Shown: positions 1 through 64,000 of the stretch, piece by piece | Layout of the letters: each line of letters starts with the position of its first letter | How positions within the stretch are numbered: position 1 is the stretch's first letter | Origin: Chryseobacterium vaccae | GTDB lineage: Bacteria; Bacteroidota; Bacteroidia; Flavobacteriales; Weeksellaceae | Direction: 5' to 3' | Assembly (NCBI RefSeq): GCF_009602705.1 | Contig: NZ_VSWH01000001.1 | Coordinates: 2,356,001-2,420,000, forward strand | Length of the DNA stretch: 64,000 nt | The notes under the pieces: generated by a model | Databases searched by the model: none | The model's input: only the letters and a program-made list of their open reading frames with translations | Told to the model about the DNA's origin: nothing | Program-made: the position numbers and the translations under genes

Positions 1-317
1 ATGGACCTGAATTTATATCTAAAAATCTTCAGCTATGGGCTCAGGAAAATAAAATAGAAATTCATTATATACAGCCTGGAAAACCAACACAAAATAGCCT
101 TATTGAAAGACTGAACAAAAGCTGCAGAAATGAACTTCTCAATATGTATGTCTTTAAAAGTTTACAAGACGCAGAAGAAAAAGCAAATCAATGGTGGATA
201 GAATATAACTATAATAGCCCCCACGAAGCATTAGGGAACATAAGTCCTAAAAAATATAAACAAAAAATGAAAGAAGAATCTATCATTTAGAATGGAAACA
301 AAATTGGGGAGCTTACA
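1..317 (+). mobile_element. IS3-family element, right-end remnant
   Basis: This is the 3' end of an IS3-family insertion sequence; the rest lies outside the window. It holds the C-terminal part of the integrase-type transposase and then about 27 bp to a probable end at AGCTTACA (311-317), which has the CA-3' dinucleotide usual for IS3 ends. An IS481 element appears to start directly after it. The left end is not visible, so I cannot tell whether the copy is complete. Confidence 0.6.
3..290 (+). CDS. IS3-family transposase OrfB, C-terminal part
   Basis: Open from the window edge in frame 3, stop TAG at 288-290, about 95 residues. It begins GPEFISKNLQLWAQ and contains IQPGKPTQNSLIERLNKSCRNE, which carries the last Glu of the DDE triad (in LIERLN) and the following basic helix. 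After that come the WWIEYNYNSPHEALGN and SPKKY motifs typical of the rve integrase core of IS3 (IS150/IS51-like) OrfB proteins. The enzyme would catalyse strand transfer together with OrfA, which is not in the window. Because the N-terminal half is missing here, activity cannot be judged. Confidence 0.85.
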   Translation, partial: GPEFISKNLQLWAQENKIEIHYIQPGKPTQNSLIERLNKSCRNELLNMYVFKSLQDAEEKANQWWIEYNYNSPHEALGNISPKKYKQKMKEESII

Positions 318-1528
318 TGTAATAGCCACGACTTTATCTGACAGTTAGGGGTTAAAAATAATTGTCAGTTATCCAATATTATCCTTACTTCCAAAAGTAA
401 GGATTTTTTGTTCCTCTGCAAGAGTTTCCAATAATTTCTCTTTTGCAATAGTTTTACTATCTAGAAACGTCTGCATCGGTGTTTTACCGTAACAATGTTT
501 TCCTGTATGCGTTCTTTCATTGTTGTAATACGACAACCAGCTGTTCAGGTCTAATTGCAGTTCTTCAATACTTCTGTAAATTTTCTTTCTGAAAGCTATG
601 GCATAAAACTCGTCCTGTATCGTCCTGTGAAAACGTTCACAAATACCATTGGTCTGAGGGCTTTTAGCCTTGGTCTTCGTATGATCGATATCTTCAATGG
701 CCAAATAGAGCTGGTATTCATGCTGTTCTCTTATTCCACAGTATTCCGTTCCTCGGTCTGTTAAAATTCTGAGTAAACGAAGTTCCTGCTGCTCAAAGAA
801 AGGGACTACCTGATCATTAAGCATGTCAGCAGCAATAAGAGCATTTTTACGGTCATATAGCTTTGCAAATACTACCTTTGAATATGTATCAATAAAAGTT
901 TGTTGATAAATATGTCCAACTCCTTTGATATTGCCTACGTAATAAGTGTCTTGAGCTCCTAAATATCCAGGATGATGAGTTTCAATTTCTCCATGAGCTT
1001 TTTTCTCTTCCTTAGCCCTTTCTAGTGCTGAAAGTTGAGATTCAGTAAGGACTACACCATCTTGAGCAGATTTGGCTTCTAGGGCTTTCAATCTTAGTTT
1101 AAACGTATGTAGATCGTGTCTTAACCAAATACTTCTGACTCCACCTGGTGATACAATGAAACCTTTCTTTTTAAGTTCATTACTTACTCTAAGCTGCCCC
1201 AAAGCAGGGTTTTCAATAGCTATATCAACAACAGCTTTTTCAATGACTTCATCTACACGATTCTTTAATACTGGCTTTCTTCTGGAGATTTCCTGTAATG
1301 CTAATTCACCTCCTTGCTCATACAATTCTTTAAATCTATAAAAACTGTCTCGGGAATAGCCCATCACCTTACAGGCTTTGGATACGTTTCCTAAATGTTG
1401 TGCTAATTCAAGTACGCCTAACTTGTTTTTGATAATCTTTTGTTGTGTTGTCATAATACTTAATCTGTTTTAAAGTTATTTAATTTGATTATAACTGTCA
1501 GATTAAGTATTGACTAATTCAGCTTACA
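318..1528 (-). mobile_element. IS481-family insertion sequence
   Basis: One transposase gene (369-1454) is flanked by inverted ends. An 11-bp perfect inverted repeat, TCTGACAGTTA, lies at 337-347 and 1492-1502. Outside it both sides run to TGTAA (left from 318, right ending at 1528 on the opposite strand). TGT is the usual IS481-family terminus, so I place the ends there, giving about 1.2 kb. I see no convincing target duplication. The element cuts the RHS tip to its right right after the DPDG junction and abuts the IS3 remnant on its left. The exact ends are inferred. Confidence 0.7.
369..1454 (-). CDS. IS481-family transposase
   Basis: A 361-residue DDE transposase. Residues 1-60 form a helix-turn-helix for end binding (ELAQHLGNVSKACKVMGYSRDSFYRFKE), residues 60-120 a second HTH/linker region, and residues 160-330 the rve catalytic core. 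The probable DDE triad is Asp in AQDTYYVG, Asp in ILTDRGTEYC and Glu in QTNGICERFHRT. The C-terminus keeps the YNNERTHTGKHCYGKTPMQTF block that follows the core in this family. Length and motif order look complete and no frameshift is visible, so the copy may be active. Its transcription runs the same way as the RHS locus. Confidence 0.92.
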   Translation of the reverse strand: MTTQQKIIKNKLGVLELAQHLGNVSKACKVMGYSRDSFYRFKELYEQGGELALQEISRRKPVLKNRVDEVIEKAVVDIAIENPALGQLRVSNELKKKGFIVSPGGVRSIWLRHDLHTFKLRLKALEAKSAQDGVVLTESQLSALERAKEEKKAHGEIETHHPGYLGAQDTYYVGNIKGVGHIYQQTFIDTYSKVVFAKLYDRKNALIAADMLNDQVVPFFEQQELRLLRILTDRGTEYCGIREQHEYQLYLAIEDIDHTKTKAKSPQTNGICERFHRTIQDEFYAIAFRKKIYRSIEELQLDLNSWLSYYNNERTHTGKHCYGKTPMQTFLDSKTIAKEKLLETLAEEQKILTFGSKDNIG

Positions 1529-1905
1529 ATATGTGTTCCTTCTCTTCCATCCGGATCAATAAACATGATAGGATTATCAAATGTATAATTATAAGGACTA
1601 TGCCTCGTCATCTTTTCCGCCAGCGGATCCACCACACCCCATCTTCCCAAATCCGGCATATACATCCTCGCTCCATAGTCATACATACCTGTCTCTTGCA
1701 ACTCTTTACCGTTGTACTTATAACTAAGATAGCCTCCTAATTTTCCTTTGGAAATCTGCCCGTCAATATGGTTCAGACCAAAAGGATAATAATTGTTCAC
1801 ATCCGTTATTTCAAGAGCGCCATCGCTGTTTTTGGCATAGCTCACCCTTGCGTTGCCCAAGTGGTCTCTATACTGGTAAATATAATGGTTTTCGTAAACC
1901 TGTAC
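1519..1905 (-). pseudogene. Displaced RHS tip 1, truncated by IS481
   Basis: The reading frame encodes the end of an RHS core: [70 protein letters not shown] and PIMFIDPDGR. After DPDGR only GTHIVS remains before a stop located inside the IS481 end, so the variable toxin domain is lost. There is no RHS N-terminus and no signal peptide. The first ATG (1860) lies within the core, and coding similarity extends up to the hairpin repeat near 1905. The core is of the same subtype as tip 3 (5360-6316) and differs from the intact RHS protein. It is most likely non-functional except as recombination substrate. Confidence 0.8.
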
Positions 1906-1963
1906 ATAAAAACCACTACAGATGCAGTGGTTTTTATGTTTATTAGCGCAAAGTCAGGAGACT
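1875..1963. repeat. RHS-module joint repeat, copy 1
   Basis: About 89 bp running from GGTAAATATA through a small hairpin (GGTTT-TCGT-AAACC), a perfect 10-bp hairpin AAAAACCACT / AGTGGTTTTT at 1908-1935, and on to GCGCAAAGTCAGGAGACT. Related copies occur at 4735-4823 and 6346-6430. On the minus strand it lies just downstream of the 198-residue gene, where the A-rich/T-rich hairpin could act as a terminator, and just upstream of a displaced RHS core fragment. Confidence 0.85.
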
Positions 1964-1988
1964 CATCACTAATTTTGATACAGTACAA

Positions 1989-2585
1989 TTATTTTCTTTT
2001 TTTTATATTTATTATTTCTCCGCCTTCATACAATTGATACAATTTCAACGAAGAAAACCTCTTTAAAAACTTTTTAAATCCATGAGGATTAGCAATTTCA
2101 GCGTCAATCATTTTACCATTAATGTCAGTAATTTTATAGTCTTTATTTATACCAATAGTCCAATGTTTAGTATTTTCGTCCAATCTACCAGAATAAGTTT
2201 CCTGATCTGATATTTCTGTATTATTTTTTTCATCAACTTTAAAATTTAATGATTCAAAATATTCTTGACATTTACTTGTTGAATTAAAGCCACAAAAAAC
2301 AATAATATTCTTGTTTTGAAATATAAACCATTTATAATTAACAGTATTTTTATAAAGTTTAAAGTCTTTGTCTAATGTTTCTATATATAAACTACTTTTA
2401 TTAGAAGTCGAATCTAAAAATATACTTATAGCTATATAATCTCCATATTTAAAAGGTCTTTTTAAAGTATCTTTCACATAAAGCTTCATTGCTTCTTTCG
2501 TTATTTTTCCCAATTTTTCAACTTTATTTTGTGCTGAATATTGAAAAAATAACAAAAATGATATTAAAAATATTAATTTTTTCAT
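1989..2585 (-). CDS. Secreted protein of unknown function, immunity candidate without toxin
   Basis: I do not recognise this 198-residue protein. Residues 1-18 form a signal peptide (MKKLIFLISFLLFFQYSAQ). The mature part is Lys/Asn-rich, with no membrane segment or obvious catalytic motif. It sits in the toxin array between a hairpin terminator (2613-2638) and the first joint repeat, in the place where the other modules have an immunity gene, but no RHS tip lies directly upstream. The DNA is strongly AT-rich compared with the RHS core, as in the other module genes. An immunity role is inferred from position, size and signal peptide only. It could also be a second immunity gene for the JAMM-type tip. 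Confidence 0.6.
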   Translation of the reverse strand: MKKLIFLISFLLFFQYSAQNKVEKLGKITKEAMKLYVKDTLKRPFKYGDYIAISIFLDSTSNKSSLYIETLDKDFKLYKNTVNYKWFIFQNKNIIVFCGFNSTSKCQEYFESLNFKVDEKNNTEISDQETYSGRLDENTKHWTIGINKDYKITDINGKMIDAEIANPHGFKKFLKRFSSLKLYQLYEGGEIINIKKRK

Positions 2586-2612
2586 TTTTCTTACTTTGTA
2601 AGCTACCCAATA

Positions 2613-2638
2613 AAAGCCACTGTTTTTGCAGTGGCTTT
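2613..2638 (-). terminator. Hairpin terminator between module genes
   Basis: Perfect 10-bp stem AAAGCCACTG / CAGTGGCTTT with a 6-nt loop, followed by an A/T-rich tract. It lies 11 bp after the stop of the 257-residue gene on the minus strand. Its stem resembles the joint-repeat hairpin (AAAACCACT / AGTGGTTTT), so it may be a degenerate copy of that repeat. Confidence 0.7.
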
Positions 2639-2648
2639 ATCATATTTA

Positions 2649-3422
2649 TCAATAAACAATTTTCCTTACTTCCAAAATATTCTCCTTATTATTCTCCAGA
2701 GTATAAACTTTTATTAAGTTTCCTTTAGAGTCAAATTGTTTCAATTTTTTCTCGATATAATAATCAAACAACTCTGTCTTATCATTTGCAGTCATACTTC
2801 CTTTAAATGATGCTATTTCATTATATGAGTTTAAACTATATACTCCTATTATTTGAGTTCTTGGAAAAGTAAAAGTCAGTTTTTCATAATTGTAACTTTT
2901 ATCATCAATCCAATTGTATCGTTCGATTCCATCAACAACAATATCATTATGAGAATTAAATAAAATGATGCGCTCAATTATACGATTTTCTTTATCAATC
3001 AAACAGAATTCTTTTGTTGAAAGATTTCCATTGGAATTAAATTTTTGTACCTGAATAGTATTTTTAGTATAATTATATTTATTAATCATTGATACTTCTT
3101 TATTTATCAATTTATTTTCCTTTTCAGAAATTACCATTCCTTCTGTTATTCTTTCTTCCTCTTTAATTTTATAATCATTATCAAGCTTTATAATGGTTTT
3201 TATCCATTCTTTATTTTTATCAGAGACATTCTGTATAGTAATCTCATTTTTATTTTGATCATAACTATAACGTCTTACAGAATTCAATTTACCATTTTTA
3301 TTGACGAGTACTTCGATTGTTTTGAAATTACTCATCGCAAGAATTTTAAGAGAATCTTTTGTTTGAAAATTTTGAGCAAGCAATAATGGGCCTAAAAAAA
3401 TTAAGAAAAATATATTTTTCAT
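2649..3422 (-). CDS. Secreted protein, candidate immunity for the JAMM-type tip
   Basis: A 257-residue protein that I do not assign to a family. Residues 1-16 form a signal peptide (MKNIFFLIFLGPLLLAQ). The mature part is rich in short beta-strand patterns such as NGKLNSVRRYSYDQNKNEI, FNSNGNLSTKEF and FDSKGNLIKVYTLENN, which look like degenerate YD/MORN-type hairpins. It starts 6 bp after the stop of the RHS tip encoding a JAMM-like domain and is followed by a terminator, so the two form a unit. Position right after a toxin tip plus a signal peptide suggests immunity acting in the periplasm. This is inference from context. Confidence 0.6.
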   Translation of the reverse strand: MKNIFFLIFLGPLLLAQNFQTKDSLKILAMSNFKTIEVLVNKNGKLNSVRRYSYDQNKNEITIQNVSDKNKEWIKTIIKLDNDYKIKEEERITEGMVISEKENKLINKEVSMINKYNYTKNTIQVQKFNSNGNLSTKEFCLIDKENRIIERIILFNSHNDIVVDGIERYNWIDDKSYNYEKLTFTFPRTQIIGVYSLNSYNEIASFKGSMTANDKTELFDYYIEKKLKQFDSKGNLIKVYTLENNKENILEVRKIVY

Positions 3423-3428
3423 AAAAAT

Positions 3429-4499
3429 TTATTGATTTTCTGGTTTAAACGTTTTATATACACCACCACTATAAACTCTAAATGTTGGTATTGGAATACG
3501 TGGATTACCTGCAGTTGCCCTATCTGGTGCTGACTCTATCGGGTTATTACCATCTCCTGGATGTGAATGGGTATAAATACTTCTCATCATTTGAATATCC
3601 TTTGTTGTTTTAAGAAAGTTTGAATAATAGTTTAACTGTACGGAAGGAATAAAACCTCCTATCTGTCCATTTACCCCAGTCCTTGACAAGTAAGAGAATT
3701 GCAATGTTCTACCTACCATGCCCTTATCTTTATTTCTTTCGGTATATTGTAACATATCATATTCATTTCCAGTTTTTGCATTTTTTTCTAAAAACTCAAA
3801 AAAAGAAACTGCATTTTGTTGATTTTCAAACTTATATATTTCAAAAAGAATATCTTTTGTTCTTTGTTCAGGTTTTCCTCTTACCAGTACATCATATTCC
3901 ACTTTTTCAAATGATTGTACCCGATCCTGAATCTGACCGTCTCTTTCCATTGTAAACTTTATCTGGTCTCCATTATCATCTGTTTTTCGGTTTCCGTTTT
4001 TATCAACAATGTAAAGTTCATCAGGTTGATCATTATCTTCAACTTTATTAAGAGCACCAGTATTTTCATTTAATTCCCAAGTATCTAAATTCATTCCATT
4101 AGGATCAATAAAACGAATTGGATTATTTCCTCCATAATTATATGTTGACATTGGCTGGTACATTTCCGCTAGTGGATCTACAACGCCCCATCTTCCCAAA
4201 TCCGGCATATACATCCTCGCTCCATAGTCATACATTCCCGTCTCTTGAAGCTCCTTGCCGTTGTACTTGTACTGATAAGCATTTTGTGTTGTTGCTGTAT
4301 AATCATGCAATAACCCAAATGGATAATAATTGTTCACTTCCACAATTTCCCCTGGCCTCCAGTCCTCTATACACCACCAACCTGTACAATTGGATGCATT
4401 AAACCTTCTTGGCTGGATAATTCCATCACCGCTTTTATCTGCATAGCTCAATCTTACATTTCCAAGATGGTCAATATAATGATAGACATATTGTCCCAA
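3429..4499 (-). CDS. Displaced RHS tip 2 with JAMM/JAB-like toxin domain
   Basis: The 356 residues counted from the ATG at 4499 are the end of an RHS core followed by about 225 variable residues. In-frame homology to the intact RHS protein continues upstream to about 4738 without any start codon or signal peptide, so this is a silent tip. The core ends at GRWGVVDPLAE and PIRFIDPNG. Near the C-terminus the sequence THSHPG, then ESAPDRATA, fits the JAMM zinc motif HxHP-x(n)-SxxD of JAB1/MPN peptidases, with 8 residues between HSHP and S. JAB-like domains are a known class of polymorphic toxin. The secreted 257-residue gene follows 6 bp later. Expression would need recombination onto an intact RHS gene. 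Confidence 0.75.
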   Translation of the reverse strand: MGQYVYHYIDHLGNVRLSYADKSGDGIIQPRRFNASNCTGWWCIEDWRPGEIVEVNNYYPFGLLHDYTATTQNAYQYKYNGKELQETGMYDYGARMYMPDLGRWGVVDPLAEMYQPMSTYNYGGNNPIRFIDPNGMNLDTWELNENTGALNKVEDNDQPDELYIVDKNGNRKTDDNGDQIKFTMERDGQIQDRVQSFEKVEYDVLVRGKPEQRTKDILFEIYKFENQQNAVSFFEFLEKNAKTGNEYDMLQYTERNKDKGMVGRTLQFSYLSRTGVNGQIGGFIPSVQLNYYSNFLKTTKDIQMMRSIYTHSHPGDGNNPIESAPDRATAGNPRIPIPTFRVYSGGVYKTFKPENQ

Positions 4500-4738
4500 A
4501 AGATCATCGTAATATCCCTCAGAGGTAGGGATGATTCTGAGTTTTAAGACCGGAACTTCATTGGGGCTAGGATGGTAAGTCCCTTCTCCATTCCATGATT
4601 CTATACCAAACGTAGACTTATATTGAAAGCCATACAGATAATAGGTTTCCAGGTTCTTAAAGAGCTTCTTTACTTTTACTCCATCTGCCCTATAGGTATA
4701 TTGGGTGAGATTTGAGTTTTGGGTAACCTGCTTAGGTA
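4190..4738. repeat. Direct repeat of the intact RHS core
   Basis: About 550 bp that nearly match about 7770-8320 inside the intact RHS gene, in the same orientation, with only scattered base changes by eye (for example CATTTTGTG versus CATTCTGTG). The match stops abruptly on one side at ATTTACC, at the hairpin repeat, and on the other at the GRWGVVD codons, where the toxins diverge. It is long enough for RecA-dependent exchange between the JAMM-type tip and the active RHS gene. Confidence 0.85.
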
Positions 4739-4823
4739 AATATAACGGTTTTCTTAAACCTATATATAAAAACCACTACAGATGCAGTGGTTTTTATGTT
4801 TATTGGCGCAAAGTCAGGAGACT
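4735..4823. repeat. RHS-module joint repeat, copy 2
   Basis: Same element as at 1875-1963: GGTAAATATA, small hairpin GGTTT-TCTT-AAACC, 10-bp hairpin AAAAACCACT / AGTGGTTTTT (4768-4795), then GGCGCAAAGTCAGGAGACT. Here the RHS core joined to it is a different stretch (coding YLPKQVTQ) from the one joined at copies 1 and 3 (coding YIYQYRDH). Both stretches share ATTTACC at the joint. Confidence 0.85.
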
Positions 4824-4855
4824 TTGCTTAGCTTTGGCTACTTATTTATGTTACT

Positions 4856-4934
4856 CCGAAGTTTGAAACTTCGGAAAGCAAGGGGAAGACCTTCATGGCA
4901 CAAGCGTGACGCTTGCCTTGCGCCAGCTGGGTTA
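4856..4934. repeat. Palindromes in the module spacer
   Basis: A perfect 9-bp palindrome CCGAAGTTT-G-AAACTTCGG (4856-4874) is followed by CAAGCG-TGA-CGCTTG (4901-4915) and then CGCCAGCTGGG. The second block resembles 6613-6652 (CGAGCGAGACGCTCG then CCAGCAGGGG), so both spacers hold relatives of one short palindromic repeat. Between the joint repeat (ends 4823) and the next gene (4932) I see nothing else. Confidence 0.6.
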
Positions 4935-5360
4935 GCGTTTATAAGCCAGTTTACTATTTTGCTTTCCCACATTGTCTATGTATAAACTACACATGTTTAA
5001 GCAGTCTTCATAAAAAGTTCTCTTCATTTTACTTGTCCAAATTATCTTATTATCTACTAATTCTTTATCAAATCGCTCTTTAGGTTGATGTCCATATATA
5101 CTAAGTGATTTTTTCAGTCTAAAAGAATACAACTTTCCTTTTTGAATTTTATATTTATACTCTTCTTGATTATTACAAACTTTAGAAACTGAAAATATTG
5201 CTTTTCCTGGTTTACTTTTTATATATATTATATAACTGTTATTTGTAGAATCTATTTTCTCAACCCTTGCTATCAAATTTATAGTATTTTCTTGTTGAGA
5301 AGATTGGCTAAAAATTGAAATTCCTAAAAAACTCAAAAATATTGCTAATAACTTTTTCAT
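4932..5360 (-). CDS. Small secreted protein, candidate immunity for tip 3
   Basis: A 142-residue protein with a signal peptide (MKKLLAIFLSFLGISIFSQ) and a basic mature part of about 123 residues with two Cys (CNNQEEY, EDCLNMC). No family recognised. Its ATG overlaps the stop of the upstream RHS tip by one base (TAATG), which points to translational coupling of a toxin and immunity pair. The DNA is AT-rich compared with the RHS core. An immunity role is inferred from coupling and position. The signal peptide suggests that its target acts outside the cytoplasm. Confidence 0.65.
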   Translation of the reverse strand: MKKLLAIFLSFLGISIFSQSSQQENTINLIARVEKIDSTNNSYIIYIKSKPGKAIFSVSKVCNNQEEYKYKIQKGKLYSFRLKKSLSIYGHQPKERFDKELVDNKIIWTSKMKRTFYEDCLNMCSLYIDNVGKQNSKLAYKR

Positions 5361-6316
5361 TATGGTAAGGTTTTAAAACGCCCTAAAGACGTCTGTTCTT
5401 TCGTTTTTTTATTTATATAAAATACTTCTTCTTCTGTGTATAAAAGTCTTCCATCAGTATTTCGTACCCTATCCTTTGTACGTTCAGTAGTGAAGTCACT
5501 ACCTGGGTCTCTAAATCTTGGATCTAATTTTTTTGCATCTTTATGAGCAGCATTATATCCTTTTGCGTTATTTTCTTCAGATGTTGCTCCAGGACTACCA
5601 GGACTATTGAGTAATCCTGAGTAAAGTTCAAGAGCTTCATGAAGAGTACCAACTCCTTTTGGTATACCTAAAGCTTCATCCATTTTTTCATTAACCATAG
5701 GATTTACGACATTAATTCCTATCATTTTCCCATTTCCAGCCATTTTGCTTCCTCCATAAGCTCCTCCAACATAAAATGTACCATCGTCGAATCTATAATC
5801 TCCATCTGATTTCAAGACCGCTATATTACAGTTATCTTGCGTTGCCTTTAAAAATGTTGCGGACGCATCCGTTAATTTTGCTCCTTTTACTGCTGTAGCT
5901 GTTACTTTTCCACCTTCGTCCATCTTCAAATCTAACTGTCCATTTGTAGCAGCCTGTAATTGAGCTAAAACCTTATCTTTATAATCTCCCGTTATAATAA
6001 CATCATTTACACCGCGGCCATCTGGATCAATAAATCTAATAGGATTGTTTACAGCATAGTTGTAAGGCGACCATCTGCGATATTGCTCCGCCAGCGGATC
6101 AACAACACCCCATCTTCCCAGATCCGGCATATACATTCTTGCGCCGTAATCATACATCCCTGTTTCCTGTAGCTCCTTGCCATTGTACTTATAGTTAAAA
6201 TAACTTCCCAACGTCCCTTTAGCTATTTGTCCTTCAATATGGTTGAGACCAAAAGGATAATAATTGTTCACATCCGTTATTTCAAGAACGCCTTCGCTGT
6301 TTTTGGCATAGCTCAC
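5360..6316 (-). CDS. Displaced RHS tip 3 with zincin-like toxin domain
   Basis: 318 residues counted from an internal ATG. Residues 1-100 are the end of an RHS core ([60 protein letters not shown]). The remaining ~215 residues are a variable domain with GTLHEALELY and, about 35 residues later, NAAHKDA. This HExxE...AHxxA layout is shared with the toxin of the intact RHS protein and suggests a metal-binding, zincin-like peptidase; the fold is inferred. There is no N-terminus or signal peptide, and the core frame stays open up to the joint repeat at 6346. The stop overlaps the start of the next gene (TAATG). The core subtype matches tip 1, not the intact protein. Confidence 0.75.
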   Translation of the reverse strand: MSYAKNSEGVLEITDVNNYYPFGLNHIEGQIAKGTLGSYFNYKYNGKELQETGMYDYGARMYMPDLGRWGVVDPLAEQYRRWSPYNYAVNNPIRFIDPDGRGVNDVIITGDYKDKVLAQLQAATNGQLDLKMDEGGKVTATAVKGAKLTDASATFLKATQDNCNIAVLKSDGDYRFDDGTFYVGGAYGGSKMAGNGKMIGINVVNPMVNEKMDEALGIPKGVGTLHEALELYSGLLNSPGSPGATSEENNAKGYNAAHKDAKKLDPRFRDPGSDFTTERTKDRVRNTDGRLLYTEEEVFYINKKTKEQTSLGRFKTLP

Positions 6317-6345
6317 CCTTGCATTACCAAGGTGGTCTCTATACT

Positions 6346-6430
6346 GGTAAATATAGCGGTTTTCATAAATCTTTATATAAAAACCACTACAGATGCAGTG
6401 GTTTTTATGTTTATTGGCGCAAAGTCAGGA
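6346..6430. repeat. RHS-module joint repeat, copy 3
   Basis: Third copy of the element: GGTAAATATA, imperfect small hairpin GGTTT-TCAT-AAATC, perfect hairpin AAAAACCACT / AGTGGTTTTT (6379-6406), then GGCGCAAAGTCAGGA. It joins the RHS core at YIYQYRDH, as in copy 1. The 365-bp space from 6317 to 6681 also contains the terminator at 6577-6607 and a palindromic repeat at 6613-6652. I see no other gene in it. Confidence 0.85.
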
Positions 6431-6576
6431 AATTTCGCAAACAAATGTATGCCCTACTTATATTTATTGATTACTTCTTTAATCAATATTTTCTTTTTTC
6501 CTTCAACCTTAGTATATCTTGTAAGATACCCATTTTGCCCATTTATACCTACAGCTGCGTAGCTGCATTTTAACAC

Positions 6577-6607
6577 AAAAAAAACTCGCTTTTTGCAAGG
6601 TTTTTTT
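6577..6607 (-). terminator. Intrinsic terminator of the RHS operon
   Basis: On the minus strand the stem is CTTGC-AAAAA-GCGAG (one G-U pair), preceded by A-rich and followed by eight T residues. It lies about 75 bp after the stop of the 116-residue lipoprotein gene and probably ends the transcript of the intact RHS cassette, leaving the displaced tips downstream silent. Confidence 0.65.
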
Positions 6608-6612
6608 ATCTA

Positions 6613-6652
6613 CCAACACGAGCGAGACGCTCGCACCAGCAGGGGGCAGCAT
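6613..6652. repeat. Short palindromic repeat
   Basis: CGAGCG-AGA-CGCTCG followed by CACCAGCAGGGGGCAGC. It is similar in layout to 4901-4931. It is probably a dispersed intergenic repeat rather than a regulatory site. Confidence 0.5.
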
Positions 6653-6681
6653 GAGATTTTTTTATACTTTAAGTTAATTTT

Positions 6682-7032
6682 TTATTTCTTAAACTGTATA
6701 TTATTACATTTATTTTTATCATACCAATCTAACCAACCAGGATAATCTTTTTCATAAGTTCCTAAAGGGTAAGTTCTTGCATAGTTTGCCATATCTTCAA
6801 ATGAAACCCTAGAATATTTTCCTATAAACTTCAAAGCTTCATAAGTATTTTTTGATTCTCCTTTATGGAATTTGATATAATCCTTAACAATTTCGATTTT
6901 TTTAAAATATTCCTGTTTAAAATCTAAATTTTCCGTACATTCTCCATTAATAGAGATATTATTATTTCTTTTTATAGAACTAGTACAATTATATAATAAC
7001 AAAAATGTTAAAATAAAAAATATATTCTTCAT
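6682..7032 (-). CDS. Small lipoprotein, candidate immunity of the intact RHS toxin
   Basis: A 116-residue protein with a lipoprotein signal (MKNIFFILTFLLLYNC, Cys16 followed by TSS). The mature part has aromatic and Lys-rich stretches such as YDKNKCNNIQFKK. I do not recognise the family. It begins 4 bp after the stop of the intact RHS gene and ends before a terminator, so it is co-transcribed with that toxin. By position it is the cognate immunity protein. A lipid anchor would place it at the envelope, facing the periplasm or the surface. This is contextual inference. Confidence 0.65.
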   Translation of the reverse strand: MKNIFFILTFLLLYNCTSSIKRNNNISINGECTENLDFKQEYFKKIEIVKDYIKFHKGESKNTYEALKFIGKYSRVSFEDMANYARTYPLGTYEKDYPGWLDWYDKNKCNNIQFKK

Positions 7033-7036
7033 ATTA

Positions 7037-10000
7037 CTATAACTTTGTCTTTTTAATTCTTAATCCTCCTTCATCTGTTGGCCAAATAGCTTGATTTGTT
7101 TTAGTTTTATCTTTTTCTTGATATACATTAATGCTCATTGGTCCATCTGTTTCTACTCTTTCATTCCCATTTACTTTTCCTTCTTTTTTAAAAGCTTTTG
7201 CATGTGCTTTATCAAAATCTGGTAATTTTACAATATTACCACTGTCATTTCTTTCGACTTTCCCAAGCTTTCCTTGTGAAATACCCATTTTAGCTTTTTC
7301 CAATTGTTCAGTATGTTCGTGTGTTAAAGCACCAGCACTACTAGTACCACCTTTACCTGCTTTATCAAATTCTAAGACATCAACTATATCTATTTTTCCT
7401 GTTTGCCAACTTCCAACTTCTGTCATTTTGTCATTTTCTACTATTGATTGACTAACAACTTCTTTTGCTCCAACCACTTCATTATAGCTTTCATAGAAAG
7501 CTTGTTGTTCTTTTGTTAGGGAAGTATCTTTATTAATCATATTAAGAGTTACCTTATATGTATCTGTACCTTCTATTTTTGTATAAATTGCTGAATATTT
7601 ACCTCCTAGTGAGGCACTCACTAAATCCTCATAGGATTTCCGTGCCGTATCAGTAGCAAATGAAAGAATTAATTCATTTCCGTCAGGATCCATAAACGCA
7701 ATTGGATTATTTCCTGCATAGATATAAGATGACATTGAAAGATATTTTTCAGCTTTATTATCCACCACACCCCATCTTCCCAAATCCGGCATATACATCC
7801 TCGCTCCATAGTCATACATTCCCGTCTCTTGAAGCTCCTTGCCGTTGTACTTGTACTGATAAGCATTCTGTGTTGTTGCTGTATAATCATGCAATAACCC
7901 AAATGGATAATAATTGTTCACTTCCACAATTTCCCCTGGCCTCCAGTCCTCTATACACCACCAACCTGTACAATTGGATGCATTAAACCTTCTTGGCTGG
8001 ATAATTCCATCACCGCTTTTATCTGCATAGCTCAATCTTACATTTCCAAGATGGTCAATATAATGATAGACATATTGTCCCAAAAGATCATCGTAATATC
8101 CCTCAGAGGTAGGGATGATTCTGAGTTTTAAGACCGGAACTTCATTGGGGCTAGGATGGTAAGTCCCTTCTCCATTCCATGATTCTATACCAAACGTAGA
8201 TTTGTACTGAAAGCCATCCAGATAATGGGTTTCCAGATTTTTAAAGAGCTTCTTCACTTTTACTCCATCTGCCCTATAGGTATATTGGGTGAGATTTGAG
8301 TTTTGGGTAATCTGTTTTGGTAAATTTAAATAATTATACTGAATTGAAGAAATGCCTTTATCCGGATGACTGGTCATATTCCCATTTCCGGCGCCATTAT
8401 CATTGTCATACCCAATTGTTCCGGGACTGGCAAGGTATGGATAGCCTGATGAATTCTGCTGAGCATCGGTCACCTTAGTCAGCTTATTGCCTGTATAATC
8501 ATATCTTAAATCATCAATCACAACAGCAGCTGTACTTCCTGTCTGGAGGGCAGCTGATCTTTTCAGTCTAGTGATATTTCCGTTCAGATCATATTCCGGG
8601 ATTTCAAAATATTCTTTGGCCGTTTCATTACCCTGCTTCTGGTAAAAACCTGCGGAAAGACGGTTTAATCCGTCATAAACATAGCCATATCTTTTCAATG
8701 GTTCGTTTTCTTCGGTTAACGTTTTCCAGGATACTTCTGCGATATTTCCGTTGAATTTAGGCTTTACTTTTAAACTGCTGTAATCATTGTTTGGTGTTTC
8801 TTCTCCTTCTACCTGATTGTAGTTAATCTTATAACCAAACAGGTCATTACCTAAGTTACCAGGATCGTTGATCTGGGTCATCCAGCCTCTGATATTATAC
8901 AGATAATTAATCGTCTGCAATGGTGATCCTGCATTGGTTCCTCCCACCTTCTTGGTTTCCAATTGAGACAGCTCATTGTAGCTGTTCTGGGCCAGAATCT
9001 CTTCAGGATTACTGTCCACCTGATGCTTATGAACGAGTAACCTGTTCTGGTGGTCATACGTGAAATTTTCTGTAATTACTCTTTCGGTATCGGTGCTTAG
9101 CCTTTTGTGCCGTGTTACACCTTTTTGAACAGCTCCTGCAAAATCAAGCTTAGATTCTGTTTTGGTGTAGCCTCCTAAATGATTAATCGAGTGGGTTCCG
9201 ATCACTCTTCCTTTGGTATCATAATAAGAGTAATTTGTGGTCCAGTTATCATCTTCAATATTCTTCACCAGGCTCATCACAGCAAGACCTTTGGTACTTC
9301 TTCCATCTAAGGAAGGGGTATCAGTCAGAACAGTTTCTCCTTCAATAGATGTTGGAAAAGAAGGATTGAAGCTGTACTGGGGATATGTATCATAATAATT
9401 AACACTCAGAACTTTTTTAAGAGCATTAAAATAATCATTGGTATATTGCACCTGCATCCCGTCCTGAGTAAATCCTGTGGTATGCCTCTTTTCCACAATT
9501 AAATTAGGACCTGCCTGAGCCTGCATGCTGCTTCTGCTGCCTCCTGCAATAATTGCGGTATAAGCAACCCTGCCATAAGAATCATATTTGGTAAGCAGCC
9601 ATTCGTTTTTCTGCTCTAAACTCGCATCCTGGGTAAGGACCAGACGGTCTGATTTATCATACACCATGTATTCCCAGCCTTTACCCGGAAGTTTCTTTTC
9701 TACCAAACGGTTTCTACCGTCATAACGGTACTGATAGCAAAGATTTTTGAGCGTGGCTTCATCCAGCGATGCCGCTCCGGAAGCTAATGGCGGGAGAACA
9801 AAAGCCAACTGATCATATTCATTATAAACATAGTAGGTGTCTGTATTTTTGATTTTGTTGAGTATTTTTCTGACTAAAATAACCTGGCCTTTTCCATTCT
9901 TGAATTCGATGGTCTTATTACCGTCTTCATCAATAATTGTGTTTTTATACAGCTGTGCAGCACCATAGCTTTCTACAGAACTAAACTCTGATTGGGTAGC

Positions 10001-10516
10001 TCCGTTTACCCAGGTCGTGGTGACGGTATATTTCCTTACGTCCCCGTCTTCAGAAGCATCATACTCAAATTTCACAGGTTTTCCTGCCCATGCTGTTCCT
10101 ACCTGCTTCTGTTCAAGAATACGGTCTAAAGGTGAGTTTTCCAGGACTTTCTCAGCATAGATCTTTTCTGAGCCATAAGGTGTACTTGAAGCATTAGCCA
10201 GTGGATTGGGAACAATAGCACCGTTTAAGGTTCCTGCCTGGGGAATGGGAAGGTATTCTTTAATCTGCCTTCCAAACTCATCATACGTGATATGGGTAAC
10301 CACATCTCTTCCCAGAGGAGAAGCTTTTACATTAACAACCTGTTTGGGCCTTCCAAGACCATCAACATACTGAACGGTTTCTAATGTTTTGGAAGGCTGG
10401 GTTCCGTTATAATCAAGGTAGGTCTTGGACTGGACGTAATTTTCTGTATCGGTAAGCTGAGCCTGGGCTATACCTGAGAGCAGCAGGGTACCTATCGGGA
10501 ATATGTATTTTTTCAT
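7037..10516 (-). CDS. RHS-repeat protein (DUF6443 type) with C-terminal zincin-like toxin
   Basis: 1159 residues. Signal peptide 1-19 ([20 protein letters not shown]), then a DUF6443-like region ([14 protein letters not shown], residues ~25-160). Many YD repeats follow ([26 protein letters not shown]), which in RHS proteins form a beta-cage around the tip. The conserved core end [16 protein letters not shown] ... [20 protein letters not shown] ... [10 protein letters not shown] ends near residue 946. The last ~213 residues are the variable toxin, with LTHEHTEQ near residue 1066 and KAHAKAF about 38 residues later, a possible HExxE...H metal site. It is preceded by 5 bp after the 1099-residue gene and followed after 4 bp by a lipoprotein gene. 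Secretion is probably by T9SS or a dedicated route; no T9SS sorting domain is visible in this protein. Confidence 0.88.
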
Positions 10517-10521
10517 CGTTC

Positions 10522-13500
10522 TTAGTTTTTATAGTGGTATTGGTATTCTTTAATGATTCTGCCGCTCGGGTTGTGTTCTCTTACTTCTTTCAGCCTGTTC
10601 GCCGTATCATACAGGTATACTTCCCGGATTCCCGAAGGTGGTGTGATGCTTTTCACCCCGATTAATGGATCGTAGCTGTAAGTGGTGATCTGATAGCCGG
10701 ATAATGAAGCATGAGTTCTGAAACTGTCCAGTGCCGCCAAGAGGTTCAGCTCAGCCTGTTCTGCCGATACGCCCTGAGGGGGAATATTGTCATTGTCTGA
10801 CGAGGTGATGATACCGGTCACTAAAGAGGATGGAATATCGGTGTATTTAATGCCTTCTATTTTAGCGATCGGCTGGGTACTGTTATATCCCCAAATGATG
10901 GCGGTGGAAATTCCGTCTTTGGTGGTGTACTGTAACGGATTTCCTTTGGTATCATATTTATCATAGCTAGCATCTGTCGCTAAAGTATTAGTCTGAATAT
11001 CCAGTGACTGCACAGAACTTGGGAATAAATGGGAAGGATCATTATACAGGGTTTCCGCCCTGGAAACGGTTTTATTATTTTTCTTCATTTCGGTTTCCAG
11101 AGGAGTACTGATCTGATTCGCTGTAATAAGGCGCTGATTTCCTTTTTCATAGGCATATTTATAGATGCTTTCCTGGGTTGTGCCATCTGCCAGCTGTGTT
11201 TTCTGCGAAATCAGATTGATCGGGCTGTTGATATTCGTGTCTGAATAATTGTAATCCGTTACCGTTTCTATGGTTTTATTGTTCTGGAAGTATTCCTTTT
11301 CCCGGGTCTGTTTTAATTCAACCTTGCCTCCATAAATTTTTATCGGGTTGTAATTAAACAGCTGCAGAGCCGGCACTGTAACATTAGGTGAATGTGAATG
11401 AAACTTCACAATATCAAAATCTGCTCCGAAAGCAATCTCATCAGCGGTTTCCGGAACATATCCTGAAAGGCTGTTCTTAATATTGCTGAAGGCATAGGTA
11501 CTGGATTGTTCCTTTAAAACAGCGGAACCTTTTCTGATCACTGTTTTAATGGGAAGTCCCATTTTCCATTCATTGTAAGGGTCAGAATTCATGGCAAAGA
11601 TGCTGGTCCCTCCTTCAGAAGCATTCGTAAAGAAGTGATCTACTTCTCCCAGGTCATTCTGTTCCGTTACTTTGGAATAGGTCACAATATCGGAAGAATT
11701 ATAACTGATATACGAGTTTCCGGACGATGAAATTCTAAAATTTTCAACAATTACATCGTTTCCGGACATTTCAGGTATTGCCGGATCTGGTCTCAGGATT
11801 CTGTAAAAAGGACTGCTGAAATGGAATTTCCTGCGTAATGCTCCTGAGGAATTGTATAAGAACCTTCTGGTATTGCTTACGTTGGAGGCATCCACATCTT
11901 CAATCTGTTTTATTCTTAATCCTCCAACCGGTTTTTCTGTATTGTTGGTAATCATCTGATCATACGTCATCGAAATACTTACACTACAGCTGCATTCATT
12001 GACTCTTCTTAAAGTGAGTTTAATGGGCGTTAATGTCGGAATGATATCATACTGAACTCCGTTTCGGCTCATTGTCTTACCACCCTGGCCCTGCACAGAC
12101 CAGCTGCCGGTACAGCTGCCCAGAGGTCCCTCATAATCAGGATCCATCCCGACAGGAGGAAAGCCGCTTGTATCATTAATACCGTTATAACATCCGTTGG
12201 CAAAGCCTACTTTGATTTTAACATTCATTTTATCCTGAAAATCAGCAGGAGTGAAGGTATGGAACATCTCCTTCGTTTCGTAATACTGATTAGCAGGGTT
12301 CTCAACCTCCATATAATCACTGATTAGGGTGGTAACGTAGCTAATCTGAGGGAATAGTCCTACAGAGGTGGTCACCACAGAGTTGCTTTCATATTCTAGT
12401 TTTCTTTCTCCTCCTGTCGGATATTTTATTTTCGTCAGAACCCCCATTTGAGCGTAAAGCGAGTTGGTATACCGGTCTCTCCCCGTAGGAATATTACTGA
12501 TTGAATAAGCCGAAATCCCGTCTACATACCTTGGAATGCTGGTATTGGAGACCATGGTAGAATTAAAATATCCCCAATAATCATCACTATTGCCGTTTCT
12601 TGGCGGAAGGGCATAGCCGTCATTATAGGTGAATTCATAAAAGTTGTTCTCCAGGTTATTTTTTACCCTGTGCAATTTTAAGCGGTAATCTACATGGGTT
12701 TTTACATTGCTATCAGATTCAAAATAGCTGTATATAAAGGAAAAATCCCTGATAATCTTCCCGGCTTTATTTTTTACGATGATCCTTTTTAAGGCTACAG
12801 CCCCGGTATTGGAGTTCAGGTCTTTCCGGAACTGGCTGTCATCAGTAGTCATTTCTCCCTGATCCCCGCTGTACAGGAAATTAACTTCTCCATCCTGGAA
12901 GGTAATTTTGGTAATTAACTGTTCTGCATTATTTTCAGTGCTCTGAACGCTGGGCGGGTTTTCTTCCATAAATCCGTCTTCATAGACATAATAGGGAATA
13001 ACCACATTCTTCAGCAGGTTCTTCGTCTCGTATTTTGTCTTTTCAATATAGCCCTGATTTTTATTGTACTCAAAACTGATTATATTATTTTTGTAGGTCT
13101 TCAGGTTATCTAACAGATAAAGATTGCTGGAGGTTTCTGCAAAGCTTCCGAGGCGGCGTGACATCACCATATTTTTAGGGCTTAATGCGAAAATATTTCC
13201 CTTGTTGTCAGTTACATTGATGGAAGAGATATCTGCCGAAATTTTCAGGTCTTCATGAGGAATGGTATAGCCTTTTCCTGCATTGACAATAAAGCTCCCT
13301 CCGGCTCCCGGTAAAGAGTAGCTGTACAGATCCGGCTTTGAATCTATGAGGTTATTATAGAACAGATCACTGGCATTATCGCTCAGATCATACGGGCTGT
13401 TGGAATAATAATTATGGGCTTCGGTATAATTTTTAAAATAAATCCCGGCTTTTTCATCATCCATTCCTTCAATGGATCTCATCACCCTGTTGGGAATGCT

Positions 13501-13821
13501 TAAGGACCAGCCCAGACCCGCTGAACTTGCAATTTCATTTTGCTTAACGCCTCCTGTATTGTATTTTAAGCTGATGGGAATACTTAAACCATCTACCTGA
13601 ATGGTATAGATAGGAATGTCAATATTGACCTGCCCTTTAAAATAATCCACAGGGATGTTATCTACTTTGCCAAATGAATAGGCATCAGGACTTGTTGGGA
13701 ATGACAGGATCTGTTTAGGTGCCGATCCGGTTGACTGGCCTATTCCGGCCTGTCCATAGAACAGTGCCCCTAAAAAAACAGGGACCAGGCCCAGAGCTTT
13801 TATATAATTCGTTTTCTTCAT
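10522..13821 (-). CDS. Large secreted YD-repeat/RHS-associated protein
   Basis: 1099 residues with an N-terminal signal sequence ([24 protein letters not shown]). Residues ~35-110 carry a pattern found at the start of many Bacteroidetes RHS-associated proteins: a [17 protein letters not shown] block, [11 protein letters not shown] and [10 protein letters not shown]. The middle is beta-rich with conserved Trp/Tyr/Gly, and the end has true YD repeats ([27 protein letters not shown]). No toxin domain, RHS core junction or T9SS sorting domain is seen at its C-terminus. It is encoded directly before the intact RHS gene in one transcript, so it is likely a partner in assembly or delivery of the RHS toxin. 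That role is inferred. Confidence 0.8.
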
Positions 13822-13824
13822 AAT

Positions 13825-13867
13825 CAGTTTTTATTTCTTTATCAGTTTTTATTTCTTTATCAGTTTT
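13825..13867. repeat. Tandem 18-bp duplication over a stop codon
   Basis: CAGTTTTTATTTCTTTAT occurs twice head to tail (13825-13842, 13843-13860), followed by a partial third copy. On the minus strand each unit reads KLIKK-stop, so the last codons and stop of the T9SS protein gene are duplicated in the short space before the 1099-residue gene. Confidence 0.85.
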
Positions 13868-15393
13868 GCATTCGCTGTTTTATTAGTATCGGTTTTAATC
13901 ACTACTAGGTAAGCCCCCTGAACCAGTGGCTGGGTATTAATCTTAGTCACTTTATTCTTAGTTTTCACGTTCTGAAGCTGTCTTCCGCCCATGTCATACA
14001 CCAGAATATCGGATTCTGAAAAGTCAACACCTATTTCTATGTAAGCATAATCGGAGACCGGATTCGGATAAATTTTGATGTCCTGTTTTTCGATGAGCTT
14101 ATCCAGCTGACTGTCACCCAGTTTCACAATTTTCCAGTTCTCTTTTCCTAATTCCTCCGCACTGGTGCCGGCAAGAATGATCGAGCCATCTCTGTTCAGT
14201 TTAATATCCGAAAGTCTTTCTTCTTTCTTTCGGTTTTCTCCGGTAATATGCTTTCTCCACTGTTCGTTGCCCTCCTGATCCAGATACAGCATCCAGAATG
14301 TTTCATCATCTTTTTCTATTCTCCCTTCTGCCTGGGTGTAACCACCGAGTAATATTCCTTTGGAAGTTTTATCATCTGCGGAATGAATCACACTCATCCC
14401 CATCAGAATATCACGGTTTTTGAAGTTGTAGGATTTCTGCCATTGTTCTTCTCCTCTTTCGTTTAAAGCAACCAACCATAAATCAGTGCCTTCTTCTATG
14501 CCTACGGTTTTGTTGCCGGATCTCTCGGATCGGGATTCTCCGCCAATAAGATAACCTGTGGATGTTAAAGCAAGAGTTCTTAAATGATCATCTCCTTTTC
14601 CTCCATAATTCTTTTCCCATTCTACTTTTCCCGTTTTATCAAGCTTTACAATCCAGTAATCGCCTTCGCCGGAATTCTCCGTTTTCTTGTTTCCTCCAAT
14701 TGAGCTTCGTGAATAAATCCCTATTAGGACACCGCCGTCTTTTGTCGGGATCATTTTCTCTACTTCATCTAATCCTTTTCCGCCTAAGATTACTTGCGAA
14801 AGTTCTTTCCCATTTTTATCCAGTCTGATGATCCAGGCATCTTTAGAGCCATAACCTTTGGAAGAGTTCTGAACATTACCTGCCACAAAGAATCCTAAAT
14901 CTGTAGTCTGAACGACTGCTCTGGCTTCTTCATCGGAAGCGGTTCCTAATGTTTTCTGCCATAATTCATCCCCGAATTCATTCAGTCTTACCAGCCAGAG
15001 ATCTGATCCGCCTTTGGATTCTTCTTTTTTGTCCAGTCCCTTACCTGAAAACGAGGTGCCTGCTATAAGGAATCCTCCTTCCTGCGTAGAAACAGAAGCG
15101 GAAAGATAGTCGTGATTTTGTCCTGAAAGGTATTTTTCCCAGACCTGTTCTCCCTGTTGGTTGAGTTTAACAAGGTGGAAATCGTAGCCATTGTTCTGCT
15201 TGTTAGCAGCTGGTTGTTGGCTTTTTGTTTGAATTGAGCTTCCAGTAATCAGGTATTGCTGATCGATGGTGGTGGTAATCTGGCTTAGGAAATCCTGAGT
15301 GGAGGATTTGAGGTCTTTCTGCCATAAGACTTCCTGCGCAGAAAAAGTAAAGACGCTACATACAGTCAGAGCGCCTGCATACATTTTTCTCAT
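13849..15393 (-). CDS. T9SS type A sorting domain beta-propeller protein
   Basis: 514 residues. Signal peptide (MRKMYAGALTVCSVFTFSAQ), then about seven blade-like repeats of ~50-60 residues with the pattern (D/S)(Y/L)W(I/L)VKL(D/N)..G...W.K..GG and GG(F/V/Y)LI(A/G)G. The C-terminal ~75 residues are a T9SS type A sorting domain (IKIYPNPVSDYAYIEI ... GAYLVVIKTD ... AKLIKK). The protein should cross the outer membrane by T9SS and be attached to or released from the surface. It is the first gene of the minus-strand run leading to the RHS toxin, 27 bp before the next gene. A role in surface display or delivery of the toxin is possible but not shown by the sequence. Confidence 0.85.
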   Translation of the reverse strand: MRKMYAGALTVCSVFTFSAQEVLWQKDLKSSTQDFLSQITTTIDQQYLITGSSIQTKSQQPAANKQNNGYDFHLVKLNQQGEQVWEKYLSGQNHDYLSASVSTQEGGFLIAGTSFSGKGLDKKEESKGGSDLWLVRLNEFGDELWQKTLGTASDEEARAVVQTTDLGFFVAGNVQNSSKGYGSKDAWIIRLDKNGKELSQVILGGKGLDEVEKMIPTKDGGVLIGIYSRSSIGGNKKTENSGEGDYWIVKLDKTGKVEWEKNYGGKGDDHLRTLALTSTGYLIGGESRSERSGNKTVGIEEGTDLWLVALNERGEEQWQKSYNFKNRDILMGMSVIHSADDKTSKGILLGGYTQAEGRIEKDDETFWMLYLDQEGNEQWRKHITGENRKKEERLSDIKLNRDGSIILAGTSAEELGKENWKIVKLGDSQLDKLIEKQDIKIYPNPVSDYAYIEIGVDFSESDILVYDMGGRQLQNVKTKNKVTKINTQPLVQGAYLVVIKTDTNKTANAKLIKK

Positions 15394-15660
15394 GTATTCA
15401 TGTTTTTAAGTTAATATTAGTCTTTATTATTTCCCGCCGCAAATTTAACATTTTTTTAAGACAGCAGAATTCTTTAAACGAGACTTTATATCATTTATTT
15501 TGTTTTTCTTTTTATTTTTTTCATAAGAGAATCTAGATTATTCTCTTTCAGGCAAAGCTATAGCCTCAAAGCGACAGAACTTGTCGTATTATATTTCATT
15601 TTGATAAAAAAACAGTTTCTCAAAATACGTTCATTTTCCTATTCTATTTTAACAAAAATA

Positions 15661-15682
15661 CCCCTGACCGAATGGCCAGGGG
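15661..15682 (-). terminator. katG terminator
   Basis: Stem CCCCTGACC-GAAT-GGCCAGGGG (one mismatch) followed on the minus strand by TATTTTTGTT, 33 bp after the katG stop. The remaining 322-bp space 15394-15715 is AT-rich and holds upstream sequence of the T9SS gene, with a small hairpin CGACA-GAACT-TGTCG; I see no gene there. Confidence 0.75.
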
Positions 15683-15715
15683 CATTGTATAACATCATCT
15701 CCGGTAGACAGATCT

Positions 15716-17998
<2,283 letters not shown>

Positions 17999-18058
17999 TT
18001 AAATTTTATGTTGATTAATACCGTTTAATATTCTATATTCTCTGTTGTAAGAACATGA

Positions 18059-18090
18059 CAAACTTACAACGCTTATTCAATAAACACAAT
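18059..18090 (-). promoter_or_regulatory. Candidate katG promoter
   Basis: On the minus strand ATTG, then 20 bp, then TAAGTTTG (18066-18059), matching the Bacteroidetes -7 consensus TAnnTTTG with a -33-like TTG. This gives a 5' UTR of about 60 nt. The space 17993-18340 is otherwise AT-rich without a gene. I could not confirm an OxyR site. Confidence 0.5.
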
Positions 18091-18340
18091 CTATTAATTT
18101 TAATTTAAATGATAGTTAAAAACTATAATAATTCAGAAATTACTGATTCATCAACTGCTCTTCCTGCAAAAGACATAATCATGCAATTAAGTTAGTTAAT
18201 TTTTAAAAACATCTGTATAAAAAGCAACAGTGAATTATCATATTTAGAATGATTCAAATGAATTTTTCTTATTTAAATTAAAAATAAAGACTGTTTCATA
18301 AAATTTGATTATTTTTATAGGAAACAAGCATGAAATTGAT

Positions 18341-18802
18341 ATGAAAAAAATACTTGTTATCTTACTCGTTGCCTTTATCATGATCCAGTTTTTTCCGATT
18401 GATAAAACCAATCCGCCACCCACTCCCGGCATGGATTTTCTGAATATCAAAAAAACACCGGAAGCTACTGCAAAGATCATCAGAACGTCCTGTTATGACT
18501 GCCATTCCAATGAAACACAATACCCTTGGTATTCCAGTATTTCTCCGGTCTCATGGTTTGTTAAAAATCATATTGATGAGGGCCGGAAACATCTTAATTT
18601 TTCTACCTTTGCAGTATATGAATCCAAGCAGCAGCTTCACAAACTGGAAGAATGCATAGAAATGGTTGAGAAAAAGGAAATGCCACTGGAATCTTATTAC
18701 ATAGGCCATCAGAATGCAAAGCTAACGGATGAACAGCGCAGGCAGTTGGCTGAATATTTCAAAAAAACAAAAGAAGACACAGAAATTAAGACTTCATTTT
18801 AA
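18341..18802 (+). CDS. Haem-binding domain protein (CxxCH)
   Basis: 153 residues from the ATG at 18341, chosen because the upstream TTG would put charged residues before the hydrophobic signal (MKKILVILLVAFIMIQFFPI). One CxxCH motif (SCYDCHSNETQYPWYSSISPVSWFVKNHI) matches the haem-binding domain family found in Bacteroidetes, where the haem is attached in the periplasm. The C-terminal half is helical and charged (QLHKLEECIEMVEKKEMPLESYYIGHQNAKLTDEQR), as in small c-type cytochromes that end with a helix packing on the haem. It lies 11 bp before the DCC thiol oxidoreductase gene, probably co-transcribed. Confidence 0.85.
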   Translation: MKKILVILLVAFIMIQFFPIDKTNPPPTPGMDFLNIKKTPEATAKIIRTSCYDCHSNETQYPWYSSISPVSWFVKNHIDEGRKHLNFSTFAVYESKQQLHKLEECIEMVEKKEMPLESYYIGHQNAKLTDEQRRQLAEYFKKTKEDTEIKTSF

Positions 18803-18813
18803 AATCAATCATC

Positions 18814-19227
18814 ATGCAGGAGATCTGGGAAGATAAACATATTGTATTTTTTGACGGAGATTGCGGTGTCTGCAATTTCTGGGTACAATGGATCCTGGAA
18901 AGAGACCGGAAAGACCAGTTTATGTTTGCGTCCCTGCAGTCTGATTTCGGACAGAAATTCTTATCTGAACGAGGATTGAAGACGAAAGTGTTCAATACTT
19001 TATACCTATGGAAACCCAAACAGTATTATCTTATCAAATCCCGTGCAGTACTGAAGATAGCCAATATATTGGGGGGAATATACAAGCTGTCTGCTATCGG
19101 AAAAATATTCCCTGCATTTCTAAGTGATAAAGCCTATGATCTGGTATCCAGAAACAGAATGAAGCTCGCCAATCAAAAGTGTTTTCTTCCGGATGCGCAT
19201 CAGAAGAAAAAATTTATTGAGGTGTGA
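18814..19227 (+). CDS. DCC-family thiol-disulfide oxidoreductase (DUF393)
   Basis: 137 residues. The family signature is at the start: IVFFDGDCGVCNFWVQWILERD, with the DxDCxxC motif (Cys about residues 17 and 20). FASLQSDFGQKFL and YLIKSRAVLKIANILGGIYKL are also conserved in this family. Thioredoxin-like fold by family knowledge; no signal peptide, so cytoplasmic. It follows the haem-binding-domain gene after 11 bp. The partner and substrate are unknown. Confidence 0.9.
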   Translation: MQEIWEDKHIVFFDGDCGVCNFWVQWILERDRKDQFMFASLQSDFGQKFLSERGLKTKVFNTLYLWKPKQYYLIKSRAVLKIANILGGIYKLSAIGKIFPAFLSDKAYDLVSRNRMKLANQKCFLPDAHQKKKFIEV

Positions 19228-19260
19228 TAGTATTTTTCGCAGCATAGATTATTACTTTTT

Positions 19261-19332
19261 GTTTCCCACAGATCTCACGGATTTCACAGATCTTGGTGGA
19301 TATTTTTTCTCGCAGATTTCGCGGATTTTTTG
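19261..19332. repeat. Degenerate ACAGATTTC-type intergenic repeat
   Basis: Contains CCCACAGATCTCACGGATTTCACAGAT and CGCAGATTTCGCGGATTTTTTG in tandem-like arrangement. Similar words recur at 26338-26400, 47632-47715 and 50915-51182, always between genes. Confidence 0.55.
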
Positions 19333-19354
19333 TTTGAAATTCAATATTAGATAT

Positions 19355-19390
19355 AAAAAAGGATAAAGTAATTGACCTTATCCCTTTTTA
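19355..19390 (-). terminator. Terminator of the amylase gene
   Basis: Near-perfect stem between AAAAAAGGATAAAG (19355-19369) and CTTATCCCTTTTTA (19377-19390), ending in T residues on the minus strand, 24 bp after the stop codon. Confidence 0.7.
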
Positions 19391-19413
19391 ATTTTACGAT
19401 ATTTGGATTGTTA

Positions 19414-20847
19414 TTATTGATTCAGTGACCACACTGAATAACTATTCGGAGGGCATTGGATTTTCACCCATTTATCGCCCTGTGTAGTCGGATACCAGCT
19501 TGAATGGCCGGTAAAGTCTTTGATCTGCTGGCTGCTCCAGTTGGTTTCCACCCATCTTTCCTGCCAGCTTGATGAACTGTTGATATAAACAACCAGCCCG
19601 GGATTTCCATTGTAACCGTTTCGCCTGGCAATGTATTCATCATTATCTGTGTACAGGATGGATGTGGTTCCGGTTGCTTTGTTATTGTGGATCCAGATCA
19701 GGTTATTGAGCCTTTCCTTATTCAGCCATTCTTCATAATCCCTGTAGAAAACAGTCGGATAGCCTTCATGAGTGAGAATATAGGCATAGGCAGGCATTTT
19801 GTTATAAATAATGTCTGTATCGTGATTGGCGACAAAGGTTACTGCTTTGTACGGGTTTCTTTTCCACATCATATCATCGTTCAGCACGTTTAAGTTGCCG
19901 TTGTCGAAGGCTTCATCCATTTTATAATAGGCCGCGAAATCAAACACGGAACTGTTGGCATTATTCGCCCACCATTCTAAGGTATTAACATTGGAATCCC
20001 AAAGCTCTCCTACCGAAAATCCGCCTACATTTGTATTCCAGCTATTGACCACCCAAGGTCCGAAGCCTTTCACATAATCAAACCTCCAACCATCAAATTT
20101 CATTACATTTTTATAATATTTCCCTACAGAATCGTCTCTTCCCCACAGCCAGTCCTGTACATAAGGATTGGCATGGCACAGATCCGGAAATCCCCCGAAA
20201 GCACCTTCATCATTATTTCCATATGAATTTTTGTAGAAATCGTTATAGCTTCTTTTAAATTTTCCGGAGGAAATTCCTGAAAAATCAGTCCAGGTATTGG
20301 TTCCGGTAAACGGATTGGCTTCAGACTGACCGCCGCTGTTGTGGTTGATTACGATATCTGCATATACCTGCATATTTTCAGCGTGAGCTTTTGTAATCAA
20401 TGCTTCCAGTTCTGTTCTTGATCCGAAACGGGTTTCTACACTTCCATTCTGACTGAAATTTCCAAAATCATAATAATCTGTAGGATCATAGCCCATAGAA
20501 TAGGCTCCATTCTGAGCTTTTGATGCAGGAGGAAGCCATACGGCACCGATACCGGCATTGGACCAGTCGGTAAGTTTATTTTTAACCGTATCCCACCAAG
20601 TACCTCCGGCAGGAACATCCCAATAGAATCCCTGCATCAGTACGCTGCCTCCCGGACCCGCTATAAATTTTCCTGCTGTGGAACTGCTGCCTGTGCTGAA
20701 AGGCCTTCCGTCGTGATTAGTTACATTAACTGTTTTATCGTGTACTTCTGCTTTACGCAGATCTTCACCAACAGGTTCATCAATGGTCTGACAGGAATTG
20801 ATCAACGTCAAAGCCAGTACAGAAAGGAAGAAATGTGTTTTTTTCAT
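19414..20847 (-). CDS. Secreted lipoprotein alpha-amylase, GH13
   Basis: 477 residues. Lipoprotein signal (ALTLINSC, Cys about 19), so probably exported to the envelope. GH13 (beta/alpha)8 barrel: MQGFYWDVPAGGTWWDTV at the start, VYADIVINH (region I), then the catalytic nucleophile Asp in GWRFDYVKG (region II), acid/base Glu in SVGELWDSN (region III) and the third acid Asp in VANHDTD (region IV). Family members hydrolyse alpha-1,4-glucans such as starch. A small C-terminal beta domain (SWQERWVETNW ... YSVWSLNQ) follows, as in domain C. No CBM is visible. It is a single-gene unit, without SusCD partners nearby. Confidence 0.93.
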   Translation of the reverse strand: MKKTHFFLSVLALTLINSCQTIDEPVGEDLRKAEVHDKTVNVTNHDGRPFSTGSSSTAGKFIAGPGGSVLMQGFYWDVPAGGTWWDTVKNKLTDWSNAGIGAVWLPPASKAQNGAYSMGYDPTDYYDFGNFSQNGSVETRFGSRTELEALITKAHAENMQVYADIVINHNSGGQSEANPFTGTNTWTDFSGISSGKFKRSYNDFYKNSYGNNDEGAFGGFPDLCHANPYVQDWLWGRDDSVGKYYKNVMKFDGWRFDYVKGFGPWVVNSWNTNVGGFSVGELWDSNVNTLEWWANNANSSVFDFAAYYKMDEAFDNGNLNVLNDDMMWKRNPYKAVTFVANHDTDIIYNKMPAYAYILTHEGYPTVFYRDYEEWLNKERLNNLIWIHNNKATGTTSILYTDNDEYIARRNGYNGNPGLVVYINSSSSWQERWVETNWSSQQIKDFTGHSSWYPTTQGDKWVKIQCPPNSYSVWSLNQ

Positions 20848-21011
20848 ACTTATATTTTGTTTAATAATCTGATAACTAAATTACAATTTTATTAAACAAA
20901 ATCTATGAAATGTGAAATATTTTCGAATTCATTCAAGAAAAGCGAGGCTACAATTTTCATTAAAAAATCATAAACTTTTAAGATTTTCAAAGCAATTTTT
21001 CTTTTAATCCA

Positions 21012-21019
21012 TATATTTG
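21012..21019 (+). promoter_or_regulatory. -7 promoter element close to the ATG
   Basis: TATATTTG, an exact match to TAnnTTTG, lies only 6 bp before the ATG of the DUF4290 gene at 21026. With usual spacing, transcription would start at or within a few bases of the start codon, giving a leaderless or near-leaderless mRNA. Confidence 0.5.
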
Positions 21020-21025
21020 CATACT

Positions 21026-21691
21026 ATGGAATACAATACCCAAAAAACCCAGCTTCATATGCCGGAATATGGCAGAATTATACAACAGCTGGTTGAACGC
21101 TGCAAAGAACTCCCTACCAAAGAGGAAAGGAGCGAAATGGCAATGGCCATCATTGATTTTATGGGTCAGAGAAACCCTCAACTCCGTGACGAAGAAAATT
21201 ATAAACATAAACTTTGGGATCATCTTTTTATTTTGGCAGAATATGATCTGGATGTAGAATCGCCTTATCCGTTTCCTACCAGGGAACAGCTTGCTGAAAA
21301 ACCTAAAAGAATGGAGTATCCTAAACTTCAGGGAGATTTCAAATTTTATGGAAAAAGTATCCTTCAACTGATTGATAAAGCCATTGAACTGGAAGCAGGT
21401 GATGAGAAAGAAGCCCTGATTGAAGTGATTGCCAACAATATGAAGAAGTCCTATAACGTCTATAATAAGGAACACGTAACGGACGATGTTATTTTCCGCC
21501 ACCTGAAAGAGCTGTCTGAAAACAGGCTGGACCTTACCGGAATAGAATCTCTTGAGAAAAGTAAGATCTATTATACCAATAACAACAGCAGGAACAACAA
21601 AAACAGCAATAGCAATAACAACAACAACAATAATAAAAACCAGACCAATAAAAGAAGGCATAACAATAACAATCATAAAAACAGAAAGTAA
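21026..21691 (+). CDS. DUF4290 domain protein
   Basis: 221 residues from the ATG at 21026; an upstream TTG at 21017 lies in the promoter motif and is less likely. Residues 1-165 are the DUF4290 domain, helical, with LHMPEYGRIIQQLVERCK and QRNPQLRDEENYKHKLWDHLFIL. The last ~40 residues are low-complexity, Asn-rich and then basic (ending NKRRHNNNNHKNRK), encoded by AAC/AAT runs around 21590-21680. Function unknown. The gene overlaps murA by one base (TAATG), an order kept in many Bacteroidetes as far as I recall, which suggests a link to envelope synthesis. Confidence 0.88.
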   Translation: MEYNTQKTQLHMPEYGRIIQQLVERCKELPTKEERSEMAMAIIDFMGQRNPQLRDEENYKHKLWDHLFILAEYDLDVESPYPFPTREQLAEKPKRMEYPKLQGDFKFYGKSILQLIDKAIELEAGDEKEALIEVIANNMKKSYNVYNKEHVTDDVIFRHLKELSENRLDLTGIESLEKSKIYYTNNNSRNNKNSNSNNNNNNNKNQTNKRRHNNNNHKNRK

Positions 21692-22998
21692 TGAGTGGGA
21701 CATTTCAGATACGAGGAGGAAAAAGACTGCAGGGAGAAATAACTCCACAAGGAGCCAAAAACGAAGCTCTACAGATTTTATGTGCGGTTCTGTTAACTGA
21801 TGAAGAAGTAAGAATCAAAAATATTCCGGACATTCATGATGTCAACAGGCTGATCGAAATTTTGGGAGATTTTGGAGTAAAAGTGACTAAAAATGGCCAC
21901 GGTGACTATACTTTCAAAGCAGATCAGGTTAATTTTGATTACATTAAATCTAATGAATTCAAAAAAGACGGAGCCAAACTGAGAGGGTCTATCATGCTGA
22001 TGGGGCCTATGCTTGCCCGTTATGGTGAAGCTTATATGCCAACCCCCGGAGGAGACAAAATCGGAAGAAGAAGACTGGATACCCATTTTCAGGGGCTGGT
22101 AGAACTGGGTGCTGAATTCAGCTATGATGAGGAAGAATATTTCTACTCATTAAAAGCTAAAGAATTAAGAGGAAAGTTCATCCTTCTGGAAGAGGCTTCT
22201 GTAACAGGAACTGCCAATATTGTAATGGCTGCAGCTCTTGCCAAAGGAAAAACAAGAATCTATAATGCCGCCTGTGAGCCCTATCTTCAGCAGTTGTGTA
22301 AAATGCTGAACAGAATGGGTGCTAATATTTCGGGAATCGGCTCTAACCTTCTTACTATTGAAGGTGTGGATTACCTGCGTGGAACGGAACACACGATGCT
22401 TCCGGATATGGTGGAGATCGGATCATGGATTGGCCTTGCTGCCATGACTAAATCTGAAATCACGATTAAAAATGTAAACTGGAACCAGCTCGGTGTTATT
22501 CCGAATACCTTCAGAAAATTGGGAATTCAGCTTGAACAAAGCAACGACGATATTTATATTCCGGCTCAGGAAAATTATAAAATTCAGAAATTTATTGACG
22601 GATCTATCCTTACTATTTCGGATGCTCCATGGCCGGGATTTACGCCTGACCTGCTGTCCATTATTCTGGTTGTTGCTACCCAGGCCAAAGGAAGTATTCT
22701 GGTGCACCAGAAAATGTTCGAATCAAGATTATTCTTTGTGGATAAACTGATTGATATGGGAGCACAAATTATTTTATGTGATCCGCACAGAGCTACTGTT
22801 ATCGGATTGAACCAGGAAACTCCGTTAAGAGGAACAACCATGGTTTCCCCGGATATCAGAGCAGGAAACGCCCTTCTTATCGCAGCTCTTTCTGCAGAAG
22901 GAAAATCTATCATCCACAATATTGAGCAAATCGACAGAGGTTACGAAAATATCGACGGAAGATTGAAAGCCATTGGTGCTGATATCGAAAGAATCTAA
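21691..22998 (+). CDS. murA: UDP-N-acetylglucosamine 1-carboxyvinyltransferase MurA
   Basis: 435 residues. First committed step of peptidoglycan synthesis: transfers enolpyruvate from PEP to UDP-GlcNAc in the cytoplasm. EPSP-synthase-like double fold with GAKNEALQIL at residue 21 (Lys23 and Asn24 are substrate residues in the family). The loop that holds catalytic Cys115 in E. coli (GGCxIG) reads PTPGGDKIGRRRLDTH here, with Asp at about 122. An Asp at this place keeps activity but prevents the covalent fosfomycin adduct in other bacteria. Translationally coupled to the DUF4290 gene and followed by a strong terminator. Confidence 0.97.
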   Translation: MSGTFQIRGGKRLQGEITPQGAKNEALQILCAVLLTDEEVRIKNIPDIHDVNRLIEILGDFGVKVTKNGHGDYTFKADQVNFDYIKSNEFKKDGAKLRGSIMLMGPMLARYGEAYMPTPGGDKIGRRRLDTHFQGLVELGAEFSYDEEEYFYSLKAKELRGKFILLEEASVTGTANIVMAAALAKGKTRIYNAACEPYLQQLCKMLNRMGANISGIGSNLLTIEGVDYLRGTEHTMLPDMVEIGSWIGLAAMTKSEITIKNVNWNQLGVIPNTFRKLGIQLEQSNDDIYIPAQENYKIQKFIDGSILTISDAPWPGFTPDLLSIILVVATQAKGSILVHQKMFESRLFFVDKLIDMGAQIILCDPHRATVIGLNQETPLRGTTMVSPDIRAGNALLIAALSAEGKSIIHNIEQIDRGYENIDGRLKAIGADIERI

Positions 22999-23016
22999 TT
23001 GCCTTTAAGTAAGCAT

Positions 23017-23053
23017 AAAAAAAGCGTTCAAAATTAATTTTTGAACGCTTTTT
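23017..23053. terminator. Bidirectional terminator
   Basis: AAAAAAAGCGTTCAAAA ... TTTTGAACGCTTTTT, perfect stem with A and T tracts on both sides, between the convergent murA and DUF2207 genes. Confidence 0.9.
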
Positions 23054-23072
23054 ATTTTATAGTAACCCCGGC

Positions 23073-24992
23073 TTACCAGCCGCCGCCACCTCCTCCGCCG
23101 CCACCGCCACCGGAGAATCCTCCGCCACCGGAACCGCTTCCTGAACTGGAAGGCTGGGTAGAGGTAGATTGTATAGACTGAGTAAGGCTTGAATTCAAAG
23201 TGCTGGCAAAAGCATAATGGTTCATCGTTCCGCCATAATACCAGTTATTGTGGTATTCTGTAGATGTATTTTTTAAAACGTCATCAAATTTTTCACCCCA
23301 GATCTCATCAACGCCTAATACCATTGCAAATGGAAGAAGGGTTTCAAAAACCTGTGGAGTCATCTGAGGAGGATTATGGAATTTCAGCTGTTCATTTTCC
23401 GCGGCACCCATATACATTTTGAACCCATCGATCAGCGATTTTTTTCTCAGCTTTTCTTCTGAAGGTCTTTTTATCAGATACTGATAGATCAGTAAAGCAA
23501 CAAATGTGAGGGTCAGGAACAGGTAGCATACATTGAAATTATTGCTTTCTACGGCATCATGCCCCTTATAAATCATAAATAAAGCTCCGAGGAATATATT
23601 AAACGGAATCGGTACCAGAAAGATCCAGTAAAGTCTTTTCGCTGTAAAAGCCGCAATAATGAATACGACTAAAAGAACAATATAAACAACTCCTCCAATC
23701 AGTAATTTTTCAATTTCAGGATAAATCATATAGCTCAGAACTAATCCAATACCATATACTATAGAACTTATAATCCATGGCAGAATTAACTTTGAAGTAT
23801 TATTTCCCTCTTTCAGAAAGTTATCATTCTGAAATTTAAGGGTTTCTTTAAAATTACGAACCGCTTTTTCAATTTTAGAATTGTATTTTCCATCGAATGT
23901 AACCGAATTTTTATACTCTGAAAAAAGACTGTTCATCAGGTTGATCTCCTCTTTCGGAAGCGTTTCATCCGGCTCTTTTAATTTATCTAAAGTAAATTTT
24001 TTCGTTTTGAACATCCCTAATATTCCGGAATCCTCTTCTTCCACAATCTTAATATATCCTTTTACTGCAAGGCTGACAATAGCCGCTGTAAGGTATTTAT
24101 TACTGAAACTTTCAGATTTGATATAGCCCATTGTAGCGGGAGACATATTTTCAGGAACGTTGAATTGCGGATACACGGTAGGTTTTTCAGGATCAATCCC
24201 ATACTTCCTCCAGGTGGTATAATAATAAAAGATCAATCCGATAAATACGATAAAACCACCAATCAGAATGCCGTATACTTCAAGGAAAGTAGGTGGCGGA
24301 GGCGGAATCATCACTCCTTTTTTAAATCCGACCGCTACGGTAAGTCCTTCATTGGCCTTCAAACCGGAAGCACTCCATTCTATTGAATTTTCCGAAAGAA
24401 CTTTAGCGGTACAGTTTTGGGAAGTACTGCCATAGGCTCCCGTATAACAGGAATTCTGAATAATTCCGGCCCCCTCGGGAAGCGTAACTTTAGCAGAGAT
24501 TGAATCTACGTCAAAATCCCAATAAGTCCCGTTTACATTCCAGTAAAGCTCGTCATAACGGTCAAAGAAGCCAATCTGGTTCTTTACTTTATATTTTATT
24601 TCATAATCATAGGTTCCGGGATCAAGAATGACATCCTTGTTTCCAAAATATATTTCCAGATAATCATTTGAAATTTTCTCATGGTAATTTTCATCTGCTC
24701 CATTCTTTTTGACAGAGACAATATCATATTGTACCTTATGCCTTCTGTTATTGAGATGTCTGGATAAAGGCAAAGAACGGAATATCCCTCTTTTGATTTT
24801 GTCTCCCAGACTATATGCTTTGATATGTTCTGTAACGGTAACTCCAGACTTTTTATCCACTTCAATATCCGAGTGGAATGAAATAATCTTCTCCGGTCCG
24901 GCAATGGCCATCTGATCTTCCCTACCCATTTCATTCTGGGCAAAAGCGATGAAAAAAAACGAAATAAAGAAAAGCTGTAACAACTTTTTCAT
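23073..24992 (-). CDS. DUF2207 domain membrane protein
   Basis: 639 residues. Signal peptide (MKKLLQLFFISFFFIAFAQ), an extracytoplasmic beta-rich DUF2207 domain (residues ~30-235; ITEHIKAYSLGDKIKRGIFRSLPL, GTYDYEIKYKVKNQIGFFDRYDELYWNVNG). One TM follows near residue 240-262 and a cytoplasmic winged part (YIKSESFSNKYLTAAIVSLAVKGYIKI). Several more TM segments lie at ~410-500. The last ~30 residues are almost pure Gly/Ser (FSGGGGGGGGGGGW), as is common in this family. Function unknown. It is 3 bp after lemA in one operon; LemA and DUF2207 proteins are often paired. Confidence 0.92.
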   Translation of the reverse strand: MKKLLQLFFISFFFIAFAQNEMGREDQMAIAGPEKIISFHSDIEVDKKSGVTVTEHIKAYSLGDKIKRGIFRSLPLSRHLNNRRHKVQYDIVSVKKNGADENYHEKISNDYLEIYFGNKDVILDPGTYDYEIKYKVKNQIGFFDRYDELYWNVNGTYWDFDVDSISAKVTLPEGAGIIQNSCYTGAYGSTSQNCTAKVLSENSIEWSASGLKANEGLTVAVGFKKGVMIPPPPPTFLEVYGILIGGFIVFIGLIFYYYTTWRKYGIDPEKPTVYPQFNVPENMSPATMGYIKSESFSNKYLTAAIVSLAVKGYIKIVEEEDSGILGMFKTKKFTLDKLKEPDETLPKEEINLMNSLFSEYKNSVTFDGKYNSKIEKAVRNFKETLKFQNDNFLKEGNNTSKLILPWIISSIVYGIGLVLSYMIYPEIEKLLIGGVVYIVLLVVFIIAAFTAKRLYWIFLVPIPFNIFLGALFMIYKGHDAVESNNFNVCYLFLTLTFVALLIYQYLIKRPSEEKLRKKSLIDGFKMYMGAAENEQLKFHNPPQMTPQVFETLLPFAMVLGVDEIWGEKFDDVLKNTSTEYHNNWYYGGTMNHYAFASTLNSSLTQSIQSTSTQPSSSGSGSGGGGFSGGGGGGGGGGGW

Positions 24993-24995
24993 TTC

Positions 24996-25559
24996 CTAGA
25001 ATTTTACAGTTGGAACTTCTCTATCGGCGATATTCTGCAGCTCAAAGAACGGATATTTTTCAAATTTGTATATATTCGCAACGATATTACTTGGAAAAGA
25101 TTCTACCAGCGTATTATTTTCACGAACGGTTCCGTTATAATATCTTCTTGATTTTTCAATATCATTTTCAATGGAAGTCAATTCACTCTGAAGCTGCTGG
25201 AAATTGGCATTGGCTTTCAGATCCGGATATTGTTCTGCAACAGCGAAAAGGTTCATCATCGCCTGATTCAGATTTTTCTCTGCGGCTTCTTTTGCCTGAA
25301 CAGAATCGGCTCCCACAGCCTGCGTTCTTGCCCTTGTAACACTATCAAGCGTTTCACGTTCATGGGTAGCGTATCCCTTTACAGTTTCTACAAGATTCGG
25401 AATAAGGTCGTGACGCTTTTTAAGCATAACATCAATACTGCTCCAGGCTTCCTGAACCAGATTTCTCAGTTTCACCAAACGGTTGTAAATAGAAACACCG
25501 TAAAGTAAAAATAATACGACTAATGCGGCAATAACAAAAATTGTGATCATAGATTTCAT
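24996..25559 (-). CDS. lemA: LemA family protein
   Basis: 187 residues. One N-terminal membrane segment (IFVIAALVVLFLLYGVSIYN), then the LemA coiled helical bundle. Hallmarks are NLVQEAWSSIDVMLKKRHDLIPNLVETVKGY, AEQYPDLKANANFQQLQSELTSIENDIEKSRRYYNGTVRENNT and FPSNIVANIYKFEKYPFFE. Topology by family: short outside N-terminus and a helical domain. Molecular role not established; commonly associated with DUF2207 and M48 proteins in the envelope. First gene of the lemA-DUF2207 operon. Confidence 0.95.
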   Translation of the reverse strand: MKSMITIFVIAALVVLFLLYGVSIYNRLVKLRNLVQEAWSSIDVMLKKRHDLIPNLVETVKGYATHERETLDSVTRARTQAVGADSVQAKEAAEKNLNQAMMNLFAVAEQYPDLKANANFQQLQSELTSIENDIEKSRRYYNGTVRENNTLVESFPSNIVANIYKFEKYPFFELQNIADREVPTVKF

Positions 25560-25630
25560 GTTTATAGAGTTTAAAAATACAGTTTTTTCCTATCATTAAG
25601 AAAAAACTAAAGGTACTTCTCCTTATCACA

Positions 25631-25662
25631 CAAAAAGCATCCGGCAGAAAACCACCGGATAC
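25631..25662 (-). terminator. Terminator of the NIL-domain gene
   Basis: On the minus strand ATCCGG-loop-CCGGAT followed by GCTTTTTGTG, 29 bp after the NIL-domain stop codon and before lemA. Confidence 0.6.
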
Positions 25663-25690
25663 TTATGTAATTAAAACTATATGAATCTCC

Positions 25691-26002
25691 CTAAGAATAC
25701 GTTCTGCAGAGATACTCTACCGTTGTACTCAAAAGTTTATTTTTATTCAGATAAGATTCCAACAACTGGTAATCTTCTGAACTCACATTAATATACAGCT
25801 GCACAGATCCGAAACTATATCCGTTTACATACTCTACGTTCGCAGACAAAACCCTGTGGCATATCCCAAATTGATGATAGATAACATTCATTAAATGTTC
25901 AAATTTCATTTTACCATTTAATTCTATTTCCAGGATCAATTCTTTTTTAGGCAGGTTGATTGTATTCTGTAAAACCTGCAGGTTAGCATTGGGTAGTCTC
26001 AT
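25691..26002 (-). CDS. Stand-alone NIL domain protein
   Basis: 103 residues from ATG at 26002 (a GTG one codon upstream is less likely). The sequence LILEIELNGKMKFEHLMNVIYHQFGICHRVLSANVEYVNGYSFGSVQLYI ending in TTVEYLCRTYS follows the pattern of the ferredoxin-like NIL domain. In methionine ABC ATPases (MetN) that domain sits at the C-terminus and binds methionine to feed back on transport. Here it is separate, without an ATPase next to it. A cytoplasmic methionine or ligand sensor acting on a transporter elsewhere is a reasonable guess. The gene is single and has a canonical promoter whose -33 element lies in the centre of a long palindrome. Confidence 0.7.
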   Translation of the reverse strand: MRLPNANLQVLQNTINLPKKELILEIELNGKMKFEHLMNVIYHQFGICHRVLSANVEYVNGYSFGSVQLYINVSSEDYQLLESYLNKNKLLSTTVEYLCRTYS

Positions 26003-26065
26003 CACTAAAGATTTTTGTGGATTAATATTATCAGATCATAGTGCTCTTTTGCGTTAAATCTGTGA

Positions 26066-26096
26066 CAAAAATATAAAAAAATATTAGTCTACCAAA
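26066..26096 (-). promoter_or_regulatory. Canonical promoter of the NIL-domain gene
   Basis: Minus strand: TTTG (26096-26093), exactly 19 bp, then TATTTTTG (26073-26066). This matches the Bacteroidetes sigma-A consensus TTTG-N19-TAnnTTTG. The expected start is near 26059, giving a UTR of about 57 nt. Confidence 0.7.
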
Positions 26097-26116
26097 TTAG
26101 TAGACTAATATTTTTT
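26076..26116. promoter_or_regulatory. 41-bp palindromic operator over the -33 element
   Basis: Perfect 17-bp arms (AAAAAATATTAGTCTAC and its complement) around a 7-bp centre CAAATTA. The centre supplies the -33 TTTG of the NIL-gene promoter, so a dimeric regulator bound here would block or remodel RNA polymerase. The core TAGTCTAC-N7-GTAGACTA is unlike the A/T-tailed terminators of this window, and no gene ends just upstream on either strand. The regulator is unknown. A sulfur/methionine regulator would fit the downstream gene, as a guess. Confidence 0.6.
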
Positions 26117-26220
26117 GAAAATTTTCCGATTTTATTTCTATAGTCAACAAAATCAAAGTTTTTATTCGTGTATTGATGGCAGATATAAATTACGTTATTT
26201 ACCTATTAGCTGCATAGGTT

Positions 26221-26272
26221 TTGGCTAAAGCCAATGGACATTTTTTATTATTTTGGCGGACTAAAGTCCGCC
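26221..26272. repeat. Twin REP-like palindromes
   Basis: TTGGCTAAAGCCAA (26221-26234) and GGCGGACTAAAGTCCGCC (26255-26272) are two short palindromes with the same CTAAAG-type centre, 20 bp apart. This looks like a REP/REPIN unit. The rest of the 502-bp space 26006-26507 holds the promoter/operator above and a degenerate repeat at 26338-26400; I see no gene. Confidence 0.5.
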
Positions 26273-26337
26273 TCTGTTGAATAAATTTGGCAAAATACAT
26301 TAAACGATTTTTTAGGAGAGATTTTTGTTGATGTTTT

Positions 26338-26400
26338 TTATGATCCTCGTAGATTTTGTGGATTGAGCAGATCTATTTTTATCTCAATAAAAATCGTAGA
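26338..26400. repeat. Degenerate CGTAGATTTTGTGGATT-type repeat
   Basis: Two related words, CGTAGATTTTGTGGATT and AATCGTAGATTTTTTT, around GAGCAGATCTATTTTTATCTCA. The make-up is like the other intergenic ACAGATTT/ATCTGTG repeats listed here. Confidence 0.4.
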
Positions 26401-26507
26401 TTTTTTTAACTTATGTGAACTTCTATACTCAAAGCATTTAAACTTATTGATCTTAAGTGTTAAAATACTTTTATGCCTTTTGTAGTGAAAATTAAGAGCT
26501 ATTGTTT

Positions 26508-27167
26508 TTATAATTCACCAATCCTAACCAGTTTTTCCGAAGCAGCCAGTCCGTTTGGATTACAGCCAGGTTCACCTTCCGGAACTTTCAGGTTTTTCTT
26601 CTGATAAAAATTTTCCCAGAATTCATTGGTTTTCCCTGTTTTCGGATCTTTAAACGTCATAGGCTCCAGTTTAAAAATATGATCATCCCTGAACGCCCGT
26701 TCAATATAATCAGAACAGTAGTAGGAATTTTCGTTCAGAATATAATCGAAATTATATGGCTTCCCCAACATAGCTTCTGCTTTTGTGAGGGCTGCGGGAA
26801 TGGTTTTCTTATATTCAGGTTTCAGGCGGTAAATAATTACCCTCTGTCCGTCATCGGATTGATCTTTCAGAAAATATTTCAGTTTCTGTTTCTGAGAACC
26901 TCCTTTAGGGGCGGCATGAAGAACATACCAATGTCCGTTTTCATTTTCAGCGATTCCGATATGATCAAAAGAGGCTTCTTTTTGCTTTTGGGTAACATTA
27001 TTGATGGCTCCGGAAAGTCCGGTTTCTTTGGCGGTGACAAAAAGTAAATCTCCGTTTTCAAGTTGTGTTTTCTTATAAGAACTACAGTTTATGAACAGCA
27101 AAATCAATAAGAACAGACTTCCTGTACTTACAATTATGTTCTTAAAAGATAATTTCAATCCCGGCAT
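26508..27167 (-). CDS. YiiX-like permuted papain-fold hydrolase (NlpC/P60 superfamily)
   Basis: 219 residues. N-terminal hydrophobic segment with lipobox-like LLFINCSS (residues ~18-30), so envelope-located. The motif order is the circularly permuted NlpC/P60 one of the YiiX/YebB family: LENGDLLFVTA first, then the His in SFDHIGIAE, then the Cys in NSYYCSDYIERAF (about residue 153). Such proteins are predicted thiol peptidases or amidases acting on envelope peptides or lipids; the substrate is unknown. Single gene, divergent from the two-component operon. Confidence 0.85.
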   Translation of the reverse strand: MPGLKLSFKNIIVSTGSLFLLILLFINCSSYKKTQLENGDLLFVTAKETGLSGAINNVTQKQKEASFDHIGIAENENGHWYVLHAAPKGGSQKQKLKYFLKDQSDDGQRVIIYRLKPEYKKTIPAALTKAEAMLGKPYNFDYILNENSYYCSDYIERAFRDDHIFKLEPMTFKDPKTGKTNEFWENFYQKKNLKVPEGEPGCNPNGLAASEKLVRIGEL

Positions 27168-27209
27168 CAGCTTATTATTTCTTCGCCAAAATTACAAAAT
27201 AGAATTCAT

Positions 27210-27217
27210 TACATTTG
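27210..27217 (+). promoter_or_regulatory. -7 element of the two-component operon
   Basis: TACATTTG matches TAnnTTTG, about 52 bp before the response regulator ATG at 27269. It supports the later start instead of the upstream in-frame ATG at 27227, which would lie almost at the transcription start. Confidence 0.45.
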
Positions 27218-27268
27218 TTGTAAATATTGATCTGCTCTTCAATTCAACCCAACATTCCCACGATTCTT

Positions 27269-27973
27269 ATGCCACATATTTTATTAGTAGAAGATGACGA
27301 CAGACTTTCCAGACTTATCACAAAAGGGCTTCAGGAAGCTGAATTTGAAGTAAGTATGGCTTATGACGGAATGACAGGTCTAAAACTAGCATTGCAAAAG
27401 GATTTTGACCTGGTTGTAACCGATATTGTCCTTCCCAAAAAAAGCGGTCTTGAATTCTGTAATGAACTTAAGGCTTTGAAACCTGATCTTCCAGTAGTTA
27501 TGCTTACCGCACTGGGCACCACGGATGACAAGCTTGAAGGGTTTGATGCCGGAGCGGATGATTATATGACCAAACCTTTTGAAATGCGTGAGCTTGTTGC
27601 AAGAATCAGAGTTCTCTTAAAGCGCTTTTCACAACAGAAATACCAAAAAGTTTCTGTACTAAAGTATGAAGGTATTGAAATGAATCTGGAACAAAAAACA
27701 GTCAGCCGGAATCAGATCCCTATAAAACTGACCCCGAAAGAGTTCAATCTCCTGAAATTTATGCTGGAAAATTCCGAAAAAGTTCTTTCTCGCGGTGAAA
27801 TTGCTGAAAAGGTATGGGAAACCCACTTTGATACCGGAACGAACTTTATTGACGTATATATTAACTATCTGCGAAAGAAAATTGATAAAGATTTTGAAAT
27901 TAAACTGATCCACACCAAAGCCGGTATGGGATTTATCCTGAAGAAAGATTATGAAACAGGGGTTATCTCTTAA
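27269..27973 (+). CDS. OmpR/PhoB-family response regulator
   Basis: 234 residues from ATG 27269 (MPHILLVEDDDR). Receiver domain 1-120 with the acidic pair at Glu8/Asp9-11, phospho-acceptor Asp52 (VVTDIVLP), Thr80 (MLTALG) and Lys102 (YMTKPFE). A winged-helix DNA-binding domain follows, with LTPKEFNLLKFMLENSEKVLSRGEIAEKVW and NFIDVYINYLRKKID. Cytoplasmic transcription factor activated by the histidine kinase 52 bp downstream. This family binds direct repeats with ~11-bp spacing, like the four sites before mgtC 2.5 kb away. A regulatory link is an inference. Confidence 0.95.
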   Translation: MPHILLVEDDDRLSRLITKGLQEAEFEVSMAYDGMTGLKLALQKDFDLVVTDIVLPKKSGLEFCNELKALKPDLPVVMLTALGTTDDKLEGFDAGADDYMTKPFEMRELVARIRVLLKRFSQQKYQKVSVLKYEGIEMNLEQKTVSRNQIPIKLTPKEFNLLKFMLENSEKVLSRGEIAEKVWETHFDTGTNFIDVYINYLRKKIDKDFEIKLIHTKAGMGFILKKDYETGVIS

Positions 27974-28025
27974 AAAAATCTGTCATAAAATATAAACTGC
28001 AAACAGTAAACCAACCCGATCAAAG

Positions 28026-29387
28026 ATGAAAATAAGAACCAGACTTACCCTGCTTTTTACCCTGATCACGGCGATGCTTCTGGGTATTTACAGTTTTTCT
28101 ATTTATTATTCATCGAAAGATGCCCGGGAAAAATCTTTTTACGGTGAACTGCAAAATGAAGCGATTGCCAAGGCCGATCTGTTTTTCCAAAGTTCACTGC
28201 CCGAACAGGAAATGCATCAACTTTACAAAAACAACAACAGAACCCTTAATGAAGTTCAGGTGGCTATCTATGACATCAACAATCAGCTTGTTTATCATGA
28301 TGATGCCAAAGTAGATTATGTAAAAGAAAATCCGGAGATGCTCTCACAGATATTCCGGAAAAATACCATCACGTTCTTCTTGGATGACTTACAGGTTATC
28401 GGAATGGTTTATCGTTATCAGGGAAAATCATATGCCGTGACAGCTGCTGCTTATGATCAATACGGCTATGAATACCTCACCCATCTGTTGACCATCAGCA
28501 TTATTTCTTTCATCAGCATTCTGATCCTGATTTATCTGGCCGGAATATTTCTTTCCAAAAAGACCTTAAGCCCTCTGAGTGGAATGGTAAATCAGATTAA
28601 AAAAATTACGGCAGGAAAGTTACAGTTAAGGCTGAAGACCACTCAGGAAAAGGATGAACTTAACGAACTGGCTCTGAGTTTCAACGGAATGCTGGAACGT
28701 TTGGAAAATTCATTTGATGCCCAGAAATATTTCGTTTCCAATATTTCGCACGAACTCAGAACTCCATTATCCGCTATTATTACCGAACTGGAACTGGCTT
28801 CCCAAAAAGACCAGACCAAAGAAGAATATCAGCAAACCATTCAATATGCATTGGAAGACGCCCGTAATATGGCTAAGCTGTCCAACAGCTTAATGGATCT
28901 TGCCAAAGCAAGCTACGATCCCAATGAAATCAGTTTTTCTGAAGTAAGACTTGATGAAGTTCTTCTGGAATCATACTCCAGAATAATAAAGGAAAATTTC
29001 CAATATAAAGTTTCATTGAATATTGAGGATACTGTAGAAGAACACCAGTTAATTATTCAGGGAAATGAATATCTTCTGCAGGTGGCTTTCAATAACCTCA
29101 TCGACAATGCCTGCAAATATTCACCGGAACATACATGTTTTATTAATGTAATGACCAATAATAAAAAGCTTTATATCCGTTTTGTCAACACAGGAATTAT
29201 CATCGCTCCGGAGGATTTGAAGCATATTTTTGAACCTTTTTACAGAAGTGAAACCTCCAGGAAAGAAAAGGGTCATGGGATTGGGCTTTTCCTTACTGAA
29301 AAGATTATTAACCTTCATGAAGCCCATATTTCCGTAACCTCTGATGCTGATAAAACGGTTTTCACAACCGTATTTGAAACTAGTTGA
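28026..29387 (+). CDS. Sensor histidine kinase
   Basis: 453 residues. TM1 at ~7-28, periplasmic sensor part ~29-150, TM2 ~153-175, HAMP (SKKTLSPLSGMVNQIKKITAGKLQLRLK), HisKA with phospho-His about 242 in FVSNISHELRTPLSAII, and HATPase_c with the N box (FNNLIDNACKYS) and G box (KEKGHGIGLFL). The layout matches the heavy-metal/envelope-stress class that pairs with OmpR regulators. The ligand is unknown. It is the second gene of the two-component operon. Confidence 0.95.
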   Translation: MKIRTRLTLLFTLITAMLLGIYSFSIYYSSKDAREKSFYGELQNEAIAKADLFFQSSLPEQEMHQLYKNNNRTLNEVQVAIYDINNQLVYHDDAKVDYVKENPEMLSQIFRKNTITFFLDDLQVIGMVYRYQGKSYAVTAAAYDQYGYEYLTHLLTISIISFISILILIYLAGIFLSKKTLSPLSGMVNQIKKITAGKLQLRLKTTQEKDELNELALSFNGMLERLENSFDAQKYFVSNISHELRTPLSAIITELELASQKDQTKEEYQQTIQYALEDARNMAKLSNSLMDLAKASYDPNEISFSEVRLDEVLLESYSRIIKENFQYKVSLNIEDTVEEHQLIIQGNEYLLQVAFNNLIDNACKYSPEHTCFINVMTNNKKLYIRFVNTGIIIAPEDLKHIFEPFYRSETSRKEKGHGIGLFLTEKIINLHEAHISVTSDADKTVFTTVFETS

Positions 29388-29409
29388 ATGCAATCTTTTA
29401 TTCTCCTAC

Positions 29410-30255
29410 CTAATGTTTGGCCGCCTTGCCAAAAACTGTAGTTCCTATACTCGCCGTTATAACACAGGCAATAGAAACCCATTGTAAAAAAGTTAAATTT
29501 TCACTCAGGAATATGAATCCTGAAAGTGCTGCAAATGCAGGCTCCAGACTCATAAGGATACTGAAAGTCTTTGCCGGAAGCTTTTTTAACGCCATCATCT
29601 CCAAAGAAAAAGGCAATGCACTCGACAGGATGGCTACTCCCAGACCTTTTAAGAAAATCGTTGGTGTAATATTGAAAACAGCACCATCCCATAATGTAAA
29701 AGGAATGATGACAAGACTTGCAAATAACATCCCTGTAGTCACTGCGTCTTTTCCATCCATTATTTTAGCGACTTTTCCGCCCATGACAATATAACCTGCC
29801 CAGAATAATCCTGCAAGAAAGGCAAGTCCAAGGCCTAGCAAATCAATATGATTACTTTTCCAGGGAACAATGAGTAAAATACCGACACAAGCCAGTAATG
29901 CCCACACTACATCCAGCAGCTTCCGGGACAGTGCAATGGCAAGGAACAAAGGCCCGGCAAATTCTACCGTAACAGCTAATCCTAGCGGAATTCTTTGGAT
30001 AGCCATATAAAAGATAAGATTCATCGCAGCCAGTCCTATTCCGTACATCGCACAATACAGCCATTTTTGTCTGGTAAATTCTGAAAATTTCGGACGGTTA
30101 ATGATCATCAGCAAAACAGCCGAAAGTACAATCCTTAAAGTCACAGTTCCAATCGCTCCTATTGCAGGGAAAAGCTGTTTGGCAATGGAAGCTCCGCCCT
30201 GCACGCAGATAATGGCTAAAAGTGTGGCAGATATGGCTGTGTTTGTCTTCTTCAT
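29410..30255 (-). CDS. EamA-family (RhtA-like) exporter
   Basis: 281 residues, ten predicted TM helices in two EamA repeats. Features such as FPAIGAIGTVTLRIVLSAVLLMII, IPLGLAVTVEFAGPLFLAI, LGLGLAFLAGLFWAGYIVMGGKVAK and SSALPFSLEMMALKKLPAKTFSILMSLEPAFAALSGFIFL are close to the threonine/homoserine exporter RhtA. It likely exports amino acids or related metabolites across the inner membrane. The substrate is not shown by sequence. Convergent with the histidine kinase gene. Confidence 0.9.
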   Translation of the reverse strand: MKKTNTAISATLLAIICVQGGASIAKQLFPAIGAIGTVTLRIVLSAVLLMIINRPKFSEFTRQKWLYCAMYGIGLAAMNLIFYMAIQRIPLGLAVTVEFAGPLFLAIALSRKLLDVVWALLACVGILLIVPWKSNHIDLLGLGLAFLAGLFWAGYIVMGGKVAKIMDGKDAVTTGMLFASLVIIPFTLWDGAVFNITPTIFLKGLGVAILSSALPFSLEMMALKKLPAKTFSILMSLEPAFAALSGFIFLSENLTFLQWVSIACVITASIGTTVFGKAAKH

Positions 30256-30480
30256 GGGTAAAATATATCTCTCTTTGAAAAATGAACCTCCGAAATTTAC
30301 TGACTACTTTTCTTAAAAACATATCAGTGTCCAGAACCATTCCATATGAAATGATGATCGTTCAAAATTATTGAAAATTTAATTGTATAAATAATTTTTA
30401 ATCCGAATTAGGAACAAAAACAATCAGAAGCCGGCATCATTCTTCAGCCCCGGAAACCTTTAAGATATGAAAAAAAACAT

Positions 30481-30521
30481 TTTCCTAATGATTTTCTAAT
30501 ACTATTCTAAAGGTTTTCTAA
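30481..30521 (+). promoter_or_regulatory. Four direct repeats, 11-bp period, before mgtC
   Basis: TTTCCTAA (30481), TTTTCTAA (30492), TATTCTAA (30503) and TTTTCTAA (30514) start exactly 11 bp apart, ending just upstream of where the -33 element should be. The promoter has a good -7 but no clear -33, as is usual for activator-dependent promoters. Direct repeats one helical turn apart are typical of OmpR/PhoB-type regulators. The 30256-30480 part of the space shows no gene. Confidence 0.65.
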
Positions 30522-30544
30522 CTGTAAAAAAAAGATTTCATTTC

Positions 30545-30552
30545 TACTTTTG
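30545..30552 (+). promoter_or_regulatory. -7 element of the mgtC-czc operon
   Basis: TACTTTTG, exact match to TAnnTTTG. The expected start near 30558 gives a leader of about 113 nt that contains the small ORF at 30573-30617 and a hairpin before the mgtC start. Confidence 0.6.
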
Positions 30553-30572
30553 CGCAGTAAAAAATAAAGCAT

Positions 30573-30617
30573 ATGGACCCAGATCCTTACCGTCATTATC
30601 AATCTTTAAAGCTTTAG
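30573..30617 (+). CDS. MgtL-like leader peptide ORF
   Basis: A 14-codon ORF, MDPDPYRHYQSLKL then TAG, in the leader of mgtC. It resembles the enterobacterial leader peptide MgtL ([17 protein letters not shown]) of the Mg2+ transporter gene mgtA: the same Met-acidic-Pro-Asp-Pro start with Pro at positions 3 and 5, basic residues in the middle, and LKL near the end. In MgtL such an acidic/Pro start destabilises translating ribosomes at low Mg2+ and controls the downstream gene. Here the ORF lies after a good -7 element and before a gene of the MgtC family. It may be convergent. Functionality is inferred from these coincidences; no expression evidence is available. Confidence 0.6.
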   Translation: MDPDPYRHYQSLKL

Positions 30618-30645
30618 TTGTACCCACTTTTCCCGTACAGCTGAA
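30613..30645 (+). promoter_or_regulatory. Leader hairpin including the small-ORF stop codon
   Basis: TTTAGTTGTAC (30613-30623) pairs with GTACAGCTGAA (30635-30645): 11 bp including two G-U pairs, with an 11-nt loop. The TAG of the leader ORF lies in the 5' arm, so a ribosome completing or leaving the ORF would control folding. The 3' arm ends about 25 nt before the mgtC ATG. No T-tract follows, so it would act on translation or Rho access, not as an intrinsic terminator. Confidence 0.5.
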
Positions 30646-30670
30646 AGGCTTTGTAAAAACAGGAAAAGTT

Positions 30671-31153
30671 ATGAATACATTTGAATTTACCCTTCGTTTA
30701 TTAGTTGCATTCTGCTTAGGAGCTGGCATAGGTTTCGAAAGACAGTGGCGTAAAAAAAACGCAGGTCTCCGTACCAATACCTTAGTTTGCATAGGCTCAG
30801 CAGCATTTGTATTAATTGCCGTCAGAATCGGTGGTGACGCTGCCGGGAGAATTACCTCCTATATTGTCAGCGGCGTCGGATTTCTAGGCGGCGGTGTGAT
30901 TATGAAAGATGGTCTCACCGTCCGGGGTCTCAATACCGCAGCTACTTTATGGTGTTCCGCAGCTATAGGCGCTTTGTGCGCATTAGGATATTCTAAAGAG
31001 GCACTTATTACCGTTTTCTTCATTGTCTCTACGAATATATTTCTCAGACCTTCTTTATCCGGTCAGAAGAAAACCCGAAGTAAAAAACTGGTCATCATGA
31101 AGAAAAAGAACCATACAAAAGAAAAAATAAGCAACAGCACTCAATTTAATTAG
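30671..31153 (+). CDS. MgtC/SapB family membrane protein
   Basis: 160 residues with about four TM helices. Family motifs: LRLLVAFCLGAGIGFERQWRKKNAGLRTNTLVCIGSAAFVL at the start, SGVGFLGGGVIMKDGLTVRGLNTAATLWCSAAIG in the middle. The C-terminal ~35 residues are Lys-rich (KKTRSKKLVIMKKKN). MgtC proteins of pathogens inhibit ATP synthase and help survival at low Mg2+; others are of unknown role. It is preceded by GGAAAAG as a possible ribosome binding site. It is the first gene of a tight operon with a heavy-metal RND pump (4 bp to the adaptor gene), which ties it to metal homeostasis. Confidence 0.93.
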   Translation: MNTFEFTLRLLVAFCLGAGIGFERQWRKKNAGLRTNTLVCIGSAAFVLIAVRIGGDAAGRITSYIVSGVGFLGGGVIMKDGLTVRGLNTAATLWCSAAIGALCALGYSKEALITVFFIVSTNIFLRPSLSGQKKTRSKKLVIMKKKNHTKEKISNSTQFN

Positions 31154-31157
31154 CATC

Positions 31158-32258
31158 ATGAAAAAAATAATCTTATGCAGCAGCATTCTCTTTACGATCT
31201 CCTGTAAGGACAGTCTTTCCCATAAAAATACAGATCAGGAACTCACTATCAAAAACGGGCAGATCACTGTTCCTGAGAACAACCCGGTTTTCAAAAAAAT
31301 AAAAACTGAAACCGTTACGGAACAGGAACATAGCGATGGTATTGTTTCAGCAGGAACTATTCAGGCCATTCCTAATCGTTATGCGGAAATTGCCAGTCCT
31401 TTTTCCGGAAGAATTACAAAATCCTATATCCGTCTCGGTCAAAATGTTTCAGCCAACAGTCCACTTTTTGAAATTCTTTCCTCGGATTACTTTTCCGTTC
31501 AGAAAGACTATACAGATGCTTTGAATGAGGTACAGCTTGCAGAAAAAAACTACAGACGCCAGCAGGATCTGGTAAAACATGGAGTGGGTATCCAAAAAGA
31601 ACTAGACGAAGCTGAAACTGATTTTAAAAATAAAAAAAACTCTCTTTCCAACGCTTCTTCTGCCCTGAAAGTATATAACAGCAAAGGCGGCGGCTTAGGA
31701 AGTCCTCTTACCGTAAGAGCTCCAATCAACGGAGAAATTATCTCCAACACTATTGTGAACGGACAATACCTGAAAAGTGACGCTGAGCCTGTCATTATTA
31801 TTGCAGAACTCTCCAAAGTCTGGATTTCCGGAGATGTGAAAGAAAAAGACATTCGCTTTGTCAATACCGGAGATCATGTTTCGGTAAAAGTAAGCGCTTA
31901 TCCGGGCAGGAATATTACCGGAACAGTGTATCATATCAATGAAATCGTAGACGAAAATACCCGGAGCATAAAAGTCCTCATCGAATGTGACAATCCAGAC
32001 AGAAGCTTAAAACCAGGCATGTACGCCACTGTTAATTTCTCCACAACTCCGGAAAAAGCAGTGATGATTCCAGTTACTGCCTTAATGCAGAATGACCGTT
32101 CACAATATGTATGGGTAAAAACAGGTAAAAATCAATTTACCAAACGTTCCGTTACGACAGGGGAAACTGATCAGAAAACCACGAGAGTGATCTCAGGCCT
32201 GAAAGCAGGTGAAACCATCATGACCGAAGGCGCAATCTATATGCTGGATGCAAAATAA
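31158..32258 (+). CDS. RND efflux periplasmic adaptor (CzcB/CusB-like)
   Basis: 366 residues. Lipoprotein signal (MKKIILCSSILFTISC, Cys16). Membrane-fusion-protein layout: barrel-sandwich lipoyl halves (RYAEIASPFSGRITKSYIRLGQNVSANSPLFEI and PLTVRAPINGEIISNTIVNGQYLKSDAEPVIII) around an alpha-hairpin (QKDYTDALNEVQLAEKNYRRQQDLVKHGVG). A beta-barrel domain follows (VKVSAYPGRNITGTVYHINEIVDENTRSIKVLIECDN). Joins the inner-membrane pump to the outer-membrane channel. No N-terminal metal-binding Met/His motif is obvious, so the metal cannot be named. Confidence 0.93.
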   Translation: MKKIILCSSILFTISCKDSLSHKNTDQELTIKNGQITVPENNPVFKKIKTETVTEQEHSDGIVSAGTIQAIPNRYAEIASPFSGRITKSYIRLGQNVSANSPLFEILSSDYFSVQKDYTDALNEVQLAEKNYRRQQDLVKHGVGIQKELDEAETDFKNKKNSLSNASSALKVYNSKGGGLGSPLTVRAPINGEIISNTIVNGQYLKSDAEPVIIIAELSKVWISGDVKEKDIRFVNTGDHVSVKVSAYPGRNITGTVYHINEIVDENTRSIKVLIECDNPDRSLKPGMYATVNFSTTPEKAVMIPVTALMQNDRSQYVWVKTGKNQFTKRSVTTGETDQKTTRVISGLKAGETIMTEGAIYMLDAK

Positions 32259-32284
32259 TGTGAAACCCTACGAAATCAAGAACA

Positions 32285-35200
32285 ATGAAGAAATTACTTA
32301 CAATCTCTATGCAGAAAAGATGGCTGATGCTAGCCCTCTTCCTTTTACTCGGGTTCTTCGGTTACTATTCCTGGACCAGATTATCGGTGGAAGCTTACCC
32401 TGATATCGCCGACGTTACTTCACAAGTGGTCACTCAGGTTCCGGGATTGGCTGCTGAAGAAGTGGAACAGCAAATCACCATACCTTTGGAGCGTTCTCTT
32501 AACGGACTTCCGGGAATGCATGTGATGCGAAGCAAAAGTACATTTGGACTATCCATCATTACAATGGTTTTTGATGATGGGATTGATGACTATTGGGCAA
32601 GACAGCGCATCCAGGAGAGATTATCGGATGTAACACTTCCTTATGATGCCCAGCCGGGGCTCGACCCTCTTACTTCTCCTATCGGCGAAGTCTATCGATA
32701 TATTATCGAAAGCAACAATCACAGTCTCCGGGAATTAACCGATTTACAGAAATTCGTGATTATTCCACGTATCAAGCAGGTTTCCGGAATTGCAGATGTC
32801 ACCAACTTTGGTGGGATTACGACTCAGTTTCAGATTGAAGTGGATCCCCATAAACTCGAACAGTACGGGCTCTCTTTATCTGAAGTTACAGAGACCATTT
32901 CCAAAAACAATGTCAGTGCCGGAGGAAGTATGCTTCCCCGCGGAAATCTGGCCTATGTCATCCGGGGGATAGGTCTTGTCAAGGATTTAAATGATCTTGG
33001 TAAAATTGTGGTAAAAACCGAAAATGGCGTTCCTGTCTTTCTCAACGATGTAGGAACATTAAAATACGGAAACCTGGAAAGAAAAGGCATTCTCGGTTAT
33101 ACCGACAGAAAGAGAAACTATTCCGAAAGTGTAGAAGGTATTGTACTTTTATTAAGAGGACAAAACCCGTCACAGGTTCTGGAAGGAGTACATCTGGCGG
33201 TAGACGAATTAAATAATGAAATTCTTCCGGCAGGAGTAAAAATTCATCCTTTTTTAGACAGAACTGATCTTGTAGAAACAACCCTTCATACCGTTTCCCA
33301 TACCCTTACCGAAGGAATTGTATTGGTCATCATCGTACTGATTGTATTCCTGGGAAGCTGGAGAGGGGCATTGCTGGTCGCTATTACGATTCCTATTTCT
33401 CTGTTGTTTGCTTTTATTCTGATGCATTTCACCAATATTCCTGCCAATCTTCTTTCCCTCGGAGCTATTGATTTTGGAATTATTGTAGACGGAGCCATCG
33501 TGATGCTGGAAACCATCCTGAAAAAAAGAGAAGAAAACCAGCAAGAATCATTGGAAGAAAAAAGCATTACCCAAAGGGTGATTGAAGTCGCTAAACCTAT
33601 TTTCTTTTCCACCATCATTATTATTACCGCCTATCTTCCGCTGTTTGCCTTTGAAAGAGTAGAGAAAAAACTATTTACTCCAATGGCTTTCACCATAGGT
33701 TATGCCCTTTTGGGAGCGCTTGCAGTCGCATTACTTTTAATTCCGGGACTGGCCTATGTTATTTACCGTAAACCAAGAAAAATATACCATAACAGATGGC
33801 TGGAAAAAATAGCTGCTGCCTATGGAAACAGAATAGATCACATTATGCTTACACCCAAAAAAGTGATTTTGCCAATAAGCATTGTTCTGCTGTCCGCAGG
33901 AATTCTGTCTTATACTGTGGGAAAAGATTTTCTTCCTGAGCTGGATGAAGGTTCCATATGGCTGCAGGTACAGCTTCCTCCCGGTATTTCTTTAGTCAAA
34001 TCAAAGGAAATGAGCGATACACTGCGTGCAAGAACCCTGAAGCATCCGGAGATTACGTATATGATGATTCAGGCAGGACGTAATGATGATGGAACAGACC
34101 CGTGGACAGCTTCCCATTTTGAAGTTTCCATCGGCATAAAGCCATACAGTGAGTGGCCTTCCGGAAAAACAAAAGCAGACCTGATTAAAGAACTGGCTGA
34201 AGATTATAAAGAAATACCCGGATTCACCGTAGGGTTCTCACAGCCGATGATTGACGGGGTCATGGATAAAATATCAGGAGCTCACAGCGAGCTGGTCGTA
34301 AAAGTATATGGTGAGGACTTCAAAGAAACCAGAAGAATTGCCGAAAACGTGCTATCCACCTTAAATAAAGTTCCTGGTTCTGCCGATCTGGCCATTGATC
34401 AGGAGCCTCCACTCCCCCAGTTACAAATCATTGCCGACCGGGATAAGATCGCACAATATGGATTGAATGTAGCGGATGTGGCAGACCTCATCGAAGTAGC
34501 TTTAGGTGGAAAAGCGATCTCCCAGATCTTTATCGGTAATAAAGTCTATGACATTTCCTGCAGATATACTGAAGACAGCCGTGATACTCCTGATAAAATC
34601 GGAAACCTGATGCTGACCTCAGCTTCCGGAGCAAAAATTCCGTTATCTCAGGTAGCAGAAGTAAAATTAAGTACCGGAGAAAGCACCATTACCCGGGAAA
34701 TGAATAAGCGGCATCTTACCGTAAAGCTCAATTTAAGGGGAACCGATCTTTCTTCCTTCCTGAAAAAAGCTCAGGATAAGATTGAAAAAGACATTCAATA
34801 TAATCATGATAAATACCAGATCAAATGGGGAGGACAATTTGAAAACCAGAACAGGGCTTATTCAAGACTCGCCTTTATTGTTCCTTTGGCACTGGCTATT
34901 ATGTTTCTGTTGCTGTATGGTGCATTTGGGGATTTCAGACAGGCCTTGGTACTGATGTCGATTGTTCCTTTAGCTTTATTCGGGGGAATGCTGGCACTTA
35001 ATATAAGGGGAATGTCTCTGAACGTGTCTTCTGCGGTAGGGTTTATCGCATTATTTGGGGTTGCCATCCAAAATGGGGTGATCATGATTTCTCACATTAA
35101 CGATCTCCGTAAGAAAGGATATGCTCTGAAGCTCGCGGTAACTCAGGGAGCAAAAGACCGTTTCAGACCGGTATTAATGACCGCTACTGTTGCAGTCATT

Positions 35201-35380
35201 GGATTATTCCCCGCATCAATGGCTACAGGTATTGGCTCGGATGTGCAGCGTCCTCTGGCTACCGTAATCGTTTACGGATTGATGTTCTCTACTATTTTAA
35301 CCCTCTTCGTGCTGCCTGCTATTTATTTTATAGCTGAACGCAGCAATGAAAAACAAAATCTGACATCACATGAAAATTAG
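32285..35380 (+). CDS. Heavy-metal RND efflux pump (CzcA/CusA family)
   Basis: 1031 residues, full RND length with 12 TM helices and two large periplasmic loops. The heavy-metal (HME) subclass is shown by the TM4 motif SLGAIDFGIIVDGAIVMLE with its charged Asp/Glu residues for proton relay, plus WTRLSVEAYPDIADVTSQVVTQVPG at the N-terminus and DFLPELDEGSIWLQVQLPPG in loop 2. DFG..VDGA is typical of divalent-cation (Co/Zn/Cd/Ni) CzcA types rather than the Cu/Ag CusA type, but this is not decisive. Between the adaptor and the TolC-like gene, with an 11-bp overlap into the latter. Confidence 0.95.
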   Translation: MKKLLTISMQKRWLMLALFLLLGFFGYYSWTRLSVEAYPDIADVTSQVVTQVPGLAAEEVEQQITIPLERSLNGLPGMHVMRSKSTFGLSIITMVFDDGIDDYWARQRIQERLSDVTLPYDAQPGLDPLTSPIGEVYRYIIESNNHSLRELTDLQKFVIIPRIKQVSGIADVTNFGGITTQFQIEVDPHKLEQYGLSLSEVTETISKNNVSAGGSMLPRGNLAYVIRGIGLVKDLNDLGKIVVKTENGVPVFLNDVGTLKYGNLERKGILGYTDRKRNYSESVEGIVLLLRGQNPSQVLEGVHLAVDELNNEILPAGVKIHPFLDRTDLVETTLHTVSHTLTEGIVLVIIVLIVFLGSWRGALLVAITIPISLLFAFILMHFTNIPANLLSLGAIDFGIIVDGAIVMLETILKKREENQQESLEEKSITQRVIEVAKPIFFSTIIIITAYLPLFAFERVEKKLFTPMAFTIGYALLGALAVALLLIPGLAYVIYRKPRKIYHNRWLEKIAAAYGNRIDHIMLTPKKVILPISIVLLSAGILSYTVGKDFLPELDEGSIWLQVQLPPGISLVKSKEMSDTLRARTLKHPEITYMMIQAGRNDDGTDPWTASHFEVSIGIKPYSEWPSGKTKADLIKELAEDYKEIPGFTVGFSQPMIDGVMDKISGAHSELVVKVYGEDFKETRRIAENVLSTLNKVPGSADLAIDQEPPLPQLQIIADRDKIAQYGLNVADVADLIEVALGGKAISQIFIGNKVYDISCRYTEDSRDTPDKIGNLMLTSASGAKIPLSQVAEVKLSTGESTITREMNKRHLTVKLNLRGTDLSSFLKKAQDKIEKDIQYNHDKYQIKWGGQFENQNRAYSRLAFIVPLALAIMFLLLYGAFGDFRQALVLMSIVPLALFGGMLALNIRGMSLNVSSAVGFIALFGVAIQNGVIMISHINDLRKKGYALKLAVTQGAKDRFRPVLMTATVAVIGLFPASMATGIGSDVQRPLATVIVYGLMFSTILTLFVLPAIYFIAERSNEKQNLTSHEN

Positions 35381-36638
35381 AACTCATTTTATCATACTAT
35401 CTCTCGCATTATCTAACATAGCAGGGATGGTAAAGGCGCAGGAAAAAGAACTTTTACGTTTCGATGAATTTCTGGGACTTGTCGGAAAGAGAAATCTGAG
35501 CTATGCCGCTCAAAAATACAATGTAAATATAACTGAGGCTTCTGTTCAAACTGCGGGGATGTTTCCGGATCCTCAACTGGAAGCAGAAACAGTCAATAAC
35601 GGAGTGAATAAAAACATGGGTTATGTTTATGGGACATCCATTGGTTGGACCCTGGAACTGGGAGGTAAAAGAAAAGCGCGAATAAACCTCGCCAAAAATC
35701 AGTCAGAGCTGAGTAAAATACAGTTACAGGATTTTTTCCGAAATCTCCGGGCAGATGCCACTTTAGGATATATTGAAGCGCTGAAGTCTAAGGCTTTGCT
35801 CGAAGTACAGCAGGATTCTTATGAGAATATTTTGCAGCTGGCCAAGTCTGACAGTATCCGGTTCCGACTGGGAACCATATCACTGATTACTTCAAAGCAA
35901 AGTAAATTAGAAGCAGCCTCTTTGCTCAACGAAGTGTATCAGGCTGAAAGTTCCGAACAGCAGGCGTTGACAGGCTTATCTGTATTTCTTAGTGATAATG
36001 CAGTAACAGAAAGAGAAGTTTCCGGGGACTTTAATGCTTTCAACAGAAATTTCAGTGTTGACGACCTTTTGATCAAAGCATTGAATGAAAGAGCTGATTT
36101 ACTGGCTGCCAGACAAAATACCCAGGTGGCCAAAAGCCAGATAAGCCTTGAAAAAGCCAACCGTAAAATAGATCTGGGCATTAACGCCGGTGCAGAACAT
36201 CACACCGAAGCGACGAATGAAATTGCACCTTCACCCACAGTCAATGCGGTAAAACTAGGCCTTAGTATTCCCTTAAAATTTTCCAACAGAAGAAATGCAG
36301 GATTAAAAATTGCTGAAATGGTCCATTCTCAGGCAGAGGTTGAATATCAGCAGATTGAACAGGAAATACGGACAGAAGTCATACAGGCTTATCAACAGTA
36401 TAGGGCTACTCAAAAACAACTGAAACAATTCCACAACGGAATGCTTACTGAAGCCAAAAGTATTCTGGATGGTATTACCTACAGCTATAAAAGAGGGGAA
36501 AGTTCCATCCTGGAAGTCCTTAACGCCCAAAGAACCTACAACGGAATAAGAAAAGATTATTATCAGGCGCTTACAGATAACGCCGTCGCCCTGATAGAAC
36601 TGGAACGGAAAGCCGGAATCTGGGACATTGATTTCTAA
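35370..36638 (+). CDS. TolC-family outer membrane channel (CzcC-like)
   Basis: 422 residues. Signal peptide (ILSLALSNIAGMVKAQ), two outer-membrane-efflux repeats with long helices (LGKIV-free, helix-rich segments such as SYKRGESSILEVLNAQRTYNGIRKDYYQALTDNAVALIELERKAGIW at the end). The motif FPDPQLEAETVNNG and GTSIGWTLELGGKRKARI are usual for CzcC-type proteins. The start ATG lies within the last codons of the pump gene (11-bp overlap), so translation is coupled. Forms the outer membrane exit of the tripartite pump. Confidence 0.93.
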   Translation: MKIRTHFIILSLALSNIAGMVKAQEKELLRFDEFLGLVGKRNLSYAAQKYNVNITEASVQTAGMFPDPQLEAETVNNGVNKNMGYVYGTSIGWTLELGGKRKARINLAKNQSELSKIQLQDFFRNLRADATLGYIEALKSKALLEVQQDSYENILQLAKSDSIRFRLGTISLITSKQSKLEAASLLNEVYQAESSEQQALTGLSVFLSDNAVTEREVSGDFNAFNRNFSVDDLLIKALNERADLLAARQNTQVAKSQISLEKANRKIDLGINAGAEHHTEATNEIAPSPTVNAVKLGLSIPLKFSNRRNAGLKIAEMVHSQAEVEYQQIEQEIRTEVIQAYQQYRATQKQLKQFHNGMLTEAKSILDGITYSYKRGESSILEVLNAQRTYNGIRKDYYQALTDNAVALIELERKAGIWDIDF

Positions 36639-36652
36639 AAACACAGATCAAA

Positions 36653-36685
36653 AAAAGTTCTGAAACATATTGCTTCAGAACTTTT
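36653..36685 (+). terminator. Terminator of the mgtC-czc operon
   Basis: AAAAGTTCTGAA / TTCAGAACTTTT, a perfect 12-bp stem with a 9-nt loop, 15 bp after the last stop codon. Confidence 0.8.
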
Positions 36686-36736
36686 AAAGTTTGTTTAAAA
36701 TTATCCTGAATTCGGGTGAAGGAGTTTAAATATAAA

Positions 36737-36894
36737 AGGCTGGAAGATGGAGGAAGATGGAGGAAGAAGGCTGGAAGTTACTTTTAGTTATAGATACTGA
36801 AAAAAACCTGTAAAATCAAATTAGCTAAAAAAGAGGGCAAATTATTATTGATGGCCTTCAGAACCTCTCTCTTCCAGCTCCCAGCTTCCAAGCT
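36737..36894. repeat. GGCTGGAAGATGGAGGAAG repeat with inverted partner
   Basis: GGCTGGAAGATGGAGG AAG-rich units are repeated at 36738-36779, and an inverted relative (CTTCCAGCTCCCAGCTTCCA) lies at 36871-36890, about 90 bp away. The layout resembles a small non-autonomous element. The space 36639-36956 holds this and the terminator, no gene. Confidence 0.5.
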
Positions 36895-36956
36895 CTGTTT
36901 TTATTCCGAACTGAGGTTAAAATTAAGATCCTTTTCTTTGAGGATATATCCGGGAA

Positions 36957-37415
36957 TTATTTTTTTTTCAACCGGTCTTCATAAATACCAATCCATTCTT
37001 TCACCGTCATTTTTTTACTAACCTCAGCAATCAGTTCAAACGGAATATCATCCATTTTTTTGAACCGTACACAGGATTTCCCCATATCCAGTTTTCTTTT
37101 GGAATATTTAGGATATTCAGCGACAAACCAGTTCAGAAGTTCAGGTTCGGCATAGATTCCCATATGATAAAACGCGATAAAATTTTTCTGAGAGGCCAAT
37201 CCCATAAAAGGTAAAGGTGCCCCGGGTGTACAGTGGTAACCCTCGGGATACGTTTCAAGAGGAACATCCCATCCTACCATCCCATAGCTAACACCTTCTT
37301 TAAATCCTTCCGGAAGATTGTCACTGATGGTATCGAATAATTTTCGGAAGACTTCCTGTCTTTCTTCAGGAATCTTTGAGATATAATCTTCTACGGAGCT
37401 GGCGGCGATCTGCAT
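36957..37415 (-). CDS. DUF1801 domain protein (YdhG/CyaY-like fold)
   Basis: 152 residues, no signal peptide. DUF1801 pattern: VEDYISKIPEERQEVFRKLFDTISDNLPEGFKEGVSYGMVGWDVPLE at the start, ASQKNFIAFYHMGIY and GKSCVRFKKMDDIPFELIAEV later. Cytoplasmic; the family is small, widespread and without a proven role. Single gene. Confidence 0.85.
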   Translation of the reverse strand: MQIAASSVEDYISKIPEERQEVFRKLFDTISDNLPEGFKEGVSYGMVGWDVPLETYPEGYHCTPGAPLPFMGLASQKNFIAFYHMGIYAEPELLNWFVAEYPKYSKRKLDMGKSCVRFKKMDDIPFELIAEVSKKMTVKEWIGIYEDRLKKK

Positions 37416-37901
37416 ATTCAGTTTGTTTTTTTAGTTCCTCTAAAATAATAAAATTTATATTCTGATCTGAAAAATGATTCACAAAAAAGCAGCAGTACAT
37501 TACATACTGCCACCAGACATTATTTACATTAAAAAAACTTATTTTTTGACTGCTTTTACAGCAGATTGAAACATGTTTCTGAATACATAACAGCAAAATA
37601 TAATCCTGAATTCAACGCTTTCACAGCAGGTTAACTGCCTGCCTTTTCAAAAAAATATCAGAATAATTTGATTTTTACATTTTATATCAGCACTGTAAAT
37701 TAAGAAAAAAATTTAACATAAAGTCAAAATAATTGAAATACAATTATTTATTTCATAATAAAATTCTCATATCTCCATTAAAAAAGCACAACAAGAGTTC
37801 TATTAAAGGAAAGAAGAATAAACTGATACAGCAGGTCACCACCTCTTAATTTTATTATTGAGAAATTAAATCCTATTTTTGTCATACAAATTTTTTGAAC
37901 A
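37416..37901. other. 486-bp intergenic region
   Basis: Very AT-rich. It holds GCAGG-TTAAC-TGCCTGC, a small imperfect palindrome near 37626, and the promoter element of the aminotransferase gene at 37874-37881. I find no ORF with coding signs, RNA gene or strong terminator. Confidence 0.6.
37874..37881 (+). promoter_or_regulatory. -7 element of the aminotransferase gene
   Basis: TATTTTTG matches TAnnTTTG, 20 bp before the ATG at 37902. No clear -33 at 19 bp. Confidence 0.45.
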
Positions 37902-39107
37902 ATGCCGAATATTTCAAACAGAGCACAGCATATGCCGCCATCGCCGGTAAGAAAACTGGTTCCTTTTGCGTTAAGAGCTAAGCAGCAGGGAACTAAAGTC
38001 TATCACCTTAATATCGGGCAGCCTGATATTGAAACTCCGGAAACAGCCTTAAATGCTTTAAAGAATATTGATCTTAAAGTATTGGAATATGCGCTTTCTG
38101 AAGGTAATTTAGAATACAGAAAAGCCCTTACCGATTATTATCATACCTTAGGTTTTGAAGACCTTACACCTGATAATTTCATTGTAACCAACGGTGGTTC
38201 GGAGGCGCTTAACTTTGCTATTTCTACTTTATGTGATGACGGTGACGAAGTGATCATTCCTGAACCTTATTATGCCAACTATAACGGTTTCACCAGCACA
38301 TTCAACGTGAATGTAGTAGCAGTACCGTCTACCATTGATACAGGTTTTGCTCTTCCTCCGATCGAAGAATTTGAAAAAAAGATTACTGAAAGAACAAGAG
38401 CCATCGTTATCTGTAATCCGGGTAACCCTACAGGATATCTGTATACCCGTGAAGAACTTCAGAAACTGGCGGAAATTGCTTTGAAATATGACATCGTTGT
38501 GATCTCTGACGAAGTATACAGAGAATATGTTTACGATGGAAAACAGCAGATTTCAATTCTTGATTTCCCTGAACTGAGTGAAAACTGTATCGTGATTGAC
38601 TCTGAATCCAAGCGTTATTCTATGTGCGGGGTAAGAATTGGATGCATGGTAACCCGTTCTAAAAAAATACATGATGCCGCGATGCTTTTTGCACAGGCAA
38701 GATTAAGCCCGGTACTTCTGGGACAGATCGCAGCTACTGCAGCCCATCAGAATGACGGCGCTTACATCCGTTCCGTAAGGGAAGAATATACCCACAGAAG
38801 AAATATTCTGGTAGACCTTCTGAATGCTATTCCGGGAGTAATCTGCCCTAAGCCGAGAGGTGCTTTCTATTGTGTTGCTGAACTTCCGGTAGATGATACT
38901 GAAAAATTCGCGCAATGGCTTCTTGAAAAATACACCAACAAAGGTGAAACCATCATGGTAGCACCTGCAGGAGGATTCTACAGCGATCCTGAATTAGGTA
39001 AAAAGCAGGTAAGAATTGCTTATGTACTAAAAGAAGAAGATCTGAAGAGAAGTGCAGAAATCCTGAAAGATTCCTTAACTCAATACAGAAAGGAATTCAA
39101 TCTATAA
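37902..39107 (+). CDS. PLP-dependent class I/II aminotransferase
   Basis: 401 residues, fold type I. VYHLNIGQPDIETPETAL at the start is the substrate-binding Gly region; FIVTNGGSEALNFAISTL, IIPEPYYANYNGF, VICNPGNPTGYLYTREEL and VVISDEVYREYVYDG are the PLP ring and phosphate regions. SESKRYSMCGVRIGCMV contains the Schiff-base Lys (about residue 235), and VRIAYVLKEEDL the carboxylate-binding Arg. Aspartate/aromatic aminotransferase-like; the exact substrate is not set. Cytoplasmic. Stands before a lipoprotein gene and murB. Confidence 0.92.
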   Translation: MPNISNRAQHMPPSPVRKLVPFALRAKQQGTKVYHLNIGQPDIETPETALNALKNIDLKVLEYALSEGNLEYRKALTDYYHTLGFEDLTPDNFIVTNGGSEALNFAISTLCDDGDEVIIPEPYYANYNGFTSTFNVNVVAVPSTIDTGFALPPIEEFEKKITERTRAIVICNPGNPTGYLYTREELQKLAEIALKYDIVVISDEVYREYVYDGKQQISILDFPELSENCIVIDSESKRYSMCGVRIGCMVTRSKKIHDAAMLFAQARLSPVLLGQIAATAAHQNDGAYIRSVREEYTHRRNILVDLLNAIPGVICPKPRGAFYCVAELPVDDTEKFAQWLLEKYTNKGETIMVAPAGGFYSDPELGKKQVRIAYVLKEEDLKRSAEILKDSLTQYRKEFNL

Positions 39108-39134
39108 ACCTATTTACAATATACAATACCGGCA

Positions 39135-39611
39135 ATGAAAAATACGAGTCTGAACATCTTCTTCTCATGTCTTTTATTGCCGGTATTTTTTTCCTGTGAT
39201 AAGAAGGTTCCTGAAAAGAAAACAGCAGTCCATCGTCCAGACGATATTGTTTTCATCAGTATGTCTCATATCGGTGGACATTTGGGCAACTACAACATTA
39301 TAAAAGTGACCAGAGATTCTGTAAAAGCAGAACAAGGAATGACAGCCAACCAGACCCATAAGGAATGGAGCACTCCCATTCAGGCAGATACCTGGAAAAA
39401 GCTGACCGCTTCCATCAATGTGAAAGATCTGGATTATATCAAAAGTTCTCCAAGCCAACAGTCTGTGGACGGCATTGATGAAACCTTTCAGATCCGTACC
39501 CCGAAAAAATCCCATATTTATGTTAATTCTTTTGCAGATACAGTTCATTACAAACAGTTTCAGCAGCTGAAAGAACAATTAAATACCATTCTTCCTAAAG
39601 AATATCAATAA
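39135..39611 (+). CDS. Small lipoprotein of unknown function
   Basis: 158 residues with a lipoprotein signal (IFFSCLLLPVFFSC, Cys about 21). The mature part has ISMSHIGGHLGNYNIIKVTRDSVKAEQGM and WKKLTASINVKDLDYIKSSPSQQSVDGIDETFQI; no family recognised, but these patterns resemble small envelope lipoproteins found next to cell-wall genes in flavobacteria. It lies 27 bp after the aminotransferase and 4 bp before murB, so probably co-transcribed with them. Confidence 0.7.
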   Translation: MKNTSLNIFFSCLLLPVFFSCDKKVPEKKTAVHRPDDIVFISMSHIGGHLGNYNIIKVTRDSVKAEQGMTANQTHKEWSTPIQADTWKKLTASINVKDLDYIKSSPSQQSVDGIDETFQIRTPKKSHIYVNSFADTVHYKQFQQLKEQLNTILPKEYQ

Positions 39612-39615
39612 AAAC

Positions 39616-40629
39616 ATGCAAGAAAATTTTTCCTTAAAGCCTTACAATACTTTCGGCGTTGAAGCCAAAGCTCAATACTTTACAGAGATCACCAATCTTG
39701 AAGAACTGAAAGAAGCGATTACTTTTTCAAAAAAACACAATCTGAAACTTTTGTTTTTGGGTGGAGGAAGCAATATTCTGCTGACCAAAGACTTTGATGG
39801 TCTTGCCGTAAAAATTAGTTTAAAGGGAATTTCAGAAGAAGCCCTGAATGAAAATGAAGTTCTGGTAACGGCAAAAGCAGGAGAAAACTGGCATGAATTT
39901 GTGATGTACTGTCTGGAAAAAAATTACGGCGGACTGGAAAACCTTTCCCTGATTCCGGGAAACGTAGGAACCTCACCGATGCAGAATATCGGAGCTTACG
40001 GTACGGAAATAAAGGATGTATTTGTAAGCTGTAAAGTTTTGGATCTTGAAAACCTGGAAGTAAAAACCTTTGATCTTGAAGAGTGCAGATTCGGATATAG
40101 GGATTCTATTTTTAAGCAGGAAGGAAAAGGAAAATATGTTATCCTGGAGGTTACTTTTAAATTAACCATCAAAGAACATCATCTTAAGACGGAATACGGA
40201 GCTATCCGGTCTGAACTGGAACGTGAAGGAGTAGGAAACCCTACGATTCAGGACATATCCAGAGCGGTAATTCATATCAGACAAAGCAAACTTCCTGATC
40301 CGAAAGAAACAGGTAACGCAGGAAGCTTCTTTAAAAATCCAACAATTCCCCTTTCTCAGTTTGAAGAGCTGAAACAGAAATTCGAAAATATCCAAGGGTA
40401 TCCGAACGGTGATGTGGTAAAAGTACCCGCCGGATGGCTGATTGAGCAATGCGGATGGAAAGGAAAACAGATAGGCAATGCCGCTTCTCACAAACTTCAG
40501 TCACTGGTGATTATCAACGCGACAGGAAATGCTTCGGGAAAAGAAATTTTTGATTTTTCCGGTGAGATCATCCATTCTGTGAAAGAAAAATTTGGTATAG
40601 AACTCGAACGGGAGGTGAATATTATATAA
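39616..40629 (+). CDS. murB: UDP-N-acetylenolpyruvoylglucosamine reductase MurB
   Basis: 337 residues, type I MurB (E. coli-like) length. Reduces UDP-GlcNAc-enolpyruvate to UDP-MurNAc with NADPH and FAD in the cytoplasm. FAD-binding PCMH part: LKPYNTFGVEAKA, LLFLGGGSNILLTKDFDGLAVKI, LENLSLIPGNVGTSPMQNIGAYG. The Ser that protonates the product is in ETGNAGSFFKNP, and the C-terminal GWLIEQCGWKG motif fits type I. It complements murA at 21.7 kb but is in a separate unit. Confidence 0.97.
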   Translation: MQENFSLKPYNTFGVEAKAQYFTEITNLEELKEAITFSKKHNLKLLFLGGGSNILLTKDFDGLAVKISLKGISEEALNENEVLVTAKAGENWHEFVMYCLEKNYGGLENLSLIPGNVGTSPMQNIGAYGTEIKDVFVSCKVLDLENLEVKTFDLEECRFGYRDSIFKQEGKGKYVILEVTFKLTIKEHHLKTEYGAIRSELEREGVGNPTIQDISRAVIHIRQSKLPDPKETGNAGSFFKNPTIPLSQFEELKQKFENIQGYPNGDVVKVPAGWLIEQCGWKGKQIGNAASHKLQSLVIINATGNASGKEIFDFSGEIIHSVKEKFGIELEREVNII

Positions 40630-40691
40630 CAACATCTGGATATTATATAAAATTTTACAGTCTACATTTCTGACTTTTGTCAATTATTTTA

Positions 40692-40762
40692 ATTTATTCT
40701 AAATAAATTTTCTTCGCATTGGTATATTTTATACTTTTGCGCTCTGCTTATTTAGAATAAAT
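40692..40762 (+). promoter_or_regulatory. Inverted Fur-box-like sites flanking a promoter
   Basis: ATTTATTCTAAATAA (40692-40706) and its exact complement TTATTTAGAATAAAT (40748-40762) lie on either side of the -7 element at 40732-40739, one just upstream of the -33 region and one over the start site. The sequence resembles Fur-type iron boxes in AT-rich bacteria. It precedes a TonB-receptor operon, so iron-dependent repression is plausible. Confidence 0.55.
40732..40739 (+). promoter_or_regulatory. -7 element of the TonB-receptor operon
   Basis: TACTTTTG matches TAnnTTTG; start expected near 40746, leader about 20 nt. No exact -33 TTTG at 19 bp. Confidence 0.55.
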
Positions 40763-40766
40763 AAAA

Positions 40767-43517
40767 ATGGGAAGATTTTTACCTTTTGCTTTCTTTTTCG
40801 TATTAAGCTCACCGCTTATCTATGCTCAAAGTGAAAAACAGCAACTGAACATTACCGTTTTCAATGAAAATAATAAAGAACTTAACGGAGCCTCAGTTAC
40901 AGTAGATGGTATTTCTGCTACCACAGACAAAAACGGAACGGCTTCTGTGTCAGTCTCAGATGGTAAACATCATATAAGGATCATTCATTCCGATTACCAG
41001 GAAAAGGAACTCAGCGTTACAATTACTTCAGGACAGAATATTACAGTACAGCTTTTACCTGTTAACAAACTGGAAGAAGTAGTGGTATTTTCCAAGGAAG
41101 GAAAAGGTCTTACCACAAAGTCTATCATTAACAGACAGGCTATGGAGCATCTTCAGCCATCGAGTTTCAGTGACCTGATGGAGCTTCTTCCCGGAGGGCT
41201 GGCAAAAACACCCACCCTAAATGTTACCAACAGGGCTACACTCCGCGAAAATACAAGCGGTTACTCAGGAAGTGAATACAAAACCTCATCTTTAGGCATT
41301 CAGTTTATGATTGATGACAACATCATCAATTCCAATGCAGACATGCAGGTTTCTGTGGATACCCAGCAGTTCGGCAAAGCCGGGGAATATCGTGAAACGG
41401 CTTATTCCGGGATAGATATGAGAACCATTTCTACCAATGACATCGAAAAAGTAGAGGTTATCCGGGGAATTCCTTCTGCGGCATATGGGGATCTTACTTC
41501 AGGATTAATCAAAATAGAACGTAAGATAGGCAGCTCTCCCCTTCAGGCCAGATTCAAGGCAGACGGATTCAGCAAGCAGTATTATGTAGGAAAAGGATTT
41601 AAGATCACGGACAACTGGCAATTAAGCGCCAGTGCAGATTTCCTGGATTCCAAGTCTGATCCAACGGACGAGTTTGAGAACTATCAGCGTATCACAGCTT
41701 CCATTCGTTCAAAAAAAACATCTACCCTTTGGTCAAGGCCTTTGGAATGGAGATCCAACATTGATTTTTCTTCCAATATTGATCATAAAAAATATGATCC
41801 GGATAACGGATATCCTTCAACGGATAAGTTTGAATCCAATAATCAGAAGATCAGCCTTACCAATAATTTTATCTATCAGCTGGATAAAAATGCTTTCTTC
41901 AATAAATTAACTCTGAACACGGCTATCCGCCAGGGGTTTGAAAAGATCGAGCAGAGAAAACTGATTCAGCTTTCCGGTCCGAGATCATTCTCATTAGCTA
42001 CAGAACAGGGTGAAAACGTGGGATATTTTCCTGATTTGCGTTACATAACTGAATTTTCTACAGAAGGAAAACCGTTGGACATTACTGCTTTCTTCCAGGC
42101 AAACGGTACTAAAAAAACGGTGGGAATTACCCATCAGTACGAAGCCGGTCTGGACTGGAGATATTCAAAAAACAACGGAAGAGGACTTGTTTATGATATG
42201 AAAACTCCTCCGTCTGCAAATTCAGGAATAGAAAGACCCAGACCTTATAACGATATTCCGGCTTCAAGCCTGTTATCTGCTTTTGTAGGAGATCAGATGA
42301 GCTATTCCTTAGACCGTCATAAATTCACTTTATACGCAGGGTTGAGATTTTCAAAAAACATGGGCATCGATCCTTCTTTTGCCATCAGCAAAAAAGTTTT
42401 CACAGAACCCAGACTGAATTTCCAGTACAGCCTGCCTCACCTTACCATCAACAATTATCCTTTGAAAACGGATATTACATTGGGTTACGGACAGTTCTAC
42501 AAACGTCCTACCATGATGATGCTCTATCCCAACAAAGAGTATTGGGACTATACACAGCTGAATTATTACCACAATGATTCGCAGTACCGCTATGTGAACT
42601 TCATGACATATGTACAGTCAAGAGAGAACAAAGACCTGGAAGCGGCAAAAAGTGTAAAAAAGGAAATCAGACTTGATCTGAGCTACAGAAACCATGATTT
42701 CTTTATGGCTTACTTTAAGGAAGATATGGACAATGGTTTCCGTAAAATGAAACACACTGCTGTACATACTTACAAACAATATGATGCGACGCAGGTGGAT
42801 CTTTCCCAATGGGCCAACGGGCCGGATCTTACCAACGTACCTTATGAGCAGAAAAGCATCTTCGGGGAATATTTTGTGGATGAGAACGGAAGCCAGATTG
42901 TAAAGCAGGGAATTGAATTCGGATATACTTCACCAAGAATTAAGGCCATCAATACTAGGTTTACCCTTACCGGAGCCTGGTTTAAATCCCAATACAGAAA
43001 TTCCGTTCCGCTTACTTTCAAACCTAATGCTTCCATTGGACTGGGCCCATTCCCTTATTATGGAATTTATAAAAATGATGACGGTTATAATAATTCCAAT
43101 ATCAACTATAATCTTTTAATAGATACTTACCTGCCAAGCCTGGATCTGATTGTTTCCGCTTCTTTACAGGGAAGTATTTATGATCACAGCAGAAATGACC
43201 GGAGAATTGCAGAACCTATCGCCTATTACGGAATGGACGGTGTAGTTCATCCTTTCACCGATGCAGACAGAACAGATATCTATAAACAATGGCTGGTAAG
43301 AAATGTCTCGGTTACCGATAACATGGACAAACTGATGACGTTTACCATCACAGGAAATATAAAGGTGACCAAAAGTATTTATAAAGCTTTAAGGACTTCA
43401 TTATTTGTCAACAGGCTCTTCAACTACAGCTCGCCTTATGTTTTCAACAATGTAACGGTTTACAGAAAAGGAGCCAATACCCCGTATTTCGGGATGGAAC
43501 TGAACTACAATTTTTAA
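40767..43517 (+). CDS. TonB-dependent receptor with carboxypeptidase-like N-domain
   Basis: 916 residues. Signal peptide (FFFVLSSPLIYAQ), a beta-sandwich CarboxypepD_reg domain at ~25-95 (NITVFNENNKELNGASVTVDGISATTDKNGTA), plug ~100-230 (LEEVVVFSKEGKGLTTK, VEVIRGIPSAAYGDLTSGLIKI), then a 22-strand barrel ending in a typical aromatic C-terminus (YFGMELNYNF). Outer-membrane import of a TonB-dependent ligand, perhaps iron or haem; the ligand is unknown. First gene of a four-gene operon with DUF4876, DUF6850 and cytochrome-c-peroxidase genes, under Fur-box-like sites. Confidence 0.93.
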   Translation: MGRFLPFAFFFVLSSPLIYAQSEKQQLNITVFNENNKELNGASVTVDGISATTDKNGTASVSVSDGKHHIRIIHSDYQEKELSVTITSGQNITVQLLPVNKLEEVVVFSKEGKGLTTKSIINRQAMEHLQPSSFSDLMELLPGGLAKTPTLNVTNRATLRENTSGYSGSEYKTSSLGIQFMIDDNIINSNADMQVSVDTQQFGKAGEYRETAYSGIDMRTISTNDIEKVEVIRGIPSAAYGDLTSGLIKIERKIGSSPLQARFKADGFSKQYYVGKGFKITDNWQLSASADFLDSKSDPTDEFENYQRITASIRSKKTSTLWSRPLEWRSNIDFSSNIDHKKYDPDNGYPSTDKFESNNQKISLTNNFIYQLDKNAFFNKLTLNTAIRQGFEKIEQRKLIQLSGPRSFSLATEQGENVGYFPDLRYITEFSTEGKPLDITAFFQANGTKKTVGITHQYEAGLDWRYSKNNGRGLVYDMKTPPSANSGIERPRPYNDIPASSLLSAFVGDQMSYSLDRHKFTLYAGLRFSKNMGIDPSFAISKKVFTEPRLNFQYSLPHLTINNYPLKTDITLGYGQFYKRPTMMMLYPNKEYWDYTQLNYYHNDSQYRYVNFMTYVQSRENKDLEAAKSVKKEIRLDLSYRNHDFFMAYFKEDMDNGFRKMKHTAVHTYKQYDATQVDLSQWANGPDLTNVPYEQKSIFGEYFVDENGSQIVKQGIEFGYTSPRIKAINTRFTLTGAWFKSQYRNSVPLTFKPNASIGLGPFPYYGIYKNDDGYNNSNINYNLLIDTYLPSLDLIVSASLQGSIYDHSRNDRRIAEPIAYYGMDGVVHPFTDADRTDIYKQWLVRNVSVTDNMDKLMTFTITGNIKVTKSIYKALRTSLFVNRLFNYSSPYVFNNVTVYRKGANTPYFGMELNYNF

Positions 43518-43537
43518 TACAAAAAAAAATAAATAAA

Positions 43538-44761
43538 ATGAAAAAAAGAGTTTTACTACTAAGCTTAGCCGCTATGATGGCCACGACATTTACGGTAACA
43601 TCGTGCTCAAGTGATGATTTCGGAACCTCCACTACTCAAACCGGGGTTTTAACATTATCTTTCTCGGGTGAAAATATTTCATCTTATACAAGTTTAGATC
43701 TTGAGATCAAAGAAGTAAATACAGGAGCCGTAAAAAGAGAAAATATTAAAAATCTTAGTTCCTACTCTCTTCCTTTACCATATGGTTCTTATAAAATTAC
43801 GGTAAACGGTGCTGTGATCTCCGGCAACGAAGAAGTATCGGTGGGTGCTATGGCACAGACTGATATTGCCCTGCCTGCAACCAATCTTAATATTCCTCTG
43901 ATCATCAAGAAATTCCACGATGACTTTATCATTGAAGAAGTTTTCTTTACAGGAATTAAAACGGCTGACGGGAAAAACTACAATTCAGGGCGTTATTTTA
44001 AATTAACCAATAATACCAAAGAGGTACTGTACGCTGACAAACTGATCCTCGGACAGTCTGAATTCCTTACTACAGAGGATAAAAACCCAACTCCATACAA
44101 TGCGAACCTGTCATTCCCTGTAAAAGCGGTGATGGTACTTCCCGGTTCAGGTACTGAATATCCTGTACAGCCCGGAGATTTCATCGTTATTGCAGATAAC
44201 GCCATCAATCACAAGGCACAGACGAGTACCGCGTATGACCTTCATAATGCCAACTTTGAGTATCCTTCTACTAACCCGGCATTAGGACAGGTAGATAACC
44301 CTTCTGTTCCGAATGCAAAAGTGATCTACTCACAGATGAATTTCAATATGTTCTTCTTACATGACCGTGGTTTTGAAAGTTATGTAATCGCCCGTTTCCC
44401 GTTCGGTGAGACTGAAGACAGCTTCTTACAGAAAAATAAATACGATTATACTTACCAAAACAGCGCTGGTGGAGTGACTTCAAAAAGTGCTTACTCTATT
44501 CCAAACTCATGGATTATTGACGGAGTAAACAACAGTGTTTCCGCAAAATTTGCCCACACCCTTACTTCTGCAAGCATCGATGGTGGATGGACTTCCGTAG
44601 GAACGATTGATAAAGATCCTACCCGTTTCGGAAAATCGGTAAGACGTAAGGTAACCGGGCAGATGTCTAACGGTAAAAACCTTTACATGGATACCAACAA
44701 TTCCACGAATGACTTTGTGAAGGATTCTCAACCAAGTTTAAGAGACGGTATCGTTCACTAA
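43538..44761 (+). CDS. DUF4876 lipoprotein
   Basis: 407 residues. Lipoprotein signal with VTSCSSDDF (Cys about 23). The N-terminal third has an Ig-like beta pattern (SYTSLDLEIKEVNTGAVKRENI); the rest carries IIEEVFFTGIKTADGKNYNSGRYFKLTNNTKEVLYADKLIL and PVQPGDFIVIADNAINH, which resemble lamin-tail-like domains of the DUF4876 family. Probably a surface lipoprotein that works with the TonB receptor 20 bp upstream. Function not established. Confidence 0.85.
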   Translation: MKKRVLLLSLAAMMATTFTVTSCSSDDFGTSTTQTGVLTLSFSGENISSYTSLDLEIKEVNTGAVKRENIKNLSSYSLPLPYGSYKITVNGAVISGNEEVSVGAMAQTDIALPATNLNIPLIIKKFHDDFIIEEVFFTGIKTADGKNYNSGRYFKLTNNTKEVLYADKLILGQSEFLTTEDKNPTPYNANLSFPVKAVMVLPGSGTEYPVQPGDFIVIADNAINHKAQTSTAYDLHNANFEYPSTNPALGQVDNPSVPNAKVIYSQMNFNMFFLHDRGFESYVIARFPFGETEDSFLQKNKYDYTYQNSAGGVTSKSAYSIPNSWIIDGVNNSVSAKFAHTLTSASIDGGWTSVGTIDKDPTRFGKSVRRKVTGQMSNGKNLYMDTNNSTNDFVKDSQPSLRDGIVH

Positions 44762-44788
44762 GACACCGTCTGATATTAACAGCTAATT

Positions 44789-46309
44789 ATGTTATATACC
44801 AAAACATCTTTCTGCCTTTTATTGATCGGGATTTCTTTTAATATGAAGGCTCAGGACAGTCTCAACCTTTTTAAAACCCTCAGTAACCAGTACAGTCAGG
44901 AGAGAGCTTTTAGAAATAATTACTACTGTAACCCGGCATCAATGTCGGGTTACAGTTCCTCCTCATTCTCAGAATTCGGGGTCGGTTACCACGACAATAA
45001 GGATAAAGCTTACCGCCAGCAGCTTGGAAACGGCAGTAAAGGACTAACAGTAGAAGCCCAATCTTTTCAAAAGCTGAAACCTAACCGTTTTGTCTGGGGA
45101 AGTGCAAAGTATCAAAATTTAAAAACAGGTTCTGTAAAATGGAACGAAACTTTAGATTACGAACGCATCGCTCCTTACATTACCGCAGATTCCGTAGGAG
45201 GAAAATTAAATCTTGAACGCTATCAGTTTGCCGGTGGCTACCTGCAGAACATGAACAGATGGACTGTGGCCGGGCAGGTAAGTTACTCAGCACAGATGGG
45301 CTACCGCTCAAAAGATCCGCGAATGAAAAGCACGACTTCTGATCTCCGGGTGAATGCCGGAGTGAACTACAGAGTGTTCAGAGAATATGAAGTAGGCGTT
45401 TTCGGTGAATTCAACAAATACACTCAAAACAATTCCATCCAGTTTCAAAGCCTGCTGGGAAGGCCTTATGTATACCTGATGTCAGGATTTGGCTTTTCCA
45501 ATTACCTTTTTAATGGCGGAACCCGTCCTGCCAATACGTACGAAGAATTTGCCTATAAAGGAGGAATCCAAATTTCTAATAAACAGGGGAAAGATTTTTA
45601 TCTTCAGGCTGCTGTGGGAAGATCCAATAATATTAAAGGGTATAGTGAAAACAACAGCTATTTTGACCTTTCTGATCTGAAAAATGAAACCTTTGAACTG
45701 GAAGGAGCCAAACTTTTCAACGTTGCAGAAAAGCACAGACTGGGAGTATCAGCCGGATATTCGGCATCCCGGAAAACAGGATCTGAATATGGTTACTCTA
45801 TGAATACGGCTGCACTGAGCCAACTCTTCAAAAGAGAAGCTTACCGCAGAGAAAATTATACAGCCTCTGTCAAAGGTTTTTATCAGTATAATCAGGATAC
45901 TTTTACCATCACGGCAATTCCTTTCTTTGGATATGAGGAGATCAAGGAACGCAGACTTTATCCGAATTCCGGGCAGAAGTTTGTATATTCCTATTTCGGG
46001 ATCAATGCGGATTACCGTCAACAGATCAGTAACAGCCAGGTACTTACTTTCCAACCTTATTTCAATAAAAGGGCTGTCAATAAATCCATCAATGCTCTGA
46101 GTACAGCAGGAAATGCTGCCGTTGACGAATGGGTACTTCAGGATTATCTGTTCCAGGCCAGTGACATCAATACTTTCGGAACGGTGCTGAGATATGATTT
46201 CAAACTGGAAAAGCTGCCTGCCTTCTTTGTAAGCGCACAGTATCAGACGCAGAAAATCCAGAAAAAAAATAATAATTTTGCAGGCGCAAGTATAGGGATA
46301 ACGTTTTAA
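44789..46309 (+). CDS. DUF6850-type outer membrane beta-barrel protein
   Basis: 506 residues. Signal peptide (FCLLLIGISFNMKAQ). Alternating hydrophobic strands with aromatic girdles throughout (for example RFVWGSAKYQNLKTGSVKWNETLDY, RWTVAGQVSYSAQMGYRSKDPRMKSTTSDLRVNAGVNYRVF) and an ending GASIGITF, as expected for a barrel. It matches in size and position the DUF6850 outer-membrane protein that accompanies DUF4876 genes; the family call is from recall of this gene order. Function unknown. Confidence 0.75.
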   Translation: MLYTKTSFCLLLIGISFNMKAQDSLNLFKTLSNQYSQERAFRNNYYCNPASMSGYSSSSFSEFGVGYHDNKDKAYRQQLGNGSKGLTVEAQSFQKLKPNRFVWGSAKYQNLKTGSVKWNETLDYERIAPYITADSVGGKLNLERYQFAGGYLQNMNRWTVAGQVSYSAQMGYRSKDPRMKSTTSDLRVNAGVNYRVFREYEVGVFGEFNKYTQNNSIQFQSLLGRPYVYLMSGFGFSNYLFNGGTRPANTYEEFAYKGGIQISNKQGKDFYLQAAVGRSNNIKGYSENNSYFDLSDLKNETFELEGAKLFNVAEKHRLGVSAGYSASRKTGSEYGYSMNTAALSQLFKREAYRRENYTASVKGFYQYNQDTFTITAIPFFGYEEIKERRLYPNSGQKFVYSYFGINADYRQQISNSQVLTFQPYFNKRAVNKSINALSTAGNAAVDEWVLQDYLFQASDINTFGTVLRYDFKLEKLPAFFVSAQYQTQKIQKKNNNFAGASIGITF

Positions 46310-46312
46310 GAC

Positions 46313-47461
46313 ATGAAAAGAGGAATATTCGGAGCTTTAGGAATCGTTGTATTTATTTTATTAAGCTTTACCCCAAAAGTAGGTCAGGACCTGATGGAAG
46401 TTCAGGACCCTACGATTGAGGATATTGTAAAAAGCTATAAAAAAGCGATTTCGGAATGGCCGAAACCCACCATCGATTACGGAGTGAAATGGAAAGAGTT
46501 TGCTCCTATTCAATTTGATTCCGCTTATTTTGCAGATCAGGATAAACCGGGCGTCATTTTAGGGAAAATGCTGTTCTTTGATCCTAAATTATCCCAATCC
46601 AATCAAATTTCATGCAGCTCCTGCCACGACCCGGAAATGGGCTGGTCAGACCGAAGACGTGTCGCTCTGGGAAATAATCACCTCCTGGGAAACAGAAATA
46701 CCATGTCGCTTTATAATATTGCGGAAAGACAATCGTTTTTCTGGGACGGAAGAGCCAAAACCCTTGAAGAGCAGGCTTCCGGACCTCTTGCCGCTCATCA
46801 TGAAATGGCCATGGATGTAAAAACCCTTCCTGCCAAGATTCAAGCTGTAAAAGGTTACACCCAGCTTTTCAAAAATGCTTATGGTGATGATAAAGTAACC
46901 TATGACAGAATTGTAAAAGCCATTGCAGATTTCCAGAAGACCATCAAAAGCCAGCCGAGCCGTTTCGATAAATTCCTGGAAGGCAAACACAATGCATTAA
47001 CTGATGAAGAGATCTATGGGATGCATGTTTTCCGGACTAAAGCAAGATGTATGAACTGCCACAACGGTCAGTACCTTACCGACGAATCTTTCCACAATAT
47101 CGGACTGACCTATTACAAAAGAAGATACGAAGATCTGGGTCTGTATAATGTGACTAAAAAGCCTGAGGACATTGGTAAATTTAAAACCCCTCAGCTGAGA
47201 GATCTTCTGCTTACCCAGCCGTGGATGCATAACGGTCTCTTCGGTGACCTGGAAGGTGTGGTGAACATCTATGACAGCGGAATGCACATGATGGACCCTA
47301 CTCCTGAAAAGAAACAGCTGGACCCGAATTACCCTTCAGCAGACCCTTTACTAAAACCTTTAAAATTAACCCCTCAGGAAAAAAAGGGCCTCGTTGCTTT
47401 CCTTGAGTCCCTTTCCGGAACAAAATTTAAAATGAGAAGACCGGAATTCCCTGTGGAATAA
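46313..47461 (+). CDS. Di-haem cytochrome-c peroxidase (MauG/CcpA family)
   Basis: 382 residues. N-terminal signal/anchor (GIFGALGIVVFILLSFTP). Two c-type haem sites: SCSSCHDPEMGWSD (about residue 101) and CMNCHNGQYLTDESFHNIG (about 245). Conserved RNTMSLYNIAERQSFFWDGRAKTLEEQASGP, PWMHNGLFGDLEGVVNIYDSG and LKLTPQEKKGLVAFLESL follow. Reduces H2O2 or oxidises a partner in the periplasm. It is the last gene of the TonB-receptor/DUF4876/DUF6850 operon (3 bp after the barrel gene), so it may act on the imported ligand. Confidence 0.93.
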   Translation: MKRGIFGALGIVVFILLSFTPKVGQDLMEVQDPTIEDIVKSYKKAISEWPKPTIDYGVKWKEFAPIQFDSAYFADQDKPGVILGKMLFFDPKLSQSNQISCSSCHDPEMGWSDRRRVALGNNHLLGNRNTMSLYNIAERQSFFWDGRAKTLEEQASGPLAAHHEMAMDVKTLPAKIQAVKGYTQLFKNAYGDDKVTYDRIVKAIADFQKTIKSQPSRFDKFLEGKHNALTDEEIYGMHVFRTKARCMNCHNGQYLTDESFHNIGLTYYKRRYEDLGLYNVTKKPEDIGKFKTPQLRDLLLTQPWMHNGLFGDLEGVVNIYDSGMHMMDPTPEKKQLDPNYPSADPLLKPLKLTPQEKKGLVAFLESLSGTKFKMRRPEFPVE

Positions 47462-47484
47462 ATTTTAACAAATATAATTGAAGA

Positions 47485-47512
47485 AAGTCTGGGGTAACTC
47501 CGGACTTTTTTG
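47485..47512 (+). terminator. Terminator of the TonB-receptor operon
   Basis: AAGTCTGG-loop-CCGGACTT (one G-U) followed by TTTTTG, 24 bp after the last stop codon. Confidence 0.75.
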
Positions 47513-47631
47513 TTTGATAAATCTATTCGGGGTTTTTAAATTTTGAAAGATGTTTAACTTCTTCATTAATTTATTTCTTTTGGTAAGGTTAATAAGGATT
47601 TCAAATCTGCGTAATGTGCAAAATTTGCAAG

Positions 47632-47715
47632 AGAAAAAAATATCCACACAGATCTGTGTTATCTGAGCAATCTGTGGAAAATCTTTTTAACTACAACAGG
47701 TACAAAAGTTTTATT
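47632..47715. repeat. Degenerate ATCTGTG repeat, copy at 47.6 kb
   Basis: CACAGATCTGTGTTATCTGAGCAATCTGTGG, then AAAATCTTTTTAACTACAACAGGTACAAAAG. The second half resembles 50948-50975 (TTTTAACCACAACGAGACACAAAAG), showing a shared ~70-bp layout. The surrounding space 47462-47890 has the terminator and AT-rich DNA, no gene. Confidence 0.55.
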
Positions 47716-47890
47716 GCCACGGATACAATAATAAATTTGTGCATTAGTGGCATAAAAAATTGATCATAAAAAGCTTAGCAAAGAATAAATTTCGAGACAA
47801 CAAATTAAAGTAAATAAAAGAGTAAACTTAGAGTCAGATCTCCAACTTATGATGAAAAAACATTATTTTCGTTAAAAAATAACACAGTAT

Positions 47891-48694
47891 ATGAAAATAG
47901 CAATTCTGGGCGCCGGAAACATGGGGCTTTCCTTTTCGAAATCGTTTTTGAAATATGAGCTTATCAAACCTGAAAATCTTCACCTGATTACAAGAAGCCA
48001 GTCTAAAATTCAAAAAATAGCTGAAGAATTTCCAAAATCACAAATCTCCACCTTTGACGAAACTTTGGAGCTGGATGCCGACCTTGTTATTATCGCCGTA
48101 AAACCTCAGGATTTTCAATATACCACTGAAAACATCAGGTTTTCATTAAAGGAGAATCAGATGGTTCTTTCCATTATGGCCGGAATTACCATTGAAAAAA
48201 TTCAAAACCTGCTGAATCACAAGCTAGTCGTAAGAGCTATGCCCAACTCTCCTACCCTTCTGGGCATGGGAATTACAGGATATACTGCTGCGGAAGGTAT
48301 TTCTTTCAGCCAGCTTATCAATATTGAAAGACTGTTGAACAGCACCGGAAGATCTGTCTATCTGGAAAACGAAGACCTATTGAACGGGGTTACTGCCCTT
48401 TCCGGAAGCGGCCCTGCCTATTTTTATTATATCATTGATGCTATGATCAAAGCCGGTGTGGAAATGGGCATTGATGAAAACCTTTCCAAACTTTTCGTGA
48501 AACAAACCATGCTTGGAGCCTATCATCTGATCAACAATTCAGAAAAAAGCCTGGAGGAACTGATTAAAGATGTCGCATCCAAAGGTGGAACTACTGAAGC
48601 TGCCCTCAAAACATTTGAAGAAAACAGCTTTAAAGAGATCTTAAAAAACGGAATTTTAAATGCTGAGAAACGCTCTAAAGAACTAAACGGATAA
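47891..48694 (+). CDS. proC: Pyrroline-5-carboxylate reductase ProC
   Basis: 267 residues. Last step of proline synthesis: reduces pyrroline-5-carboxylate with NAD(P)H in the cytoplasm. Rossmann part starts IAILGAGNMGLSFSKSFLK; further marks are VIIAVKPQDF, VVRAMPNSPTLLGMGITG, GVTALSGSGPAYFYYIIDAMIKAGVEMGI and DVASKGGTTEAALKTFEE (the C-terminal helical dimer domain signature). Single gene; its last 20 bp overlap the convergent vanZ-like gene. Confidence 0.96.
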   Translation: MKIAILGAGNMGLSFSKSFLKYELIKPENLHLITRSQSKIQKIAEEFPKSQISTFDETLELDADLVIIAVKPQDFQYTTENIRFSLKENQMVLSIMAGITIEKIQNLLNHKLVVRAMPNSPTLLGMGITGYTAAEGISFSQLINIERLLNSTGRSVYLENEDLLNGVTALSGSGPAYFYYIIDAMIKAGVEMGIDENLSKLFVKQTMLGAYHLINNSEKSLEELIKDVASKGGTTEAALKTFEENSFKEILKNGILNAEKRSKELNG

Positions 48695-49106
48695 ACTTCC
48701 GTTCTAAAAAACGGCGAAACTGCCATCCGAGAAAAACACCGAAAGTATTCAGAATAATATCATCTACCTCAAAGATTCCCATTCGGGTAAAATACTGCAT
48801 TGCTTCTACAATCACAATAGAGGAGATAAAGGTATACAACAGAGGTTTCAGATTCATCAGTTTCGGAAAAATCCAGCCCAGAAAGCCAAAAGGAATAAAC
48901 ATAATCACATTTCCTAAAACAATCATCACGGTATTCGTCCATACAATATTATCCCGGATAAACCACAATGTAGAAAAAACAGGTTCTATCCGGATCTGGT
49001 TATCCTCATACTGAAACCTGCCCATTCCCAGGAACATTAGATACAGCAATATAAGGGTGTAAGGAACAATTACAATTTTATATAATTTCTTTAACATCAG
49101 TTGCAA
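48675..49106 (-). CDS. VanZ-family membrane protein
   Basis: 143 residues with about four TM helices. VanZ pattern: IVPYTLILLYLMFLGMGRF, then IVLGNVIMFIPFGFLGWIFPKL and EAMQYFTRMGIFEVDDIILNTFGVFLGW. Family members are inner-membrane proteins of unclear function (VanZ itself gives low teicoplanin resistance). Single gene, tail-to-tail with proC by 20 bp and divergent from lnt. Confidence 0.9.
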   Translation of the reverse strand: MQLMLKKLYKIVIVPYTLILLYLMFLGMGRFQYEDNQIRIEPVFSTLWFIRDNIVWTNTVMIVLGNVIMFIPFGFLGWIFPKLMNLKPLLYTFISSIVIVEAMQYFTRMGIFEVDDIILNTFGVFLGWQFRRFLERKFIRLVL

Positions 49107-49152
49107 ATTTATTCATTTCAAAAACATTAAATTTGTGTGTTAAATTAATTTA

Positions 49153-50784
49153 ATGAAATACGTTCTACTTACGCTCATTTCAGCGATGCTCCTGTCCGTT
49201 TCGTGGCCAACTTACGGTGTTCCGTTTTTTATATTTTTTGCCCTTGTTCCGCTCCTGATGATGGAACACGGAATTTCCAAATTCTCCTCTTACAAAAGAA
49301 AAAGCTGGATGGTCTTCGGACTTTCTTACTTATGTTTTGTGATCTGGAATGTGGTAACAACAGGATGGCTGTACGGATCAAAGAACCCGGATGGAAGCCA
49401 CTCACTGATGGCTGTTCTGTTTCCTGTTCTTGTCAACTCTTTTTTATATTCACTGGTATTTCAGTGCTATCACTGGTACAAAAATGCTCAGGGAACGTAT
49501 TGGGGATTAGGATTCCTGATCGCGATCTGGATGAGCTTTGAAAAATTCCACCTGAACTGGGAGCTTACCTGGCCATGGCTGAACTTAGGAAACGTATTTG
49601 CTGAATACCCGAAACTGATCCAATGGTATGACACGTTGGGTGCCACCGGAGGAAGTTTCTGGATCCTGCTGATTAATGTACTGATCTTCTATACTCTAAG
49701 AACCTGGGAAGCCGGAAGAAAGAGAAAAGATCTTATCCGAAATTCTTCTATTGTAGCGGGACTGATCGTTCTCCCAATGATCATCTCCCTGATGAAATAC
49801 AAAAACTTTGATGAAAAACCTTCAGGACAAGTGAATGTGCTAATGCTGCAACCTGATCTTGATCCTTACGCTGAAAAATATTCAAAAGACAGCATTACCA
49901 TCCAGAATGATCTGCTGACCTTAGCTGAAAATAATTCAAAAGGAAAAATCGATTATTATATTGCTCCGGAAACAGCTCTTCCTGGAAGAGGATCCATTTC
50001 TGAGACCGCTTTTGAAAAGAGCGTGCTTTTAAATAACCTTAAAGGATTTTTAACTTTACATCCGGGAGCGGTTTTTGCCACCGGAATTTCATCGCACCGT
50101 TTTTATACTGAAAAAGAAAACATTCCGAAAGAAGCCTACCAGATCAATCAGGGCTTATGGGTGGAAAGTTATAACACAGCAGTACAGCTTGCTCCGCAGC
50201 AGAAAATCCAGGTGTATCACAAAGGGAAATTGGTTCCGGGAGTTGAAATTTTCCCTTATATGAGTGTTTTGAAGCCACTTTTAGGTGATGCGATGCTTAA
50301 TCTCGGCGGAACTGTTGCCTCTCTCGGTACAGATAAAGAAAGAATGGCCTTTACCAACCCTTACAACAAAGGAAGAATGGCGCCGATCATCTGCTACGAA
50401 AGTATCTATGGTGAATTTACAACCGATTACGTAAAAAAAGGAGCCAATTTCTTAGGCATCATGACCAACGACTCATGGTGGGGCGTTACCGAAGGACACA
50501 AACAGCTTCTATCTTATGCCAGGCTGAGAGCTATTGAAACCAGAAGAGAGATTGCCCGTGCGGCTAATAGTGGTATTTCTGCCCACATCGATGCGAGAGG
50601 AGAAGTTACAGCTGATACTTTTTATGGAGATCAGACTACATTATTTGCCAAAGTCAATCTGTATGATACCATGACGTTCTATACCAGAGCTGGAGATCTG
50701 CTTTCAAGATTCTCCATCTTTGCTTTAGGATTTTTATTATTCTATTTTCTGATTGAAAAATTTAGAAACAGAACGAAGAAATAA
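49153..50784 (+). CDS. lnt: Apolipoprotein N-acyltransferase Lnt
   Basis: 543 residues. Adds the third acyl chain to lipoproteins at the periplasmic face of the inner membrane. N-terminal ~210 residues hold six to seven TM helices; the C-terminal half is a nitrilase-like domain with the catalytic triad Glu in YIAPETALPG, Lys in VYHKGKLVPGVEIFPY and Cys in PIICYESIYGEF. MTNDSWWGVTEGHKQLLSYARLRAIETRREIARAANSG is the typical end of the domain. A last TM and basic tail follow. Fits the many lipoproteins in this window. Confidence 0.96.
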   Translation: MKYVLLTLISAMLLSVSWPTYGVPFFIFFALVPLLMMEHGISKFSSYKRKSWMVFGLSYLCFVIWNVVTTGWLYGSKNPDGSHSLMAVLFPVLVNSFLYSLVFQCYHWYKNAQGTYWGLGFLIAIWMSFEKFHLNWELTWPWLNLGNVFAEYPKLIQWYDTLGATGGSFWILLINVLIFYTLRTWEAGRKRKDLIRNSSIVAGLIVLPMIISLMKYKNFDEKPSGQVNVLMLQPDLDPYAEKYSKDSITIQNDLLTLAENNSKGKIDYYIAPETALPGRGSISETAFEKSVLLNNLKGFLTLHPGAVFATGISSHRFYTEKENIPKEAYQINQGLWVESYNTAVQLAPQQKIQVYHKGKLVPGVEIFPYMSVLKPLLGDAMLNLGGTVASLGTDKERMAFTNPYNKGRMAPIICYESIYGEFTTDYVKKGANFLGIMTNDSWWGVTEGHKQLLSYARLRAIETRREIARAANSGISAHIDARGEVTADTFYGDQTTLFAKVNLYDTMTFYTRAGDLLSRFSIFALGFLLFYFLIEKFRNRTKK

Positions 50785-50914
50785 AGTACGATTTTACTTT
50801 AAGCAACCTTAATGGGAAAATTTTGGAAAACGCAATAGGCGCAAGGGCTTAGGCCATTACAATGCTTTTAAGACGCAAGAAAACCAAAGATTTTCAGCTA
50901 TTTACAAAATCAAA

Positions 50915-51182
50915 TATCTGTGTAATCAGTGCGATCTGTGGGAAATTATTTTAACCACAACGAGACACAAAAGATTTTGACACTTTAGATTTAGGTATAA
51001 ATACTTTACGCATTAAGATAAAGGTCTACGATTTTCATGTATTCAGCAGTGTAAAATTTTATCGGAGATAAAATCCTTGCGACTTTTTATACAGCTTATA
51101 AAGTAATTCTTGCGACCTTGCGCATCCCAACAAAAAAACTTTGGCATCTGCGAAATCAGTGCGATCTGTGGGAAACCGGTTT
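50915..51182. repeat. Two degenerate ATCTGTG/GATCTGTGGGAAA repeats
   Basis: AATCTGTG-type units at about 50925-50955 (TATCTGTGTAATCAGTGCGATCTGTGGGAAA) and 51143-51175 (CATCTGCGAAATCAGTGCGATCTGTGGGAAA) agree over about 27 bases. The first is followed by TTTTAACCACAACGAGACACAAAAG, as at 47.7 kb. The 455-bp space 50785-51239 holds these and a terminator; no gene. Confidence 0.65.
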
Positions 51183-51190
51183 ATAAAAAA

Positions 51191-51220
51191 AGAAAAGCCA
51201 GCTGGACGTCTGGCTTTTCT
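51191..51220 (-). terminator. Terminator of the FG-GAP gene
   Basis: Perfect 11-bp stem AGAAAAGCCAG / CTGGCTTTTCT with T-rich tail on the minus strand, 20 bp past the stop codon. Confidence 0.85.
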
Positions 51221-51239
51221 CATGATAGAATGATTCAGT

Positions 51240-52952
51240 TTACTTAATAATAAGTTTTTGAATGATTATTTCGTTTTTAATTTTTAATTGTAAAATATAA
51301 GTTCCTTTTGGAAGATGCGAAACAGTAATGGTCTGGTCCTGCTCCAAAGCAACATTCAGTTTTTTCCCATCCATTGAATACATTCCAGCCTCCGAAACTT
51401 TTTCACCTTTGATAAATACCTTATCTGATGCCGGATTAGGATAAACAGAGATCTGATTTCCGGTTTTCACTTCATGTGTTGCCAGTGTTCCCTGAACCGA
51501 AGAATCAGAATAAGCTTTGGAAGCGTCAATGGATCTTACACTCCAGTAAACATTCTGAACAGAAGAATCAAGATCCAGAAACCATGAAGGTGTTGTTACC
51601 ATATATTTGGCAATATCTGCGGTTCCCGGTGCAGAACCTACCTTAATTTCATAGCGCAATGCACTCACAGGGGTTTTATCATCCGTGGCGCCATTCCATG
51701 AAAAATGGAAGCGGTTGCCATTTTTTGTAAGATTAAGGTTTGCAGGAGGTGTGGGTTTCTGGTTCACTTCCGTGGAAGTGTTTCTGAAAATTTTGGTAAG
51801 TGAAGGATAGCCTGAATCTGCCCAATCAAATCCGGCCAATAAAACATCCAGACGGTGGTCATTGTCAAAATCAAGTAAATTTACAAAACCAGCACCGCCT
51901 AAATAGTGCAAACCTGTAGGTATATTTTCAATAAATTCCTGATTGGAAGGATTGAATAAAAAAGTTTTTACCACAGCATTGGTATCTTCGTCATTTCCTG
52001 AAATAATAAAATCATAGAAGCCATCATTATTCAGATCTCCAACACTTATGGATGCATCTGCAATTTCTGGAGTATTGATCAACTGCTCAGTAAGGTGGCC
52101 GGTTCCGTCATTCATCAGAACGGCAAAATAAGGAGCATCATTCTGATCGGTTCCGGAAACCACAATATCCTGATAGCCATCTGCATTGAAGTCAGCAAAA
52201 TCAAGTTTTCCGCTGGATAGAGCGGTAAAATCCTGTTTAAGTTCCAGGGTTCCTCCTTCATTTAAATAGACTTTAAACAATGGAGCACTTCCTGTATTTG
52301 TTCCTAAAATAACAAGATCCAGAAGATGATCATTGTTAAGATCTACCATTTTAAAGCTGCCATTCTGCGTTCCTTCCATCCAGCCTTTTGTCGGTTCAAA
52401 GCCATTTCCCGTATTCCGGTAATAATCAAGATCGTTGATAAATCCTGTTCCTTCAACATATTGTGTTCCGTTGATCGCATAGTCCTGTTTTCCGTCATGA
52501 TCAAAATCAAATACTTCCATAGAACCATAAATCTTTCCGGGAAATTCAGTTTCTTTTACTAATCCGTTTCCTGTATTTTTAAATCTGTAATGCTTGTAAT
52601 TGACTACATCCATATAACTCAAACCGGTAGAAATAATATCCAGCAACCCGTCATTATCAAAATCAATAAACTTAATATCTCCAAGATGCGTTCCGTTACT
52701 TCCAACATTTGCATAAGGCAATAATGATGTTCCGTTGTTCTTATAAATTTCATTATAAGAAACATCAGCCTGCCCGTCGCCATCTACATCTATAGCTCCA
52801 TTGATCACAACATCAGGCTTACCATCATTGTTCATATCTGCCACATCTGCTGATCCATAGTAAAAGTTCTTCATACCTGTCTGAATTTCAGCATAATTCT
52901 GCGCCATAATCCCTACCGGAAGCAACGATAAAAGAATACAAATCTTCTTCAT
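51240..52952 (-). CDS. T9SS-sorted FG-GAP/VCBS repeat protein
   Basis: 570 residues from the ATG at 52952 (chosen because an upstream in-frame ATG would add charged residues ahead of the signal). Signal peptide (MKKICILLSLLPVGIMAQ). Seven or so FG-GAP/VCBS-like repeats with calcium-site patterns D-x-(D/N)-x-D-G (DMNNDGKPDVVIN, DFDNDGLLDIIS, DLNNDGFYDFIIS, DFDNDHRLDVLLAG), forming a beta-propeller. An Ig-like domain follows (PPANLNLTKNGNRFHFSWNGATDD), then a T9SS type A sorting domain (ISVYPNPASDKVFIKG ... GTYILQLKI ... KLIIK). Surface-exposed or secreted; ligand unknown. Confidence 0.9.
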   Translation of the reverse strand: MKKICILLSLLPVGIMAQNYAEIQTGMKNFYYGSADVADMNNDGKPDVVINGAIDVDGDGQADVSYNEIYKNNGTSLLPYANVGSNGTHLGDIKFIDFDNDGLLDIISTGLSYMDVVNYKHYRFKNTGNGLVKETEFPGKIYGSMEVFDFDHDGKQDYAINGTQYVEGTGFINDLDYYRNTGNGFEPTKGWMEGTQNGSFKMVDLNNDHLLDLVILGTNTGSAPLFKVYLNEGGTLELKQDFTALSSGKLDFADFNADGYQDIVVSGTDQNDAPYFAVLMNDGTGHLTEQLINTPEIADASISVGDLNNDGFYDFIISGNDEDTNAVVKTFLFNPSNQEFIENIPTGLHYLGGAGFVNLLDFDNDHRLDVLLAGFDWADSGYPSLTKIFRNTSTEVNQKPTPPANLNLTKNGNRFHFSWNGATDDKTPVSALRYEIKVGSAPGTADIAKYMVTTPSWFLDLDSSVQNVYWSVRSIDASKAYSDSSVQGTLATHEVKTGNQISVYPNPASDKVFIKGEKVSEAGMYSMDGKKLNVALEQDQTITVSHLPKGTYILQLKIKNEIIIQKLIIK

Positions 52953-53191
52953 ATTATTTTTATTTAGATTAATTAAAAACAAAGATAAAACATTTGAAAC
53001 AGCTTCTCTGAGTAGGATAACATGAAATATATCACCATTATTGGGCTGAGTATCTCAAAATTTCGGATATTTTAAAAATCAAATTATTAATCAGCCAGTT
53101 ATTTGCAAATATTTTCCAAAAGATTTGTCTATCTAAAAAATTCTTCGTTATTTTGCACTCTCAAATATTATACAAATAAGAACATCGAGAT

Positions 53192-53434
53192 ATGTCAAGA
53201 ATTTGCCAAATAACAGGAAAGCGTGCAATGGTTGGTAACAACGTTTCTCACGCTAATAACAAAACGAAGCGTCGTTTTGAAATTAACTTATTAGAGAAGA
53301 AGTTTTACCTTCCGGAGCAGGATAAGCACGTTACACTGAAAGTATCAGCTCATGGATTGAGAGTGATTAACAAGATTGGAATCGAGGAAGCTATTGAAAG
53401 AGCTACTAGAAACGGATTGATTAAAAAAAATTAA
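53192..53434 (+). CDS. rpmB: Ribosomal protein bL28
   Basis: 80 residues, full length. [33 protein letters not shown] and [20 protein letters not shown] are the family blocks. Component of the 50S subunit. First of three small ribosomal-type genes (6 bp to rpmG, 20 bp to the DUF4295 gene). Confidence 0.97.
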
Positions 53435-53440
53435 TAAATC

Positions 53441-53623
53441 ATGGCAAAAAAAGGAAATAGAGTTCAAGTAATCCTTGAATGTACAGAGCACAAAGAGAGC
53501 GGTATGCCAGGAATGTCTAGATACATTTCTACAAAAAATAAAAAGAACACAACAGAGAGATTGGAATTGAAAAAATACAATCCTGTTCTTAAGAGATCTA
53601 CCCTTCATAAAGAAATCAAGTAA
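53441..53623 (+). CDS. rpmG: Ribosomal protein bL33
   Basis: 60 residues. [48 protein letters not shown] is a full bL33. It lacks the CxxC pairs, so it is the zinc-free (C-minus) form, and only one Cys remains. 50S subunit protein. Confidence 0.97.
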
Positions 53624-53643
53624 TTTATAAATAATAACTTACC

Positions 53644-53793
53644 ATGGCAAAGAAAGTAGTAGCAACCCTACAAACTGGGTCTAAAAAAATGACTAAAGTG
53701 GTGAAAATGGTTAAGTCTTCTAAATCAGGAGCTTACGTTTTCGAAGAAAAAGTAATGAATGCTGATGAAGTAGATGGTTATTTGAAAAAATAA
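53644..53793 (+). CDS. DUF4295 protein (Bacteroidetes small ribosomal protein)
   Basis: 49 residues: MAKKVVATLQTG at the start, then SKKMTKVVKMVKSSKSGAYVFEEKVMNADEVDGYLKK. Basic, with a family known only in Bacteroidetes and always next to rpmG. I recall that a ribosome structure from Flavobacterium johnsoniae has a small extra large-subunit protein (bL38); this gene is the likely match but I cannot confirm the link. Co-transcribed with rpmB and rpmG, followed by a terminator. Confidence 0.85.
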   Translation: MAKKVVATLQTGSKKMTKVVKMVKSSKSGAYVFEEKVMNADEVDGYLKK

Positions 53794-53813
53794 TCCATAC
53801 TTTATTTACAATA

Positions 53814-53848
53814 TAAAAAAACTACTCATATTTTGGGTAGTTTTTTTG
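53814..53848 (+). terminator. Terminator of the rpmB-rpmG-DUF4295 unit
   Basis: AAAAAACTAC-loop-GTAGTTTTTTTG, 10-bp stem with T tail, 21 bp after the last stop codon. Confidence 0.85.
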
Positions 53849-53883
53849 TTATCTTTGTTCACCGGATTATTAATCAGTAAACT

Positions 53884-54351
53884 ATGAAAAAGATTCTTGT
53901 TCTGGTATTCACAGCAGTTTCTCTATTTTCATTCAGCCAGAAAACAACGGTTCAAACAGAATATAAAAGTTCGTCAAAAGTTTTCAGCATAAAAGGAGTA
54001 TCGCAGGCAGTAAGTGTAGACTGTGGAAATTCAAGAATGGTTCTTTTATCCGGCCAGGTTCCACTGGATGCAGAAGGCAGTCTTGTGGGAAATAATATAG
54101 AAAAACAGACAGAGCAGGTTTTCAAAAATATAGAGAATATCCTGAAAGAGTATGGAGGTAGTGGGAAAGACATCATAAAATTAGGAATCTTCATTAAAGA
54201 TATATCCAAAATATCAGACTTCAGAAAGGTTCGAGATTTATATATCAATACCCAAAATCCTCCGGTAAGCAGTCTTATAGAAGTAAGCCGCCTTTTCAGA
54301 GATGATATACTGATAGAAGTAGAAGCCACAGCTGTTGTTAAAAACAAATAA
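53884..54351 (+). CDS. RidA-family protein with signal peptide
   Basis: 155 residues. Residues 1-19 are a signal peptide (MKKILVLVFTAVSLFSFSQ), so the mature protein should be outside the cytoplasm. The rest is a RidA/YjgF trimer fold: GVSQAVSVDCGNSRMVLLSGQVPLDAEGSLVGNNIEKQTEQVFKNIENILKEYGGSGKDIIKLGIFIKDIS and PPVSSLIEVSRLFRDDILIEVEATAVV (the Arg that binds substrate carboxylate in RidA is expected near SRLFR). Cytoplasmic RidA hydrolyses reactive imines/enamines; an exported copy must have another role. 9 bp before ftsY. Confidence 0.88.
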   Translation: MKKILVLVFTAVSLFSFSQKTTVQTEYKSSSKVFSIKGVSQAVSVDCGNSRMVLLSGQVPLDAEGSLVGNNIEKQTEQVFKNIENILKEYGGSGKDIIKLGIFIKDISKISDFRKVRDLYINTQNPPVSSLIEVSRLFRDDILIEVEATAVVKNK

Positions 54352-54360
54352 GAATAAACT

Positions 54361-55314
54361 ATGAGTTGGTTTAAAAATATATTCAAGAAAGAAGAAAAAG
54401 AAACCCTAGACAAAGGATTGGAAAAATCCAGCCAGGGCTTCTTTGAAAAAATGACGAAGGCCGTAGTCGGTAAAAGCAAAGTAGATGATGAAGTACTGGA
54501 TGACCTGGAAGAGGTACTGATTGCATCCGATGTAGGCGCCTCAACCACTATTAAGATTATCGAGCGAATTGAAGAGCGTGTAGCCCGCGATAAGTACGTT
54601 GGGGTAAACGAACTGGATACCATCCTTCGTGAGGAGATCTCAGGACTTCTGCTTGAAAATCCTCATGCCGGAACCGGAAATATTGACACCTCAAAAAAAC
54701 CTTACGTTATCATGGTTGTAGGGGTAAACGGTGTAGGAAAAACAACAACCATCGGTAAGCTTGCCCATCAGTTCAAATCTGAAGGAAAGAAAGTAGTTCT
54801 TGGAGCTGCAGATACCTTCAGAGCCGCGGCTGTAGACCAGCTAACCATCTGGAGCGAAAGAGTGGGAGTTCCTATCGTTAAACAGAATATGGGATCAGAT
54901 CCGGCTTCTGTAGCTTTCGACACAGTACAGAGTGCTGTTGCCCAGGATGCAGATGTTGTCATTATTGATACAGCGGGAAGACTTCATAATAAAATCAACC
55001 TGATGAATGAGCTTTCCAAGATCAAAAGAGTGATGCAAAAGGTAATCCCTGACGCTCCTCACGAGATCCTACTGGTTCTTGACGGTTCTACCGGACAGAA
55101 TGCTTTTGAGCAGGCCAAACAGTTTACAGCAGCCACAGAAGTAAATGCCTTAGCCGTTACCAAATTGGATGGTACAGCAAAAGGCGGCGTTGTGATTGGA
55201 ATATCAGATCAGTTCCAGATCCCGGTAAAATATATTGGTGTAGGCGAAAAAATGCAGGACCTGCAACTTTTCAATGGTACGGAATTTGTTGACTCATTTT
55301 TCAAGAAAAGATGA
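54361..55314 (+). CDS. ftsY: Signal recognition particle receptor FtsY
   Basis: 317 residues: short N-terminal acidic/basic stretch, helical N domain (~30-105), then the SRP GTPase G domain with GVNGVGKTTTIGKLAHQ (G1), DTFRAAAVDQL, DTAGRL (G3), TKLDGTAKGGVVIGI (G4) and IGVGEKMQDLQLF. It docks the ribosome-SRP complex at the inner membrane and drives co-translational insertion with Ffh. The A domain is short, which is common outside enterobacteria. Confidence 0.97.
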   Translation: MSWFKNIFKKEEKETLDKGLEKSSQGFFEKMTKAVVGKSKVDDEVLDDLEEVLIASDVGASTTIKIIERIEERVARDKYVGVNELDTILREEISGLLLENPHAGTGNIDTSKKPYVIMVVGVNGVGKTTTIGKLAHQFKSEGKKVVLGAADTFRAAAVDQLTIWSERVGVPIVKQNMGSDPASVAFDTVQSAVAQDADVVIIDTAGRLHNKINLMNELSKIKRVMQKVIPDAPHEILLVLDGSTGQNAFEQAKQFTAATEVNALAVTKLDGTAKGGVVIGISDQFQIPVKYIGVGEKMQDLQLFNGTEFVDSFFKKR

Positions 55315-55384
55315 TTTTAATCATGTTTTCCCTTAACTTAGCAAACAGATCAATTAAATATTAACAATTAAAAAATTTGCAACT

Positions 55385-55645
55385 ATGGGAATTTTAACAT
55401 GGATCTTATTCGGTCTTATTGCAGGAGCAATCGCTAAAATGATTATGCCTGGCACACAGGGAGGCGGATGGCTTATTACTATTATTTTAGGAATTCTGGG
55501 AGCATTCATTGGCGGTGCGATAGGAGTTTATGTTCTGCACTGGGGAGACGTTACTTCCTTCTGGAATCCACGCAGCTGGATCCTTTCCATCGGGGGTGCT
55601 TTAATCATTCTCTGGATTTACGGAATGGCCACTAAGAAAAGCTAA
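55385..55645 (+). CDS. GlsB/YeaQ/YmgE family membrane protein
   Basis: 86 residues with three hydrophobic segments. The family pattern ILTWILFGLIAGAIAKMIMPG and GGWLITIILGILGAFIGGAIG fits the transglycosylase-associated (GlsB/YeaQ) group, often stress-induced. Inner-membrane protein of unknown mechanism. Single gene between ftsY and the convergent sppA. Confidence 0.9.
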   Translation: MGILTWILFGLIAGAIAKMIMPGTQGGGWLITIILGILGAFIGGAIGVYVLHWGDVTSFWNPRSWILSIGGALIILWIYGMATKKS

Positions 55646-55661
55646 CCATTCAATACAAAAT

Positions 55662-55698
55662 AAAATCCCGGATCTGAATTTCAGGTCCGGGATTTTTT
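55662..55698. terminator. Bidirectional terminator
   Basis: AAAATCCCGGATCTGAA / TTCAGGTCCGGGATTTT, a long stem with one mismatch, between the convergent GlsB-like and sppA genes. Confidence 0.88.
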
Positions 55699-55714
55699 GT
55701 ACAATATAATTTAG

Positions 55715-57472
55715 TTAGTTGATTTTAATCTGGTAAGGCATTTCCATTTTTACCTCAGACTGTAATTTTTTATCAGTGATCTGCTGAAGAATTTCATAAT
55801 TGGCCTTTCCAATTTTATTTTTAATGACTCTTGCAGAAATCTCATCTTCATTCAGGTCTTTGAAGATCTGCTCAAACGGAGACATCTTTTTAGGATAAGA
55901 GGTTACATGATAGGAGGATTTCAAGCCTGCTTTCTGTGCTGCAAATTTCACGGCATCATTTAATGTTCCCAAATCATCTACAAGCCCAATCTGTTTAGCA
56001 CGGGTTCCACTCCATACTCTACCCCCTCCTACACTGTCGATCTGCTCGAAAGTCTGTTTTCTGTTTTGCGTAACAAAGTGAACAAATCTTTTATAAGTTC
56101 CTTCCACACTTCTGGTGATCAGGCTTACTCCATACGGAGAAACTCCGTTCAATGCCGAATAATACTGTGAATTGGCATTGGTAGCAACAATATCTGAACG
56201 GATTCCGTTTTTATTGGCAATATCCTTATAATAAGGAATCACTCCGAAAACGCCGATAGATCCTGTAAGTGTATTCGGCTCAGAATAGATCTTATCTGCA
56301 GCCATCGCAATATAATATCCTCCTGAAGCCGCATAGTCCCCGAAAGAAACCACTAAAGGTTTTTTCTTTTTCAGCTGCTGAAGTTCAAACAGGATCTCAT
56401 CTGAAGCATTTGCACTTCCTCCGGGCGAATTGATTCTGAAAACAACGGCCTTCACTTTATCATCATTCTGAAGATCTTTGATGTATTTAACGTATTTCTC
56501 AGAGAAAATTTCGTTATATCCATCTCCGTTATTGATCGCTCCTGAAGCATACAGTACAGCCACTTTTTCCCCGGATTTATCTTCATCTGCGTAAGAGCTG
56601 ATATAATTCGCTACTGAAATCTTGTTCAGCTTTTCTTTTTCTTTCAGGCTCAGCTTAGATTTGATCATTTCATCATATTCTGTTTTCTGGATCAGTTTAT
56701 CAGCAAGCTTATATTTCAATCCTAATTCCGGGATCATTCCATATAAACTGTCAACAACCATTCTGAACTGGGTAGTATCAATTTTTCTTGAAACAGCAAT
56801 TTTAGTGGAAGTATTTTTCCAGATATCATTCAAAAGTGTACTCAGCTGTTCTTTATTCTCCGGAGAAATATCATTTCTCAGGAAAGGTTCTACCGCAGAC
56901 TTGAATTTCCCATGACGGATCACTTCAATTCCTATACCGTATTTTTCAGCGAAATCCTTAAAGAACGTCACTTCAGTAGCAAGCCCTTTTAATTCAATCA
57001 TCCCTGATGGATTAAGGTAGTATTGGTCCGCAACTGATCCTAAATAATAAGAAGATTGTGAAACAGCATTTCCATAAGCATATACAAATTTTCCGCTCTT
57101 TTTAAAATCTTCAATAGCATTTCGGATATCATCAAGCTGGGTAATTCCTGCATTCAGATAATCTGCCTCAATACTTATACCTTTAATGTTATCATCAGTC
57201 TTTGCCTTGTTTATCGCTTCCAGCACATCATACAGAAGAATGTTTTTGTTTTTGTCACTGATATTAAATAAACTCACATTTTCCTCAGTTGGGCTATCAA
57301 TAATAGCAGTCTTCAGGTTAATCGTAAGAACAGAGTTCTTCTTTACCACTACCGATTTTTCACTACCCATCGAGCTAAACACAAGCATCATGATGAAAAA
57401 GACAAAAAACACAGCACATAATAGGACAATTGCCACTATATTTGCCAAGACATTTTTAAAGAAACTTCTCAT
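55715..57472 (-). CDS. sppA: Signal peptide peptidase SppA (67K type)
   Basis: 585 residues, the long two-domain form. N-terminal TM anchor (ANIVAIVLLCAVFFVFFIMMLVF), then two S49 ClpP-like domains. The Lys general base is in domain 1 (the YLGSVADQYYLNPSGMIELKGLATEVTF region) and the nucleophile Ser in domain 2 in SFGDYAASGGYYIAMAADKIY (Ser in AASGG). Cleaves left-over signal peptides in the membrane. Divergent from folK with only 20 bp between the two start codons. Confidence 0.95.
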   Translation of the reverse strand: MRSFFKNVLANIVAIVLLCAVFFVFFIMMLVFSSMGSEKSVVVKKNSVLTINLKTAIIDSPTEENVSLFNISDKNKNILLYDVLEAINKAKTDDNIKGISIEADYLNAGITQLDDIRNAIEDFKKSGKFVYAYGNAVSQSSYYLGSVADQYYLNPSGMIELKGLATEVTFFKDFAEKYGIGIEVIRHGKFKSAVEPFLRNDISPENKEQLSTLLNDIWKNTSTKIAVSRKIDTTQFRMVVDSLYGMIPELGLKYKLADKLIQKTEYDEMIKSKLSLKEKEKLNKISVANYISSYADEDKSGEKVAVLYASGAINNGDGYNEIFSEKYVKYIKDLQNDDKVKAVVFRINSPGGSANASDEILFELQQLKKKKPLVVSFGDYAASGGYYIAMAADKIYSEPNTLTGSIGVFGVIPYYKDIANKNGIRSDIVATNANSQYYSALNGVSPYGVSLITRSVEGTYKRFVHFVTQNRKQTFEQIDSVGGGRVWSGTRAKQIGLVDDLGTLNDAVKFAAQKAGLKSSYHVTSYPKKMSPFEQIFKDLNEDEISARVIKNKIGKANYEILQQITDKKLQSEVKMEMPYQIKIN

Positions 57473-57492
57473 AAATCAATCAATTTTCCAAT

Positions 57493-57909
57493 ATGTCGCA
57501 ACATAAGGTCGTTTTGTTACTCGGAAGTAACCTTGGAGATTCAAAAAAAAATATAGAGCGCGCTCTCGAGAAAATAAGTGAAGGAGGAAATGAAATTTCA
57601 CAAGTAAGCGAGTTTTTGACATCCGAACCTGTGGAATTTGTCAGTTCCAATATTTTTTGTAATATTGCATCAATAATATTCACACGTCTTTCACCTATTC
57701 AACTGCTTGATTTTGTTAAGAATATTGAAGTTGAAATGGGGAGAATTAATGATTCAAAATCATCTGGAGGCTATAGTGATAGAATTATAGATATTGACAT
57801 CATTAAATATAATGAATTGAATTTCAGATCAGAAAGATTAGAAATTCCCCACAAAAAACATCTTTTTGAAAGGGATTTTTCTAAAATATTATTGAAGGAT
57901 TTTATCTAA
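57493..57909 (+). CDS. folK: 2-amino-4-hydroxy-6-hydroxymethyldihydropteridine pyrophosphokinase FolK
   Basis: 138 residues. Transfers pyrophosphate from ATP to the pterin in folate synthesis; cytoplasmic. HKVVLLLGSNLGDSKKNIERAL is the start block, VSEFLTSEPVEFVSSNIFCNIAS and MGRINDSKSSGGYSDRIIDIDIIKYN contain the Mg/ATP-binding Arg and DxD. IPHKKHLFERDF ends the domain. Shorter than the E. coli enzyme (159) but complete. The AT-rich coding region and the 20-bp head-to-head spacing with sppA mean that its promoter must lie in sppA codons. Confidence 0.93.
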   Translation: MSQHKVVLLLGSNLGDSKKNIERALEKISEGGNEISQVSEFLTSEPVEFVSSNIFCNIASIIFTRLSPIQLLDFVKNIEVEMGRINDSKSSGGYSDRIIDIDIIKYNELNFRSERLEIPHKKHLFERDFSKILLKDFI

Positions 57910-57930
57910 ATAAAACATAAAACATATAGT

Positions 57931-59043
57931 ATGAAATTAGGTTTATTATTATTGGCCACACTTCCTATCGCAGCTTTTGCTCAGGAAGGTACTACAGTAA
58001 GCTCGTCTACCGAGTATCCTAATACTTTTTCCTCAGGTTCCGCTAATGTAAAACCATTTGATAATAAGTCCAGACGTTTCAACGACTGGTCTGTTTCTGT
58101 TGGGGGAGGTGCCGCATTTATGGTTCATTCTGATCTCAGATCTTTTTATGACAAAAAGACAAACTGGGGTTATAATGCCTATGTAAGTGTGGATAAGCAA
58201 ATCACCCATGTGTTTGGAGTAAGCCTTATTTATCAAAGAGGTGAGACCAAGCAGAAAGCCATGTTAGATGGTGCTGCAGGTATTGCAGCAGGCGTAGGTA
58301 CTGCAACGACAAAGTATAATCAGGTAGCCTTAATGGGAGATGTCAACTTATCCAATTTATTAAGAAGAGTAGACAACCATTCTCCTTACAGATGGGCTTT
58401 CCATGGATATGCTGGACTTGGATTCCAGGGGTACAAAACATCCCTGCATGACAATGACGAGTTCAGATGGAGCAATACTCCAAAAAGAGTCCCTTTATTC
58501 ATTGAACAGGATTTCGCTATCAATTCGTTATTCTATCAGTTCGGATTAGGACTGAAGTATAAAGTTTCCAAGCTTATTGATATTGAGGCCAGAACCATGT
58601 ACATCATCAGTGGTGATGATGAATTTGACGGTGGCGGATGGGCAGATCCAGGTGATTACGACACCTCTAAGCCGGGAGCAAAGTATAACATGATCAGCAG
58701 CTCAAGATCAGATAATGCATGGACAGTGAATTTAGGAGTTTCTTTCAAAATCGGAAAACATCCTTCTCATTTGGCATGGCATGACCCACTTCAGGAAGCT
58801 TATTACAGAGCTAACGTTCTGGAAAATGCAACCACCGATTTCGTAGTATGTGAAAAAGGAGATGCTGATAATGACGGGGTTTGTGATGATTGGGACAGAC
58901 AGTTAGATACTCCTGCAGGAGCAAGAGTAGATGGCGCCGGTGTAGCTCTTGATATGGATCTTGACGGCGTAATTGATCTTTACGACAAGTGTGTAACGGT
59001 TCCGGGACCTGTTGAAAATAACGGATGCCCAACTAACAAGTAA
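57931..59043 (+). CDS. OmpA-like barrel protein lacking the OmpA domain
   Basis: 370 residues. Signal peptide (LLLLATLPIAAFAQ), N-terminal TEYPNTFSSGSANVKPF, an 8-strand barrel domain with RFNDWSVSVGGGAAFMVH and NLSNLLRRVDNHSPYRWAFHGYAGLGFQ, and TSP3-like calcium repeats (DADNDGVCDDWDRQLDTPAG, DMDLDGVIDLYDKCVTVPGPVENNGCP). It then stops at GCPTNK, right where the next gene continues into an OmpA peptidoglycan-binding domain. It is a tandem duplicate of that gene with the C-terminal domain missing. Outer membrane. Confidence 0.85.
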   Translation: MKLGLLLLATLPIAAFAQEGTTVSSSTEYPNTFSSGSANVKPFDNKSRRFNDWSVSVGGGAAFMVHSDLRSFYDKKTNWGYNAYVSVDKQITHVFGVSLIYQRGETKQKAMLDGAAGIAAGVGTATTKYNQVALMGDVNLSNLLRRVDNHSPYRWAFHGYAGLGFQGYKTSLHDNDEFRWSNTPKRVPLFIEQDFAINSLFYQFGLGLKYKVSKLIDIEARTMYIISGDDEFDGGGWADPGDYDTSKPGAKYNMISSSRSDNAWTVNLGVSFKIGKHPSHLAWHDPLQEAYYRANVLENATTDFVVCEKGDADNDGVCDDWDRQLDTPAGARVDGAGVALDMDLDGVIDLYDKCVTVPGPVENNGCPTNK

Positions 59044-59096
59044 GCCACTTACTTTATACAATGAAATCATTTAATTAACTAAATAAAAAATACACT

Positions 59097-60545
59097 ATGA
59101 AATTAAGTTTAGCAGTTGTTGCATTAGCACTGGCAATCCCTACCGCCAGTTATGCACAAGACTCAACAGCAGTTTCAACCGGACAATATCCAAATACTTT
59201 TTCTTCCGGCTCTGCTAACGTTTCCCCATTTACCAATCAGTCTAAAAGATTCAATGACTGGTCTATTTCAGCGGGTGTTGGGGTGCCATTAATTCAATCA
59301 GCAGATTTAACGTCTATCAAAAACGGTAACGGTAAAAATCTTTTTGGATACTCAGCATATTTAAGTATTGACAAAGCTATTACTCATGCTTTTGGTTTAA
59401 AACTACAATATGACAGAGGAGAAACAAGACAAGGATGGTTCAATACCAAAGATGCAGCACCTAATGACCCTACAGCTGTAGGAGCAAGAACTCAATATGA
59501 TGCGATCTCTTTATTAGGAGATATCAACTTCTCTAACCTTTTGAGAAGAGTGGATAATCATTCTCCTTTCAGATGGGCATTACATGGATATGCAGGTATC
59601 GGTACTATTGCATACAGAGCCTATCAGAAAGATATGAAAGGACAAAGACTTGCTACAGAAGTTAAGCCTTTCAAACTGGGATCTATGTTTATGCAGGCTG
59701 GTGCCGGTTTAAAATACAAAGTGAACAGAAGAATTGATATTGAAGGTAGACTAATGTATGTAGTAACCGGAGATGATGAATTCGATGGTGGAGGTGACAA
59801 ATACAGCGCAATCAACAAGCGTGAAGAGCAGGTATCTGACAACTTCTTCAATGCAACTTTAGGGGTTTCATTGAAATTAGGAAAACACGAATCTCACGTA
59901 ATGTGGCATGACCCGCTTCAGGAAATCTATTACAAACTTGATGTTTTGGCTAACAAAGACCAGGATATTGAAGTATGTAAGAAAGGAGATGCTGATAATG
60001 ACGGTGTTTGCGACGATTGGGACAGACAGCTTGACACTCCTGCAGGAGCAAGAGTGGATGGTGCCGGTGTAGCTCTTGATACTGACCTTGATGGTGTAAT
60101 TGACCTTTACGATAAGTGTGTAACGGTTCCTGGCCCTGTTGAAAACAACGGATGTCCTACAACTCCAGCTCCAACAACCGGACCTGTAGTAGAAACAGAA
60201 ACTAAACTGGAAGGAATTGAATTTGATCTGAACTCTGACAGAATTCTGCCGTCAAATACTCCAATCCTGAATAATGCGGTTAATTATATTAACTCTTCAA
60301 GCGGTTCTTACAGTGTAGTTGGAGCAACTGATACAAGAGGTACAGATGCTTACAACCAAAAACTTTCTGAAAGAAGAGCCAATAACGTTAAGAATTATCT
60401 GATCAAAAACGGTGTTCAGTCTGGTAAGATCAACGCAGTTGGTAAAGGTGAAAAAGACCTTAAATACCCGGAATGTGAACCTGCTACTAAGTGCCCTGAA
60501 TGGAAAAACAGAGCCAACAGAAGAGTTTACTTTGAAGCTAAATAA
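59097..60545 (+). CDS. OmpA-family outer membrane protein
   Basis: 482 residues. Signal peptide (AVVALALAIPTASYAQ), barrel (~25-270), TSP3 calcium repeats (~300-350, DADNDGVCDDWDRQLDTPAG), a Pro/Thr linker, and a C-terminal OmpA domain (~365-482: LEGIEFDLNSDRILPSNTPIL, VVGATDTRGTDAYNQKLSERRANNVKNYLIKNGV, NRANRRVYFEAK) that binds peptidoglycan through the Asp and Arg of the TDTRG/NRRV motifs. Probably an abundant OMP linking the outer membrane to the wall. 53 bp after its shorter paralogue. Confidence 0.95.
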   Translation: MKLSLAVVALALAIPTASYAQDSTAVSTGQYPNTFSSGSANVSPFTNQSKRFNDWSISAGVGVPLIQSADLTSIKNGNGKNLFGYSAYLSIDKAITHAFGLKLQYDRGETRQGWFNTKDAAPNDPTAVGARTQYDAISLLGDINFSNLLRRVDNHSPFRWALHGYAGIGTIAYRAYQKDMKGQRLATEVKPFKLGSMFMQAGAGLKYKVNRRIDIEGRLMYVVTGDDEFDGGGDKYSAINKREEQVSDNFFNATLGVSLKLGKHESHVMWHDPLQEIYYKLDVLANKDQDIEVCKKGDADNDGVCDDWDRQLDTPAGARVDGAGVALDTDLDGVIDLYDKCVTVPGPVENNGCPTTPAPTTGPVVETETKLEGIEFDLNSDRILPSNTPILNNAVNYINSSSGSYSVVGATDTRGTDAYNQKLSERRANNVKNYLIKNGVQSGKINAVGKGEKDLKYPECEPATKCPEWKNRANRRVYFEAK

Positions 60546-60566
60546 TAAACTTTTAGTAAATATATC

Positions 60567-60593
60567 AAAGCCGTGCCATGCACGGCTTTTTTT
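60567..60593 (+). terminator. Terminator of the ompA-like genes
   Basis: AAAGCCGTGC-CAT-GCACGGCTTT, perfect 10-bp stem followed by T residues, 22 bp after the stop. Confidence 0.9.
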
Positions 60594-60621
60594 GTTGTAA
60601 TACTTTCCTTAATTTTACCCT

Positions 60622-62529
60622 ATGATTTCTCAGCAGGATTTTCAAAAATTAAAGTATGATACCCTAAAATATTTTTGGGGCTATGACGATTTCAGAGATT
60701 CACAGGAAGACATCATAGATTCGGTTATCAATGAGAAAGACAATCTTGTATTACTGCCTACGGGTGCAGGAAAATCACTTTGCTACCAGCTTCCTGCTCT
60801 ATTAAAAGAAGGAACCTGTCTCGTGATTTCACCATTGCTGGCCCTGATGAAAGATCAGGTCAACCAGCTTAAATTTCGGGGAATTGAGGCTGAGTATCTT
60901 TCTTCTGAACTTGATGAATATGATGCCGAAACCATCTATGACCGTTGCAGAGACGGCCTTACAAAACTCCTTTATATATCCCCTGAAAGACTTACCAACA
61001 GCCAGTTTCGTCAGAATATTGAAGATATCCAGCTTTCTTTTATTGCAGTAGATGAAGCTCACTGTATTTCAGAATGGGGGCAGGATTTCAGACCCAGCTA
61101 TCAGAATATAAAAGAGTTCAGAAAAAATTATCCTGAAATTCCATGTCTGGCCTTAACCGCTACGGCTACTCCCAAAGTTCTCGAAGAAATTAAAATCAAG
61201 CTTGAACTTAGAAAGCCTGTAGTTTTCCAGAAAAGTTTCAAGAGAGACAATATCAGAATCCTTACAGAAGAAGTCGCCGATAAATTCCAGCGTGTCTTTG
61301 ATATTTTAAAATATACCCAGGATTCAGGGATTGTTTATGTTAGAACCAGAAAGGAAGCAGAACTGCTGGCCGAATTTTTGAAAAAAAACCAGATGAAAAA
61401 TGTAGATTTTTTTCATGCAGGTTTAACGACAAAAGAAAAAAACACCCGACAGGCGATCTGGAACAAGAGTGACAACTATGTCCTCATATCCACCAATGCT
61501 TTCGGGATGGGAATTGATAAAGACAACGTTCGATTTGTCATTCACTACTCTCCTGCTCCTTCTCTTGAAAATTATTATCAGGAGATCGGAAGATCAGGAA
61601 GAGATGGTAAGGAAAGTTTTGCCTTTATGCTTTGGAATCAGCAGGAACTTATGAATTTTGATGACATTCTCAAAAATCAGATTCCCAACAAAGCTGAATT
61701 CCTGAAAATTATCAGCTACCTCTACTCTATTTTTCAGGTTGCAGAACATGAACTTCCGGAAAAGGTTTTCCAGCTTAATAGCCAGGGAATACAAAACTTC
61801 ACCAGACTTTCCAGAGCAAAGATCAATAATGTGCTCAATTTTCTGCATAATCAGGAAATTATTTATTATAACGACAACAAAAGCCTCTCTTCTCTCGAAC
61901 TTCTCATCAAACCCGATGAGATTGATCAGCTGGTACAAAAGGATGCTTATTTCGTTGAATTGATGCTGCGTACCATTTCGGGGATTACCACGCATAAAGT
62001 AATGTTCAGCGAGCAACAGGTAAGCAATAAAATAGGAACGGCTGTCCCCCTCATCAAAGAACGTCTGAAAGAACTTCAGCAGAAAAATTATCTGGAATAT
62101 GTAGACGGCGCTCTCTCCAGTATAAAATTCCTTAAACCACGTGATGAAAGAGCGGTAAATGGCGCCTATTGGAAGCTTTTTGAGCATATTCAAAAAAACA
62201 AAATCCAGAAATGGGAAGAGATGAAGTTCTATGTTCAAAACAGCAGCCATTGCAAAATGAAACTTATCCTTACTTATTTTGGAGAAAAGAACGCCAAAAA
62301 CTGCGGTCAGTGCTCTGTTTGTGAGAAGAATAAGCAGTCGATCTTCGGAAAAAACATTTCCCAGCAGATTATCAGTCTTCTGGCTAAAAAACCGTCAACC
62401 ATTGAAGAACTCTCCATTCAGCTGAGCTATCATTCTAAAAATAATATTCTGGAAAATCTTATCTTCCTTCTGGATTCAGGAAAAGTAAGAATGTTGAATT
62501 TCAGGACATACGCGCTGAGTAATGAGTAA
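60622..62529 (+). CDS. ATP-dependent DNA helicase RecQ family
   Basis: 635 residues. SF2 helicase with all motifs: Q-motif region RDSQEDIIDSV, motif I LLPTGAGKSLCYQLPAL, motif II VDEAHCISEWGQDFRPSY (DEAH plus aromatic loop), motif III ALTATATPKV, motif V VLISTNAFGMGIDK and motif VI YYQEIGRSGRDGK. RQC zinc site in KNCGQCSVCEKN; the C-terminal ~80 residues are not a clear HRDC domain. Unwinds DNA 3' to 5' in recombination and repair. Flavobacteria usually have several RecQ paralogues, so I give no symbol. Confidence 0.95.
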   Translation: MISQQDFQKLKYDTLKYFWGYDDFRDSQEDIIDSVINEKDNLVLLPTGAGKSLCYQLPALLKEGTCLVISPLLALMKDQVNQLKFRGIEAEYLSSELDEYDAETIYDRCRDGLTKLLYISPERLTNSQFRQNIEDIQLSFIAVDEAHCISEWGQDFRPSYQNIKEFRKNYPEIPCLALTATATPKVLEEIKIKLELRKPVVFQKSFKRDNIRILTEEVADKFQRVFDILKYTQDSGIVYVRTRKEAELLAEFLKKNQMKNVDFFHAGLTTKEKNTRQAIWNKSDNYVLISTNAFGMGIDKDNVRFVIHYSPAPSLENYYQEIGRSGRDGKESFAFMLWNQQELMNFDDILKNQIPNKAEFLKIISYLYSIFQVAEHELPEKVFQLNSQGIQNFTRLSRAKINNVLNFLHNQEIIYYNDNKSLSSLELLIKPDEIDQLVQKDAYFVELMLRTISGITTHKVMFSEQQVSNKIGTAVPLIKERLKELQQKNYLEYVDGALSSIKFLKPRDERAVNGAYWKLFEHIQKNKIQKWEEMKFYVQNSSHCKMKLILTYFGEKNAKNCGQCSVCEKNKQSIFGKNISQQIISLLAKKPSTIEELSIQLSYHSKNNILENLIFLLDSGKVRMLNFRTYALSNE

Positions 62530-62660
62530 TGAATGATAAGTAATGCTGTAATTGAGAATAAAGGAGGCAGACTTTCAATTATAAGATCAACTTTAAACTT
62601 TGAACATTAAACTCTCAGCCTTGAACCCTGAAATTTCGCTCATCATTCTCAATCCGTTCC
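62530..62660. repeat. Degenerate short repeats between recQ and fmt
   Basis: GAGTAATGAGTAATGAATGATAAGTAATG (62518-62545, overlapping the recQ stop) and a run of TTTAAACTTTGAACATTAAACTCT / CCTTGAACCCTGAA in the region 62590-62632. These look like short degenerate tandem units that are not coding. Confidence 0.4.
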
Positions 62661-62692
62661 ATGCAGTACCCTGCAACTCTCGCCCCAAACTC

Positions 62693-62700
62693 TTATCTTT
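62693..62700 (+). promoter_or_regulatory. -7 element immediately before fmt
   Basis: TATCTTTG matches TAnnTTTG with only 5 bases between it and the fmt ATG at 62706. Same geometry as at 21012, indicating a near-leaderless mRNA. Confidence 0.45.
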
Positions 62701-62705
62701 GCACT

Positions 62706-63650
62706 ATGAAATCATTGAAAGTTGTTTTTTTAGGAACTCCTGAGTTTGCTAAAACATCGCTGGAAGCGATCCACCTCTCGAATCACAAAGTTGTAGGCGT
62801 TGTAACCGTTGCAGATAAAGCCAGTGGCCGCGGGCAGAAAATAAGCCAGTCCCCTGTAAAAGTATTTGCTGCAGAAAATAATATTCCCGTTTTCCAACCT
62901 GAAAAGCTAAGAAATCCTGAATTCCTGGAAGAACTGAGAAAGCTGGATGCTGATGTTTTTGTAGTGGTAGCCTTCAGAATGATGCCTAAAATTCTTTTTG
63001 AAATGCCCAAAATGGGGACATTCAATCTTCATGCTTCCCTACTTCCTGATTACAGAGGTGCGGCACCCATTAATTATGCCGTGATTAATGGTGAAGAGAA
63101 AACCGGAGCAACCACTTTCTTCATCAATGAAAAAATAGATGAAGGGAATATTCTTCTTCAGGAGGAACTTGAAATTCTTTTGGATGAAAATGCAGGAAGC
63201 CTCCATGACCGTTTAATGATCATGGGTTCCGGGCTTGTTGTAAAAACTTTGGATGGCCTTGCAGAAAATACTATCAACGAAAAGCCGCAGCCCAATACAG
63301 AACATCCTAAAAATGCGTATAAAATCTTTAAAGAAGATACCCGCATTAACTGGAATTCACCGTCAAAAACAGTTCATCAGTTTATTCTTGGAATGTCTCC
63401 CTATCCTGCGGCATTTACCACTTTAAAAATCGGTGAAGAAGAAAAAGGATTAAAAATATTTGCCGGAAAATTTGAGATTACAGATCATGTAAAACCTGCC
63501 GGAACTCTTGATATTTCAAAAAATGAGTTTAAAATTTACACACAAGATGGTGTTTATTTTCCACAGGAATTACAGCTTGAAGGTAAAAAGAGAATGACTG
63601 TGAAAGATTTTCTTAATGGTTTCAGAAACTTTGATGAAATAAGTTTGTAA
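62706..63650 (+). CDS. fmt: Methionyl-tRNA formyltransferase Fmt
   Basis: 314 residues from the ATG at 62706 (an upstream in-frame ATG at 62661 would lie before the promoter element). Formylates initiator Met-tRNA with 10-formyl-THF. SLKVVFLGTPEFAKTSLEAI is the start; FNLHASLLPDYRGAAPINYAVINGEEKTGAT has the folate-site Asn/His and the SLLPxYRGxxP motif; FFINEKIDEGNILLQEEL follows. The C-terminal OB-like domain ends VKDFLNGFRNFDEI. Cytoplasmic, essential or near-essential. Confidence 0.96.
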   Translation: MKSLKVVFLGTPEFAKTSLEAIHLSNHKVVGVVTVADKASGRGQKISQSPVKVFAAENNIPVFQPEKLRNPEFLEELRKLDADVFVVVAFRMMPKILFEMPKMGTFNLHASLLPDYRGAAPINYAVINGEEKTGATTFFINEKIDEGNILLQEELEILLDENAGSLHDRLMIMGSGLVVKTLDGLAENTINEKPQPNTEHPKNAYKIFKEDTRINWNSPSKTVHQFILGMSPYPAAFTTLKIGEEEKGLKIFAGKFEITDHVKPAGTLDISKNEFKIYTQDGVYFPQELQLEGKKRMTVKDFLNGFRNFDEISL

Positions 63651-63699
63651 ATAAAAAGGGAGATGGATGATGGAAATCATTTTTCCCATTATATAAAAC

Positions 63700-63732
63700 A
63701 AAAGCCGGTTCTTTTTTAAGATTCGGCTTTTT
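63700..63732. terminator. Candidate bidirectional terminator
   Basis: AAAAGCCG / CGGCTTTTT, 8-bp stem with T-rich loop, between convergent fmt and the Crp/Fnr gene; the stem reaches the stop of the latter. Confidence 0.55.
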
Positions 63733-64000
63733 CAATTCTTATTCACAATTTTTCTGCGGATTCTGCTGATAAACTCCGGAGTTACGCCCAGATAGGCGGC
63801 AATCTGTATATTGGTCAGACGGTGAGCAATCCGTGGATAATCTCTAAGAAAATCCTGATAGCGTTCTTCTGAAGGTTTATTTAAATTATCGATGATCCGA
63901 CGCTGAAGTGCAATAATAGACATCTGAAATTTGAGTCTCATCAATCTTTCAATTTCTGGAAGTTCCAGATAAAGTCTTTCTTTGTCCTCTTTGGAAATTA
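63732..64000 (-). CDS. Crp/Fnr-type transcription regulator, C-terminal part
   Basis: Open to the window edge; the 89 visible residues start ISKEDKERLYLELPEIERLMRLKFQMSIIALQRRI, the dimer helix after a cNMP-binding domain, then a winged HTH: RYQDFLRDYPRIAHRLTNIQIAAYLGVTPEFISRIRRKI, the recognition helix including the TPEFISRIRRK motif typical of Bacteroidetes Crp/Fnr regulators. The effector domain lies outside the window. The target genes are unknown. Confidence 0.88.
   Translation of the reverse strand, partial: ISKEDKERLYLELPEIERLMRLKFQMSIIALQRRIIDNLNKPSEERYQDFLRDYPRIAHRLTNIQIAAYLGVTPEFISRIRRKIVNKN

What the first reader, a model, noticed from the sequence alone, without database searches (positions are those of the whole stretch)
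1..15393. Polymorphic RHS toxin locus with an array of silent replacement tips
One intact RHS gene (7037-10516) is followed on the same strand by at least three RHS core fragments lacking N-termini (tips at 5360-6316, 3429-4738, 1519-1905), two of them with their own C-terminal domain and small downstream gene. This is the layout of a toxin-tip cassette reservoir as known for RHS and CDI systems in Proteobacteria, here in a flavobacterium with a T9SS-sorted propeller protein and a 1099-residue YD-repeat protein upstream in the same run. The latter two may be part of the delivery apparatus.
Basis: partly seen in the sequence, partly recalled or inferred. Interest (0 to 1): 0.82.

Follow-up and report, generated by a model that had tools for sequence, protein, structure and literature searches.

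The report
RHS toxin locus with spare tips
This is a bacterial weapon gene followed by a row of spare toxin-and-antidote cassettes; a relative carries one such cassette as a spare where this genome uses it actively, so these bacteria appear to trade toxins, as is already known for other bacteria.

Summary
The intact RHS gene (7037-10516, minus strand) is followed by six orphan core-tip cassettes, three in the window and three before its start. Each is preceded by a hairpin repeat (63-93 nt matched); a seventh copy closes the array near a tRNA-Gln gene. The live tip and immunity gene of this genome's third RHS locus occur as an orphan in relative G053, with synonymous divergence 0.011-0.019 against 0.45 for katG: recent transfer of tip plus immunity. 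Cassettes orphaned in both genomes have dN/dS 0.16-0.28. Of 34 multi-member clusters of related tips, 20 contain live and orphan members. The T9SS propeller and YD protein belong to the system: all 59 testable full-length loci have both upstream. Predicted folds lean reciprocally to the two halves of Tc toxins (YD to TcB, RHS to TcC), with weak scores. No VipB match was found; SprA is present. Displacement arrays are known in Enterobacteria, CDI systems and the flavobacteria Ornithobacterium and Bergeyella, so this is a variant of a known kind. Silence, toxicity, delivery and in-strain swapping remain untested.

The parts
13849..15393 (-). 514-aa beta-propeller-type protein with T9SS type A sorting domain; first gene of the three-gene module
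   Evidence: Por_Secre_tail E 8.8e-11 and TIGR04183; upstream of 59 of 59 full-length RHS loci; match at E 1e-30 or better in 167 of 173 genus genomes
10522..13821 (-). 1099-aa YD-repeat protein, TcB-like shell half (inferred)
   Evidence: Homologue in 59 of 59 loci; AlphaFold2 model (pLDDT 76) prefers TcB to TcC chains; profile's only PDB hits are YenB, not significant (E 0.33)
7037..10516 (-). Intact RHS gene: signal-peptide-like N-terminus (by eye), DUF6443, RHS core, DPxG, live C-terminal tip
   Evidence: core end matches RHS2/YenC2/TccC2 at E 1e-10 to 3e-9, after mosquito SGS4 at 1.6e-13; model prefers TcC to TcB chains
6682..7032 (-). Putative immunity gene of the live tip, lipoprotein-like N-terminus (by eye)
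   Evidence: 4 nt after the RHS stop codon
6346..6438 (-). Boundary repeat D3: hairpin plus start of core fragment
   Evidence: 92% to the reference copy
5360..6316 (-). Orphan 1: core fragment of another core type plus full-length tip
   Evidence: TIGR03696
4932..5360 (-). Putative immunity gene of orphan 1
   Evidence: overlaps the end of the tip frame
4735..4827 (-). Boundary repeat D3, reference copy; its hairpin region folds at -20.7 kcal/mol, z -5.1
3429..4738 (-). Orphan 2: core fragment of the main gene's own core type plus tip (JAB-like toxin match below cut-off)
   Evidence: 94.4% nt identity to the main gene over 640 nt, 68-69% to the full-length genes at genome 2325501 and 2097982
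2649..3422 (-). Putative immunity gene of orphan 2; the tip-immunity pair is also an orphan in G053, 87.8% over 1538 bp
1989..2585 (-). Immunity-like gene without a toxin of its own (inferred)
   Evidence: 41% identical to the C-terminal part of orphan 5's 564-aa frame
1875..1967 (-). Boundary repeat D3
   Evidence: 91% to the reference copy
1519..1860 (-). Orphan 3: core fragment, tip cut off where an IS element begins
369..1454 (-). IS transposase inside the array (rve domains)
   Evidence: terminal repeats 318-347/1492-1521
3..290 (+). C-terminal end of a second IS transposase lying mostly before the window (genome 2355469-2356290)

Best explanation
A polymorphic toxin system. A fixed three-gene operon makes a T9SS-sorted propeller protein, a TcB-like RHS shell half and a TcC-like RHS half that carries the toxin tip after a DPxG motif; a short gene after it makes the immunity protein. 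Incoming tip-immunity cassettes recombine into the RHS gene at the end of the core, where a 32-codon block stays similar (mean 82% nt) even between genes whose upstream cores differ. The old tip is pushed downstream as an orphan, behind a hairpin and without the N-terminal export part, and so should be silent as a toxin. Shown: gene order, array, boundary repeats, tip/backbone decoupling, recent interspecies transfer of one tip-immunity pair, low dN/dS of shared orphans. Inferred: displacement by recombination at the core, silence, toxicity, immunity, shell assembly, T9SS-linked export, interbacterial target.
For: Array with boundary repeats. Orphan 2 carries the main gene's own core, 94.4% over 640 nt against 68-69% for the two nearest other full-length genes. 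Live tip and immunity of the third RHS locus are an orphan in G053: dS 0.019 and 0.011 against 0.448 for katG, edges near tip start and at immunity end. 20 of 34 multi-member tip clusters mix live and orphan tips. In 6 of 6 comparable live/orphan pairs (8 tried, 2 without a comparable backbone; pairs picked for similar tips) the tip is less diverged at synonymous sites than the backbone. Three comparisons of genes orphaned in both genomes give dN/dS 0.16, 0.19 and 0.28. Same-locus live-orphan codon identity 0.648 against 0.551 for other loci of the same genome; 0 of 2000 permutations reach it. Module in 59 of 59 loci. Reciprocal TcB/TcC preference of the folds. No VipB match, SprA present.
Against: No within-strain comparison and no expression data were available. 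The cassette shared with G053 ends at the immunity stop, not at a hairpin, so the repeat was not the right-hand edge there. Orphans further from the main gene are not more often truncated: 7 of 39, 3 of 24, 3 of 14, 2 of 9, 1 of 6, 1 of 3 and 0 of 1 at positions 1 to 7. Same-locus codon similarity could also come from common descent of duplicated cassettes. dN/dS of the exchanged tip X is 0.62, on few changes. Tips have almost no family match, so toxicity is by analogy. Fold evidence is weak: for the YD model the lowest E-values are to T6SS Rhs chains and TcB leads by TM only, 0.31-0.38; for the RHS model the lowest E-value is to a T6SS Rhs chain and the highest TM, 0.56, to mosquito SGS1; the RHS profile's only PDB hit is T6SS RhsA. 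No SpvB/TcdB Pfam match.
Confidence: 0.72

Rival explanations
1. The orphans are mainly an immunity store: cells keep displaced cassettes for their immunity genes, and the tips are passengers.
For: An immunity-like gene without a toxin lies in the array (1989-2585). An ORF of 60 aa or more starts just after 87 of 99 orphans with 100 aa or more behind the core motif (77 of 81 for live tips). Expression of an orphan immunity protein is reported for CDI (PMC3150448, passages read).
Against: Two orphan tips also show low dN/dS (0.16 and 0.19), and 92 of 114 orphans keep 150 aa or more after the core motif, which decay of passengers would not predict.
Confidence: 0.4
2. The fragments are simply decaying remnants of tandem duplications of the RHS gene, with no continuing exchange.
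For: 22 of 114 orphans are truncated; two IS elements lie in the array; G053 keeps a degraded immunity remnant at the orthologous site.
Against: Recent interspecies transfer with dS 0.011-0.019; mixed live/orphan clusters; low dN/dS of shared orphans.
Confidence: 0.1
3. The hairpin-core repeat is a dedicated cassette recombination site with which cassettes excise and insert.
For: Present before all six orphans and at the array end, one more copy than orphans, as in a site-bounded cassette array. The hairpin pattern has 13 sites in the genome, 8 of them in this 22-kb locus. It also lies at RHS arrays in 5 of 6 other genomes searched, 19 of 51 sites in all six; these genomes were chosen because they match the repeat.
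Against: The transferred cassette's right edge is at the immunity stop, not at the repeat. In the sixth genome, G124, none of 8 sites is in the array. Across species a perfect hairpin lies near 34 of 115 orphan starts against 72 of 2300 random positions, which ordinary terminators after immunity genes would also give. Besides the two IS transposases I noticed no recombinase gene in the array's ORF list, but did not search for one.
Confidence: 0.15

Closest known systems
Rhs C-terminal displacement arrays of Enterobacteria (Jackson 2009, PMC2935791; passages read, part of the abstract among them)
   Same: Intact rhs gene followed by dissociated tips with core fragments; a single-crossover circular-intermediate model fits
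   Different: There core regions within a locus were always identical; here five of six orphan cores differ in type from the main core and share mainly a block of about 96 nt. T9SS organism; extra TcB-like and propeller genes
Rhs orphan tip arrays in Ornithobacterium hominis and Bergeyella cardium (PMC6421346, PMC13183296; passages read)
   Same: Flavobacterial orphan tips with putative immunity genes; near-identical tip-immunity pair shared between genera
   Different: There one RHS gene of more than 9 kb with SpvB/TcdB signatures (O. hominis) and no T9SS propeller mentioned in the passages; here two genes plus propeller, with boundary repeats and dS evidence
Apibacter Rhs proteins with SpvB/TcdB domains beside T9SS type A sorting proteins (PMC8125069; passages read)
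   Same: Association of TcB-like Rhs proteins with T9SS-sorted neighbours
   Different: No constant three-gene module or fold comparison in the passages read
CDI and Rhs orphan toxin/immunity modules of Proteobacteria (PMC3150448; passages read)
   Same: Orphan toxin/immunity pairs behind an intact gene; interchange between strains
   Different: Different carrier proteins and secretion routes
TANFOR polymorphic toxins of Bacteroidetes (PMC7073777; passages read)
   Same: Bacteroidetes polymorphic toxins with T9SS-secreted neighbours
   Different: Other N-terminal domain; orphan arrays are not mentioned (0 uses of 'orphan')
Tc toxin B-C cocoon (PDB chains such as 4igl and 6l7i, named by the searches)
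   Same: Two RHS proteins, the C half carrying the variable tip; reciprocal fold preference
   Different: No TcA match in this genome (search inconclusive), no SpvB domain match, immunity genes and orphan tips present

Membership tests
Rhs polymorphic toxin with displacement array | Intact gene with Rhs_assc_core and variable tip after DPxG | tested here: met
   DPxG at the expected place in 66 of 82 live and 85 of 117 orphan core ends, and in the window gene
Rhs polymorphic toxin with displacement array | Orphan core fragments with unrelated tips and following small genes | tested here: met
Rhs polymorphic toxin with displacement array | Same tip live in one genome and displaced in another | tested here: met
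   (between species; no within-species pair available)
Rhs polymorphic toxin with displacement array | Tip toxic, neighbour neutralises it | not testable with these tools
   needs expression tests
Tc toxin (TcB-TcC) | TcB-like and TcC-like RHS halves | tested here: inconclusive
   YD model: TcB chains TM 0.35-0.37, TcC chains 0.11-0.14. RHS model: TcC chains 0.34-0.43, TcB chains 0.10-0.16. But lowest E-values are to T6SS Rhs chains in both, the RHS profile's only PDB hit is T6SS RhsA, and no SpvB/TcdB Pfam match was found in the YD protein or five relatives
Tc toxin (TcB-TcC) | TcA translocation subunit | tested here: inconclusive
   PF18276 not found in own genome, but no control genome rang
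T6SS Rhs effector | T6SS in the genome; PAAR or similar N-terminus | tested here: not met
   No VipB match, E. coli control positive (one profile only, a divergent Bacteroidetes T6SS could be missed, recalled); only DUF6443 found at the N-terminus
T9SS substrate module | T9SS present and sorting domain in module | tested here: met
   SprA present; sorting domain found on the propeller only, not on the RHS or YD protein

The most novel reading that the evidence does not exclude
A genus-wide interbacterial weapon built as a split Tc-like B-C cocoon displayed through T9SS with an interchangeable propeller partner. Its toxin-immunity cassettes move between species as units, and the boundary hairpin-core repeat both silences displaced tips and serves as the exchange site.
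Probability: 0.2. Interest if true: 0.75.

Novelty: new variant of a known kind. Interest (0 to 1): 0.5.

Why it matters
It shows with synonymous-divergence evidence that a toxin-immunity cassette recently crossed between two species and differs in state, live in one and stored in the other. It also ties a large family of RHS proteins (DUF6443; the term is in no paper of the held library) to one constant three-gene module with a T9SS propeller. That makes the open question of how T9SS bacteria deliver RHS toxins testable by a few deletions.

Tried and rejected
Age gradient along the array: not seen. Crude signal-peptide scoring of immunity genes: discarded, because 405 of 656 control ORFs also passed. 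Dedicated recombination site: kept only as a rival, because the G053 cassette edge is not at the repeat. A simple terminator scan did not list the D3 hairpins, although folding gives z -5.1; they are called terminator-like only. Pfam and NCBIfam on nine tips or tip-bearing frames gave no toxin family above cut-off: two sub-threshold JAB-like toxin hits and a few weaker ones in Pfam, and in NCBIfam the Rhs core plus one sub-threshold hit. Sequence search of the YD protein against PDB chains found nothing. The links between G053 contigs C31, C30, C22 and C6 are not proven. C6 adjoins the flank of the own third RHS locus; C22, which holds the shared cassette, is unanchored.

Parts and rows used. 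Structure alignments used the window protein plus 39 of 57 YD frames listed (A1) and plus 48 of the 80 named loci (A2). Pfam saw 5 YD relatives. Loci L118 and L084, which overlap L070 and L046, were dropped (length counts), but not, and only L118 has no part, where L084 is counted. One search used 115 of 125 orphans (also dropped: those without a computed homology start or too near a locus end). One search pairs were picked from the most similar live/orphan tips.
Full report
What is there. The window is genome positions 2356001-2420000 of a two-contig 5.1-Mb genome. The minus-strand run 15393 to 7037 holds a 514-aa protein with a T9SS sorting domain, a 1099-aa YD-repeat protein and an 1159-aa RHS protein with DUF6443 and Rhs_assc_core. 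Behind it lie six orphan core ends, at genome 2362140, 2360218, 2357669, 2354355, 2352778 and 2350927.

Boundary repeats. A 93-nt element lies before the orphans in the window. Seven matches (63-93 nt, 91-100% identity) occur in the array, one before each of six orphans and one closing it. It contains a hairpin with a 14-bp stem (region at -20.7 kcal/mol, z -5.1), followed by sequence that reads in frame into the RHS core (by eye). The hairpin pattern occurs at 13 sites in the genome, 8 of them in this locus. In six other genomes, chosen for matching the repeat, 19 of 51 sites lie at RHS arrays, none of them in G124. Over 115 orphans of the loci held, a perfect stem of 8 or more lies near the start of the core homology in 34, against 72 of 2300 random positions. 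Terminators after immunity genes would explain much of that, and the random positions were not matched for being intergenic.

Displacement. Orphan 2 carries the main gene's own core type: 94.4% over 640 nt, against 68-69% over 566-664 nt for the full-length genes at 2325501 and 2097982. The other five orphans have a different upstream core. Over 35 live-orphan pairs, mean ungapped nucleotide identity is 0.57 in the 32 codons upstream, 0.82 in the 32-codon block around the core motif and 0.60 in the 32 codons downstream. Codon identity at shared residues in this block is 0.648 for live-orphan pairs of one locus (51 pairs), 0.551 for other loci of the same genome (62) and 0.542 for other genomes (4559); none of 2000 permutations reached the observed mean. 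Common descent of duplicated cassettes could give part of this.

Exchange between species. The live tip and immunity gene of the third RHS locus of this genome (2097982) match an orphan in relative G053 at 95.4% over 1605 bp. Synonymous divergence is 0.019 (tip) and 0.011 (immunity) against 0.448 for katG between the same genomes. Identity rises inside the core block, is 93-100% per 40-column window from the tip start on, and falls at the end of the immunity gene. G053 contig C6 carries further cassettes and adjoins the sequence that flanks this third locus here (89% over 9.7 kb); contig C22, which holds the shared cassette, is not anchored. The G053 core end closest to the window gene (contig C30, 86%) carries a tip with no match here. 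At the site of the window array G053 lacks the module: it has a degraded piece of the array's last immunity gene and a different gene with a T9SS sorting domain.

Selection and spread. Two tips that are orphans in both genomes have dN/dS 0.16 and 0.19, and one of their immunity genes 0.28; the exchanged tip itself gives 0.62 on few changes. From 82 full-length and 117 orphan core ends, 182 tips of 60 aa or more form 98 clusters; 34 have more than one member and 20 of these mix live and orphan tips, some within one locus. In 6 of 6 comparable pairs of 8 tried, picked for similar tips, the tip is less diverged at synonymous sites than the backbone. Full-length genes followed by at least one orphan: 42 of 81 loci with a full-length gene, a lower bound because many loci are cut by contig ends, and with two overlapping loci counted. 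Rhs_assc_core was found in 164 of 170 genus genomes, up to 31 matches each, 31 being the most that were scored.

The module. All 59 full-length loci with at least 5.5 kb upstream, this one included and one overlapping another, have a YD homologue and the propeller upstream. The propeller's best segment is 68-92% identical in the other loci, the YD protein's 26-61%, and some YD matches cover only part of the protein. The loci were chosen by likeness to the RHS gene or to D3, so this holds for that family. The YD model (pLDDT 76) fits TcB chains (TM 0.35-0.37) better than TcC chains (0.11-0.14), although the lowest E-values are to T6SS Rhs proteins, with TM about 0.1; the YD profile's only PDB hits are YenB at a non-significant E of 0.33. 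The RHS model (pLDDT 80) fits TcC chains (TM 0.34-0.43) and most fused B-C chains (0.37-0.54) better than TcB alone (0.10-0.16); its lowest E-value is to a T6SS Rhs chain and its highest TM, 0.56, to mosquito SGS1. By sequence the core end matches SGS4 first and then TcC proteins, while a profile of 49 RHS cores finds only T6SS RhsA. So the shell fold is clear, the TcB/TcC assignment is a lean. The genome has SprA and no VipB match.

Prior work. Displacement with a circular intermediate was proposed in 2009 (PMC2935791, passages). Orphan tips are described in O. hominis and B. cardium (PMC6421346, PMC13183296, passages), and T9SS-sorted neighbours of Rhs genes in Apibacter (PMC8125069, passages). 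Nine literature searches listed no title or abstract start that describes this three-gene module or these arrays in Chryseobacterium; I read passages of six papers only, and the library lacks most subscription journals.

Verdict. The locus is a displacement array of a polymorphic toxin system, in a variant with a two-gene RHS shell that leans to TcB/TcC and a T9SS propeller partner. Silence, toxicity and delivery are inferred.

Noticed in passing
window 369-1454 and 3-290 (genome 2355469-2356290): Two different IS transposases sit side by side in the array; the first begins where the tip of orphan 3 is cut off.
   Followed up: partly
L113 14371-16065: Orphan 5 reads as one 564-aa frame in which core, tip and an immunity-like domain are fused; the immunity-like part is 41% identical to the lone gene at window 1989-2585.
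   Followed up: partly
L113 12280-12351: A tRNA-Gln gene lies just beyond the closing boundary repeat of the array.
   Followed up: no
genome 2369852, 295959, 2331589, 2092722, 322204: Five propeller copies in this genome are 94-100% identical to the window's copy, against at most 86% in the listed matches of other genus genomes (list cut; 92% in locus L032), while the other five full-length RHS genes here are 49-93% identical to the window gene: concerted evolution or recent spread of the propeller.
   Followed up: partly
G053 C23:315061-316888 (L136 15061-16888): At the orthologous site the relative has a degraded immunity remnant and a different gene with a T9SS sorting domain instead of the RHS module.
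   Followed up: partly
L114 3167-3534 and genome about 2349500-2349870: The last immunity gene plus closing repeat of this array is 92.7% identical over 371 bp to the end of the G053 array on contig C6, which lies at another chromosomal site: cassettes seem to move between arrays.
   Followed up: no
window about 6590-6645 and 4900-4940: REP-like palindromes (such as GCGAGCGTCTCGCTCG) lie between cassettes; one of this kind was also seen before an orphan in locus L037.
   Followed up: no
genus genomes: Many genomes also carry single RHS frames of about 3400 aa, perhaps the fused form of the split pair.
   Followed up: no
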